In this document: positions 1-64,000 of the stretch, piece after piece
How the letters are laid out: each line of letters opens with the position of its first letter
Numbering within the stretch: the first letter of the stretch is position 1
Assembly (NCBI GenBank): GCA_011800155.1
Contig: CM022376.1
Location: forward strand, 1,240,001-1,304,000
From: Flammulina velutipes
Taxonomy: Eukaryota > Basidiomycota > Agaricomycetes > Agaricales > Physalacriaceae
Direction of reading: 5' to 3'
DNA: 64,000 nt
Made by a program: the position numbers and the translations under genes
Notes under the pieces: model-generated
Databases searched by the model: none
Seen by the model: the letters and a program-made list of their open reading frames with translations, nothing else
What the model was told of the DNA's origin: nothing

Positions 1-1
1 T

Positions 2-1015
2 GAGGACTACCTCTCCATCTTCCGCAGCCAATATGCAAGTCCCTTCTCTCGACTCATCTTCTCCTCCTTCCTAACCATTCCCCAGGCGGACGTTCGCGAG
101 CTGAACGCAGCCCTCGTTGCTGCTGGTCATCCCCACTTGGATTGCACCGCTCTCGACGTCCTTGCTCAGCGCCAGCTCACCCAAATCGTGAACTTCATGT
201 GGAGCCACCGTATCTTCCTTTTGATCGTAAACAATCCCAGGTGGGATTTGGATGCAGAGGCGCTGTCGCAGCGTGCGCAGGATAGCACGCGTCTCCGCTG
301 TCTCCGTGGATGGGGGTGCATTCCCGACGTGCAGGAACGTCCTCCTTCGCTTAGGAACCGCCCGTTATCCCACCCGGCGTCGGGTACGTCGTCCTTCGAG
401 CCAGTCGCAGCCTTCATGACCTCCGTTGTCCAGAATCGAGCGGTCTCTTCCTCAGCCGTCGACAATTGGCGATCCTCAGTCAGGCCGTCGGTCAGGCCGT
501 CGCATCTTCCATCTCGTCCCCTCCAATCTCCGCCCCCACTCCCCCGCTACAGTCCTACTCCCAGAGTCGCGTTTACCCAGCGCATAACCAGGTCAGGGAG
601 GGTCGAGGACCCCGAGATCCAGTACTTGGGTCGACGGCGCCAGAGCCATGGGGGCGACCAGCGCGCACGTCGGGGGTCCCGGAGAGACCTAGGAGCGCGC
701 CTTCCGGCTCGACACGTCTCGCCTCCAACTACTCTTCCAACCTCCCGGGCAACCGGGGCCAATGCACTTGTGGCGCCTTCGACTACAGGGGGTTCTTCCC
801 GACTCCTGTCCCCACTCGCGTACCATCCTACCAGTCCTCCCCCTTGGAGTCCCGTTCCGGGAGTGGTCGCGGACGACAACGCCATTCCGCCCCTCGTGGA
901 CGTCCAAACTAGCGATTCCACTCGCGAATCCATGAGCGAAAGTGATGACGAGGGGGCGGAATACAGGGACCATGCCGATTATGTCAAAAAGGAGTTTGAC
1001 GTCGACTTAGAGTAG
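2..1015 (+). CDS. 5'-truncated hypothetical ORF antisense to the Gypsy element
   Basis: The frame is open from base 2 to the TAG at 1013-1015, so the true start lies left of the window and no start codon can be chosen. The first ~100 residues look like a folded helical region (leucine- and arginine-rich). The rest is low-complexity Pro/Ser/Arg sequence ending in an acidic tail (SESDDEGAEY region). I do not recognise a domain. It is on the strand opposite the gag-pol genes and is followed by a second spliced plus-strand gene. Together they may be antisense cargo between pol and a 3' LTR that would lie outside the window, or host genes next to the element. A splice acceptor (CCCCAG, 82-87) could begin an exon inside it. 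Confidence 0.5.
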   Translation, partial: EDYLSIFRSQYASPFSRLIFSSFLTIPQADVRELNAALVAAGHPHLDCTALDVLAQRQLTQIVNFMWSHRIFLLIVNNPRWDLDAEALSQRAQDSTRLRCLRGWGCIPDVQERPPSLRNRPLSHPASGTSSFEPVAAFMTSVVQNRAVSSSAVDNWRSSVRPSVRPSHLPSRPLQSPPPLPRYSPTPRVAFTQRITRSGRVEDPEIQYLGRRRQSHGGDQRARRGSRRDLGARLPARHVSPPTTLPTSRATGANALVAPSTTGGSSRLLSPLAYHPTSPPPWSPVPGVVADDNAIPPLVDVQTSDSTRESMSESDDEGAEYRDHADYVKKEFDVDLE

Positions 1016-1569
1016 TGGTTTTCCTGTTTGTTGTCGTGTAGGTTCGCGCCCGTAGTTTGAAAGCGAATGCAGTTGATGTATCCTATTTTTCCGAAGTTTT
1101 TCCAGTGTATGCGCCTCGGCTCCGTTCCCTTCGCGTCCTTCCTCCTCGTGTTCGTGATTATAAGCGTGAGTTGCCGATCCCATCCATCAATCTTGTCCCA
1201 GTTTGGTATAGTTCGCGCGACGACCAATTCCTTTCCCTGGCCGCGCGTCCCAGAAAGGCAAGTGCGTCATCACTACCCTTCATCAGTACAGGCTGTGCAA
1301 CGCAATGATCGTCCCGTGTCCAGAGTACGCGGTGGTATGTTCTTGTCCAGTTTCGGGTACTTGGCTTCCAATGTCGGGAGTTCTCCGTGCTTCGATTCCA
1401 GTAAGCTTTGGTGTCCGATCCTCTTCTTTGGCAGATTTCCCTTGATAGAGTTCGTCGGCATCTTCCGATTCGTTGGACGCGTTTGAAACTCCGCTCCATC
1501 GTTCTACTTAAATCCGCCACGCGCCTTTTTCTTCTTCCTCTTCCCATCCTTCCTTCCACTTCATAGACG

Positions 1570-3282
1570 ATGGAACCCTTGTCTCCTCCAGAATTGCGTC
1601 AAGTTCAGTCCTTTATTTTCCGCTGCCAGGCCCTCGTCCTCGATGGTGCCCCCGCCCTGGCAGCCGCCCTTCCCGGGGTGTATCGCGGTTGGGTGCGTCT
1701 CCTTTTTGTTTTCGGTTTTCTTCTCTTTCCTCGTCGTCGGATCAGGCTGATGCGCTTCCTTCCGTAGGTCGACCTTTTCCATAGTTTGAATCCTGCTCGG
1801 GCTCTTGGTCTTCTCGAGCAGCCGCAGATGTCTCCCGTGCTTGCCGTCCTCCGCCTCGCCCACAACAATTACGATGCTTCGTGGGGCTCGACCTTCGAAG
1901 TCGCGCCTTTCGACAACCTCGACTTATGGGAAGATCCCTCCCCCGAGGCGGAGCAAGGTGACACTGATGAGCTCGCGACCCTCCAGCCTTCTGCTCCCGC
2001 CAGTCCTTCGACGACCGCGCGGTCTCTTCCCGTCCCTGTGGAAGAGATTCCAGTAAGTCGTCGTTCCCCCTCCTTGGACCATGGGGCTCCCGTTCTTCCT
2101 GCCCTTAGCCCCGACCGTGAGTAATTCCCCTTTTTGCCCTTCGCCCTTTGCCTGACCAGCCTCCTTTCCTTCCCAGCAACTGATCCTCCGACCCCTTCGT
2201 TCCGCAACCTGTCCCTCGTGGTCAGCCCCCGTCGTCCTCGCGCGCCCTCGCCCATCCTCGCCATTGCCTCTTCTTCTCCCCCGGCTGCCTCTACGGGCGG
2301 TAGGTTCGAGAGCGAGGAGGTCGACGAGATCGTAAGTGATGGGGTCGTGGCCGCCGACGAGCTCGACGATGGTCCCGCTGCCTCCGCCGATTCCTCCTGG
2401 TCTTCGCTCCCGGTCATCCCGTTCCCTCGCTCGGTTACCGGTGGCTTCCATATTCGCTGGATCCAGCACTACGGGGGCCTTCCCGGGTATTCTGCCAAGA
2501 ACCGTCGGTATGGCGAACGCATCCCCGAAATCCTGGAAAGCCTACGCGAGCACCTGGGAAACGGGACGCTCCAGGTAACCTACCTTCCTACCCCTTTACA
2601 TCCATTTTTCTGAAGGTTTCTTTCAGCTGTACGATCCCCAGTGTTGGCGCTGCAGTCACGGCAAGAATCCCCCTTGGTTGAATGGTCTTTGTATCAGCCG
2701 CGCTGGTCAGCCGACCCGCTGCTTCGGTTGCGCCCTTGCTCGCCATGGAGAGTGTAGCGCCAATAGTCCCGCCGATGTCACCAGCACTTCCACCGTCAAA
2801 CGCAAAATCCTCCCTCTTCCTGCTGGCGCTGGTTCCTCGTCTTCTTCGGCTCCTCGTCCCCGTCCTCGTCCCGCTCGTTCGACCGGCGCCCCGACCGCTG
2901 GTCCTGTGTCCGTTGTCCTTGCGCGTCGCGCTACTGCCTCCCCTGCTGCTACGGCAGGCAAGAAACGTCCCCGCTCCCCGAGTCCTTCTCCCAGTACGTT
3001 CTTCTTCATACCTTGAGTTCCCTTTTTCTAACCTTTTTGAAACCTCCAGCTCCCCCCGTGGGCAACAACACCCTTTCCTCCCTCGACGAGGTAACCCCCG
3101 CCTGGGTCGCCTCGCACGCGGCTGAACTTGCCAGCGCCCTCGCCTCCTTGGACCAAACTTCCAATGTCATTCGTGACAGCCTTGCTCGAGTCCGGGCGCT
3201 GGAAACCTTGTTTCCCAGCGCCCCTCCCGCTTCCTCCGGACCCTCCAAGTGTCGTGTCGTCAAGAAAGCTTCCAAGAAGTGA
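1570..3282 (+). CDS. Hypothetical five-exon protein with a Cys-rich motif, antisense to Gypsy
   Basis: Five exons fit splice consensus and one frame: 1570-1692, 1768-2116, 2177-2574, 2627-2993 and 3050-3282. The ATG at 1570 starts MEPLSPPELRQ and the stop is TGA at 3280-3282. Visible parts are a short N-terminal helical segment, long Ser/Pro-rich linkers, a conserved-looking block ending in HYGGLPGYSAKNRRYGERIP, then a cysteine cluster (CWRC, CIS, CFGC, GEC) that could bind one or two zinc ions, and a basic tail KKASKK. I recognise no named family. Splicing in frame with canonical GTGCGT, GTGAGT, GTAACC and GTACGT donors argues for a real gene. It lies just beyond the 3' end of pol on the opposite strand, so it may belong to the retroelement or to the host. 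Confidence 0.6.
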
Positions 3283-3885
3283 GGTGGCTGGGTGAATTTC
3301 CATAGGGGTCTGGGTCCATATATTTCGTAGTATTTTCCTCCTCGCGTCGCCTGTACTATTTCCCGCATGTTCGTGTTTTGAAAATGTAAATCGTTGCAGT
3401 CCTTGGTAGTTTTCGAACAGTTCCCCTTGTGTTCTTTCCCTTTGTATCAAAGTCCTGAGGCCTCTTTGGCGTCCCGCTGAGTACCCCTTCCACACCGTCC
3501 GGGAGCCACCCGTTCAGTAAGTTGATACCGCGCGACCTTGGTGGCGCACGCGACCTCCATAAGATATCCTGTGTTTTCCGCGTATGGTGATTGGTGTAGG
3601 TCCATGTCGTTCATGGGTGGTTCGATCGATCGCCAGTTGGTGTCTTTCGCAGGTAGGTTGTGTTAGGTAGATTGTTCGGTGGTAGTGGCGCCTGGTCGTA
3701 ATTCGGTCCCGATGTTTAACGAATGACGTGCCACTGTATTGTAGGTACACATGTGGGTTATTATATCGATTCGAGATTCGATAGTCCTTCCCCCAACAAA
3801 AATTTTGTCTTGATCTTGATTTTCCAGATTTCGTATCCGTGCGCCAGAAATGGCGCTCCCCCCAACTTGTTGAAAAACTCCCATT
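3283..3885. other. Gap between antisense gene and pol
   Basis: About 600 bases without a supportable gene. It holds the 3' end regions of two converging transcripts. Pyrimidine runs near 3790 and 3860 (purine runs on the minus strand) could act as a polypurine tract for the retroelement, but no LTR matching the right-hand candidate follows them. Confidence 0.4.
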
Positions 3886-6800
3886 TTACTCCCCTTTCTC
3901 GTCGCTCTCCATTAAGCGCTTCGTCTCCTCATCAGTCAAAGCTCCCGTGTAGTACCAAGGCAATGATATCCGCTCCCGCGCCAGATATTTCATGACACGT
4001 CGCGCCGCTACCGTGTTAGCGAGTCTTGTGCCAGATAGTTCGCAAAGCTGGTAGGCGCCTCCTTTCGTCCTGAATAGTACCACAAGGGGTCCAAAGTAGC
4101 GGGCTTGCATCTTGTCTTGAAGTCCCTTTCGTCCTTTAGAATTTTCCAGTAGTACGAGATCGCCACGTTTGAAATCGAAATCCACAACTCGGTTTTGGTG
4201 CTCCTTCTCCCAACGCTTTGCGGCGTCCACTCTAGACTTCCAAACGTCTTCTTTCAGCTTCTCCATCTCCTTCTCCCTGTTCCATAAATCCATGGCTCTT
4301 TGCACGATGACATCACCGTGGGAAACTATACCACTGAACGGCGTAGTTAACCAGGTTGCTTGCACAAAGTCCAGAGGTAGCAGAGGTTCCGCTCCTGTCG
4401 CAGCTCGGTAGGGGCTCATGTGCATAACACGGGAGATAGTAACTCTCTCTGCCCACATCATGGCGAATGTCCCTTCCGACCACTTGGATTCGTTTCCTTT
4501 GGCTAATTTGAATAGACCCTCTCGAACATCGTAATGCCTGTTTTCGATGATACCGTTTGCCTGAGAGTTGTAGCCAGAAATCCTGATGTGTTTCACTCCG
4601 TATTGTCGAGATAGTCGGTCCATTGCAGCAATAAACGCTTGTCCATTATCCGTCACGATTTCCCTAAGCGATCCCCATCGACATATGAGCTCCTCGAATA
4701 TGAAAGCTGCTAGAGTGTTTTCGTTCTCCTTCCTGAGCATCCGGAATTCGGGGTACGCCGTTAGAGAACACCTCGCGTGTACGAAGTATTTGAAACTGTT
4801 TGAAGGTGGCATGAAAAAGGTGTCGATATATGCTTTCGCAAACAAAGGTGCTGGTTCCGCTACGACCGGTGGAATATGCCAGTGCTGCGTGCGTCGCAGC
4901 TGACACTCGTGACATGTCGATAGATACCACTTGATGTCGTTTAACAGTCCCGGCCACCAGAATCGAATCTGTACGGTATGGCGGACTGAGAACGTTCCTT
5001 TGTGTCCCAATCTGTCATGCGCCGATCGTAAAATCCCCAGTCGAGCTGGTGGCTTGACCACTAGTTGATGCTTCCCGTTTTCCATCCTGCGCCACAGGTC
5101 ACTTTCCCTTCGAAAGAAACCCGTTGCGTATTTGATGAACCTCTTCCTCTCCTTCTCTCCCATCCTCTCCGGTATTTCCAATTTATCCAAGAAACACAGG
5201 ATTTGCACAAGGCGCTCATCCTGCGCCATATGTTTCTTCGACCTGGGAATCTCCGGTGTGGCGTCTGGCTGGATGTTCGGATTTAACTCGTCGTACGAGT
5301 AGTCCGGGACTTCCACCAGCTCCCTCAACAGTACCTCACAAACGGTTGCTTCAGGTTCCACGTGCGCCGACGCTATTACCTGAAGGAAACCGTAATGCCT
5401 ATCCACCCAATCTTCGTCGTCCTCCTCCAACTCCTCTCCAGGAAACGGTCGCCGACGAGATAGACCATCTACCCCGTGACGAATCCCCGGAACGTGTACC
5501 AGCTTGAAGGTAAATAGCAGGACACCTGCGACCCATCGGTTTATTGTGGCGTTCGGGTTCAGATCAGGATTGTTGATCATTCCCTTAATAGCTGTGGCGT
5601 CCACTTCTACGATCAGATTCCTAGCTCCGATGATGTACATGGATACCGCTTTCAGAGCCCTGTAGAGTCCGTATAACTCCAGTTTTGGCTGACTGTAGTT
5701 GGTTTCCCTGGGCTTCAATGCCATAGATCCAAAACGGTTTGGGTACCGCAAGCGTGCGTCCTCTTCGTCTTCCTGGAAGAGAGCGTAGCCAATCGCGATA
5801 ACGCTTGAATCTACGCATAGAATTATAGGTGCGCCCGAGTGGTAGTCCAAAGGGCGCAATGCAGGTGAATTTAGCATCGCGGCTTTCAGCTCGTCCTGCG
5901 CCTCCTGTTGTTCTGGTCCCCAATAGAATTCGGCATCCTTCTTCGTCAAGTCCACTAGAGGCCTAGATAAACCCGCGAAGTTCCATATAAACACCCTCAT
6001 GAGGCCCACGGTCCCCATGAATGCTCGTACATCCGTGAGGTCCCTGCATGGTCCCCAGTTCCTCACCTTCTCCATCTTCGTTTCATCGGGTTCCCTCCCT
6101 GCGTAGGTACACTTGTGTCCAACAAGCATGGCTTCTGGAACGCAAAGGAAAGCCTTTTTCCCGCTCCAAGTACATCCAATGTACCAAATCCTCTGGACGA
6201 TCCGTCCGAGCGCCTGAAAATGCTCCCAAACGAATCTCCGTATCCCCTCGTTTCCTTCAATCGTCTCGTACCCTCCGTCCTTGGTCTCGTATCTTGTAGG
6301 TGGTCCTCGAATACCTGCGTCATCCATAAAAGGTATTGTGAATTCCGGTATTTCGTCCTGCAATGCGTAGGTGACGTCCCCATGTAAAATGGGTACACTA
6401 TTCGTCCATCCCATTGGTAGCTTCGTGAGTCGAAAGGTGCCTAACGGTGTCTGGAAAGTCGTATAATCCCTAGACGGCTGCGCAAGTCCTCTTTGATCGA
6501 ACGCCACAAAGAGATCCAGAACTCCATAACATGCGCGCCCAGCAAATGACTCCGCCAGCGTTTCGACGAACGGTAACATCCCACTATCGCGTATAGTGAC
6601 CGCGTTCAGAGGCTGTAGGTCGTGTACAATCCGCAAGGATTTCCCGTCCTTCTTGAGTACCGTGAACCAGCGCGATCGGTAGGAAGAGCTTGATGGCTCG
6701 TACGCTCCGGACGCGACCTTCTCCCTAACGATGCGAATGACTTCGTCGTATATCCCAGGTGGTATCGGCATGTTCCTATTGACCCAAGGAATATGTTCTG

Positions 6801-7509
6801 TTATTCCCATGTTTACCGGCGGGAAGAAGTCTTCCCGAAAGTGTCCCTTTTCCGTTTCGTCCCAAGCGAATCCTTTTTCGTGTAGCGCCATAAAGTGATG
6901 CATCAACTTCCTCTCTTCTGGCCAGAGAAATCCCTCGGGATGCAAGTCGTCGATGATCTTTTTCCTTTCCAGAGTGTATCGTCCCCGTGGCTCGAAGTGT
7001 GGCGGGCGCACGGGTAGTACGGGTAAGGTTTCCAGAGGGTTCCCCACGATGTTCCTGACTATCCTGAAGTCCTCTGGTAGAGTGGTGGCGACTGGTTTGA
7101 TCCTGTTCGCGACCTTTTTGTATTTCTTTCCTGCAAACACAGCGACCGGCGCTTTCGTATCCAATATCACAGCCATTCCACCCCTTCCATGACTTCGCGC
7201 CTTTGGAACTCCCAATGGACGCGATGAGTCGCTTTTGGTCGGGGTACAAGTGTCCGCGTAGAGCGCCGCAGCCAGAACGAATGCCTTCTGCGCCAATGTT
7301 GCTGCGCCATCCGTCTGTACGGCCTCTTCCAATACTTCCCCTGTAAATCCTGAAATAGATATTCCGTATCCTGGTATACTTTCCCAATCTTCGAAGGTTT
7401 GTGGTCCTTCCAGAAGCTTTCCGATGTGAGGTGTCCTAGATCCAATGCCGTTCCTGTGTGTAACCGTTATAACAAGCCCTGTTTGTTCGTCTTCTTGCAT
7501 AATCATCAT
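3886..7509 (-). CDS. pol: Gypsy Pol: reverse transcriptase, RNase H, integrase
   Basis: This is a 1207-residue open frame that copies element RNA into DNA and integrates it. In order I see an N-terminal linker of ~180 residues, a reverse transcriptase core (VLKKDGKSLRIVHDLQPLNA, then YGVLDLFVAFDQ with a catalytic Asp, and FMDD as the YxDD box), an RNase H domain (ILCVDSSVIAIGYAL), the integrase HHCC zinc finger (H...H, CHEC) and the DDE core (AYIDTFF, TDNGQAF, NGIIENRH). The C-terminal part after the DDE core is a short barrel-like segment (GDLVLLENSKG); I see no clear chromodomain. It starts ATGATG at 7509, and the upstream gag stop TGA (7508-7506) overlaps this start in the -1 register. No internal stop is present, so pol itself looks intact. 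Confidence 0.92.
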   Translation of the reverse strand: MMIMQEDEQTGLVITVTHRNGIGSRTPHIGKLLEGPQTFEDWESIPGYGISISGFTGEVLEEAVQTDGAATLAQKAFVLAAALYADTCTPTKSDSSRPLGVPKARSHGRGGMAVILDTKAPVAVFAGKKYKKVANRIKPVATTLPEDFRIVRNIVGNPLETLPVLPVRPPHFEPRGRYTLERKKIIDDLHPEGFLWPEERKLMHHFMALHEKGFAWDETEKGHFREDFFPPVNMGITEHIPWVNRNMPIPPGIYDEVIRIVREKVASGAYEPSSSSYRSRWFTVLKKDGKSLRIVHDLQPLNAVTIRDSGMLPFVETLAESFAGRACYGVLDLFVAFDQRGLAQPSRDYTTFQTPLGTFRLTKLPMGWTNSVPILHGDVTYALQDEIPEFTIPFMDDAGIRGPPTRYETKDGGYETIEGNEGIRRFVWEHFQALGRIVQRIWYIGCTWSGKKAFLCVPEAMLVGHKCTYAGREPDETKMEKVRNWGPCRDLTDVRAFMGTVGLMRVFIWNFAGLSRPLVDLTKKDAEFYWGPEQQEAQDELKAAMLNSPALRPLDYHSGAPIILCVDSSVIAIGYALFQEDEEDARLRYPNRFGSMALKPRETNYSQPKLELYGLYRALKAVSMYIIGARNLIVEVDATAIKGMINNPDLNPNATINRWVAGVLLFTFKLVHVPGIRHGVDGLSRRRPFPGEELEEDDEDWVDRHYGFLQVIASAHVEPEATVCEVLLRELVEVPDYSYDELNPNIQPDATPEIPRSKKHMAQDERLVQILCFLDKLEIPERMGEKERKRFIKYATGFFRRESDLWRRMENGKHQLVVKPPARLGILRSAHDRLGHKGTFSVRHTVQIRFWWPGLLNDIKWYLSTCHECQLRRTQHWHIPPVVAEPAPLFAKAYIDTFFMPPSNSFKYFVHARCSLTAYPEFRMLRKENENTLAAFIFEELICRWGSLREIVTDNGQAFIAAMDRLSRQYGVKHIRISGYNSQANGIIENRHYDVREGLFKLAKGNESKWSEGTFAMMWAERVTISRVMHMSPYRAATGAEPLLPLDFVQATWLTTPFSGIVSHGDVIVQRAMDLWNREKEMEKLKEDVWKSRVDAAKRWEKEHQNRVVDFDFKRGDLVLLENSKGRKGLQDKMQARYFGPLVVLFRTKGGAYQLCELSGTRLANTVAARRVMKYLARERISLPWYYTGALTDEETKRLMESDEKGE

Positions 7510-7704
7510 TGGTCGTGTGTGTTGGCGCGAGCCGTATGAATATGTGGTGAGTCCAATTCGTGTTCCCGTGGTGCAGAGAATCTCGGTACGCCTTTCTTAT
7601 GCGTCGGAATCGCTATTGTCCGTTCCGAGTTAGGGTCCCTGAGAGTAATGGTTTGTTTTCCGTCGATGTAGTTCCTTGTAACACTTTCGGTAAGTACGCC
7701 GAAA

Positions 7705-8922
7705 CACCCTATGACCTACCCATAACTAGTTAAACCCCTATAGTGACGGGGCCAAACAACTAGTTGCTGACTGTCACTACGGGTTAATAGGCTGGCTGGT
7801 AGAAATGGCTGGTCGTCGGGCTGGGGCGGGCTGGCATGGGGCGGGATGGGTACCATATATGGATAGGAATTGATGGGAGCATATAGGGATTGATGGGGAG
7901 GGGGAGGAGGAGCAGGGGATGGGGAAATGTGGCCACACATAAATCCGGACCTAGGAATTGATGGGTACTGATGTCATTGATTGACCAGGGGATGGGGGAT
8001 GGGGATAGGAATTGTGGCACCAGGAAAATCCGGACCTAGGGTTTGATGGGGGCAGGGGATGGGGGATGGGGACAGGGGAAATGTGGCCACAGGAAAATCC
8101 GGACCTAGGGATTGATGGGAACTGATGGGATTGATGGGGGAGGGGATGGGGATGGGGGCAGGGGGATTGGGGGCAGGGGACAATTGTGGCACCAGGATAA
8201 ATACTGGGCTATTGCCAGGGTATGAGGAGGGTATGAGAGGGATGATTGTAGGTTGAAAAATAAAATTCTTTCTAACTATCAGAAACATGAATGGGGGTGT
8301 GGCAGCTACTGAAACCAATAATAAAACGATGTGTGGCGCATTTTTAATCGAGGAGCACATACCTCGGATCGACCTGGGGTTGTTTTAGATGTCTTCCTAT
8401 TGAAAAATGGATGTGTGCAGCACAAAGAACCATGTAAAAACACGAAGATTTGGGTGAGAAACAAGCAGAACATTATTGAAAATCCATCAAAAAGCACCAA
8501 AAAGGGAGCAGCACTTTGCCCTCGTTTGGGGGTGACCTGGAACCACTTGTAGGTCGTCCAGATACCTTTGGGGCATTGTATATGTCACTCAGTTAGGTCC
8601 CCAGGTCAATAGAACCCTTGGATATGATCAAAATGTCAAAAACCCGGACCACCTACCTTTGGGCCACACTATCAACTTGCCCTGACCTGGGGACACCTTA
8701 TATTCGAAGATATATGTATATAATACTCTAATCATGAGTTAGATGAGGTCTGGAGTGTGAAAAATGCGGTCAAAACATTGGATATACCCCAAATAATGTT
8801 CCCCAAGAAAGCACACATACCATCAACTTCCCCTGACCTCTGGGTCGTCCCAATGTGTTCTATTATCATTATAGATGATGTATTAACACCCCAGAGGTTC
8901 CCCCAGTGTGTTAAAATGCGAA
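7705..8922 (+). repeat. Left arm of fold-back element
   Basis: This is the reverse complement of 9287-10505. Identity is near-perfect at the tips and for most of the arm, and falls in the last ~50 bp toward the spacer. Apparent frames of 60-80 codons occur as mirror pairs in both arms and are not genes. Confidence 0.9.
7944..8109 (+). repeat. Three spaced copies of TCCGGACCTAGG in the left arm
   Basis: The 12-mer TCCGGACCTAGG occurs at 7944-7955, 8029-8040 and 8098-8109, each followed by a GATGGG-rich stretch. The same three copies appear in reverse in the right arm (about 10101-10266). It combines the palindromes TCCGGA and CCTAGG. Subterminal repeats of this kind are common transposase-binding sites, which is an inference here. 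Confidence 0.75.
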
Positions 8923-9286
8923 CATTCATGATACTAGGTGAACCCTTATTCACCCTTCCTGCTCAAGTACACCCACTGGTTCGCATATCTACATCTTTAG
9001 GACTGTTCTAATAGTCATTTGACATCATATAGATGATATCTTGGGGCCCAGGTCACAGGTAGACCTCGAAGATACACCTCTTTGGTACATGGTGAGGATA
9101 TGATCTTTGTACTAATTCTCAAATGTCCATGCTCTATATTCAAGGGTGTTCAACCTGGGACATCTTCTGGGAAGCTAAAAACACATTGTATGATGTTAAA
9201 ATCAATATTCCACCACTCAGATGTGTGATAGTTGGGGTGGTTCTTGCTGTAGAAGGTGAGGATATAAATTATTGTACCATTTATAT

Positions 9287-10505
9287 TCGCATTTTGTCAC
9301 ATTGGGGGAACCCCTGGGGTGTTAATACATCATCCATAATGATAATAGAACACATTGGGACGACCCAGAGGTCAGAGGAAGTTGATGGTATGTGTGCTTT
9401 CTTGGGGAACATTATTTGGGGTATATCCAAGGTTTTGACCGCATTTTTCACACTCCAGACCTCATCTAACTCATGATTAGAGTATTATATACATATATCT
9501 TCGAATATAAGGTGTCCCCAGGTCAGGGCAAGTTGATAGTGTGGCCCAAAGGTAGGTGGTCCGGGTTTTTGACATTTTGATCATATCCAAGGGTTCTATT
9601 GACCTGGGGACCTAACTGAGTGACATATACAATGCCCCAAAGGTATCTGGACGACCTACAAGTGGTTCCAGGTCACCCCCAAACGAGGGCAAAGTGCTGC
9701 TCCCTTTTTGGTGCTTTTTGATGGATTTTCAATAATGTTCTGCTTGTTTCTCACCCAAATCTTCGTGTTTTTACATGGTTCTTTGTGCTGCACACATCCA
9801 TTTTTCAATAGGAAGACATCTAAAACAACCCCAGGTCGATCCGAGGTATGTGCTCCTCGATTAAAAATGCGCCACACATCGTTTTATTATTGGTTTCAGT
9901 AGCTGCCACACCCCCATTCATGTTTCTGATAGTTAGAAAGAATTTTATTTTTCAACCTACAATCATCCCTCCCATACCCTCCTCATACCCTGGCAATAGC
10001 CCAGTATTTATCCTGGTGCCACAATTGTCCCCTGCCCCCAATCCCCCTGCCCCCATCCCCCATCCCCTCCCCCATCAATCCCATCAGTTCCCATCAATCC
10101 CTAGGTCCGGATTTTCCTGTGGCCACAATTCCCCTGTCCCCATCCCCCATCCCCTGCCCCCATCAAACCCTAGGTCCGGATTTTCCTGGTGCCACAATTC
10201 CTATCCCCATCCCCCATCCCCCTGGTCAATCAATGACATCAGTACCCATCAATTCCTAGGTCCGGATTTATGTGTGGCCACATTTCCCCATCCCCTGCTC
10301 CTCCTCCCCCTCCCCATCAATCCCTATATGCTCCCATCAATTCCTATCCATATATGGTACCCATCCCGCCCCATGCCAGCCCGCCCCAGCCCGACGACCA
10401 GCCATTTCTACCAGCCAGCCTATTAGCCCGTAGTGACAGTCAGCAACTAGTTGTTTGGCCCCGTCACTATAGGGGTTTAACTAGTTATGGGTAGGTCATA
10501 GGGTG
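9287..10505 (-). repeat. Right arm of fold-back element
   Basis: Mirror copy of 7705-8922. It ends GGTCATAGGGTG at 10505 and is followed at once by the second GCCGAAA duplication copy. Confidence 0.9.
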
Positions 10506-12975
10506 GCCGAAAGGTCGTCCTAGTAGAATGTCGTAGGCGACTCCTCGTAGAACGTGGACTTGCAAGAATATCGTAAGGTCGTTTCCGATAGTGAAAGGTA
10601 CGTTCCGGCAAACCCCCAGTGCAGACTCAACACCTTTGTTGGCAGACTGGACTTGAATTCTTGTTGAGGTGTCCAATGGCAGTCCGACGTGCTCCCACAC
10701 TTCTTCTGACATTGCCACTAGTTGCGCCCCTTCGTCCAAGATTGCTTCCACCTCGTACTTGTGATCGATCACCGGAGTGATCGCGCGTAAAGCCAGACTT
10801 TCCGCGCCGACGATCACCCCTTGGTCCGCGAGTGATTGATAGAATGCGTCGATCAATTCCCCCGCTTCCACGGATTCCAAGTTTTCTTCTGAGAGCGGTT
10901 CCTCGTCATCGTCCTCGATGGCGAGCATTCCCGTTTGCGCCACATCTTGTAATATCCTTCGGTTTGATACCACTTCCTTGATGCGTTTCCTAATCTCCGG
11001 TGCTACGGCCAGTAAGTCTTTGTTCGACAAAGTGGACGATCCTCCTAGTATAGTGTCGAAGACCCTATCGCTAGATTCCTTTTCGTTCAGGCCCGGTCCT
11101 AATTGGGTACGATATTGTTGATCGTCGGCCCGAAAAGGGTTCCTTGATCCGATCTGCGGATTTCCTTTTTGCTGAACCTGTTGTGGCTTAGGTGCTGATG
11201 GAGCGGCAGTGACGGTAGGCTTCGTCTGCTGCGCTTGTTTAGGCAAGACGTATCCTGGTGGAAGGTTCGGTCCGGGTGCTGCATCGTGAGCTGCCTTGGG
11301 GTCCACCCCAAATGGAGGTTTCTTCCACGTCGTCTTTGGTATCTCTACTCCTCGAAATGCCATTCGTTTGCCTGGCGGCATTGGCGGTCCTTTGTAGTTG
11401 TTTCCCGGCCCCGTGTTTTCCTTCTGGTTAAGGTTCAACGTAGCGTTCCAAAACTGTTCAGGTTGTTCGGTGATAATCTCGTTGCTGAGAAAGGTGGAGG
11501 AAGGCGGTATCCTCGATCCTCCTCCCCCTGGTCGAGTCACTTCCAGTAGGAAAGCCTTCCCTTCTGGTTGTCCCGTTGGTTTGAGATGCGGATTTTTCAG
11601 GTTCCACTGCACGATACGGTCGTACAGCGATCCTTCTCCCCTTGGGAAGTCCCTGGATCCGTCCCATAACGTGGTCCTTCCACCTGGAGAGATCAAGACT
11701 ACTTTGTCTTCGACCGCTTTCCGATGTACTGGACAAACGTTCCAGCTCCTGCATTCGGTTCCTCCGCAGAAACATCTAGGTTGGAACTGATTTCGCCTGG
11801 TTGATTCCTCGAACCTTTGCGTACTCGTGGATTTCACGTTTCCGCCATTCGCTTGTGGGTTCCTTTGTGGTTGTGGTCCTTGAGCGTTACCTGGTCCATT
11901 CTTGTTCTGTCCCGTCGATACTCCTTGTAGAGTCAGCGCTTGTAGTACCGCTTGTACCACAGCCGCTGGTTCAAATCCTTCGATTTTGACGCTATGTTCT
12001 TTTACGCCCGCTTTCTGGTTGGCGATAAACGTAGAGGTGCCAGTGAGACAGAACTCAGATGCTGATATGAGGTCGGCAAGCTTATGAGGCCTAGTTGGAG
12101 GATGGTCTGGGAATTTGATTTCCAAGCGCCTCTTAACCATTCCTTTCAAGGCTTCTCCCAAGCCGCGCTCGAACAGGCGCGCGAGCTCGGGGTCCGAAAC
12201 CGCACTCTCCTCCTTGAGAGCTAACCCAATCCTCTCGAATGTCCGCGTATATTCTCCTAGGGTGTGTAGGTCCTGAGGTGGCGCCAGATGGCGCTGGTCC
12301 GATGCGTCCTGTAAGTCCGATAATTCGTATCGTCCTTTCTCCCTTGCTCCTGGGTACTTGTTGAGCACCGCCTGTACGAAGGCGTCCCATGTTGCCTTGG
12401 TTATGACTCCTAGCGCGGATGTCACATCCTTTGCTTCTGGGATACGGCGCCAGTACTCTCGTGCTTCTGCTGGTAGATAGTACAGGGCGTACTGGATCCA
12501 GTCTGCGTCGTCCTTTTTCCCATGTCCCACACAAAGGTTTTTCACGTCTTCAAGGTAGTCCATCAGGTCTTTCGGATTTTCCGTAAAAGAGGGGGCGCTT
12601 TTGTTTCCCCTTCCCGGCATCGTTTTGTTAGACATGTTGGGTGTAGGTGTGTTGTTGGTTGGTGGGTTGGTAGGTGTATTGGTAGGCGCGGGGTTGTCTC
12701 CTCGGCCTTGGTTTCTGGCTTGATGCGCCAGGAATGGATTTGTAGGTGGAATTGTTGTTCCAGGTGGTCTCGCGGTTGTGGGTACCGTGAAGTCGAAGGG
12801 TTGTAAGGTGAGGGCAGTAAAGTCGATGTCCAAATCTTCTTGTACAGGAGTCAACGGGTTTACTGGCTCTCCTCTGTCCTCGGGGTCTTCGGTTGTACGA
12901 ACTTTCTTCGCGAATCTACCGCTGCTCTCTCTCGGCCTCTTTCCTCCAGCCAGAGTCCGACCCTCGGTTGATTCC

Positions 12976-14313
12976 TAGACTCCTTTGTCTCGCGACGACA
13001 AGGAAAGTGTTCGGAAGAACAAATGGGATCCTTGTTGTAGTATCCCCTCGCGGTGGGCTCCAGATATAGATCTCTTAACGAGTCTGAGTTCGTTGTGATG
13101 TTGAGGGGACTACCCGGTGGATTCCTGCTCTTGTTCTGGCGCACCGAGGTCGCAGACCTTGGTAGGTGACGAAGTCGGGCAGCGAGCTGTCGCAGATGAC
13201 GGTGGCGCTTCCAAGTACGTGTTCGTCGAAGTACTAACGCGTGCGCGAAAGTATAGGTTCCAAAAGTCTCTCGACAGTTGCAAGGGGCTTCTGTGTTGAT
13301 ATTGTGGGGTGATAATTCTATATATCTGTTTCTACGACATGCTACAGTATTTATACTGTACGCTGTCGGCTTTCTCTTCCGTCTAGTTCTACGCTTAGGC
13401 CTCTCGATGCCTGCGTCATGTACCCTGATCGAGCGATCGTGCGACGATCCGGGGTTTGAGTCCGTGATGTGATTGGCGTTCCGTCGCGTCGAGTCAGACC
13501 ACCTCGCGATATGACTCTTCGAGGGTGGTAATTCTCTCCGTTCCTGTCGGCTTTGGCATCCAGATTCCCGAAGGTGCCTGGGCGCCATGCATGGCGCACA
13601 GCCTTGGTGTAATCTCTTCCCATCGATCTGGATCTTCTCGTTATCGATCGTTGCAATCCATCGATTAGTTCGGTAGCTTCCGTGTTCTGAAACGTCCATG
13701 CTTGTGCCGTGTGAAGTGCTGCGCCATATGTTCCTAATGCGGACGCGCCGTGGATGGCGCGTTCACACGTTCCGACCTATATGGCGCTGGCGCCGTCGTG
13801 CGCCACACCCATGTTTAGTATCAGTTCTGCACTCAGCCCAAGTGCAGGCTGTACAGCAGTTCTGGTGACGGGTCAGGAAAGTTCGAGGACGGGTCAAGTA
13901 GGACAGGGTTCGAGTCAAGTCAAGGGATGTATGCGTCTAAAAGTACGCCTAAAAGGAAACGCCTTGGCGCGAATGCAGGAAAGAAGTCGGAGATGGGGTT
14001 GGGGGACAGGGATGAAGGTGATAGGTACGAAACGGGGCGGTGACAACGTACTCGACGGGCTCGGCACCTCACGGTGCGCGACTAACCTTTCAAAAAAAGT
14101 GGAAGCTCGCTATGCTAGCGAGAACACCGAGATGAAGATCGTGGCCGGAACGACGAGATCACGCAGAGAGAAAGGGAACCTCGTCGTGATAGTTGGGGAA
14201 AAAGGAAGAATGCCGTACTCTACGTAACGTCTCGGTATAAGTAGTCTTCCCAGAATAGTAAGTATGGAAGAGGAAGTCGGGAAATAAGCACGTGATCGAG
14301 AAGCGGGCTTACA
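12976..14313 (-). other. Gypsy leader and candidate 5' LTR
   Basis: No gene is supportable here. On the minus strand a segment from 14313 (TGTAAGCCC) to 13729 (GGAACA) has the TG...CA limits of an LTR, contains a TATA-like ACTTATACC, and is followed after two bases by TGGCGCAGCACTTC, which has the TGG start of a tRNA primer-binding site. The ~750-base stretch between this site and the gag frame is the untranslated leader. With no second LTR in view the limits remain a guess. Confidence 0.35.
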
Positions 14314-14606
14314 GTTGTAGATTTGAAGGAGGCATGATGTACTTCAATATGCTGTGTTTGGTTTGGTTTTTATTAGCGTAAAGATCCTGGTCATTTTGAG
14401 TGACTGCGTTTCCGATGTCTATGTACAATATGTTATCCAATGATTACCATTATGGCCTTAGGTTGCTGGACGAGAAGTGCCTTGAACGAGGATCAGGTGC
14501 CCGCCATAGTGTTGAGCTTCGGGACAACCATCTTTGTGGTTGTAGCCTCTTAAAACAGAGTAAATCTCAGTGGCGCACAAACATTTTCGGCAAAACCTTT
14601 TCTATT

Positions 14607-14680
14607 GGACACATTGGGAATTGAACCCAACACCTCCCGCATGCTAAGCGGGCGTGATAAACCAACTACACCATGTGCCC
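14607..14680 (-). tRNA. tRNA-Ala (anticodon AGC)
   Basis: The 74-nt cloverleaf reads on the minus strand. The acceptor stem GGGCACA pairs with TGTGTCC (one G-U), the anticodon stem CCCGC/GCGGG is perfect around the loop TTAGCAT (anticodon AGC, decoding GCU/GCC), and the T-loop GGTTCAATTCC is canonical. No intron is present. It sits 87 bp left of the target duplication of the DUF6589/RecQ element. Confidence 0.93.
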
Positions 14681-14766
14681 TAAAACGATAATCCCAACTT
14701 GGAATTATACCGCTATATTGTATAGTTCAACGCAGAGTCGGACAACACGCAAAAAGCGTAGAATGA

Positions 14767-14775
14767 GGCATTGAT
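14767..14775 (+). repeat. 9-bp target duplication, left copy (GGCATTGAT)
   Basis: Identical to 30787-30795 in the same orientation and directly abutting the TAGTCTCGT tip. Confidence 0.85.
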
Positions 14776-14901
14776 TAGTCTCGTACCCATCCGTTATGTC
14801 GAGATCCCCGCACCCTCCCATCGCTTGCGCTCGGATTCCGGACCGGACCACGTTTAGCGGAGTTGAATTTCGGGCGCAGGGAATCTCTCCATAACGTCTG
14901 G
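14776..14901 (+). repeat. Left terminal inverted repeat of DUF6589/RecQ unit
   Basis: Imperfect inverted copy of 30677-30786. The outer 20 bp and two inner blocks are conserved; the middle has length differences. It lies just upstream of the DUF6589 gene and probably contributes to its promoter. Confidence 0.82.
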
Positions 14902-15020
14902 GGCATTTCATATAGGAGATACCGGGTCCGTCACGCCGTCACTTAATGACGTGCTATCTCTAGCGCAACTACCCAATATATCCAGTTGTCTGCCATCACA
15001 TCAACGATATCATTCCACTT

Positions 15021-17890
15021 ATGGACGCTGAACCCTCGCCTGAAGAATGGGACCTCCTACGTCGCAACGATAGCATGAATGACCCGTCAGACGACGAAGA
15101 CACAGATCCAGAGTCAGAAGAAGATTCCAACACACAGCCACAACCCCTAGAAGATTCTGACTCGGAGGACGACAATCCCTCTGCACAATCACACACTCCA
15201 TCTAGCGACAACAAAGCTCCTTCGGTTCGAAGAATTTTGTCCATGATGCAAAAAGAAGGCATGGACTTTACCACTCTTGTGGACCTTGTTCTGTGGGGGG
15301 ATGATGATTGTATAGGAGACCCAGTCATTCGTGGCGCTCGGACGGCATTAATGAACAGTGAAAAACTACCTGGTATACTGCGGCGTATCTGGAGACCTCC
15401 GAGGACCACTAAAACCATCAACCAAACTTGTCCTGCCTACAATGTGATGCATTGTTTCGTCCGTACCACCTGGCTCTCCATCATCTCCTCTGAGCTCAAG
15501 ACACTTGGAGTTGAGTATGAATCCCCCAAGGGTGATGACATTACCAAGAAGGCACTCACCAACATCAAATTCGACTATCTCTTTGACCGTGTTCAAGCAG
15601 TGGCGCCAAATGTCTGGGATACCTTATATACTTTGGCCTACTCTTCTAATCAACGGGAACGGAACAGCCGCAAGGATCCAATCAAGGTAGGCTCTTGTAA
15701 TTGTTCTGCACATGCATTGCTTATCTTAAACAAGGTCGTTCTCATGATTATCTCTATGCTATGCTATACTCGGTCACAGCACTGCAATGTCCTGCAGAAA
15801 GCATTGGCGGTCTACATGAAATTCCGTGGGCTATCAGCGAAGGCGTTTGACACCCTCCATGCACTCGGTATCACAATGAGCTTCAAATGGACGACAGAGG
15901 CGGTCGAGCGCATATCATCTAGGTCTATGATCGAAGTCAGGTCTATGATGTCCAAATATCCTTGGATTATCTCCTACGATAACATCCAGCTCTCATTCCG
16001 GGTGTTCTCCCAACGTCTCGACAATCAGGGTGAGTTTGGCAACGGGACGGCCGCAACTGTATACATCAAAGAGGACGCCACACCCTTCTCTGACGAAGTG
16101 AACCGTGCATTCCAGCTGCAGCGGGCGGCTGGTCTGGAGACTCCACTTACAGCCTTGGAAATCATGCATCTCGCCATTAAACATTCCTCCCCTATCCACA
16201 AGCGAATGCTATACCACACCCTTCGCTTCCTCACAGAATGCCCCGAATTTGACGTTAAAACATACAATCACCGCGAAAGTGAATTGCTTAAACCGCCTGC
16301 TTGGATTGAGGCGCTATCTGTTGGGACGGAACATGTCACGATGCAGTACCTTCTGGGCAGCGTCGGCATTCCCGAAACTAGCTATGAGGATAATTTGCGC
16401 CTCCTAGAAGAATGGCTGTCTCAGTTGGACATGCATGGTCTTGACGAGCAGATGAAACTTGCCATCAAACAGCTTATAGCGTGGTGCGGAGATCAGCTCA
16501 CCATCGAGCGTTTGCGCGGCCTCTTCAGGATGCGTGCGGGTGATTCGAACTCGTATGACCGTCTGGACTGGATGGTCCTCGTATTTGGCTGGTTCCATCT
16601 ACAGATGGCTTTTGCCCAGTCCTTATTCAAGCAATACCTCGGAACGAATAAAGGCTACAGTCTACGGAGGTCCTTCAGTGCAATGAAGCATAAAGGCTTG
16701 CAGACTGCCTCGATCAAAGGGCCATTCCATCATCACTTGGAGGAAGCTCTCTTCCATGTTGGCGAGGCTCATATTTTGGTTGACTGGAAAGGTGTATCAG
16801 GTGTCGAGTCATTATCTCAACTTCGAGGTTGCTCACCGGAGCAGCTAGTTCAGTTTGCCGAAGAGATCATGAGCAAACATGCTTCGTACAATGCCTTGAA
16901 CGAGCACGATACACGGGACGAGAAGGACCAGGACCAAGGCAAACGGCAGACAATTATGTGGAACCGCGACATCTTGCAGTACATTGTCCTGGACGAGGCT
17001 ATCAAAAACGGTGATGTGGGTATGATGGAAGCCATGTTACCCACCTTGCTTTTCTGGTTTATGGGTGGCAGAAATCCTAAGTATGCAATTGAGGTACTTG
17101 AGCTGTTGCAAGGCTTGGAGCATGAATGGACTGACGAGGTTAAGTGAGTTGCAATTATATTCATTGACATTTTGAACGTAACTTACCAAATCTGGAAGGG
17201 CCTTCGTCAAAGAGCATTGTTGGGTTCTCAACTTTGCTGCTCGGCGAGACTCTCATGTGCCCGTTGATCAAGCACAAGAGCACAATATCAAGGACATAAA
17301 GGTCTGTTGCACAAAGAAGGATCATCGTCACTGAAGTTGACAAGTATTAGGTCACTTACCGCTCTGAAGGTCCCAAAATCGACTGGGCGTACTTAAAAAA
17401 GCTTCATCCTGCGATTCCCGTCATCCGAAGTCTATGTGAACATCTAGAGCAGGAGTTCGGGACTCTAAGTCGTGGCAAGAAGCACAGCGAGCCGAAGAAA
17501 GATAAGGATGTAAGTATGCTACGGAAAATGTTCGAGGATTCCGGGTACCACAAGATGGAGAAAGGGAGAAAGATAGAAAACGAGAAAGACAAAGCACAGG
17601 ATTATAGCGAATTGGGTATGAAGGCATTAACGGAGACAAAGGTATTGGTAAAGTGGCATCAAAATAGGTATTTCAAGCGGTCAACACTTGAGGAATGGCC
17701 TGAAACGGTGAACGAAGGTGCTTCATCATCGTCTACTCCATCTGGTAGGTCGTATTCTCTTCATCCCCTCTTTCCAACTGATGTTGTGCTCCTAGCGACG
17801 TTTCCGCCGAGTGAGTCGACTCCAAGCGCGCGGGCTGAGAGCCCACTAGTGGATGACGAGGTAGATTATCAACCTCAGCCAATGGAGTGA
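15021..17890 (+). CDS. DUF6589-domain protein, candidate transposase
   Basis: The ATG at 15021 opens a Ser/Asp/Glu-rich tail of ~60 residues, followed by the DUF6589 region. Family hallmarks are IISYDNIQ (~residue 300), CGDQLTIERLRGLF (~470), SYDRLDWMVLVFGWFHLQMA, KQYLGTNKG and KGPFHHHLEEAL. Likely introns are 15687-15734 (in frame), 17144-17199 and a short one ending TATTAG near 17350. The exon after them carries DKAQDYSELGMKAL and ends at the TGA 17888-17890. A further 51-base in-frame stretch (17742-17792) could also be spliced. The function of DUF6589 is not established. The two conserved Asp motifs (YDN, GDQ) and the conserved HHHLEEAL would suit an RNase H-fold transposase, which is an inference supported by its position inside a unit with inverted ends. 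No internal stop is seen. Confidence 0.85.
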
Positions 17891-18474
17891 CGAGCTGGCT
17901 ACGTCGCCATGCGAAATATGCAGCAGGAGTGTTGCATTGAGCGGGTGCTGGCGAAAATATGTCGGCGATAGGTATCCGGGTGGTGTTGGGTGATGGCCTC
18001 AAAGGAGGCGGAGACGCATAGGCCTGGAATAAATAAGTATGGTACTATAACAAAAGAAGTGATTACACTCACTGTCCACGATGCGGGAGCAGTCGGCGCA
18101 AGACGTCTTGCTTGCTTGGCAGCGGCGAGACTGGAATGTCTATCTGCCTTCTCTTGGGTTCGACGATTCCGTTCAACTTGCTTCTTCTCCAGCGCTGCTT
18201 CCTTCTGCGCAGCTTTTTCCTGATCTCGCAATGTCTTCTTCTGCTCCTGGACTGCCTTCTTCGCCCGCTTTACCTCCTCCCGCTTCTCCATCTCCTCTCT
18301 ATTGACCTGGGCTAGAACGTCCAAGACATCCTGACCATGCATCTCTACAAACAGCCACTCCAACTTCAACTGCGCTCTGATGTCGTCAACGTCTTTCCAT
18401 CGAGTGCTAGCTGCCAGCGCCGTAAGTGTCTTGTCAGGAAGCAAAACAGCAACAGTGAATGGTGCATGTTTATA

Positions 18475-19513
18475 CACCCTATGACCTACTAACAACTAGT
18501 TAAACCCCTATAGTGACGGGGACAAACAACTAGTTGCTGTCCGTCACTACGGGGTAATAGGTCAGGTAGCTACATTTGGCTGGGGCGGGGCGGGATCTAC
18601 TGGTACGGCTAGGGGGTCGGTACGGGGATATACTGGGATGGCGCGCCACGGTCAGGTAGGTACGGGGGCTGGGGCAACCGGGTGTGGCGCACCGGAGCAA
18701 TCAGTCAGGGAAAAGCAGATCAATCATTACCGTAGGGACGGGGGAATATGCCGGGGCGCTATTGAAGCGTGGCGTCATCCGGAACCAGGGACCGGATACC
18801 GTGCCAATAATGATGGACCACCGGGAGCGGGTCCTAGCGCGTTGCGCCACGCTTCCAAACCGGGACCTGCAGACTGGGGGTAAATGCGAAAATGTAATGC
18901 TATAGAAGGAATATATATATATGATACATACGAGCAGGTAAGCGTACGCGATACAGTGGGATAGAAATGTGGCGGGGAATGGGATCGGGGCGACGGGCAG
19001 GTAGATGGGAAGAAGCAAAAATGGTGGGGGAGGTGATAGTATGTTATAAAACAAATGTAGGAGCGAAGAAACGAAGGGAAACGGTGAGGAAACGGGTGAG
19101 GAACATCGAAAATGGTGGCACAGCGGGATAATGGGGGCGACGGCGGTCCAGCTGCTTCCAGCGGCAACGGGGGGGGGGTGGAATAATCCTTGGAGGGCCT
19201 AATGGGAGGCGTTGACACGATTTCGCAGTGGCGGCAGCGTTGGGTAGTGCACAATATCAAAAATGGTCCACCGGGTTGGTTGTCGTATTGCTAGCAGGCT
19301 GCACGCGTTGCAGGCAGTCATTCGTAGTCGATAATGTCGATAAAAAGATGTTGGGACATGCCTCGTATGAAGCAGTCGAGCGGCAAGAATGCCAGCATCA
19401 TCGCTGTCAATGGTAGAGTCAGCATCAGCTGTTCTCAGCGCCCAAGTCCAACGCCGAGATCGCCGATACTGACTATTCCTTACTCACGTCAATACATCAA
19501 CTCAAACGAACAT
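18475..19513 (+). repeat. Left terminal inverted repeat of KDZ element
   Basis: Reverse complement of 27470-28506. The outermost ~90 bp are shared with the fold-back element at 7705-10505. Short mirror-image open frames here are not genes. Confidence 0.93.
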
Positions 19514-19556
19514 CAATAGCAATAGAACATTTAAACTACAAATACAACTCGTAGAT

Positions 19557-22500
19557 TTACACATCGTCATTGAGAGTATCGTCCTCGTCAGGCTCATCGT
19601 CGTACAGCTCAGCGGAAAGCTCATAATTCAACGACGTCTCTGTCGATGTACTGCCCAGCATCTCTAACCCCAAATCTACCAACGGCTTCCATGCAGCCTC
19701 CAAACGTGCTGCCTGCTCACGCAGACGCGTCGAAGACGCCAGTGCCATTGCCATCAAACCTTCACGAATCTCAGCGGAAGCGTTGGGCCGCGCGACACTC
19801 CGTCGATCCCACCAATCAGCCTTCCAGCGGTCGAACGCAACAACGCGTCGCATTTCCTCAATGAGAAGTTCGATTTCTTCTCGCCAACGTAGCATCCGAG
19901 CCCTCGCCTTTGACCACTCACGCTTGAGACCTAGATAGACGGAAGGAACCATGTCAGTGTCAGCAGTAAGGAATGCATGTTGGGACGCACTGTTTTTGAA
20001 TGCCTCGTCACCCGTCATCGTCTCTGCAGATACACCATTGGGATAGCTATACCAAATCCACGAGACTTCTCGCCGACCCTCTCCTTGCGATGCGAGCGCG
20101 TCTGCCGTTAGAGGTCCAGTTTGACTGACGAAAAGCAGGCCACGCTCTCGTATGTCGTTCGCTTCCGCTTCCTCCTGCGCTGTAAGCATGCGCTCATTGA
20201 GACCACTCACATGCTTTTCCTCCAGGACACGGAGCTGGTTCTCCCAGTCACCGTGACCTTTCAGACGATAAAGGGCGTTGCGAGCCCAGCGATATTGCAA
20301 TTTTGCGAGATTAATATTGACCAGGACACTACAATTCTTGTCAGATACATCTAATATAAGGAGGAATAAAACTCACCGTCGCTGTATCCCTTCAGCTCGC
20401 GTCACAGAAGTTTGGCCAGAAACATTTTGCACTTGGAAGAGAATGCCTGCGGAACGTGTTCGTATGTTGGAGCGTAAGGAGTCAAGGGATTCCCAGCACT
20501 CCGCTTCACGCAACCGCATCTCCATTTCGGCAAGTCCGGGTTTGCAGGCGCGCGCAACCTCACGTTGTCCCGCGGAGAGTTCTGATGGCATATGCAGCTT
20601 GATCTCCTCCGGAACAACGACATCCGGTAAAGCATTGAAACGTTCCAGTTGTTCCGACGACAGGAACTCTTGTAAGTGCGGCATGTAGATTTGCTGCAGT
20701 CCGCGGAATTTCTTGATACGCCGTAAGATTACTGTCGTGCGTTTAACATTGCGACACTCAACCGAGAAGAGAAAAGTGGCGTACGTGTGCGCCTCTTCTC
20801 GATATTAAGTTGTTGGTATGTAGCACCCGAATGACGTGCTTTCACCTCCCATGCCAACGAACGTCTGAGCGCACACTAACTTTCAGTTCAATGTAATACT
20901 AGAATGCCACTTACTGTAGACTCTCAATTTCGAGACCCAATGCCAACATTGTGCTTGCATTGGACTCCTGAACAATCACCTCCGGGTTCTTCGCCAGTGC
21001 TGCTTGTTCTTCTTTTTCGAGCTCGATGCGAATCTCGGCGATCGACTGCTGTGATCCGGACGACCCTTCATACGGACAGGGTTGGGTAAAATCTGCTTCC
21101 CATGCTTTGATTTCTTGAAGCCAGATATCAAGCACATCACGACCAAAGACAACCGCTAAACCTTCATCGAAGTGTTTGAAGTTCTCGGTATGTGTTGGAG
21201 CGTTCGTGAGTGCCTCGACCAGTCGTGAGGCAAGGACACGCTCTGCCAAGAATCACGATTGATGTTAGTGTGCGGCAGCATCAACTTAATTATGTAGGGC
21301 TCACCGAATGACTCGATAGTCCGACGATTGATGTTGTTGAATATGTCGTCAAGGGTATCGGCACGGGCGCCGGGACCCATTTTCTTTGTCTGTGAAGCGG
21401 CGCGATTACTGAGAGACCATAACCATTCAATTATCTCAGCTGCGGTCCGACCTACAAACGGAAGAAGATTGAGCGAGAATTGAGCGTGGTCTTCTGGTAA
21501 ATGCGACCAAAAATGAAGCTTGGGAATGGCAAATCGCATCAATTCTGGATTCAGGAACTGGACGGGGGCAGGGAGATCCTTGACGCGTTTCAACCAGTTT
21601 TTGCTCCATATGCACGCAATGTCGTACGATGTAAGTTTCTTGATATCGGGATCGAGTCTACACGCGGACGCGTGGACGTAATCAACCGAACAGAATCTAG
21701 AACGTTGTCAGATTCAGGACAAGTTTACATGTGTGGCGTCCATACTTCTCTCCTTTGCTCAAGTCTCCCAGCCCGTTGGGGCGAAGACATCCATGCCGAG
21801 CACAGCACACACCGGTAACTCCTGATACCCTCAGGCCCTTCGCATTTTTGATATTGGCTAGGTGATAAGCCTGGAACCCGGAGCAGTTGGGAGCGTCTTC
21901 TTGTGTGGCGTACTTAGCCAGCCAACGGAAGTACGGTTTGCGCGGCGTGAAATAGGCGTTGCCATCACCCAATGGCGGATCACGAGCTTCTGAGGAAACG
22001 TTCTCGTTGCGCAGTCTGAAGTTGGCATCATTTGCTAGAAATGCAGTGTAGATCCAGCTGCAGTGTATTGAGTTCTAATATTACAACGTCCATTGGGACA
22101 CGAAAACGCACGCGTTCGGTTGAGTAGCATAGTCAGATGGAATATTTTTCCCGGGCTGGGGACACGCCGGACAGAGCAATGCCAATTCTCCATCAGCTGT
22201 TCCTGCAATCCCGCTTTCGTCATGTCCGCGCCCAGCGTCGCGACACAATTTGATGTGCCTCCATTGCCGTAGGCAACGAAGTAGAACGCGATACCGATTT
22301 GGTGCCGAAGCGCCCGTCCGCTCCTCAGTGAGCTCTGACAAGCTTCGCCAGAGGTCCCACGTTGGAAGCTTGCCATTACAGTTTAGCGAATGCACAAACC
22401 GAAGGAGGGAGAAGGTCACAGCGGTGTGGGGATACGTCGGTGTAGCAGGCCACCAACTATTCCTAAGGGTGAGGTTTCTATAATCAGTAGGACCCCGACA

Positions 22501-23327
22501 TCCGCAGAACGCTACCCCGAGGACGTGGACACCATTGACGTGCAAGACAGTGAAATCGGCAACATAACCGATGGGCGCAGGGCATTCGCCTCCGGAAGTA
22601 TGGCCTAAAGTAACGGAGACGCCAAGATCCGTCAAGGAAACATGACGAAAGAACGAGCCAGTCCATTGCTAGAGACTAAGAGTTAGCGTAGCATACATAG
22701 TTAGAGTGGAAAAATATTACCTCGAGCCAGTGGAGGGGAAGATGGCGATGCGTCTCGCAAATGCAGCTCTGACACATGAGACCAAGACCGATGCATTCGT
22801 CATCATAGCACCGAAATTGCGCCACATGTCCGTCCTTTCCACAGACAGCGCAGTCACCACCCGCGGCGCCTGCAGATCCCTCCAATCGAATCATCTCTGT
22901 AAGGTAGTCCTCCCGAAACGATCTCCAGACCCTCATGGGGTCGTTCTAAGATATAAGTGTGTTAGCATGAAATCAGTAGAGCGATAATAAATAATCTTAC
23001 CGTGCTATTATACTGCTTTCGGGCATTGATAACCTGGACATTCAGGCAGCTCGATGTCTCAGAGAAGTTGGCCGCCTCATCGAGATATGTCGTATCGCCA
23101 AGAAGATATGAAAAGCCGTCGAGCTGAGCGGCGCGCGCGAGAGTATCGGTGTCCTCGACGATTTCGACCTCAGGTGGTGCAGCGTAGGTAGTACGGCGCC
23201 TGACGACTGGGCGGTCCCCATCGTCCTCGACGATCTGTGTGGTGATAGCGACACTTTGATTTTGGTGGAAGTCATTCTTTGGTGCACCTTTCTTGCGTTT
23301 GAAAGAACCAGAGCCTGTGTTGGACAT
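19557..23327 (-). CDS. KDZ transposase with CxC2 cysteine cluster
   Basis: Likely exons are 23327-23001, 22945-22731, 22668-22112, 22057-21729, 21657-21305, 21242-20915, one from ~20880 to 20377 (its acceptor is not fixed), and one or two from ~20356 to the stop at 19557. The ATG gives MSNTGSGSFKRKK. The CxC2 region shows CAVCG, FRCYDDEC, CQSCICETH and later CPACPQPGKNIPSDY. The KDZ core shows ANDANFRL (first Asp), CARHGCLRPNGLGDLSKGE, SYDIACIWSKNW (second Asp), PKLHFWSHL and AAEIIEWLWSL (Glu), then GPGARADTLDD. This is the DDE-type enzyme of the Kyakuja-Dileera-Zisupton superfamily and should cut and join the element ends. All traced junctions keep frame, so it looks intact, subject to the unfixed exon. 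Confidence 0.93.
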
Positions 23328-23669
23328 CAGAGTTGAAGGATTCAACGCAGAGAAGTGAAAGAGGAAGGGTAGCGAGGTCGTGAAAAAGGAAGAGTAGCGA
23401 GGTCGTTCAGAATAGTGAACGTCAAATGTGTGAATGAGAAGCAAAGACGAACCAAGTGAGTTTGTGTCATGAGAACGATGAATAGACGTCTGAATGGAGC
23501 GATCCTTGATATCGAAGGTCAGATCTGACGATAAGAACAATAAAAATGAAACGTACCATGTGTGAATGGTCCATGTGAGCTTGGAACGAGTACACGAGCG
23601 AAAGGCGAGGTTGATGAGCAAAGATAAACCTGTGTGACGTGAGTGATCACTGGTTTCGTCTTAACCATC

Positions 23670-24613
23670 ATGGCGGAACCTCCCATCTCTGGTGAACTAA
23701 CGACTTGCCTCCCCACTTTCCTCTATGATTCTGGCCATGAAAAGCGTCTCAATCTCGATACGGATGATAAGATGTATATCGTCGTCTCTGGGAGGAGATC
23801 AGCGGTACTTTGCTCGGGGTGGTAAGTTATCAACCGATTTTATGGTTTGTATCTAATTTTTCAATATAGGCCTTGTGCGAAAGGCCTCGTCTACGTTGGT
23901 CAGGAGAAGGTGACAGGCGCAAGGTGGAAGGCTGTGTTGACTTGGAACGAAGCCGTCAAGTGGTTGCGCGAGATGCACGGGGACGCAGGTGAACATGAAT
24001 GCTCGGCGGCATTTCAATCTGAGGCGTCAGGTTACGTCGGACGCCCACTCTGTCTCACTTCTGCGCAGCCGCCAGCCTCGCCCACCAAAAGCCGGGCGCC
24101 ATCTCCGACCAAAACAACCAAAATTCGTTCACCTACCAAAACTCCAGCTCCTGCGTCTGCACCATTTCCGCAGACTCCTCGTGGTCGGGGGCGCTCGATT
24201 CATATAACCCCCGAACTTGCCAGCACATTCACTCCTACACCGCCAATACCATCCAGCCCCTTATCGAGTCCGAGTCTCTCTCATTCGACCATGCACTCCG
24301 GACCATCTCCTGCGCCCATGTCGTCTGCCAGTACTTCATCCTCTCAACGCGCTCACTCTTCGCTCCCGGTCAAGTTTGAATGGTATGTTGTATTCTGCAG
24401 TGCCCTCGAAAGTCCAGTGGTATACGATAATCTGTGAGTTAATACCTGCCTCCCTCGTTCACGCTAACGAGGAACCCTAGTTCTGAGGCGCAAAAGTACA
24501 TGAATCTGCATCGCTCCAGTGGATCCCGTGTCCATTTAAATATGGGTAATGATATTCAAAGTATCTTGGACGGTTGGACTGGATTTGACGCCCGGGACGG
24601 GTTTAAAATGTGA
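23670..24613 (+). CDS. KDZ accessory protein with two RNase H1-N/viroplasmin-like segments
   Basis: Exons 23670-23821, 23870-24433 and 24481-24613 join in frame from ATG (MAEPPISGEL) to TGA. Two segments have the pattern of the small RNase H1 N-terminal (viroplasmin-like) fold: MYIVVSGRRSAVL...RWKAVLTWNEAVKWL near the N-terminus, and WYVVFCSALESPVVYDN...SEAQKYM near the C-terminus. Between them is a ~100-residue Ser/Pro/Thr linker with repeated SPTK-like units. That fold binds RNA/DNA hybrids or dsRNA in known proteins, and the assignment here is tentative. The gene begins ~340 bp upstream of and divergent from the transposase start, so the two may share a promoter region (23328-23669). Confidence 0.65.
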
Positions 24614-24679
24614 CATATTTACTTACGTGCGAATACAATTAATGTGGTTAGGGTTCCATTTTCTCTGATTCAACTACCA

Positions 24680-27386
24680 ATGGCCAAACCCAAGAAGGCC
24701 TGTCGTGGACCGTCTCACTGGATACATGGCGGCAAGGTCGCATTCTTTTCTCGTCGTCTGCCAGAATGGATGAAAGCGAAGCAGAACTCTCATCTCCAGG
24801 CCTTCGCAGCGGACATGGCCCACGCATACGAGATTCGCTACGGTTCCCTGTCATCTCTGAACGACGACCTTCCGAACAACGTCACTCCAGAAATGCCAAC
24901 CGACGCGGAGATCATTGCCCGCGCAAAAGAGAACGCGTTGAAGTTGGCTTCCCTTTCCCCGGAGGAGCGGCATGTAGAGCAGGAAAAGAGCAAGAAGTTC
25001 CGCGAAGTGCGTCTCTTTTACTTTCACCAAGCTTTGTCTAACTTCTGAAACAGAGAATCCTCAAGTGGTATCGCGAGCATAGGCCCGACAAGACTGCCCA
25101 GCGGAGCAGTGGCATTGCCGAAGTCGTCTCCCATGTATTCAAACACACTCCACGCCCACGTCGCGGCCAAGTCGTCCAGACATTCTGCAACCTTTACTGG
25201 GACGACTACGTTGGAGAAGCCATCACTTCCGCATACTGGAAGGTTCTCTCTGACTGCGCGCGCGCCGCTGGAGACGACGAGATTGCTTCGCTGCCCCGAC
25301 CCCAAAAAGTTGGTCCAGCACCTACTGAGCAGGAAGACGACAATGACGACGAACCTCCCGACACTGCAGGGCTCGCGATTCCAGAGGCGCTCAAGGACTA
25401 CGATGTCAAGAAAGACAAGTTCCTTGCCATCCTCAATTCCATGGGCCGCACACTGTATGAGAAGACATCGGATGAGGTGAAGCAGAAGGTCGCGGAGGAG
25501 ATTGAATCCCGGTACCAGCATAGACTGAAGATCTATAATCAGGTCAAGAAACCTGTTAGTGAATATACGCCTGAGGACTACGTCGTGTGCGTTTTTTAAA
25601 ATTTGTCTTCATTATCATATGCTGATATATTTGCTAGTGCAATCGAGGGAGGAGCAAACTACATCACCAGAATTGCGCGCACATTTGCTGTCCACTTCGG
25701 CATGGCTTGCAGCATTATTCTCATTGGTCCTGACGACAAAGGAGCCCCTACGTTGCGCAGGTAAGATTGACGACTTGCTGTCGTTCCAAGCACGCTGACA
25801 AATGTATTTTGTAGCTGCCATGCAGGCCGCACTAAAGTGACGGGGTCCAACTTCCCCGATTTTGACCCAGCAACTTGGAATGCATTTGAGGCGAGTTTTG
25901 TGCGGTTTGGAAAGAAAGTGTTTCGTGCGTGATGATATTTCTCGTCGTTGTTGAATTCTGACTTTTCTTTACAGCCGACGGCAACTTTCGCCAGGATCTA
26001 ATGGATGAACCCAACTCGAAGACAGCTAGCAGTACGTCGAAGACGTCCGGAGACACATCCCAATCTGACGACGAGTCCGCAAGTGAAAGCGACGATGACG
26101 TTCCGCTGGCGCAACAAATTAAAAAACGCTACAAACCAAGTCAGAACCGCCAGCGGCCCCGTGGTTCCTCCGATTCCATCGACGCTCGCTTTCTGCCGTG
26201 CCCCGAATTCTCTTGGGAGCTCAACAACCTTGACAAGGAGGACCATGCGACGGCGATGATGAAGCTTTCGAAGATGTCGCTGGCGGAGCTCGAGCAGCAG
26301 AATACGGTCACCCGTAGTAACTGGCGTGCACGCGCAACGGGATACAGCTGTGTTCCCACTGTTTTCAGTGCCTCGCTCCGGGCTCCCCAATCTGACAGAG
26401 TTCGACGGCTGGAGGCCCAGCTAGAGGCCATCCTGCAATACAATTATGAACTTGAGAAGAGCGAGGATTGGCCTACCTCCGACGACTTGACACCTTCGCT
26501 GCCGGCAGGTCTGCCTCGACTTGCCAGCTATCCAGATTCCGAGTCCGACACGGAGGACAACTCGCGCGATATGGACATCGACCAACCCGACGTGAATTCC
26601 AACTCCCCTAATTCCTCGTCGACACCTTCCATCTTAGCCACCCTAAACGACCCGCCCCGTCTCTTGACTTCCACGTCGAGAAAGCGCAACACGTCACACG
26701 GAGACAGCAACGACGACACAGACACCGATAACGATGACTGCAACGACAACAGTGCGCTATCATGGGACGATATCGACTCCTCACGCTGGTCCAAGGACGT
26801 CGTCGGCATGTTTGACGCATGCAAACGGATACGTGATGTCTCCCCACTCTGGCTACCGCTAGTTCATGCTGCCATTGTCTTTGAGCGTCGCCATGGTTTT
26901 CCGGGGCGTCTGGACCTCAAAATGGGACGGCGACCAAAGACCGTCTCCGCCTTCTTCAAGAATGCTCATTCATGGAAGCGTGCATACCCAATCGGTGAAT
27001 CTATCGGCACGCATAAGGAAAACTGGTGGATTTGGTGGCGCAGCTTGCAGCCTGATAGCCGCTTCGACAAGGGGGACCGCTCGCAAAATCTCATACGACG
27101 CGAAGATGTGGCCTGGAACGATCTGCCGGAGAAATGCGGGTCGAATGGGATGGTCACTGTCATCGGCTCCTTGCTGTGGTGGCGCGAAGCCTTGGAGCAC
27201 AGCCAGGACGTCGATGCCGACCACGGTGACTGGGAGCAAGCTGTCAGAGACGTATCGTGGGCGCTAGACCATATGATACGTCACGCTATCAAGAAGTCGT
27301 CGTCGAGGCCATCGAAGGTAACAATTTTACTAAATTTTACAATCTGCACGCTAACCTCAACCTTTATGCAGCGCACTCGTATGTGA
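24680..27386 (+). CDS. KDZ accessory hypothetical protein, large and acidic
   Basis: Six exons fit: 24680-25006, 25054-25586, 25638-25760, 25815-25924, 25975-27317 and 27372-27386 (MAKPKKACRG to ...SKRTRM). The N-terminus (KVAFFSRRLPEWMKAKQN, then KKFRERILKWYREH) follows the layout of a large Agaricomycete hypothetical family that I cannot name. The middle is Asp/Ser-rich with a polar basic stretch. The C-terminal ~170 residues are folded-looking and Trp-rich (LWLPLVHAAIVFERRHGF, WWIWWRSLQPDSRF, GSLLWWREAL). No catalytic motif is evident. It lies between the KDZ ends, on the strand opposite the transposase, so it moves with the element whether or not it helps transposition. Confidence 0.8.
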
Positions 27387-27469
27387 ATATGTGCAAGTAG
27401 GTGTTACTGCAGTCTATCTTACGTGCGGATATATATATAAATCGTCGAGCTTGTATATTTGTAGTTTGA

Positions 27470-28506
27470 ATGTTCGTTTGAGTTGATGTATTGACGTGAG
27501 TAAGGAATAGTCAGTATCGGCGATCTCGGCGTTGGACTTGGGCGCTGAGAACAGCTGATGCTGACTCTACCATTGACGGCGATGATGCTGGCATTCTTGC
27601 CGCTCGACTGCTTCATACGAGGCATGTCCCAACATCTTTTTATCGACATTATCGACTACGAATGACTGCCTGCAACGCGTGCAGCCTGCTAGCAATACGA
27701 CAACCAACCCGGTGGACCATTTTTGATATTGTGCACTACCCAACGCTGCCGCCACTGCGAAATCGTGTCAACGCCTCCCATTAGGCCCTCCAAGGATTAT
27801 TCCACCCCCCCCGTTGCCGCTGGAAGCAGCTGGACCGCCGTCGCCCCCATTATCCCGCTGTGCCACCATTTTCGATGTTCCTCACCCGTTTCCTCACCGT
27901 TTCCCTTCGTTTCTTCGCTCCTACATTTGTTTTATAACATACTATCACCTCCCCCACCATTTTTGCTTCTTCCCATCTACCTGCCCGTCGCCCCGATCCC
28001 ATTCCCCGCCACATTTCTATCCCACTGTATCGCGTACGCTTACCTGCTCGTATGTATCATATATATATATTCCTTCTATAGCATTACATTTTCGCATTTA
28101 CCCCCAGTCTGCAGGTCCCGGTTTGGAAGCGTGGCGCAACGCGCTAGGACCCGCTCCCGGTGGTCCATCATTATTGGCACGGTATCCGGTCCCTGGTTCC
28201 GGATGACGCCACGCTTCAATAGCGCCCCGGCATATTCCCCCGTCCCTACGGTAATGATTGATCTGCTTTTCCCTGACTGATTGCTCCGGTGCGCCACACC
28301 CGGTTGCCCCAGCCCCCGTACCTACCTGACCGTGGCGCGCCATCCCAGTATATCCCCGTACCGACCCCCTAGCCGTACCAGTAGATCCCGCCCCGCCCCA
28401 GCCAAATGTAGCTACCTGACCTATTACCCCGTAGTGACGGACAGCAACTAGTTGTTTGTCCCCGTCACTATAGGGGTTTAACTAGTTGTTAGTAGGTCAT
28501 AGGGTG
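27470..28506 (-). repeat. Right terminal inverted repeat of KDZ element
   Basis: Mirror copy of 18475-19513, ending GGTCATAGGGTG. The similarity stops at the base before 27470, ~85 bp past the stop of the last plus-strand gene. Confidence 0.93.
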
Positions 28507-30676
28507 GTTTATACGTCTTGATTGTTTTCATCCGCCAGGTAAGCAGCGCAGCTCTCGCGCTTTTGAGGAAGTCGTCACGACGTAGTGCTGGTAAGAGCCC
28601 GCGTGTCATGACACGCTTGCCGTTTTCGTTTGGCGTCTTGCTAGGGGTGTTTGGAATACCAACAGGACTGTCCTGCTCGGGCGTGATAGGGCGTTCCAGT
28701 TCAATATTGTCGTCGTCGTCTGGGACATTCGAAGGAGTACAACGATCACAGCATACACCAGTAGGTACTATCATTTTCATCAATACAATCTCAATAGAAT
28801 CTGAGAGAATACTCACATTTACGATCTGGCGGGTTATTGTAATGCTCATCGCAGTAGTCACGCTCGCAGCGTTTCGTCTCAATCCATTCCCGCATAGATG
28901 GCTCCACCTGCTTGCGCCATTTCAATCTATCCCCTGCTTTTGTCGGTACCGCTGGCTGCTGAAGGGTCTTAGGCGCCTGACCAGTGTTTTCCTCTGCTTC
29001 GGTGGAATTCGATGTACCGCCTCCTTCCTCCGCATCATCCTTGTCTTCATCGCCTTGACTTTGGCCATCTCTGGCCCTCGCATGATCCACACCGCTGTCC
29101 GAAAGGCCAGAGTCGTCGTCCGAATCAGCCTCCGTGTCCTTTGCCTTTGATGTCTTGTTTGCTTTCTGGAGCTTGAACATACTCGCCTCAGCCAGCAGGA
29201 TAGCGCGCGCATTGATAGATGGATCCCAGCCCGCACGGCCTATGCGTTGTTTGAAGATCGACAAAGAGGACGGCACGCCAAATTGAATGGCTACCTCAAT
29301 ATCAGGTATGTCAGCACCCTATTTAATTCCCTTAGAATTAGAAGTTGGAGTAAAGAAAACAGACGTACCATGCCCGCAGCCTCAGTAGCTAACAAGATGC
29401 GAAGGTCTCCATGATGGAATCGGAACATCGCCTTCTTCTTGTCACGGAGGGAACGCATCGCGTGGAAGCAGTCGAGATGCTGCATGATTTCTGGACTGTA
29501 TTTCCCTTGGAGATGTCGTAGTCCGTGTTGCGCCGCCTTTATAGAGTTTGTGAAGATAATTGATTTGGGGATATCACACGCTTGAATCGCGTTGAACGTG
29601 AGATGCTCGCACAGTGAGTCGAAGTCGGACGAGCTCTTCATCCTGTAGATCGTGGTGGAGATATTAGGGCGGTCATTTCCAAGGTTGAGGTGGAAGCAGG
29701 TATCAGATGAAATGCTGAGTTTGGCCATCACATCTTTGAGCGTTGCGGGATTGAGTGTGGCCGATGCAACAAGTATGGGTGTGCCGGGGGGGAGGAGGAG
29801 TCGTAGGTCATCCAGCAGAGCATAATCTTTACGGAAATCACCACCCCATTGTGATATACAGTGTGCCTCGTCGACGATGGCTGCTAGAATCTTGCTTGAA
29901 ATTGCGCGGATGGAATCCCGGAAGCCCTCGTGCTTGATATACATCTCGGGACCAGCAAAGAGAGCTTGGTACGTGCCAGTCTTGATTTTCTATGGGCGTC
30001 AGTCAGCGATGAGTGTTGCGGAACATCTGTCATCACATACCTCTCCGAGTTTTTTGGGAATCCAAGTATCTCCATTTACGGCCACAGCAGTGATACCCAT
30101 CTTGTTAAAGCGCTCAGCCTGATACGAAACGAGTTAGAATGAGTGGTACAAGATTTAGAAAGGTAACGCACCTGGTCTGCCTGTAGTACTTTCAGTGGTG
30201 ATACAATCAGAGCCACCTTCAACGCATCCAGCAGCAACATCATCATGAACGGCATCGTCTTCCCACATCCTGTGCCAGCAATGAGCACAGTATCCAGTCC
30301 GAGGAGCATGGCCTCCGTGACATCGAGCTGCCAGTCGTAAGGTGCTTTCCCAAATTTCTCCGTGAAAATACGTTGCAGTTCTGCCCGGGTATGCGCTGAA
30401 TTGTATTGCTTGGTTTTCGTAGCCTGTTGCCGAGCCGCATAGAGCACTGCATAAGAACGCGAACGGATACGGTGGTATTCAGCGATAGAATCTTGCTCAT
30501 CCGCGGGAGGCATCGACGATGGACAAAACAAGTTTTTTGGGATACAGCGAGTTATGACAGGTAAGGAATAAACAATGCGATCGCGTCGTCGTGCATAACA
30601 CGTGAGCGCTTGAGCGCCCGAGCCGTCACAGAGAATTGGAAATTGGAGGGACCCATGGTTTACTGTACGAAGTGCA

Positions 30677-30786
30677 CCAGACGTTCTGGCGAACCCTCTG
30701 CACGAAAAATTGAACTCCGCTAAACGTGGGTCGGATCACCGGTCCAAATCATCCGGGGTGAGCCAGAACGAATGGGAACGAGACTA
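30677..30786 (-). repeat. Right terminal inverted repeat of DUF6589/RecQ unit
   Basis: Inverted partner of 14776-14901. It lies upstream of the RecQ start codon at 30513, so the two genes read inward from the two ends. Confidence 0.82.
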
Positions 30787-30795
30787 GGCATTGAT
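30787..30795 (+). repeat. 9-bp target duplication, right copy (GGCATTGAT)
   Basis: Perfect match to 14767-14775, directly following the ACGAGACTA tip. Confidence 0.85.
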
Positions 30796-30921
30796 AACAT
30801 TTTTGGTCTCAGCAGAATAATTTTTAATTTATCGACAGCTCCAAGTCTAGAGAAAAATAAACAAATAGTATCCAAGAAATGAACACACATCCAATACTAA
30901 CCTACAAGCCTCGCGCCGTCG

Positions 30922-32379
30922 TTAGGTGGGGCTCAATGATCTGCTCACACTTTTACTGCTCATGTCATCGTAATCGCTGCCCTCAGCACACAGTTCCGCA
31001 TGCCCCATCTTCACCAGCTTAGAATCAAAGTCACGTCGACGGTATCCCGCTACGATACGTTCCAGCAGCTCCGAGGTGGAAACACCAGGCGTTCGGCGAG
31101 TGGGGATGAATTTTCCTGACGCAAAGTGAGTACGAAACCGGTGGGATCTGGGGCAGCACATACCTTGACTTTTGACAAACGAGTATACATCTTCATGGCC
31201 AATGGCGATGTATGGATCTTCGTCGTGTGCAACGTAGTCAATCTGGTACTTGTCCAAAAAGGCTTGGTCGATGATCCAAGGGGCTTCGGGGACAACTTCG
31301 TCGACCCATCGGCAATGGCGTGCCGCTTCTAGTCTAGAGAGGGATAAGCTTATCTGAGATAAAGAGACGCGTTAATGACATACCTTTCAGCGTGCGTCAT
31401 GATAGTACGCGCTTTGTGCGTCTTTACGAGGTCATCGGAGCAGACACCGACGAGGAGGTACACAGATGGAAAGGATAGTTTTGCCTGGCGTAACTGGAGG
31501 GCATGACTGAAGGATCCCTTCTTTGGCATCAACAGTGCTGTGTGGAGGCGCAAGGAGGACGCACCCGAAATGAAACAGATCATAGACACCTATAGGCGGG
31601 GTGTAAGCTGAGACTTGGCGTGATAAGGGAGAGACATACCATCTGCGTATACTCGTATGGGTCTATCTGTAGGAGGCGTATTTATCTTGTATTTGCGCCA
31701 AGTCTCTCCATCGATGGCGGTTTGGACGTATTGCTGGATGTCCTCGGTGGTAAGAGCAGCAGGATTGAAGGCCTCCTCGGATGGCCCAGCGACGGCAGGC
31801 TCCGAAGGGGTCGATGTGTTAGGAGGCGGGCTGGGCTGGCTGATAAAAACGGGGTGGTTGGCCTCTGTCTTTCTGAACATAGGCGGCTCCTTGAATTCCG
31901 CGCTGGGCGTGTTGTTGCTCGACGTTGAGGGAATGCTGAGCGTCGAGGTGGACGAGGCATGGTGGTGGTGGTGGGAGCTCTTTGGCGAGGTTGGATCTGG
32001 GCCAGCGGTGGTGCTCGACTCGATATCGCCGTCGTACGTTGGAGAATCGATACCGTCAGAGTCCGACAGCAGGCTGGACGCCAGCTGGTGCCGTGCGCGA
32101 TTTCCTGAGGCTTTGGATCCGCTGTGCAGCTTTGAGTTGTGTCTGACTGGCACGGATACCAAGGATGCACCGTCGTCGGTGAGCGGGTCGTTGTCCTCTT
32201 CAGATCTGCAGTATCGGAAATTAGAGCAGGGCAATCAGATGAAAATGCACGCCAACGCACGCATCGTACGCGGGCGATTCTGCACTGCGCGGATATTTGC
32301 CAAACGATCTTTTACTGTGAAGCGTCCGTTTGTGCGTCGTCTGCGTCGTCGCCGGCGTCTCTGACGCTGTCGAGTCCAT
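30922..32379 (-). CDS. PCT1: Choline-phosphate cytidylyltransferase
   Basis: This is the rate-controlling enzyme of the Kennedy pathway (phosphocholine + CTP to CDP-choline), acting at nuclear and ER membranes. Exons are 32379-32261, 32205-31640, 31589-31565, 31506-31384, 31333-31165 and 31115-30922. After a ~170-residue Ser/Thr/Pro/His-rich N-terminal region, the catalytic domain reads [20 protein letters not shown] (HxGH nucleotide-binding motif, split by an intron between G and H), [38 protein letters not shown] and [16 protein letters not shown] (RTxGISTS motif). The C-terminal tail is short (~40 residues) with [10 protein letters not shown], and I see no long amphipathic membrane helix. 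The gene starts 136 bp right of the 9-bp duplication of the mobile unit. Confidence 0.93.
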
Positions 32380-32469
32380 CTTCGTAGTCGTCGTGCAAGT
32401 CAAACCCGCAAAAATATCGTTTGTCACATTCAATATGATGTCACGCAATATCTTGGCACGTTCGTCCTC

Positions 32470-34862
32470 TTAGAATGCACCGTACACAACTTTCCCATCA
32501 ACTACCGTAGCAGTTACCTTTGCCTTCAATATCTCATCAAACGCCACCGTCATGATATCTCTGTCCAAAATCACAAAGTCCGCCTTTTTTCCAGGGCGCA
32601 GAGAGCCCAGCTCAGTTTCTGCGAACGAGGCGTACGCTGCATCGTAGGTCATGCCTTTCAGCGCCTGTTCTCGCGTCAAACCTTCATCCACGTACCTACA
32701 TACATGATCATTAGTAGAACCCCAAAAGGACAATATGCACATACCATCCTCCAGGTCCGTGAGGCGATGTTCCGTCAACAGACAGGCGAGAGACTGCGGC
32801 ATAGAATCCCAGCAACGGGTTCACTCCTTCTACGGGAAAGTCTGACCCTAGTGGCAAGATTTTGTGCGGAGACATCCTAATGAAATCGGTAAATGTGCGT
32901 ACGCCGCAGAAACATTGGTTGGAATTTACTGAAGCAAGGTCTGATATGCGTATGCTCCTTTGATCCTCGTGCTGCCCTGTTTGGAAGTGAGCAAGACTGC
33001 GCAGCTCATAGTATATAACGCACAAGTCGAGCCTCGGCGTACCACATATCACTTGTCCTACGCAACACATTAGTGAGAAGCCAATATTCACCACTTGAAA
33101 ATCATACGCGTGTGTCGGTTGAACGCTCGTCAGCACTTGAATTTTGTCAGTCCCAAATAATAAGTTAAACCTCAAGCACACGCACCTCCCAATTTACCCA
33201 CTCGAGTAAGATCATCCATAGTCATGATCTGTGCATGTTCAATGCGTGGTCGCCATTGCGCCACATCAACTGGATCAGTGTCATTACTACCATTGATGAC
33301 ATCCTCGAGTATGTCCAGCACAGCACGATTTGCCCTATCTCCTATGCAATGTATATTCTTGGAACATAGGTCAACAAAGACAAGGCAACAAGAAGATTTC
33401 TTACGGTTTGCCATCCATCCTTCTGAAATTGACGAATCAATAGCGAGAGGGTCTTTTCTGAGCTCCTCATGAGACCTGTGGCGTCCGGTTTATCAGAGTA
33501 TGGCTCGATCAAGGCAGCTCCCCACGATCCAAGAGCACCTTCTTCCAGATTAGACACAGAGCCTATTCCATAAATCGTGACTTACCATCCGTAAACAATT
33601 TAACACTCCGGACATTCAAACGACCATGCATCCCATAGTTTATCAGCCTAGGAATTTGAGAGCCCCAATACTCTTCAGAAGGGACATTTCCCATAAGGTA
33701 AAGTCGTATCTGAAAAGCATGTCAGAGCCTAGCGTTAGTTGGACAGTTCTTCAACGAACAGGGAGATTTCCTTCGTCCGCTTGTCTACAATTCTCGATCA
33801 GCGTCCGGAGTGCAAGACATGGAGAAATCCTACTCTTTCAAGAACGCAATCGTCTCTGGCTCAGATGCAGCATCGTGCACAGAGGTCAAGCCATATTTCA
33901 CCGCTTCCTTCATCGTCGTGTCAAAATACATCGCCACCTGTTTCTTGCTCCACTTCGGCAATGGGACAAGGCTCATCGCATTGTCGATGAACACGCCAGT
34001 AGGGTTTCCCGACGCGTCCCGATTGATGATACCGCCCTCTACTTCTGGCAGATCATCAGGCATGAGCTCAAGGACGCGTTTCGACACCCACAACGCGTGT
34101 ACGTCGACACGTCGCAGCGCGATCGGCCTGCCCGCGAGAAAGGGATCGCGTTCAAAATCATCCTACGAAGTCCGGTTTCAAATAAACGTTGTTTGTATGA
34201 CACCAGGATGCGCTTACAGAGGTGGGAAACTGCGCCCCGGGCCATTTAGTTTGGTCCCAACCGAGTCCTTCGATCCATCGCGTAGGGTCAGTCTCAATGT
34301 CCGGATGGGCGCGAATGTACGCCTTCAGGAGATCAAGGATATCTATGAATGTGTGTCAGTTGACAGCGCATGTCTGATGGAGTAAATTCAAGTACCCTCC
34401 ACAGACTTGGCGTTCTCGAGCTGGAGTTGCATCTTGAACCCATTCTCGATGATATGGGCATGCGCATCTATGAGTGGTAATTCAGTCTTATTTATAAGTG
34501 GATGTAGGTTTGTGCCTTACCAGCAAATCCTGGAACAAGTATAGATTCTGAGGGGAGCGTGATAAGTTGAGGCGTTCTAGATGTGAGAGACGCCCATCCC
34601 CATCTCCCTGTATTTATTGGAAGAACTTCTGCTACAGAGCCATTCAGTTTACAGCAAGGGCCAGATAAGCAGAAAACATGCATTGTTCTCCGGTGGCTAC
34701 GATTCGTGTCCCCGAGACTGATATGCATTCCACTCGACTATTATCTTCGACCGTGTAGATATTTCTGGTCGGCGAGCATATCGTATACTCTAGAGGGGGG
34801 AATATCCAGTCCTGTAGCGATAATATAGCTAGACCCAAGACAGACCAGAGCCAGAACACCAT
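32470..34862 (-). CDS. YtcJ-like amidohydrolase, membrane-anchored or secreted
   Basis: This is a many-exon minus-strand gene (about ten exons). I prefer the ATG at 34862, giving a signal anchor MVFWLWSVLGLAILSLQDWIF; an upstream in-frame ATG at 34976 would add 38 Arg/Ser-rich residues. Amidohydrolase-3 (YtcJ) features are seen in order: IYTVEDNSRVECI, VPGFA|DAHAH metal site across an intron, IEGLGWDQTKWPG, GVFIDNAMSL, LGSWGAALIEPYSD, IHCIGDRANRAVLDIL, EHAQIMT, GSDFPVEGVNPLLGFYAAVS, and the C-terminal ELGSLRPGKKADFVILDRD with VVDGKVVYGAF. Enzymes of this family hydrolyse amide-like bonds; the substrate cannot be told. It is divergent from the LIM gene. Confidence 0.85.
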
Positions 34863-34974
34863 TAAGCAACGTCGACGAACAAGAGCAACAGCGCGGCTAT
34901 CGCCGCCACCTCGGCCCGGCACCCGCACACAGCAATTCGTAACCACGCTTAGACTGCTACCACCACCAGTGACC

Positions 34975-35609
34975 ATGTACGGAACGCCCTCCTGCGCACG
35001 CTGCTCTAAATCCGTCTATGCTGCAGAGCAAGTCCTCGGTCCTGGCCGCAAGGCCTACCACCGCCCATGTCTTTCTTGCACTCAGTGCTCCAAGCGCTTA
35101 GACTCTCTGTCATTGCTAGAGCACGACGAGATGCCCTATTGTAAACCCTGCCACTCGCGAAACTTTGGCACTGCGGATCTGCGCAGCCAGAACCTGCCAA
35201 CCGCGGGGAGGCCGATGAGCCCTGTTAAGCAAATCGATACCGCCACTTCTATGGAGAGCCCAGTTAAACGCACTAATACGGGCGTGGCAACTCCGAGGGC
35301 TTCTCCGTTGAAGCCATCGATGACTGGTTCGCCGCGTTTTGCGCTTCCCCCCACTCCACGATGCGCAGCATGCGAGAAACCGGTGTACTTCGCTGAAATG
35401 GTATGTATATTTCGTATACCTCGTTTTCCTTCGGAAGCTCATTTGTTTCGTAGGTCCGAGCATTGAACCGTCCTTATCATCGCCCGTGTCTTCGCTGTGG
35501 CTCGTGTCGTACCACGCTAGACCCAGCGCGCTTGACCGAGCACGACGGCACGCCCATGTGCAACCGTTGTCACCAGAAAGAATTCGGCGGCGGATACGCT
35601 GTCCGGTAG
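34975..35609 (+). CDS. Two-LIM-domain zinc-finger protein
   Basis: Exons 34975-35400 and 35454-35609 give a protein of ~193 residues. LIM 1 is at residues ~6-65 (CARCSKSVY, HRPCLSCTQC, YCKPCHSRNFG) and LIM 2 at ~130-190 (CAACEKPVYFAEM, HRPCLRCGSC, CNRCHQKEFGGGYAVR). A Ser/Pro linker with several SPxK/SPVKR phosphorylation-type sites joins them. The arrangement is that of small CRIP-like LIM proteins, which act as protein-protein scaffolds in cytoskeleton or nucleus. The intron lies between LIM 2's first knuckle and its remainder. The start codon overlaps, in a CATG, the most upstream possible ATG of the neighbouring amidohydrolase. Confidence 0.9.
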
Positions 35610-35827
35610 TCATGACTCAGTTATTGCTACTTATTACCTCTCAGAGTTTGTATCAGGCGATATCTATCCTCCCGTGTTGTATTTACACACTGTTCTGTCA
35701 CTCTGCGTTACTACTACTTACGATTTCATTCTACACTGTATCCTTACTTATGACTTGATCCATTTTTTCCTGAAAAATCGTACTTTATGAACTGAAGAAT
35801 ACCATAATTCACTTTGAGCTCTTCAGA

Positions 35828-36095
35828 CACTGGGAAAAGGGCACAATATTTTGACATCAAAAAGTGCTGAAAGTATGTAAAATTTCTTTACCATATTTTT
35901 AGTGCCAGAAAGAGGTTCAAAACTAGTAGAGATATGCTTAAAGTGTAAAAATATGAATTAAATATTCGAAATTCAACATATCTTCTTGATTTTATTGGTC
36001 CTTTGAGGTCATTTTTGGCATTGAAAATATTGTCAAAATACTTTACATACTTTTACCAAATTTTGTGGTCAGAATATCCTGTATTTCCCCCAGTG
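35828..36095. mobile_element. AT-rich MITE with CACTA-like ends
   Basis: The segment starts CACTGGGAAAAGG and ends with the complement of CACTGGGGGAAA. About 90 bp at each end are imperfect inverted copies (shared AAGTATGTAAA, TGCCA and ATATTxTGAC blocks). A 3-bp AGA duplication flanks it (35825-35827, 36096-36098). CACTN tips with 3-bp duplications are typical of CACTA-type elements. It has no coding capacity and sits between the LIM gene and the next minus-strand gene. Confidence 0.65.
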
Positions 36096-36263
36096 AGATG
36101 CTATTGTTTTGGAGAATACTTGCCCGGACCTCGGAGCATATTCGCGATTGAAAAAACCTAGTTCGGTCGCGAAGGATTCAAGGAACGTGCGCCACATCAC
36201 TCTAATCAACATTGTAAGGAGGGCGGAGCACAACAAAAGGTGGTTGATTATCATTATGCCTAT

Positions 36264-39200
36264 CTAGTCCTGCTGCCGTTTGTGTCTCATCCAGGTCGCC
36301 TTGGATGAGCCATCTAGAAATATGCCCATGCTTTCGAAATAACGTTTTATCACATCCTGCAGCTCAAGAGTTCCCCCTTCTGGTGGTTCCTCATCACTCT
36401 TCCCCACGAAACATGCTACGTGCACCATCTCTACTATCATCGGCACATACTCAATGCGCAACTTGATCAAAAACGTCACGAAATTGAGAAGACCGAGAGG
36501 ATGTGCGATATCAAAAGAGAAGGCGTTACGTTCGACAATGTGTACTTTGTCAGGCTAGTCACAACGTCAATGGACCGTTTAACGATGTAGAGTATGAAGT
36601 ACTCACAACTAACTCCGGTGCAACCATCATTGAGTTGCCTGTGGGCAACAAATGCGGAGGCAACGTATAACCTTGAAGCGGCTCCAACGCTCGTTCACCA
36701 TACGAGACAGTTACCAAGGCAACAGAACCTTCAGAGATGACAGTATACACCCCAAGGCCATAGATTCCCATCGCTGCGTAAAACTTGACAGCCGCGGTGG
36801 CGCACATTCTTCCTTTGTTGACATTGCCTGCATAGAACGTGCCTGGAATCTTTTTGTGCACCGACAAGATAATAGGTAGAAGGAGATCTGCCAATGGTTG
36901 AGTACCAAAAAATCCCTATGAAAATGAATGTACTTACCTTGCCGTACATCTACCACTTCATCATTGGTTGAACCAGTTTCGCGGATAGAGCACTTCAGAC
37001 TCTGTCCGCCACCAGTCCCTACGATGAATTCCGAAGGCTCCTCTGGAACAGACTTGCCGGTATCTTCGCGAACTGCGCAGGTAGCAACCAAATTCTGCGA
37101 ATGCGCAAAAAGATCATCGGGATCTTCGAGATGGATTGTCCTTCGCAATTGCTCTGCTCGAAAACGGCCGGTGGCTGTACCATCCTCGTCCTCAGCCACA
37201 GCAGAACGGTTCACGAAGCCATCTGAGCTCGATATACTTCTCTTCTTGAACTCGGTGTTGGTATGAGGGTGGATGAGATTGAACGCTGCGGATGCAGTCT
37301 TAGATGTAAACACACCCGGAATCCGAATGAAGCCAATAGAGTCACAAATGACCCATCCAGGCTCCTCTTTATGATAATCCAACATTCTTTCTGGCTGGAG
37401 GCCCGTCTCTAAAAGTACAGGATCAAACACATCCTTTGCAATGCGCACAACCTCGGACAGAGCAGTGTAGTCTTGTTGGAAGCGCGCGCGCAATGTTTTC
37501 CTATCGAGCGTAGTAGAATTTGCATCGGCGTTGAGAGCAGACTGGCGGATTGCAGGATAACTATTCTTCAGGTCGATAATCTTGTTGCGGTCATTCTTGA
37601 GAGGCGTATTCAGCTCTTCCACAGCCGCCTCGATCAATAATACGCGGTGATCCGAATCAAGAGCGTGGAATCGTTCGGCGACAAATGCTCGGGGCAACAT
37701 GAGAGAGCGCTCAAGCCTAACAATAAGATCAGTGAAGTACTTTGAATGACAGAAGATATGCACATACGACACCATGACATGAGGCTTGGAGTAATCCTGC
37801 AACACATCTGCGTTGCTATCAATGCTTCCATGGAAGAACTTCAGCATAAGACGGTCAAGGTGGTGGCGACATTCAAGTTCGCTCCCGGTTTTTCCCTCCA
37901 TGTTTACCAATTGTTGGATGTCTTCGTAGACCAACGCCACATTATGTAGGTTGTCCCGCAGGATCTTGTCGCATTCCTTGGATAGAGGTTTATAAGGCGG
38001 ATATTGGCCAATGCTTCCAAGCAGTTTGAGTTGATCCACAGCCGATTTGGCTTCTCGAATAATCAGAAGCTACAGAGTTCGTCAGCCATAGAGCTGAAGT
38101 TTATCTTGCCACATACTTCACTAAGCGTGGCGTCCAGAGGTTCTGCGTTCTGGAAACGATGAGTTAAAACCACATTCTGTAGTTGAAAGATGCGAGAGCT
38201 TACTCTATCGAACCAGGAAAAAGAGACTAGGTTGTAATACTGAGAGGAGACGGTTTGATAGAGATCCTCTGGCGTGAGATTCCCAGACTTTATCTTGGTA
38301 TCGGTTTCGCAATTCTTCAATGAGGCGTAGGGAAACAAAGTACGCGTCACAGCCAAACGAGAGAACAGCCAGAATCGAGTGCGACGATTATCATCATCAC
38401 TACTATGGCCCAAGACACGGCTGGGTCCGTCAGTTATCATGAAGAAAGTATGACAAAAGGGCTTACCGACTCGGGGAACCAGTACTAGCTTCAATGACAA
38501 AACTCTCGATGGAAATACTGGTGAGTGATGATGGGAATGAACGGCCGTCGTTGACATATTCACTGAGAGGGACGCCAGCTAGCCAGGAATCTATTTTCGC
38601 TGTGGACGGTGGTTCTTTCGGCACAATGCAAGGCGCCAAATCTATTTGATCCAACCTCCAGACCTTGAGTAGATGCTCCGACACATTGTGCTTCAATTGT
38701 TCTGTAAAAGCGATCGCCGCTTGACAGGTCGTAGAAAATCGTTGGCCCACGTTTGCGATAATTGACGCGAATTTGAAAGCCTCAGAAGCAGTGGAAAGGT
38801 CGTAACAACAAGACGTGTCTTGTGCTATATGGACAACAAACTGAGCAGGATTAGTCCCTAATCAACAATATAAGAATTTACTTACACAATCTGATTCGGC
38901 CGTGTCCTCAAGCCATCCAATAAGAATTCGAACAGTAGTCGTTCTATCCAAGGCGATGCCCACCAATGGGTCCCGTATTCCCCAGGTCGCGCGTTGGGAT
39001 AGACAGGATGTCATAGCGCTCTGGAGCTCGTCATCTTGACCTATACAAAGCAGGCTGATCGGTGTTGTGTCATCGACAAGGTTGACGGTCAGACGGGCCA
39101 AGAAGGAATAATCAAGGAGTGCAGATTTCTCAGACGCAGGAGGAGTTTGATCATGATAAAAGGCAGTCGACAGTGCACCTTTCTTCTTCTTCTCGTATCC

Positions 39201-39794
39201 ATTTATCCAATCTAGAAATTCGACGGATGACTCTTCGCTGTCGGATTGTGCGAGCTCCTGGACAGAGACAGCGTCTTCTTGTTCTCCACAGCCTGAACAA
39301 TCGACAGGAAACGGAACGGTGCCACATACAATTCCCGTTACAAGCCCATAACAACGTGGCTGCACCGTTTTAAGGAACGTTTTGAAGAGAGGATCGCGCG
39401 CAAGACAAGGATCTACGGCCAGAGGATACAAGGATACATGTCTGATAGTTCACATTAGCATATGACGGACGAATGGCAAGAGTAACCCACTGTATATCAA
39501 TGTCAGTCGCCGTGGCATGTATGACACTTCGTATGAATGGGGCGAGATACATGGTCTTGTCGTTCTGCTCCCCAAAGCGTCGTTCGAGGTATACGGCTGG
39601 CTTCAAGGTTTCACATAGTGATTCACATAGAACCTTGAGATGTTCTTGTAACGCAAGGGTAAGTTTCTTGAAAACGAATTAGCTTTCATCATCTGGGAAA
39701 ATGAACTGCTCACGGGAGAGTCTTCGAGGAGTACCCTTTCGCAGTCGGGCCAATTGTTGTGAGCAACGACATTGGTTGAGTAGTCCTGACTCAT
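36264..39794 (-). CDS. Large hypothetical protein, unrecognised
   Basis: An ATG at 39794 (MSQDYSTNVV) and a stop at 36264 bracket about nine exons, the longest from ~37750 to ~36950. The predicted protein is roughly 950-1000 residues, mostly acidic-to-neutral with no transmembrane run. It includes an N-terminal folded part (AVYLERRFGEQNDKTMYLAP), a Cys pair segment (CSGCGEQED), a central helical region (LKNDRNKIIDLKNSYPAIRQ) and a C-terminal part resembling a compact alpha/beta domain (VKFYAAMGIYGLGVYTVISE, RIEYVPMIVEMVHVACFVG). I recognise no family. Long in-frame exons with consensus introns and low repeat content support a real gene. Confidence 0.75.
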
Positions 39795-40262
39795 GAAGGA
39801 CGTTCACCTCGCCGCAGGTGTTGGTTTACGAGAAAAGCGGTCCATCAATTCCTGGAATTAATTCAGGTTGAAATTAACACGTGCGTAATGACAGTCGTTC
39901 AGAGTTTCTCTGAGAGAAGACGGGATAAGAGTTAGACGTCAGACGTTAATGGCTATATGGTCCATGGTCGTTCATGTTCAAGCTTTACAGCGGCGGGCCA
40001 TTCGGGCCGAGCTGATATTGGCATCATATAGGGTTGATTTTCAATGTTGTTTCCCGCCACCATTGACCAGAATCACTGTGCCTCGCCTCTGTTATTTTCT
40101 AGATAATCATGTGGATTCCATCTTGGACTAGGGAATTTGGAAGACGAAGATGAACACGGGGGCATCCCATGACCCAAGTCGCGCTTGGTTCTCTCTGGCG
40201 GCCCGTTGTCGGGCTCGACTATAAGAGTGTTCCGTAAACCCAATCCGAGTTGCTTCTGAACG

Positions 40263-43200
40263 ATGCGACTGTTTCTCTCCACCGTCTGGGTCGGCATTCT
40301 TTCTGCCTTGCTCGGTCCATCTTTCGCCCAGCAGGACACAGACTGGCCCGTTCACGACAATGGATACACGGACCGTCTTCAGTGGGACCACTACAGTCTT
40401 TCCGTCGACGGCCAGCGGACTTTTGTATGGAGTGGTGAATTCCATCCTTGGAGGATACCAGTTCCCGAAGTTTGGGAGGACCTTCTGCAAAAAATCAAAG
40501 CTGCCGGCTTCAACACCGTCTCGATCTACCTGTCAGTCGCGTTTCAATATATCTCGGTGGCTTGATCGCTGACTTCCATCCAGTCATTGGGCCTTCCACG
40601 CACCCAATGATCATACCATCGACTTCGAAACTGGTGCGCGCAATATCGACTTGCTGTTGACTATGGCGCAGGACGTTGGCCTTTACGTGACAATGAGGAA
40701 CGGACCATATGTCAAGTGAGCTTGACCTTTCTTTATATATTATCTTGCAACTTATCTTGTTTTATAGTGCCGAGACAACAGCTGGCGGTTTCGCCCTCTG
40801 GACTACAACAGGCGCTTACGGCTCCCTGAGAAATGCTGATCCTCGCTATGAGGCTGCATGGGAACCCTTCATTACCGCCTCCAACACAATCTCTGCGAAG
40901 CATCAATTTGCCAACGGAGGTTCCCTTGTAAGTCTTCTCGCTCTTCTAATATTTACTAGAATTGAGCATTTTGTTAGGTGTTACAACAAGTTGAAAACGA
41001 AATTGGTGGTCAAAGGCTCTCCAATGGCGAGATCAATCATGATGTTGCTGACTATATGGTCGCTCTCGAACAGAACGCGAGAAAGAACGGCGTTACCAGT
41101 CCTTTGATTACGAATGCTGCCAACATGAGGAGTATGTTTCCTTTCCTCTACACGACCTCGCTAACACAAGTGTTACCAAGGTTTGTCATGGAGTAAGGAC
41201 TACCTTCCTGGACATGGCGATCAAGATATATACGGTGTCGACTCGCAAGTCGTTTATCTTCTACGCACTTCCTGATTAACGATGTTTCATTTCAGCTACC
41301 CAGCATGCTGGTCCTGCAACTTGTCCGAATGTGGTAACGTGCGCGAGTTCACCACTGTGAAGTAAGTTCATGATTCATTTTTCAGTTCTGACAATGTTGA
41401 TTCTGTGCCAAAGCTACGTTCCTCATTTTGAGCTAATGTCTCCGACGCAACCATCATTCATACCGGAATTCCAAGGAGGCTCTTACAATCCTTGGGGTGG
41501 TCCACAAGGAGGTTGTGGTGGGCCAGGAACTTTGCTTGATGCAGATTTTGCAAATGTTTTCTACCGTGACTTGGCTGCTCAGAGGATCACAATGATATCG
41601 TTGTACATGCTATTCGGTCTGTTTTCCAATCTCGAGATGCGACAAGAAACCTCATCGGCTTTCTAGGTGGTACGAACTGGGGTGGCCTGGCCACCAATGT
41701 CGTTGCCACGTCATACGACTATTCCGCGCCTATCCGCGAAACACGCCAACTACAGGACAAGTACTCCGAGACCAAGTTGATTGGGCTTTTCTTCCGCACT
41801 GCTCATGACCTCACTATGACGGATCGACCTCGCAACCTCAGCACATCCCTTACCAGCTCAGAAACTGTTGGTGCCACCGAGCTCAGGAATCCCACGACTG
41901 GAGCCGCGTTCTACGTTCTGCGATATGCGGATTCAGCAAACAAGGCAACCGATGACTTCACGCTGGATATCGAAACCAAGTCTGGAAGCCTTACCGTCCC
42001 GCAGTTCTCAAACCCCATTCGCCTCGCCGGTCGACAGAGCAAAATTGTCGTAACCGATTTCACATTCGGCGACAACACCCTTCTCTACTCCACTGCTGAG
42101 ATCCTCTCCCATTCCATCGTCGACGGCAAATCTATTCTAGCTGTCTGGGTACCGGATGGTGAGGCTGGCGAGTTCGCCATCCTTGGCGGGTCGAAGAGGA
42201 GAAGTGTTATCTCGGGGACCGGTGGATCTTTCCACACCGTCAAGAACGACCTCGTCGTGTCATGGAGATCTCAACCGAATTCTCAGGGCGTTCTCCAATT
42301 CGACAACTTCCGTGTCATTCTGCTCTCTAGAACACTTGCTTACAGATTATGGGCTCCCACATTGACGAAGAACCCCATCGTCGCTGCTACCGAGATCGGG
42401 TTAGTGACGGGTCCCTACCTCGTGAGGACTTTGGCATACGAGGGACGCACTGCCGTTGTGACAGGAGATATCGACCGAGCCACCACGTTGGAAGTTTGGG
42501 CTCCATCGAACGTCAATACCATCCGTTGGAATGGCAAACAGGTCAAAGCGCAGAAAACATCTTATGGCACCATCCAAGCAAAACTCGCTGCACCCTCATT
42601 CTCGATCGAGCAGTTGCAGAGCTCGCTAAGTCTTTCGGGATGGAAGTTCTCCGATGCGCTCCCCGAGAGTAGCGCAGATTATGACGACTCCAAGTGGGTC
42701 GTGGCGAACAAGACCAGCTCACCTAACCCTCGAAAGCTTACCACGCCAGTCTCGTTGTACGCTGATGACTACGGCTATCACACTGGCGTGCAGATTTTCC
42801 GAGGCAGGTTCGATGGCAAGGCCACTGGCGCATCGTTGAACTTGCAGGGAGGCACTGCGTTCGGATGGTCGGCCTGGTTGAATGGCGACTACCTTGGGAG
42901 CTACCCGGGCTCATCTACCACGTCGAGCGGGGCACTGGCTCTCAGCTTCGGGGACGCTGCTCGTGAAGGCGAGAATGTCCTTACAGTGGTAATGGATCAC
43001 TCTGGGCATGACCAACGTGCTGATGCAGTCCTCCCTCGAGGTATCATGGATGTCAGCATCGAGGGCTCGGCGTTTACTGAGTGGAGGATCGCAGGGAATG
43101 CTGGAGGTGAAGCGAATATCGATCCTGTGCGTGGGGTTATTGCTGAGGGAGGGTTGCATGCTGAGCGTCTGGGATGGCACTTGCCGGGCTTTGACGATAG

Positions 43201-43703
43201 CAAGTGGGAGGAGCGGGGATTGACCGAGGGTGTCTCCGGTGGAAGAATCGGATTCTTCAGGACTACAGCGGATATCAACATCCCCGCTGGGTTCGATGCG
43301 TCTCTGGAGATCGTACTCAGCGCGCCACAGGGGAGCAACCTCCGCGCGCAGCTGTACGTCAATGGGTGAGTGGCCTCTTGATACTTCCTGGGCTGGTGCT
43401 TACGATGTATAGGTATCAATATGGCAAATTTGTGCCCCAGATAGGACACCAAATTGTACGTATTCATCTTCGCGTCTTGCTTGAGTTCGCTAACCATTGC
43501 TGAAGGCGTTCCCTGTACCTCCTGGTATTTTGAACTATCGCGGCTCGAATACGATTGCATTGAATGTGTGGTCACAGAGTACGGAGACCGCGCATGTCGA
43601 AGCGAGCTGGAATGTGTTGGGCGTCTATGAGAGCTCGTTTGGAGACTTTGACGGCACTTATCTCCAGCCTGGTTGGACTGAGGAGCGTTTACAATTTGCC
43701 TGA
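40263..43703 (+). CDS. Secreted GH35 beta-galactosidase
   Basis: The start [22 protein letters not shown] is a signal peptide, so the enzyme is probably secreted and removes beta-linked galactose from plant polysaccharides or oligosaccharides. The TIM-barrel part shows [40 protein letters not shown], the acid/base motif VENEIGG (family usually ENEY), the nucleophile motif [13 protein letters not shown] and the strand LYMLFGGTNWGG split by an intron. A long single exon (about 41697-43365) encodes the beta-sandwich domains of fungal LacA-like enzymes. Two short introns precede the last exon, which ends at TGA 43701-43703. About nine exons in all. Length (~1000 residues) fits the family. It is divergent from the hypothetical gene to its left. 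Confidence 0.92.
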
Positions 43704-43843
43704 TTACGACATTCCAAAATATTTAACGTCACAAAGACATATCATAATTCGAAGAGCCACAGAGTTATAGGACTAATAGTTGTACTCTAAATGACGGAAA
43801 TGCAAAGCAACATACATCTTGCGTGGCGAGCGATGGAGCTAAT

Positions 43844-44173
43844 CTAGTGCTTCCACATAGTACGTTCCTCTACATCTTGGAGCTTGAAGTTTAAGTACTT
43901 ACTCTGTGTCAAATAGGCCCAGGATGCATATGATCGCACAAAATCCTGAGCTTCACTTGGAAGGACAGGATACAACCTCTGCATCAAAACTCGCGTTGTG
44001 TTTGCCACCTTCGGTCCACAAAAGAAACGCTGGTAATGCCTCTTCGACTTTTTATCAGATGATCTCTTGATGACGGGAAAAACAAAGACCAAGAATAGAG
44101 AGACCTTCGACCGGATTTTAAGGAGGACTGGTTGAGGACCAAACAAACCAAACCGAAATGCACAAAACAACAA
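43844..44173 (-). CDS. Small uncertain ORF downstream of the PrnB-like fusion
   Basis: An open frame of 109 codons lies in the 3' flank of the large minus-strand gene. Its second half (RFFCGPKVANTTRVLMQRLY, then AQDFVRSYASWAYLTQ) looks protein-like, while the first half does not. It could be a terminal exon of an alternative transcript of the upstream gene or chance. No start context, intron or family supports it strongly. Confidence 0.25.
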   Translation of the reverse strand: MLFCAFRFGLFGPQPVLLKIRSKVSLFLVFVFPVIKRSSDKKSKRHYQRFFCGPKVANTTRVLMQRLYPVLPSEAQDFVRSYASWAYLTQSKYLNFKLQDVEERTMWKH

Positions 44174-44228
44174 TTAGCATTTAGATATCACGTAGTAAGA
44201 TAATTCACAGAACATGCAACACACCCAT

Positions 44229-47200
44229 CTACCAATGACTAGGCTTTTCGGGAACAGGAGGTACCTTCTCGCGCAAAGTAGGCGTCCCCGCCCTCGAACC
44301 TGCGTAAATGGATAATTTCCTGCCGAACGTCGCGCTCTGCATCTCAGCTCTAGACGGCACACGCCTCACAGGCACACCGATACTGGCAGACGGAAGTCGT
44401 TGATGAAGAAACGGAGACCTGGGGTCTATAGGGGAGTCACTATCCGTCGACGTAGGAGATTCATCGCGCCGAACGGAAGGCGCCCCATATACGGCCATCG
44501 CATGATCCAGAGACAACATGTTTGAGTTGACGGCCTTTGACAATCGTCGGATATCCTTCATACGCCCTTGCATGAACGTCGACATCCTATTCGTCGCCCG
44601 CACTGACATCTGATCCTCGAAGCTCGTCATGTTGTCCGTCGACCTCTGTGCACGAGCCGTGTGTGCATCGGCCAATCGCAGCGGGCGTTGTGGCGTGGGC
44701 TGGTGCAAGGTTCGCGTCGATCCCGAACTCTCCATAGACGGGGAAGGTACATGATTCTGGCGACGTTGGGCAGCCGCTTTGGTGCTCCCGACACTTGCAA
44801 ATGCCTGTTCCAACACCTGATCAAAGGTCATCGTCTGCCTCTTATTCCTCTTCGTCTCCGCTCTTGCCGAATTAACAGCCAAGTTATAGCTTCCGTCAAG
44901 ATCAGACACCGCAAGAGGTGCCATGTCCCGAGTCAACACGAAGAATGACGAGTCCTTGATACGGCGCATAACGAACTTCCAGCGGGCGCGAGCTGGGTTG
45001 GCTTCAGCCTCAGGGTGATAGAGCGATTGAGCTGCGAGGTCGACATAGAAACTCTCTACACGTTCCGCAATGCGTTGCAAGTATGACATTAACACGCCAG
45101 AAACTTTGTGGAGAGCCTGCAACCAAATCTATATCAATGACCTCCCGAAAGACTGCAACGTCACTTACCTGTTTCTCCTTGGAAGGATAACTGCGAACAA
45201 TCTCGGCGACACGCATGAACGCGTCATAGCCATCACATATCTCCTCTCGAATCTGCTCTAAGAACCGAACATCGAGTTCGCAGACGTTCTTTGTATAGGC
45301 AATGATACCTCTCTCGAATGCTGGTGCCGATGTAGCCGAGTTCGATACGAATTCGCCCAACTCAGCGATCTCTTTTCTGGCATGGATTGCTGCTGGACTG
45401 GAGGTTGCTTGAGTCACCATGCCCACAACGTCCGGCAACATCGACTGATCGTCGCTGTTCGCGATGGAGAATGACAGTAGCAGGAACAGTTCTTGAAGTC
45501 TATAACAGAAGGTCAAACCAGGCTAAACATGATAAGCTTCGACTCACTTTGAGCCAAACAGAATTGGGAACCCCGTTTTGGTCAACAATCTACAGTACGA
45601 AACAGTTAAGAAATGGCTCTATGCGGCAAATGAGGGAATGCAAACTGACCTGCTCTGTAACTGATACAGCTTCCTGATCGCATGTGTCGAAAGCAGACCA
45701 CCCGAGAACCATAGCTTCGTATCCTTGAGCAATGTATCCACCTCGAAAGAGAGTGTCGTGAGACTCTCAGTACACGTCCGCATGTATTCGACCCATGTGT
45801 CGTAGAGCTCGTTCAACTCCGGAAGGACGAAAGCGGGTTTCGGTGTGAGATATCCAATGAAGTACTTGCTCAACAAACTGACGGATCAAGGGTTAGTACG
45901 CCCCATAACCTCAAAGTCACCACGTACCTCATAACCTCGGGATTGGACGTGTGTGCAACCTCGTCGAATGTCATACTAGCATCAAGGCCAGCGGAGCCAC
46001 CAACAATGAGGGATCCGCCAGGATGGATAGGTAAAAAGTCAGTTACGTCGTAGACGCTTCCATGCACGCCAATCCACATCTTGCTCCCGTCCCTATGTCC
46101 AGTATGCTTCGCCAGTTCGGAAAGCGAGAGGTAAGGCTCGTTCTCGCTCATCGCACGTGGGGTCATGAAAACGTCCAGCATGAAGCGCCTCTCAGCGAAT
46201 GCCTGCGCCAGCATCTCGTCCGCACCCTCCTTCGTAATCGCCCTATGCCGATACAACGCCGCACGGATACCTTTCATCACCGTCTCGTAAAGTGACAACG
46301 AGCCACAGACGTAGAGATATCCTCCATGGCCCCCAAGCTTCGTCGAAATGACCATATCGCAAACAAGAGGCCCCTGGTCAAGAATCGTCGCATCCAAATA
46401 CCTCGGCTCCATATGCTTCTCCACGAGATCATGAGCGACCGGGTCGTACACCAGACCATTGCTGTCCCGCGAGAACGCAACGTGCAGCTCTAGCTTTCCC
46501 GAAGTAACATGGTTCCGCAGTTCATGCTTGTACAAGAACTTCTGGCGGGATTGCACACCGAGGAACAGGATGTTCCGCCCTATCACACCGCTCCCGATAC
46601 GTGCTTCCCAGAATCCCCGGAAGGGCGCGATACCGGATCCACCAGCGAACATGGCGACGGGCGCTGCAGGCGAAATCGGCAGCTGGAAGTTCAAGGGCCG
46701 AGAGACACCGACGAGGACCTAGCAACATGTTAGTTCCCTCCAACGTAAAGAGACGGGACCAGATATACCTTCTCATCATCGCCATGGATAGCCGTCAAAG
46801 GATGTTGTGGCGAATGATCGAACGTAGGATCGGGATTCAGAAAGCCGGATGACACGCCGGGCCTCGTCATTCTGGGGGATCCAGGAGGGAGCAGTAAAGG
46901 CGAAACCTCGTGTTCTGCTCGAGATACCGTCAGATCCAATGACTCTGGGAGCATGTCGAAGGAGAATGAGGAGATTGAGTACGTCCGCGGTACTTCTGGC
47001 GGGATGAGTGCTGCCAGCCAAGAAAGGTCGGGACCGAGAGTGAATGCGTGGTCCCATATTTCTTCCGCAACTTCACCCAAAGCAACTGCAAGAAGATCGC
47101 CTAGAGATCCGTTTACTGGCCAGGTATCCGAGCCAAGGACGCGGTGCGTAGCCAAAGAGGCTCCCTTCAGCAAGGTGTGTAACTAGAAAGAATTAAGTAG

Positions 47201-49671
47201 TTAGTGGATAATTCTTAGGATCGTGTTGAAAATCATACATTCAAAACCATATCCTTCGTTAGAGGTGCCAGCTTCCCTTTCCGTAGAATGTCCCGCACAG
47301 TGAGTCGGGGTGTATCCAACTTGGAGCATTCTGCCTCGTGTTGAGCAAACCGCTTCCATTTCACAGCATTGGCCGAGTTCAAAGGGATGAGAACGTCCAT
47401 CAAGTCAATCAGACCGAGAGCACCCATGACTTTCTGTACGATATTCAGCAATGCTTTCAAGGCGACTCTTTGAGAGTTGGCTCACCTCAACATCTGACCA
47501 TGAATTGAGAGGCATGATAGCTAGGCGATCACCAGGGATGAACGTCAGACCCAAGTTCTTCAGGTCAAACGTCACCTTTCCTGTCGCTCGGTGTGGGTCA
47601 TCGTCCACGTTCGACCTCTTGACAATCTTCGCCCAGAATCGACATTCGTCATAAGTGCCTCGCATCTCGTGGGGTTCGATGTCCAAGACAGCTTGCGACC
47701 GGAAGGGTTCTAAGCGCTCCTTCATCGAATCGGCCAGAGTTTTATGCACTTCTTGCCACGGCCGGCCAACCTGGTCACTAGCGCCTGCACCTCCACTATA
47801 GTATCGTAGTTAGCTAACACTGAAATTGACAATTAGGATGAACCCACTTGGTCTCTACTCGTCCGGTCTTCGCCACAACTTCCAAGAACCCGTAGACCTT
47901 GTCTGTTATGCTTTAGTACAATTTCGCAGAATAAGTGGAGTTCACGCTTACACCGATGGGTTCCCCTAGATTACGGATACAGTTCAGTTTGCGAAAATGT
48001 ACAGATGATGGTGAGTCTTACATGAATCCTTTTTCTCCGGCATAGGTCTCGACGATGGCGTCGAGTACACCAACCAATCTCGGGTCGCCACTTGCCTTGA
48101 TATACGGAACCACAGGATAGTGATTCTCGATGGCGGCGAGGAATGCTCGGATGTTGAGTGGCATCCAAGCCCGCAAATGAATAGACTCAATGCCCAAGAA
48201 GGACTTGTAATTGGTTCTCTAGCGAAACTGTCAGCTTGTCCGCGAAACGAAACGAAGGGCGATGCACACCATCAAGAACGTATCAATGCACTGGAAGATG
48301 GGAAGGAACAGCCCAGACAAGGCGGGTAGCCTTTTGGAGAGTGGAGCAGAGAATTTGGCGTATCCTTGTCCCCAGAAAGTCGGGTTTGCTGTACGACATC
48401 GATCAGAGATTGAGTTGAGGCTGACGAAGTCACTTGCCAAAGTTTTCTCCAGCATGAGGGTTGACGGAAATCTTGTGGAACACATATGGAAGCTGGTCGA
48501 GGACCTCTTTGAGCTTGATCAGTTCTACGAGCAGACCTGATGGCGCGGTGAGAACACTGGCGTTCTGGAATGAAACGGTGATAGTACCTTCATTGTCTCT
48601 TTCCATTACACGCTCCTGGCAACGAGCCATCAAGTCAGGTCCTGGAGTGAACAAACCATGTACTTCGGCCTAGACTCCGATGAGCCAGATATTCAATTCA
48701 ATTCAATCGATAATACGTACCATGCACAGAAGGAACATGGCCTCGCCTCGATCGTTGAAGATGGGCCACCTGAGATCCATGTTTTCCGCGCGAGCAACAT
48801 ATGGATATACTGAAGTCGGATCGCGAATCTATACATGCCAGTCAGATTAGGACTAGTAAGTTTGAAGAGAGCGCACCTTGTAGTTATGCAGGCCAACATC
48901 TGACTGCGACAAATACGGCAGCGGCCTCCCCAATCGCGTGCAGACTTGCCTGAGGGGAATAACCACGCTTCTAGGGATCCCCTTGGTCTCTGGTTCTTCG
49001 TCTGGCTCTCCATGAATGTTGGTGTACATCTCCTTCCTGTTCCTGCCCAAATTTTTAATGCCCTCATGACCATCGTTGGTATCCTCGTAACGCCAAATGG
49101 AGGCGAGGATTCCTAGACACACGACTGAGGCCCAAAGCGCGGCATCTGGTATAACGTCTGGTGTCCCCTGAATGAGTGGCAGCTCTAAGATGGCCTCGCG
49201 AACACGTCCACGAGCGATAAGTCCTGGGATGCGCGTACACAGATCAGACCATACGCGTCCAGTCGTCAACGCCAGGGCAGCGGGGGATGCATTGGGATCC
49301 GGCGGGCATAAGCCATGTTGAGTGGACAGAAAACCATCGCGCCATCCAGTTTTCGGGCCAAGCATGTCTGCGCGCTCTAGGACGCGACGGGCGGGAGCGC
49401 CAAGGGCAACGGCGAGGACGTCGAGCTCGGGTGGATTGAGCGAGTCGGCATTGCTGAGCATGGCCTTGGACGAGCTGAGGGCTTTGTCGGGGGCAGTGGG
49501 CAGGAGGACTTCGCAGATCGTTTTCCGCTCATTGTCTTGGAGAGTTTGTATGGCATTGGGGCCTTGTGGGGCGTTGTACAGAGTGTGTGATGAGGACTGC
49601 TGGGATCCCAGCCAGGCGCAGCCTCGAGGTCCGTATCCAGAAAACGTGTTACCGCTAGCGGGGCACGCCAT
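44229..49671 (-). CDS. PrnB/IDO-like heme domain fused to FAD/NADPH reductase and cytochrome b5
   Basis: The ATG at 49671 (MACPASGNTF) begins a gene of about 15 exons and ~1500 residues. Domain order: (1) a PrnB/indoleamine-dioxygenase-like region, ~residues 1-500, with ALWASVVCLGILASIW, FNDRGEAMFLLCMAEVHGLF and YVFHKISVNPHAGENFG (possible heme ligand His); (2) a CPR/CysJ-type reductase with LTFIPGDRLAIMPLNSW, the FAD motif RTYSISS, the NADPH motif FAGGSGIAPFRGFW and LYVCGSLSLYETV; (3) a cytochrome b5 domain with YDVTDFLPIHPGGS and AHTSNPEV (heme histidines); (4) a C-terminal helical region with a Ser/Arg tail ending PVPEKPSHW. I infer a self-sufficient redox enzyme passing electrons NADPH to FAD to heme. 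Substrate unknown. All junctions traced kept frame. Confidence 0.83.
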
Positions 49672-50953
49672 AGGAACTGGGTAACAGTGGGTATGGTCAG
49701 TGAGGGAAGATTCGAGGCAATTATCAACGCACCTTGCTTTTTGAACGAGTGAAAAAATGCAATAGAAAGAACGAAATCAAGGAAAGAAAAACCCTGTTCT
49801 CCGTCAAGGAGGGATTCAAAACAGAGGCTGGCACCTGCATTGCAACAGGCTGTTTATGTATGTACCAGCCTGGTACCGATACAATGGTTAAGGGTAACAG
49901 CGTAGAATCCTTGGCATTTTCTGACGTACATATGATATCGCCGAGTATGATCGACGGGGTGACCTCTATGTGGTTCACTGGCTATCCGTTTTGACGCTGA
50001 TTGAGACATTGAAAGGATCTCTTGAGGTTGAGATCAGATGGAATGGTGCGCATAAGATCTATAGTGATCTTTAGTACTGTGAGGTATCCCGCCCAATAGA
50101 CTTTATAGAGAACCTTGCCCTGACGACGCAAATCACTATGCGACTGCGCAGCAGTGGGCGTCTCTCCAGAGTTCCTGAAGCACGCCTTTCTTTCGAAGTT
50201 GAATTTGGATCTGTGGCGGGAGATCAACAGAGATGGCCAATGGTTGGGCTGGTGATGTACTATTGATAGGTAACAACGGAGACTGGACTCACGTTACGGA
50301 AGATCATGGCTATATCACCCAACCTCACACAACCGGCGAGTCAAGCCTATGTGAAGGGTGTGTGTATGCGAGCATCGGATGAGCGCCGAAACTCTGTTTT
50401 TGAAGGCTCAACCCCACACAGACAATTCACGAGATGATACACGGATGGTGTTAACGGAATGCTGGGTTCTGTTGGTTCGAACTGGACCTTCGAGACCTTT
50501 TGTGAAATGAAGAAGACAATGGAGGGTCAGGAGCAAGTCAACAGGTTTGGTGATCGCATCCAAGGCGTGGTGATGAAGGCGGCCGTGCAGTTTTGAATAG
50601 TCAAGTAACGAGATCCCGTCGTGTTACGCGCCTGACATGGCGCGTGTGTGGAATGTCGCCTGGTCCGCAAAGAATAGAGAGACAGAGGTCATCAAGTTGG
50701 ACGATGCAAGCAACACTTCGTCTGTATAAGCGAGTGAAATAGCGATCTGGGAATCGTACGCGTTTGCTCGACACCACTGACCAGGGCGTATCATCGGCCA
50801 AAGCGCTATTTTTCGAATATACTGATACGAACTCATGAGCAACGTCGAAGATGTTTGTAAATGTGCGATAGAAATGCATGATGATGGTAAAAGGCAAGAA
50901 GTGCGCCACGCTTGCCAATTACGACCAAACTCGGCTTCACTGTCAACCACGAC
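49672..50953. other. Intergenic region between divergent genes
   Basis: About 1.3 kb shared upstream region of the PrnB-like fusion (minus) and EMC1 (plus). No gene, tRNA or repeat was recognised. An 81-codon minus frame at 49982-50227 has a vague chromodomain-like string (LYKVYWAGYL) but nothing else. Confidence 0.5.
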
Positions 50954-53900
50954 ATGCACATACTCTGGCTCGCCCTCGTTGGCGTCGTCGCGGCATTGGC
51001 AGAGTCCGATGCCGGCGTCGTAGACTGGCATAAACGTCTCGTCGGCGTCCCACTGACAACATTCCCGTCAACGGCACCTGTATTCCATCGAGTCGGAACG
51101 AAGAACACGAAAAGCGTGATTCTCACCGCGACAGAACAAAATATCCTTGCTGCTCTCAATCCTGTGGACGGGTCTATCGGTGCGTTGTATGCGCTAATTC
51201 GCGAAGAACATAAGCTGAAATTGTGTCCAGAATGGAGACATGTATATCAGCCAGAGGACCCCATTCTTGCTTTCGAAAAGCACGGCGACAGTACGTTCTG
51301 CAACCAGTATCTCTCTATTCGCCAATGACACGTATCCTAGTCGTCGCATCGCTCTCCGGTCCCGGCGGAGCAACCCTCCGTGCATTCGATGTTCTCAACG
51401 GCGACCTTTTGCTTGAAAGGAAACTACACTCGCCTCAACAGCACCTACAGCCTGACTCTATCGACGCGCGGAGTCCCATAGTCATCACCGACAACTACGA
51501 TTTTATCACACTGTCGGACGGGCAAACGGTAACATCTTTATCGAAATCCGGAGAAATACGATGGACATGGACCTCTGAAGATCGAACGTGAGTTCCGTGT
51601 TCAACCAACTCGTTTCGTGTTAACAGTCCGTACAGTTCCCTCGTTATCTACTCACACCTCGTCGCTACCCCCGACACTATATATGTCGTTGGCTGGGCCA
51701 AGTCTTACGCATCCCTCACCATTCATGTCACAGCGCTGTCCTTCGAAACTGGTCAGGTTCTTTCCAGTGCCAATATACCCTCAAGCCTACCTGAAGGTCC
51801 CTCGGGTCTTATTGCTCTCACACAGAGTACGGCCGCGAGTCTGGCGTGGCTGGAGCAAGGAAACCTCAAAACCGTCAGCCTTTCTCCTAAACTAAAGGAA
51901 AAGCCGACTACTATCAAAGGCGCTAACTACAGGCTACTTAAAGATGTCGGTCTAAGCAGCTCGGGGTACATGGTCGCCATCAAATACGATGGTACTGGTC
52001 GCGTCTACAGGTTGTCCGCAGAAGAGTCAGCTTTGGCTCATGCATGGGAGTTTGATGGATCGGTACAGTCCCTTTACGACCTTTGATTTTCAGTCCTCAT
52101 CAGCTTACTCTCAAGGCGGCTTCAACCCGTAATACCGACTCGCTATACTCAGGTGGTTTCGACAAAGCCGGCAAGCCATACATCGCACGCCTCTACTTCT
52201 CTCTCGCTTTCAAGGTAGCTCGCTATTGGAAACTTCTTGATCTGCCATTCCTAATGCCCACCCCAGTTCGCATCTGCGGAAGTTTACGCACCTCATCTTT
52301 CGAACGGCAAGGGTCTCGTAACTGGGTTCTCATTCCCTTTCAAATCAAACGAGCATGGCGTCATCACTCGGGCAAGTCAGTTCATTCTAACAACTTGATA
52401 TTCCTATTGATACCCTACCAGTTCGCCATGGACGCCGCAAACCCAGGAGAATTCCAAGTCCTTGGACGTTTATTCTTAACCACCAGCACCGGGGCCTTAC
52501 AACTATGGCAACAAGACAAGTACCAGTGGACACGCGAGGAGTCGCTCAGTACCATCGAAGTAGCAGAATTCGTTGAACTGCCAGAGAAAGTGGTTAGTTC
52601 CTCCCACCCCGGGGATGAGTCCTACGCACAGCGCCTTTTCAGGCACGTCACCGACGCCCAGGACTTGCCCAACTACCTTGCTAAGTTTGCTCGTCGCTTC
52701 GCCACAGGTTCGTATGCCTCTGCTTCATCTTCTGCAGCCGTACAAGACGGTTCGTTGTGGCGAGATGCGTTCGGCTTTCGTCAGGTGATTCTTGTTGCAA
52801 CGCGGTATGGCAAGCTATATGCATTGGACTCCAGTAACGGCGCGATTCTGTGGAGTCGTGTTCTTGACTTGGGGTGGGCCGCTGAGATCGGAGCTTCGCA
52901 CACTCCGACGAAGATTTTTGTGACAAGGACTGTCAATGATGATGATTCACCTCAGGCGGTGTTAATTACACAGAGACGAGCTAACAATGTAGGTTATCCT
53001 TTGTGTGGCGCTTGACTACGCTCATAGCTGGTTATGTAGGGTCTCGTCGATACAGTGGTCTTCCACTTTGACGTTCTGACTGGGGAGGACGCACGGGCGG
53101 GGGCAAAGAAGACACCTTTGTTGCTGGGTGTTGATACACCAGATGCGTCTTTGGAAGCGTTTATGGTTCATAAGGACTCCCGGATCATTTTTACTGTAGA
53201 TGAATCCAAGCAGGTGAGTTCATTCCCGTCGATTATGAACTCGTTAGTGACTTGTTGTAGGCCCATCTCTACCCGGACACCATCGAGTCCAAGGACGCAT
53301 TACTCAACCTGAGTTCGTCGCTCTACTTCCCGCTCCAGACCGTGACTTCTGGCCGGCGTAAGCTCACTGGACATCAGCTCTCCACATCTCCCCGTACCGA
53401 TTTCCTCGTGGCGCGGCCCACTTGGACGTTCTCGCTTCCGGATGAGGAAGACATCCAAGACATCATCCCCGCTTCCCGTGGCCCCGTAGCATCCATTGGC
53501 AAGGTGTTAGGTAATCGCACGACGTTGTACAAGTACCTCAATCCCCGTCTCTTTGTCCTTCTCACAAAGACGCATTCTGTGAGTCCGGCAAGTTGCGGTG
53601 TATATCTCGTCGATGGAGCGAAAGGAAGCATCGTATATCACGCTGCTGTCCCCGTGAATGCGGGATCTGGGTCACGATGCGATATCAAGGCTACGCTTAC
53701 GGAAAACTGGTTAGTATATCACTATTATGAGGGATCTGGGGATGCGAAGGGATATCGGATGGTTACGGTTGAGCTGTACGAGGGTTCGCAAGCGGATGAC
53801 AAGACCAAAAGGTAAGCCAGTGCGCTGAATCTTGCAGAGGCGAGTTCTGATCCGCGTGTATCTTCTAGCTCCGACATGTCAGCATTCGCGAAAGAGGCCT

Positions 53901-54513
53901 CCACGCTTGGATACTTTGAGCAATCATTCGTGTTCCCGTATGCGATAACGGCCATAACCACCACGTCGACCAAATTTGGAATTTCGAGCAAGGATGTCAT
54001 TGGTTCGTCTTTTCATCGTGCGGGTACTATTGAGACGCTAACGACTTTCATTAGTGGCTACTGCTAACCACAAGGTGCAGGCTATTCCACGGAGGCTGCT
54101 TAATCCGCGCCGGCCCAACCGCAAGACTACCGCCGAAGAGGCAGAGGAGCAGCTGTTGCAGTACGATGCGCTTCTTCCTGAGGATCCCCGACGCGTCTTG
54201 TCGCATCTATACGAGGTATGTAATAAATTGGATCCCACTGCACGTTCGTTTCCCGTTCTCATCCCGGGGACAGGTTGTCAATGTGAAACGGATCGTTACG
54301 TCGCCTGCGCTCCTGGAGTCGACATCGTTGGTGTTAGCGTATGGGGTGGACATGTTCTTGACGCGCGTCGCGCCGTCGAGGACGTTTGATGTGCTTAACG
54401 AGGGCTTTAATAAGGTGCAGTTGGTGGCGATCGTGATTGGGCTAGGAGTGGCTATTGTAGTTACGAAGCCGATTGTGCGGAATAAGCAGCTGCGGGAGAA
54501 GTGGTATTCATAG
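50954..54513 (+). CDS. EMC1: ER membrane protein complex subunit 1
   Basis: This is the large lumenal scaffold of the EMC, which inserts tail-anchored and multipass membrane proteins. The ATG at 50954 gives a signal peptide MHILWLALVGVVAALAES, then a beta-propeller start DWHKRLVGVP...ATEQNILAALNPVDGSI. The first intron follows (gtgcgt... to cag near 51186-51232). Propeller-type repeats continue (YGKLYALDSSNGAILWSRV, FHFDVLTGEDAR). The C-terminal EMC1 domain has YLNPRLFVLLTKTH, IKATLTENWLVYHYYEG, EQSFVFPYAITAITTTSTKFGIS, IPRRLLNPRRP and a final membrane helix VQLVAIVIGLGVAIVV before NKQLREKWYS and TAG. About ten exons. Length and architecture fit the family. Confidence 0.93.
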
Positions 54514-56760
54514 GAATGGATGCGATGCAGTGGGGAGATATAGAATTGATATGTTACAAAACTATATAACATTGGGGACGATCAGGATACCGGCGCGAGG
54601 AATGTGATGGTTGAGTTTGTCCGTCCCATGTGTGGTTAATTATATCTGTAAGCGCATAGGTTACATGCAACCAAGATTTCCTATTTCCTATTTCATACTC
54701 TAGCAGCCTGAACGTGGCGTTGTAGGGACTACGAGCTCGTTACAAAAGTTGGTATTCTGAAATGTTATGTGGCGCAAATCAACGTGAGTTCGCTGCGTTC
54801 GTTTCCTTACTAGGATAAACATACTGTAGACGCTACGCAGTAACAGCTACTAGCTACATACTTGAGGAAATACAAGATAAGGTGAATCCATCGACCGTTC
54901 ACAGTCCAGTAAACCCTCTGGCATTGGAGTCGGAAGAAGCTCCAATTCAGCCTATAAATTTCAAACACCCTTAGCGAGTCATAAAATTGCTTACCATTTC
55001 ACAGACAAAGATAGTGTGGCGTTCAAAACAAATCCTTGATTCGGGCACGTCCTCCTATCATCACTGTCCGATTTCGACTTTTCCCCAAGCCGTAGCTAGT
55101 GGAGCGGCGAAGCCGGGAAGGACAGCAGCGAGAGTAATTAATTTAGTTAGGGAGCCGGGTTTGGCGTCAAGTGTTGCCCGGTCTGTACTCTATCACTCAT
55201 GTCGGTGACCCAGCATTCGCATGTCTTCGTACATATCGTTTGTACTCGGCACATTCGCTTGCTATGGTGGGAGCCACCGTTGCCGAACTCAACTTATCCA
55301 GACTCTGGCCTCTCATTCTGTCAAAGACAATATGGAATGGACGGCGCGCGAACAGCAGTGGCCGTGACTGATGGACTATCATTGTCGCGTGTGTTATTCA
55401 AGTGATGCCCTTTCCGAAAGTAGCGCTTCAAGTTCAGTGATGCTGATTTATACAGGCACACATTTTTTTTGGTCACGCTTTGAGTAGAACCATGATATCG
55501 GGATAGCCTCCTCTTTGAAAAATGTCGAATGAGTAAACACTGGACGATCAAGCAAAGATGCATAGCTGTGTAAGACGGGAGGAGCCTTTGAAAAGCTGTA
55601 TGGCCCTGTGGAAATGTGCGGTGGGCGTGGGACGAGCGTAAAGTTCCACTGCACGGATGAAAACTACAGCGAAAATATCACACTCGTCACCAGTTTTATA
55701 TGACAAGTGTGGCGCCAGCCACACATGTGAAAGTTCTAAGCTCTGATCGGGTATGATCGTAATGGACGCAGTGTGTAGCATGAATTTAGCGCCACGCCAG
55801 TGCCACGCCGCGCGCGCTGGGATTGTTGTTTCAAATGGGAAGGTGTACACTCCACAGAGGTGCGAAGACACGGATGTCGCCGGATAGGTATTGTACATTC
55901 TTCACAAGTCAACGCCACACAAGATAATGTTTTTGGCCCTGTGTGAAACGGTATGCGTCATAAACGTATCATCAAGGCACTTTTGTAGACAAAGAGAGTA
56001 ATTCCCCATTTGTTATTGGCCGTAGGTGGCGGAGAGAGACAGAAATCCGCATTGTGTGTGAAATTGGGCGGAACAGATGTTGAATGACCGCTAGCTAGCT
56101 AGCTAACCTTGCTCTAAGTCTGAGCCTAAACCATACAACTTGGAGAGTTACACAACGAGTTTAAAGTGTGGTTGTCAGCGAGCATGAAACGGATGAATGA
56201 AACGGGGACGGAAACGTGTCGATGATCGGTCGGTCGGCGTGGCGCGGGTCGACACATATGTTTGTTTGCGTCCGGAGCCGAAGAAGGAAAAAGCTCGTCG
56301 TATATCGCTGCTCTTTTCGTTCTCTTCTCTTGCACAAAAGGGTTAATGAACGAGCTAGACCGTTACGGTATCCATTTGTATGGCAGATCTTCTTGAATTG
56401 ACTCTCAGTTGACGGGGTAGGGCTGCCGAGTCACCGATGGTGATCGGTTGGAATGGTTTCTCGAACGATGAAAACAACGAATTTGCATTACAGACGATTC
56501 ACGATGTGCTCAGGGTATTTCCGCTCTGAAATGCGGGTGCTGCAGGATGTATATATAAAAGAACGAGAGGTACCGAGGACCGCCTTACTCCCGCTAAACT
56601 TGGACAGGCGCCTTCGATTTCCCTACAAGATTCTTCGCGGTGCTTCGTGCTTACACGTCGCTTTAGCTCTTCTTTGGACGATCCTATAAACTTAATGCCC
56701 AGGGAACGGGAACGCACTTTGCCTTCTCTCTCTCTTGCTCTCCCATCCCCTGCTTTCAAA
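54514..56760. other. 2.2-kb intergenic region
   Basis: I see no gene, RNA or transposon end here. It contains a (GCTA)4-like run near 56088-56106 and, at the right end, a TATA sequence that suits the next gene. Confidence 0.5.
56552..56560 (+). promoter_or_regulatory. TATA box of the RanBP2-finger gene
   Basis: TATATAAAA lies 201 bp upstream of the ATG at 56761, with pyrimidine-rich sequence between, as is common in basidiomycete promoters. Confidence 0.5.
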
Positions 56761-59041
56761 ATGTACGCACACGCACAGTCTTGCCGGTCTTCGCCAACGT
56801 CCAGCGTGGGGAGCGAGCATGCACCGGCGTCCATTGACGCATTCCTCGGTACTCGTTCCAGGGTAGTTCGCGTGCGTGTCAATGTCATTTTTCCGTGCCG
56901 TGCTCAATTTGACAATGTCATGTAGGTATTCGGACAACCAGACAACGCTGTGGGGGTGTTTTGCTCTCCTTCGGTACGTCTTCTTCACACCAATGTACGC
57001 ACGTACTTACCATGCACAGAGCAAATTCCCTCGCCCGACGACGATGTGGGGAGTTCAGTATAACGCTGTTCTCTGGGCGGTGTTCGGATCACATGACGAG
57101 GTATGTTTCTCGGTGCCTCGACTCGGTTCTTTTTTACCGGGGATGCGCATCTTTTATCATTCAAATTGACAAGAATTGACATGAAATACCCAGGCGTGCA
57201 CTGCCCTTTCGTTGGCCGGACTTTCTTCCCAACTCTCACTTGCACCAGCCTTGGAGAGCGATCTCGAGCCATTTCACAAGTTGCATCGCGTCGAGGTGAG
57301 CTTTGTCGATCTGTTTCTACGGACTTTGTTGAACTTTACTTAGATGAATGTCAACGCGTCGAGACAACACGAATTCACGCTGTCGTCGAATCCCCCCAAC
57401 CCTCGTACGAGCTTCAGACTTGGGGACTGGATGTATGACCCTACTCTCCTCCATTCCATTCCCTACTGACATGAATTTGATTTCCAGCTGCGCTTCACCG
57501 AAATGTGCCGCGCACAACTTTGGGTGGGTTCCATTGCATCTATCATTATGAATGACCAACTGACTGGCGCCACTGCAGCCGTAACATCGCGTGTATCGGA
57601 TGCGGATGTCCTAGAACCAATTCAACTCCGACGTAAGGTAGGCGACATTCATTTCCATCCTACCCCACGTGGGTATCGGTCACAGTGACATTCGCACCAA
57701 ATTGGGTCAGCATGAGCTTGTATCACCTACAGTACATGTTCCAACTATATTGAAGTAAATCTGTCTCAAGACATTGTTTGTATAGTCTTTATTGTGCTAA
57801 AAATCAAAGCTGTAAGTGAGGCGAGCAAAATTGAGCATGTAGTTAGCAATTTACTATGGAAAGCATAGAACAGGTAACTTGATCCCCATTTTCACGTATT
57901 TGCAAAATCCTAACGAGTAGAAAGACAGCCAGAGTAATTTAGAGAAATGTCATGAGAACAGACTTGAGTTCAGATGAAGTGTAATCTACATAGGACGTGT
58001 TTCGTTTTCGGTGTCCCAATATGGTCCGTCACATAGAGCCACGTGGGGTAGGATGGAAATGAACGTCGCCTACCTTACCAAGTACCGCCTCCCCTCGCGT
58101 CGCCACGCTTCACCTCGTCGCCCAGTTCCCAGACTTCGTTCTCACCCTCGTCTCCTGGGTTCCCCTCCCCGAAACCGGCGCCTGCGCATCCGCTTCTCAC
58201 ACCGTCTGGACGTTCATTTACGGTCGGCGGACGCGTCCAAAATATCTCGACAGATCCACTCAACCCGTGTATCATGTACTGGCCCGACAACGAACCATTC
58301 CCCGAACAAGGCCAAATACGACCTAACGGACTGGTCGGACTCGCCGTACGTCACCCAACACATCTACTACTCAACGTCGACTCAAGATATCTACAGCCAC
58401 CTCCCATCCTGAACACTGGAAATCGCGGTCCCATCTCACATGTATGTTCCCCCTCCGATGTCCACGAACACGCGCTTACATACCTGTACAGCAACCCGGC
58501 GATTGGGTGTGTCAAAAATGCAACTATCTCAATTGGCGCCGCCGAAAAGTCTGCCAGACGTGTCTTCCCTGTAAGTTTGTTCGTCATATCAAGGAATCTC
58601 GTTAACATTAGCGCGTTAGACGCCGAGGGAAATGGTGACTCCATCTCCGCCGCGGTTCAAGCCGAGCGAATTGCCCTACTCACCAATGTCCTCGCGAAAA
58701 CGCACCGCTCGCACTCGATGACTCCGCCGCAGGTGCACAGGCCCTTCATCCGTTCGTCGTCGCCGGCGCAAGTCCAGGTGCATCGCTCGCAGTCGCACTT
58801 TGACCTCGGGACGCAGTACCATCCCATCTATCAAACATCTGGTCACGGACATCTCCATGCGCCAGCGCCAGCGCCCCTGCTGCCGTCATTCCTTCAGCAC
58901 TCCCCAATTATGCTCTCACCCGTCTCTACCTCCTCCGCGGACCTCTCGCTCGACGAGTACGACCTTCACCCCGAGAAGAGTGTGAACAACATCTGGAAGA
59001 TGGATGGCGACGAATGTACCGCTATTCAGTGGAGGAATTAA
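56761..59041 (+). CDS. RanBP2-type zinc-finger protein carrying a MITE
   Basis: The start is ATG 56761 (MYAHAQSCRS). Short exons follow (RVFGQPDNAVGVF, FPRPTTMWGVQYNAVLWAVFG, then a helical Ser/Leu exon), leading to LRFTEMCRAQLWVGSIAS and DADVLEPIQLR. After a MITE at 57633-58078 the frame resumes (PPPLASPRFTSSP...) and continues through CIMYWPDNEPFPEQGQIRPN to the finger GDWVCQKCNYLNWRRRKVCQ with TC following (four Cys, WxCxxC...CxxC). The last exon is Ser/His/Pro-rich and ends IQWRN. Such fingers bind ssRNA or Ran/ubiquitin. Whether the gene still works depends on splicing out the MITE: joining the GTAAGG donor at its left tip to the AAG ending at 58082 keeps frame. Confidence 0.8.
57633..58078. 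mobile_element. 446-bp MITE with GTAAGGTAGGCGAC ends
   Basis: The first 40 bp (GTAAGGTAGGCGACATTCAT...) and the reverse complement of the last 40 bp match at 39 of 40. The similarity then decays over the next ~40 bp. There is no coding capacity. No clear target duplication is visible. It lies within the coding region of the RanBP2-finger gene, and its left tip is itself a good 5' splice site. Confidence 0.78.
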
Positions 59042-60173
59042 ACGCGTGGTCTTTCTAGATTTCTTTCTTCGTGAGTACGAGCACTACGTCTCTCTTTAGC
59101 CCCTTCTAATCAACCTGCAGTTGTCCGCCAGGCATTCGGATCCGGATCTCACTTTTAATTTATGTGTCACCACCATTGGAAGTCCCCCGTCCCACCCACC
59201 CTTACATTTAATGTACTAGCTAATCTCTTGAACTCTTCAAGTCCCCCATTCCCATCGCATCTCGGGCTTATATATCTAGTATCTATAGCTATTATCTTGG
59301 AACCAGTGTGTTTATAAAATTACTTACTCTGACAATGTCATCGGGACGTGTACACGTACTTGTATTAACTTTTGCGCCACATCGTCTCCAATGGCAACAC
59401 CTACATAGTGCCCTGTTTCACTGAAGTCTGAAGTACTCAATCGGCACACTATATAGATTACCGTAGGTCCACCGTCTTCATAATCATTATTGTTGTCCGA
59501 GTTAACGCATCTCTAGCTCGTGAAAGTCGGCTCTCGAGTCTAGGGAGTTCTCGAAGCTGGTACCGTGGGAATTCCTTTGGAATGAGCCAAATTCTTAACG
59601 CAAGACAATGCGTATCAAAGTTAGCGGCCACGTTGCGCGTGGGATCGGGGACGTGCGCCACAGCGTCAAAATCCTCCGTAGATCATAGATGTCAGCCATC
59701 CCGCCTAATTTATCTTGAATAATTGAGGTCTTATAGATACTTATTTCCATTCTACAGCAGCCCTTTAACTCTCTGCCAGTTCTTTGTGGCGGGAGATATG
59801 TTTCGCAGCTCACTGGACCCCATTTTCCTGTGCCAGACGCGCCATTCATAATGGAATGAACCTTTGCGGAATCAGGACTAGGAGTGCAGTTATGCTAACG
59901 TTTTCACGCGTCAACGTTTCTCACAGAACTGAGGATGTCCGACACTGTCCATCACTATGCACAATACATTAAGTTGCGACCTAGTTCACACGATGTTCAG
60001 CTAACCAGACAATCATCATCGAATGGTCACTTGTTGTGTGCGCGTGCGTTAAATAATGACAGGTCGGGTATTTTGAAGACACATCACATGAAAGGCAGTA
60101 TTAGTAGGCATGACTTTTGTATACGACATGGTCCATGGACAATCTCCAGTGGTGTATTTAACACTGCACAAAG
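59042..60173. other. Intergenic region
   Basis: About 1.1 kb between the 3' ends of the RanBP2-finger gene (plus) and the V-ATPase gene (minus). No gene or repeat recognised. Confidence 0.5.
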
Positions 60174-61069
60174 TCAGAGTGCGCTCAAGGAATAATTGAA
60201 GATGGGACTGACGAAGGTTGACATGTTCGTAGTGGTACCGTTCATGATGAGAGCAACAATCAGACCTGCAAGACTATCAGCTCTATAGGACCGACAAAGA
60301 ACGTGCAGCGTACCGTAAAGACCCAACACTTCGGCAAAAATGAGGATAAGAATCTAGCGTTCATTCGAGTTAACTCCCCGACCACTAATGGAAGTCATAT
60401 CACGTACCATTCCGACGAAGAGCCTGGGCTGTTGGGCGGTACCACGGACACCAGCATCACCGACAATACCAATGGCGAAGCCAGCTGCGAGACCTGCCAA
60501 ACCGACTGAGAGGCCTGCACCGAGTTGAATGAAGCCCTGGGCGAGGGACATGACGGGTACAACTACAGAGATAGGACGATGAAAATCGAGCGTTTAGGTT
60601 GACCAAGAGACGTACGGGTGCCAGCGATGAGGACCGAGACGACAAGACCGTAGATCTACCCAGGTTGAGCGTACTGGAGAAAGTAAAGAGGAGACAGGAG
60701 ACGAACGGCAATGATACCAGCCATGATAACCGGGACGACACACTTCATCATCAAGTCGGGGCGTAGGACGGACATGGCAGAGATGCCAACACCAGACTTG
60801 GCTGTTCCGTAACTGTGCTGCGCGTCAGCGCATACACCGGCAAAGCTGTAGTAAAGAAACGCACCTTGCTCCTATGCCTGCACAACCACAAAAACAGCAC
60901 AAATTGAGGACTCGAGAAGATGCATGAATGCGCTACTCACAGGTAAAGACAATGGCGCTGGTGCAACCCTACAAAGAGCAAAGTTGAGTTAGTGAGTCCT
61001 TGCGCGCCGTCGACGTGGACGTACCATGGCGCTGAAGAACGGAGCATAAACTGGGCAAAGGTCTGACAT
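60174..61069 (-). CDS. VMA3: V-type ATPase proteolipid subunit c
   Basis: This is the ring-forming proteolipid of the V0 sector that carries protons across the vacuolar membrane. Exons start at ATG 61069 ([15 protein letters not shown], to 61025), then 60968-60941, a 13-base micro-exon, and further exons. The sequence shows [65 protein letters not shown] and [18 protein letters not shown], where the Glu is the proton-carrying residue of helix 4. After this helix the frame continues [22 protein letters not shown] before TGA at 60174-60176, longer than the few residues usual for the family. At least six introns interrupt this small gene. Confidence 0.93.
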
Positions 61070-61636
61070 TGTGCAGAAACTGTGGCGGACGACGACGAAA
61101 ACGACTGAAAGCAAGGAGGGTTGATGAGGGGAACACGCCGACGACGACCTCTGTTGCGCGCACACGGCAGCTGCCGGTCGGAGCTTGTCGGGATTTGAAC
61201 ATCATCACCAGGGTCACATGATAGGAATTCGTTGCGCTTGGACTCGTTGGGGTTTGCCACGACAACGAAATAACCATAATACACCTTTCCCCTAAATATG
61301 GCCCGCTCTCAGTGCTTTCAACCGTCACCATGAGATGGTATAGAACGCCCCCGTTCCCCTTCGCAGACATCTGCGTTAACTTGAACGCCTGGCCTCGCAT
61401 TTCCTTACCTATTTGTGGCGCTACACACCTTGAAGCAGTGAAGCAGTGGCCTACATCAGTAAGTATATTCTTCTCTTAAGCACGCGCAAAAGAATGATTT
61501 CTCTAGTGACCGAGTGCTCCTCTCGATTGTGATATTCACAACGAATCACGATTGCGGTTGAATGACAACCTATGGCTATGTCAGTGGTGATCTCATTAAA
61601 GCCTACTGAATGGTAACCGTTATCGAGGGCTGGCCC
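61070..61636. other. Intergenic region between divergent genes
   Basis: About 570 bp shared by the V-ATPase c promoter (minus) and the first kinase-like gene (plus). No other feature recognised. Confidence 0.5.
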
Positions 61637-62688
61637 ATGTCGGTTACAATATTTCTCACCCTTCTCCTGCACTGCGCCACCTTCACCGATGCTCTGTATG
61701 TGTTTGAGTTCTTTTCAGTGATCTAATCTTGAATCCGATATTTCTTAGCCCAGCCGCCGTTTCTACTCCGACTACAGTCCTCTCCACGCGCCCGGAAATA
61801 CTATACAGCATTGAACTCGGTGACGACGACAAACTAAAGCCGTACAGTCTCGAACCCTTCGACAACATAGAACAGGGCCGGCACTCCACGACGTACAAAA
61901 TCGTCGACGGATACGAAGACACCCCCGCTGTATTGAAGACGGTTCTAGATGTGGGCAGACTTGAAGAAATGGATAAAGAAATTCACTATACAATGTTGGT
62001 ACGACATGTCTTACAGAAGAAGTACTGACGCTAAGTCCTCAGGCCTCAGGTTGGACTCTGGTTGAGCAATCGCACAATCACTCAAGTTGATGCGCCCAAT
62101 ATTATCTGTCTTGTCATGAGAGACGTCCGAGTGGACTTTCCCAACAAAGGGGACCCAGGACTCAAGCTCTTTCACGAATGGTATCTTGCGGACACGAATA
62201 TGGACCTAGAGCTCGAACTGTTTAGACTACTGTATAAAGTCGAGATGACGCTGTATGAATTTGCGGTACGGAAAGGGCTTCTGTAGGTTTCTTTCATTCG
62301 CCAATTTAACCAGCTAACTTGAATGAATGCTTGTCCTCAGGTATTGTGATTTTCATCTCGGGAACATCTTCGTCGACAAGACGCTCAAAACGATCATGCC
62401 CATAGACTGGGGAACACCAACTTATCCATTCCCTGGCGTTTTACAGGTTTCCGAAAAGTTGGCCGACAGGGATCGTGAAATCGAAATTTATGACGACTAC
62501 ATCCTTAGAAACATGCCAAAGAGATTCAACATCCAGCGACTGTCGATCCAGCTAGAGCGACGTGACAAAACGTTGAGACCGTGAGTTTGATTCGAGTATT
62601 GCTGTCTGGTACTGTAACTGAATTTTTGGGTCTATTAGGGCCGACCAAGCGGAATTGACCAAATTGCCTATTTCCGGTTCTGTTTGAT
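61637..62688 (+). CDS. Secreted kinase-like (APH-fold) protein, copy 1
   Basis: The ATG at 61637 gives a signal peptide MSVTIFLTLLLHCATFTDAL, followed by an intron at ~61696-61749. The body shows a glycine-poor N-lobe (SLEPFDNIEQGRHSTTYKIV), a lysine in AVLKTVLD (possible ATP-binding Lys), ICLVMRDVR, and the catalytic-loop-like YCDFHLGNIFVD with IDWG, where family kinases have HxDxxxxN and D[FW]G. Introns follow at ~62008-62041, ~62287-62340 and 62583-62639, and the stop is TGA 62686-62688. A kinase-like protein with a signal peptide could act in the secretory route or outside the cell. Activity is unproven and it may be a pseudokinase. It is a tandem paralogue of the next gene. Confidence 0.75.
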
Positions 62689-63256
62689 GGAGTGTCTCTT
62701 GCCATGCATTCCTTGCAATATGAAGCGATAGAACTATGTATGGGGTTTTACGGCACTTGAACCAATGAACGCTGCTGGTGGTACGGTATTGAGAGCGACA
62801 AGTACACATTTCGCAGATATACCAAACCCGGTGAGAGGCAACACAATCTTTCATACTGTCTCTCATCGCATTACAGGTCAGAGTATGACTCCTCTGGAGC
62901 ATGTAGCCAACCCAATTATCGAAGTTGCTCACTATCCGATTAGACACTAAGCAAGGACGCAGTAATGTATAACTTTGTTCTATCCACGGCTCCCATATAG
63001 CAGCACATCCGTGATCGTCATGCAGACTACCAACCTCACAGTTGGGACTTTCAGTGTCCCAATACTGATATTGGGGAGTAATTGCTTGGAGCCACAAATG
63101 GCAGTGAACGTCCACATCACTGCACGCATCGCAATAACACTGGTCGTCCGGGCAACCGGTCGCAGGCAGTGATGCCAGAATATTTCAAATAGCCAGTCCT
63201 GGCCAGTGGCCAGCAACTTCACATACGACGTAGCATTACGAGCTGGTCTCGCCATT
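62689..63256. other. Gap between the two kinase-like paralogues
   Basis: About 570 bp. A 187-codon minus-strand frame (63115-62552) crosses it and the end of copy 1, but it has no recognisable composition or start, so I do not call it. It probably holds the promoter of copy 2. Confidence 0.45.
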
Positions 63257-64000
63257 ATGCTGAAGACACTCTTCTTCGCTTTGTTTGGACTCCTCGCCTT
63301 TAACTCTCCGTTGTACGTCCTCCAGATCGCTGCTTTGGCTAGCTAACGATCTTTATAACAGTCATCCGAACTCGATATTCGTTCGTGCTGACGGGATTCA
63401 AGACCTTAGCAAGGTTGAGCTGAAAGTTGGCAATGTGTTGAAACCTCACCCCCTGCAAAGATTGAGCTCGGGAGAACAGGGAAGTGACTCTGTAGTCTTC
63501 AAGCTTAGCAACGGATATAATGGCATACCCGCCGTTCTGAAGGCTATGCAAGACAAAGGGAGTAACGTTGCAGATATAAAGAAAGAAATAGAGTACGCAA
63601 ACAGGGTGGGTGATACATCGTTCGCTTCCGGGGAGATACTAACAGGTGGTATGTTTCAGGTTGGTGTCGCATTGACCGATACCATCGTCCAGAGATCTGG
63701 CGTCAACTTTTATTGCCTTGTCATGAAAGACCTTCGAGATGGAAACCCGCCTCTCAAGTTCTTCCACGACTGGTATTTTCAAGACCAGAGCATGGTTTTA
63801 AGTCAGGAGCTTCCTGCACTTCGGGAACTGGCCAAGGAAACATTTCTTGCTTTTGCGGAGAAGTATGATCTGCTGTACGTTGGTTCTTGATTTTGTTCTC
63901 GTTGATCAATGCCCAATTCCAAACAGCTATTTCGACGTCCACCTGACGAACTTCCTCGTTGACAGGAAATTGACGAAGCTCCAGCCTCTAGATTTTTCGC
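63257..64000 (+). CDS. Secreted kinase-like (APH-fold) protein, copy 2, cut by window end
   Basis: The ATG at 63257 starts the signal peptide MLKTLFFALFGLLAFNSP. An intron (about 63314-63361) precedes the mature part. Matching copy 1 in order are HPLQRLSSGEQGSDSVVFKL, GIPAVLKAMQD, FYCLVMKDLRDGNPPLKFFH, DWYFQDQSM and, after an intron near 63883-63925, YFDVHLTNFLVDRKL. Copy 2 has DVHLTN where copy 1 has DFHLGN, so the catalytic-loop Asp and Asn are kept. The coding sequence runs past the window edge at QPLDFS. Confidence 0.72.

Follow-up and report, generated by a model that had tools for sequence, protein, structure and literature searches.

The window that we analysed, a stretch of 64,000 nucleotides from contig CM022376.1 of Flammulina velutipes, contains at positions 14776–30786 a DNA transposon whose inverted ends match at 18 of 20 bases and are abutted on both sides by a perfect 9-bp direct repeat, GGCATTGAT (Table 1). 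Further inverted blocks, CCACGTTTAGCGGAGTT and AACGTCTGG, lie approximately 70–125 bp in from either end. This end pair is unique in the whole window: among 8303 pairs of identical 9-mers spaced 0.5–40 kb apart, it is the only one abutted by inverted 20-mers with 18 matches, the runner-up reaching 13. Two native genes point inward, a DUF6589 gene on the forward strand and a RecQ-type helicase gene on the reverse strand, and the element additionally harbours a nested KDZ transposon. The ends with their repeat, the inner inverted blocks and the inward gene pair had been described in an earlier note on this DNA, and all of them held up in our analysis.

A tRNA-Ala (AGC) gene is located at 14606–14680, 95 bp off the left end of the element; the contig holds further, almost identical copies of it. 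When the left flanks of the window element and of the elements at loci L042 and L044 were used in an empty-site search, no second copies were found except for this tRNA gene beside the window element.

Table 1 Features of the DUF6589/RecQ element in the window (residue numbering follows protein P0001).
Feature	Position	Strand	Remarks
9-bp target-site duplication on the left, GGCATTGAT	14767–14775	.	sequence repeat
Left terminal inverted repeat TAGTCTCGTACCCATCCGTT with subterminal inverted blocks	14776–14900	+	matching end at C5:2567810
DUF6589 gene, very probably the transposase gene, 905 aa	15021–17890	+	inferred exons 15021–15686, 15735–17143, 17199–17301, 17351–17890
Putative first catalytic D, YDN, D313	15978–15980	+	187/192; first strand of predicted core
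Putative second catalytic D, GDQLT, D484	16491–16493	+	242/243; directly after strand 479–483
Invariant H of GxxH, H519	16596–16598	+	241/241
Candidate third acid, second E of HHHLEEAL, position 568	16743–16745	+	
Candidate third acid, D631	16932–16934	+	236/238; 7/7 own-genome copies
Candidate third acid, D658 (GDVG)	17013–17015	+	229/238; 7/7 own-genome copies
Candidate third acid, E684, late helix	17091–17093	+	229/236
3' part of the helicase gene, far side of the nested insertion	17899–18475	-	helicase-relative profile E 3.2e-25; frame continuous across insertion point
Nested KDZ transposon, later insertion, foreign to the element	18476–28506	.	direct repeat GTTTATAC at 18468–18475 and 28507–28514
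RecQ-type helicase gene, 5' portion	28507–30513	-	Walker A GTGCGKT, DEAH, QRIGRAG
Right terminal inverted repeat TAGTCTCGTTCCCATTCGTT with subterminal inverted blocks	30660–30786	-	
9-bp target-site duplication on the right	30787–30795	.	

The helicase gene was interrupted by a later insertion

The reading frame of the DUF6589 gene is open, its four putative exons being free of internal stops, while the helicase gene of this copy was later broken by the KDZ transposon. The helicase frames contain Walker A, DEAH and QRxGR motifs, and the central exon matches PDB chains of RecQ, BLM and WRN (best E 1.7e-15). Subtelomeric RecQ genes, a conceivable origin for the helicase, are discussed for other fungi in passages of PMC4522978. 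The nested transposon, approximately 10 kb long, makes up the bulk of the 16-kb interval; it has KDZ and CxC2 domains and inverted arms of about 1 kb, in which runs of 702 and 343 bp match at 100% identity. Its direct repeat GTTTATAC measures 8 bp, or 7 bp if the start of the element is placed one base earlier, and an 8-bp duplication is given for Zisupton in passages of PMC12730594. Joining the flanks at a single copy of GTTTATAC yields one open frame of 327 aa that spans the site, and therefore the KDZ transposon landed within the C-terminal coding region of the helicase gene. Since its arms are identical, the insertion appears to be recent. Three forward-strand open reading frames within the KDZ transposon (23826–24437, 24614–25599 and 25962–27386) had no Pfam match above cut-off and are possible cargo genes.

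Complete and probably decayed copies in the genome

Pfam matches to DUF6589 numbered at least 20 and were grouped by us into at least 10 loci in the 38-Mb genome. Four of these, including the window element, are complete, with YAGnCTC ends, a helicase gene and perfect 9-bp duplications (GGCATTGAT in the window, and CCAAACAAC, CCATTCAAC and GGGGAGGCC). Three short copies of 574–714 bp are likewise flanked by perfect 9-bp duplications (AGTACATGA, CCATCCGTC and GATCAACAG), which brings the number of such copies to seven; an eighth, a short copy of 161 bp with a shortened right end (C5:2567810), has flanks identical at 8 of 9 positions (GCTAGAAAG/GCTAGAGAG). The YAGnCTC rule was drawn up from the window, L043 and L044; L042 and the three short copies played no part in framing it. 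The rule combined with a perfect 9-bp duplication found no match in 1800 + 600 dinucleotide-shuffled loci. L042 (597–7527), whose inverted repeats span about 200 bp with 97% identity, and L043 (2932–9975) are related complete elements in which the two genes diverge. Between the window, C4 and C8 groups, transposase identity is only about 20–24%.

At the other six of the 10 DUF6589 loci, neither the YAGnCTC rule nor inverted-repeat searches nor a relaxed end rule, applied to L045+L050, L046, L047, L049 and the shorter L021, gave acceptable ends. Weak end pairs were dropped at C10 (one begins inside the DUF6589 gene, the other matches at only 6 of 8 positions) and at L046 and L050 (12–13 of 20). 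At C1 (L047, 3780–6828) the DUF6589 frame lies between inverted arms of 621 nt at 97% and 105 nt at 96% identity; high-scoring ends with palindromic flanks were rejected there because they are due to these long arms, and the outer ends have no 9-bp duplication. We read the six loci as decayed copies. The earlier note had held that DUF6589/RecQ loci devoid of inverted ends and duplications would refute its reading, and this is partly the case: three of the six loci have a linked helicase, alongside the four complete elements. These three pairs (L045, L046 and L051) may be decayed or host-kept.

DUF6589 and the helicase form a lasting pair

A helicase gene was found within about 5 kb of DUF6589 at seven of the 10 loci by use of a profile built from 105 helicase relatives, a single-sequence search with the window helicase exon having recovered just four of these seven. 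Five of the linked pairs are convergent (window, C4, C8:709k, C10 and C6) and two divergent (C8:1767k and C8:2475k), whereas the profile found no helicase in the stretches read at C1, C13 and C8:719k. All four complete elements contain the gene, fragmented at C4, where two pieces remain in open frames.

The two genes also travel together in other Agaricomycetes, many of which have DUF6589 relatives: among the matches listed, 28 contigs hold both genes, and linkage is far over chance. Across 31 shared species, 29 of 60 helicase matches among those listed were linked, against approximately 4.8 expected, and on contigs of up to 450 kb the corresponding numbers, again among the matches listed, were 11 and 0.33. 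This test drew on 79 DUF6589 matches that carried an NCBI species name, out of 136 found of which 120 were listed, and on 120 of 887 helicase matches, with contigs matched by species and by the size of the longest contig and every genome set at 30 Mb. Moreover, the protein distances of DUF6589 and of the helicase show a correlation of r 0.807 (28 pairs, p 0.0001), which partly reflects host phylogeny; when partners are permuted within species only, the true pairing comes 2nd of 72. The proposal that the helicase is a lasting partner of DUF6589 and not stray cargo is thus right, given its presence in every complete element, the contig linkage and the correlated distances, although the convergent layout that the note expected is not universal in this genome.

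DUF6589 is very probably a DDE/D transposase

Structural models of DUF6589 gave weak Foldseek matches, of which the P element, Hermes, Transib and RAG1 ranked first on re-alignment, at only 6–10% identity in the structural alignments. A viral structure library gave no match to these models below E 0.001, and 44 pattern matches in viral contigs included none that could be confirmed. Pfam searches with 10 diverse members at E values up to 10 returned no other transposase family and no MULE profile, with HMMER filters on, which drop many weak matches. With a divergent member (L043) as query 340 matches were obtained, and the named species among the 120 listed are fungi. The predicted fold, together with the presence of the gene in all four complete elements, indicates that DUF6589 is very probably the transposase of the window element, as had been suggested.

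Residue conservation was counted over 240 database DUF6589 proteins and seven frames from this genome. D313 and D484 stand out clearly as two conserved aspartates, and catalysis would depend on these two residues and a third acid, for which there are several candidates. Position 568 is acidic in 240 of 243 sequences (E in 118, D in 122) and S or A in two of the seven own-genome copies; E684 is also replaced in two of the seven (H in L044, A in L050); D631 and D658 are listed in Table 1, and E445, conserved in 239 of 246, is a further competitor. Of the motifs originally put forward as RNase H-like, the aspartates of YDN and GDQLT therefore stand, whereas HHxLEEAL is one of several third-acid candidates of like conservation. 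Where a C/DxxH signature would read, DUF6589 has GxxH, formed by G516 (234/240) and the invariant H519.

Family assignment and alternative readings

AcademH is said to have been described in Kojima 2020, Mob DNA 11:15. Passages of PMC10045372, which attribute the group to that work, define it as Academ transposons with a helicase and duplications of 9 or 10 bp; AcademX duplications measure 3 or 4 bp, and the difference between the two is related to the presence of a helicase or a nuclease. AcademH elements occur at low copy number in Basidiomycota, Ascomycota and Mucoromycota (PMC10799480), and putative non-autonomous Academ elements are mentioned for Marasmius oreades in passages of PMC8290104. 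The elements reported here have terminal inverted repeats, a helicase gene inside each complete copy and 9-bp duplications at the copies with recognised ends, the six loci without ends having none, and they are found in a fungus at low copy number. We consider, with a probability of roughly 0.87, that the window element is an AcademH-type DNA transposon, with DUF6589 as its DDE/D transposase and the RecQ-type helicase as a lasting second gene. The assignment is made by this architecture; passages of PMC12210899, PMC8290104, PMC10294476 and PMC12730594 yielded no Academ sequence or motif, and the third catalytic acid plays no part in the argument. The element is most likely a new member of AcademH rather than a new superfamily, and the suggestion of an undescribed superfamily or clade was not supported, given that fungal Academ/AcademH elements with a helicase and 9–10-bp duplications are already in print (passages of PMC10045372 and PMC6416283).

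It is unlikely, although less so than the readings that follow, that DUF6589/RecQ elements constitute a separate, undescribed superfamily resembling AcademH only in the helicase and the 9-bp duplications. The transposase would then be unrelated to Academ by sequence, and RecQ would be the obligate partner of a P/hAT-like transposase after long co-evolution, in convergent and divergent layouts alike. The literature searched does not name DUF6589, nor is its tie to helicase-carrying transposons in print there under that name; the likeness to Academ is known from descriptions rather than from sequence, and Pfam gave no other transposase family for the 10 members searched at E values up to 10. However, the published fungal Academ/AcademH elements agree with these in the kind of helicase, the length of the duplication, the group of hosts and the low number of copies.

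A reading of DUF6589 as host gene or cargo, with the ends belonging to another transposon, is very improbable: six of the 10 loci do lack recognised ends, but the gene is present in all four complete elements, and DDE/D transposases head the ranking for its predicted fold. Membership in KolobokH, a fungal Kolobok lineage that likewise encodes a RecQ helicase (passages of PMC9587614), is scarcely credible, as Kolobok duplications are the 4-bp TTAA and here they are 9 bp without TTAA, the RecQ domain there lies downstream of the transposase domain and here forms a separate gene on the opposite strand, and the C/DxxH signature reads GxxH. A MULE (MuDR) element with a captured RecQ gene as passenger is equally hard to sustain: IS256/MuDR relatives have duplications of 4 to 10 bp (passages of PMC10045372), and the earlier note had been reminded of MULE-type integration, but a 9-bp duplication does not require a MULE, no MULE profile matched the 10 members searched at E values up to 10, the C/DxxH signature is absent, and the helicase co-varies with the transposase and is kept in all four complete elements despite the low identity of their transposases.

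Proposed mechanism and comparison with known systems

For an AcademH-type element, DUF6589 would bind the TAGTCTCG inverted ends, cut the element out in a putative excision step and join it to a new site, where cuts staggered by 9 bp would give rise to the duplication. These steps are drawn from the observed ends and duplications and from the predicted fold; it was also observed that the element has inserted repeatedly, that the two genes occur as a pair and that their proteins co-vary. The most likely contribution of the RecQ-type helicase is to open up or clear DNA, at the ends or at the repaired target, while the element is excised, joined to its target or the gaps are repaired.

DUF6589, a Pfam family listed with function unassigned and abundant in mushroom-forming fungi, thereby gains a probable role, and if this is true, many genes annotated as 'hypothetical' or 'Bloom syndrome' would leave the host gene set. 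It also makes it testable why a transposon of this sort retains a RecQ helicase and if that enzyme is tied to the long duplication (compare AcademH and AcademX in passages of PMC10045372).

Among known systems, AcademH is likewise a DNA transposon with a helicase gene and 9-bp duplications, present at low copy number in fungi including Basidiomycota, a comparison made for DUF6589 by description only. The P element, hAT (Hermes) and Transib/RAG1 resemble DUF6589 in predicted core fold on re-alignment. These three differ from it in duplication length and are not known to carry a helicase gene. The fungal Academ copies of PMC6416283, often annotated as host genes, share the DEAD/DEAH helicase (PF00270) and recQ_fam domains with the element described here, in passages of that work that concern these domains and not DUF6589, ends or duplications.
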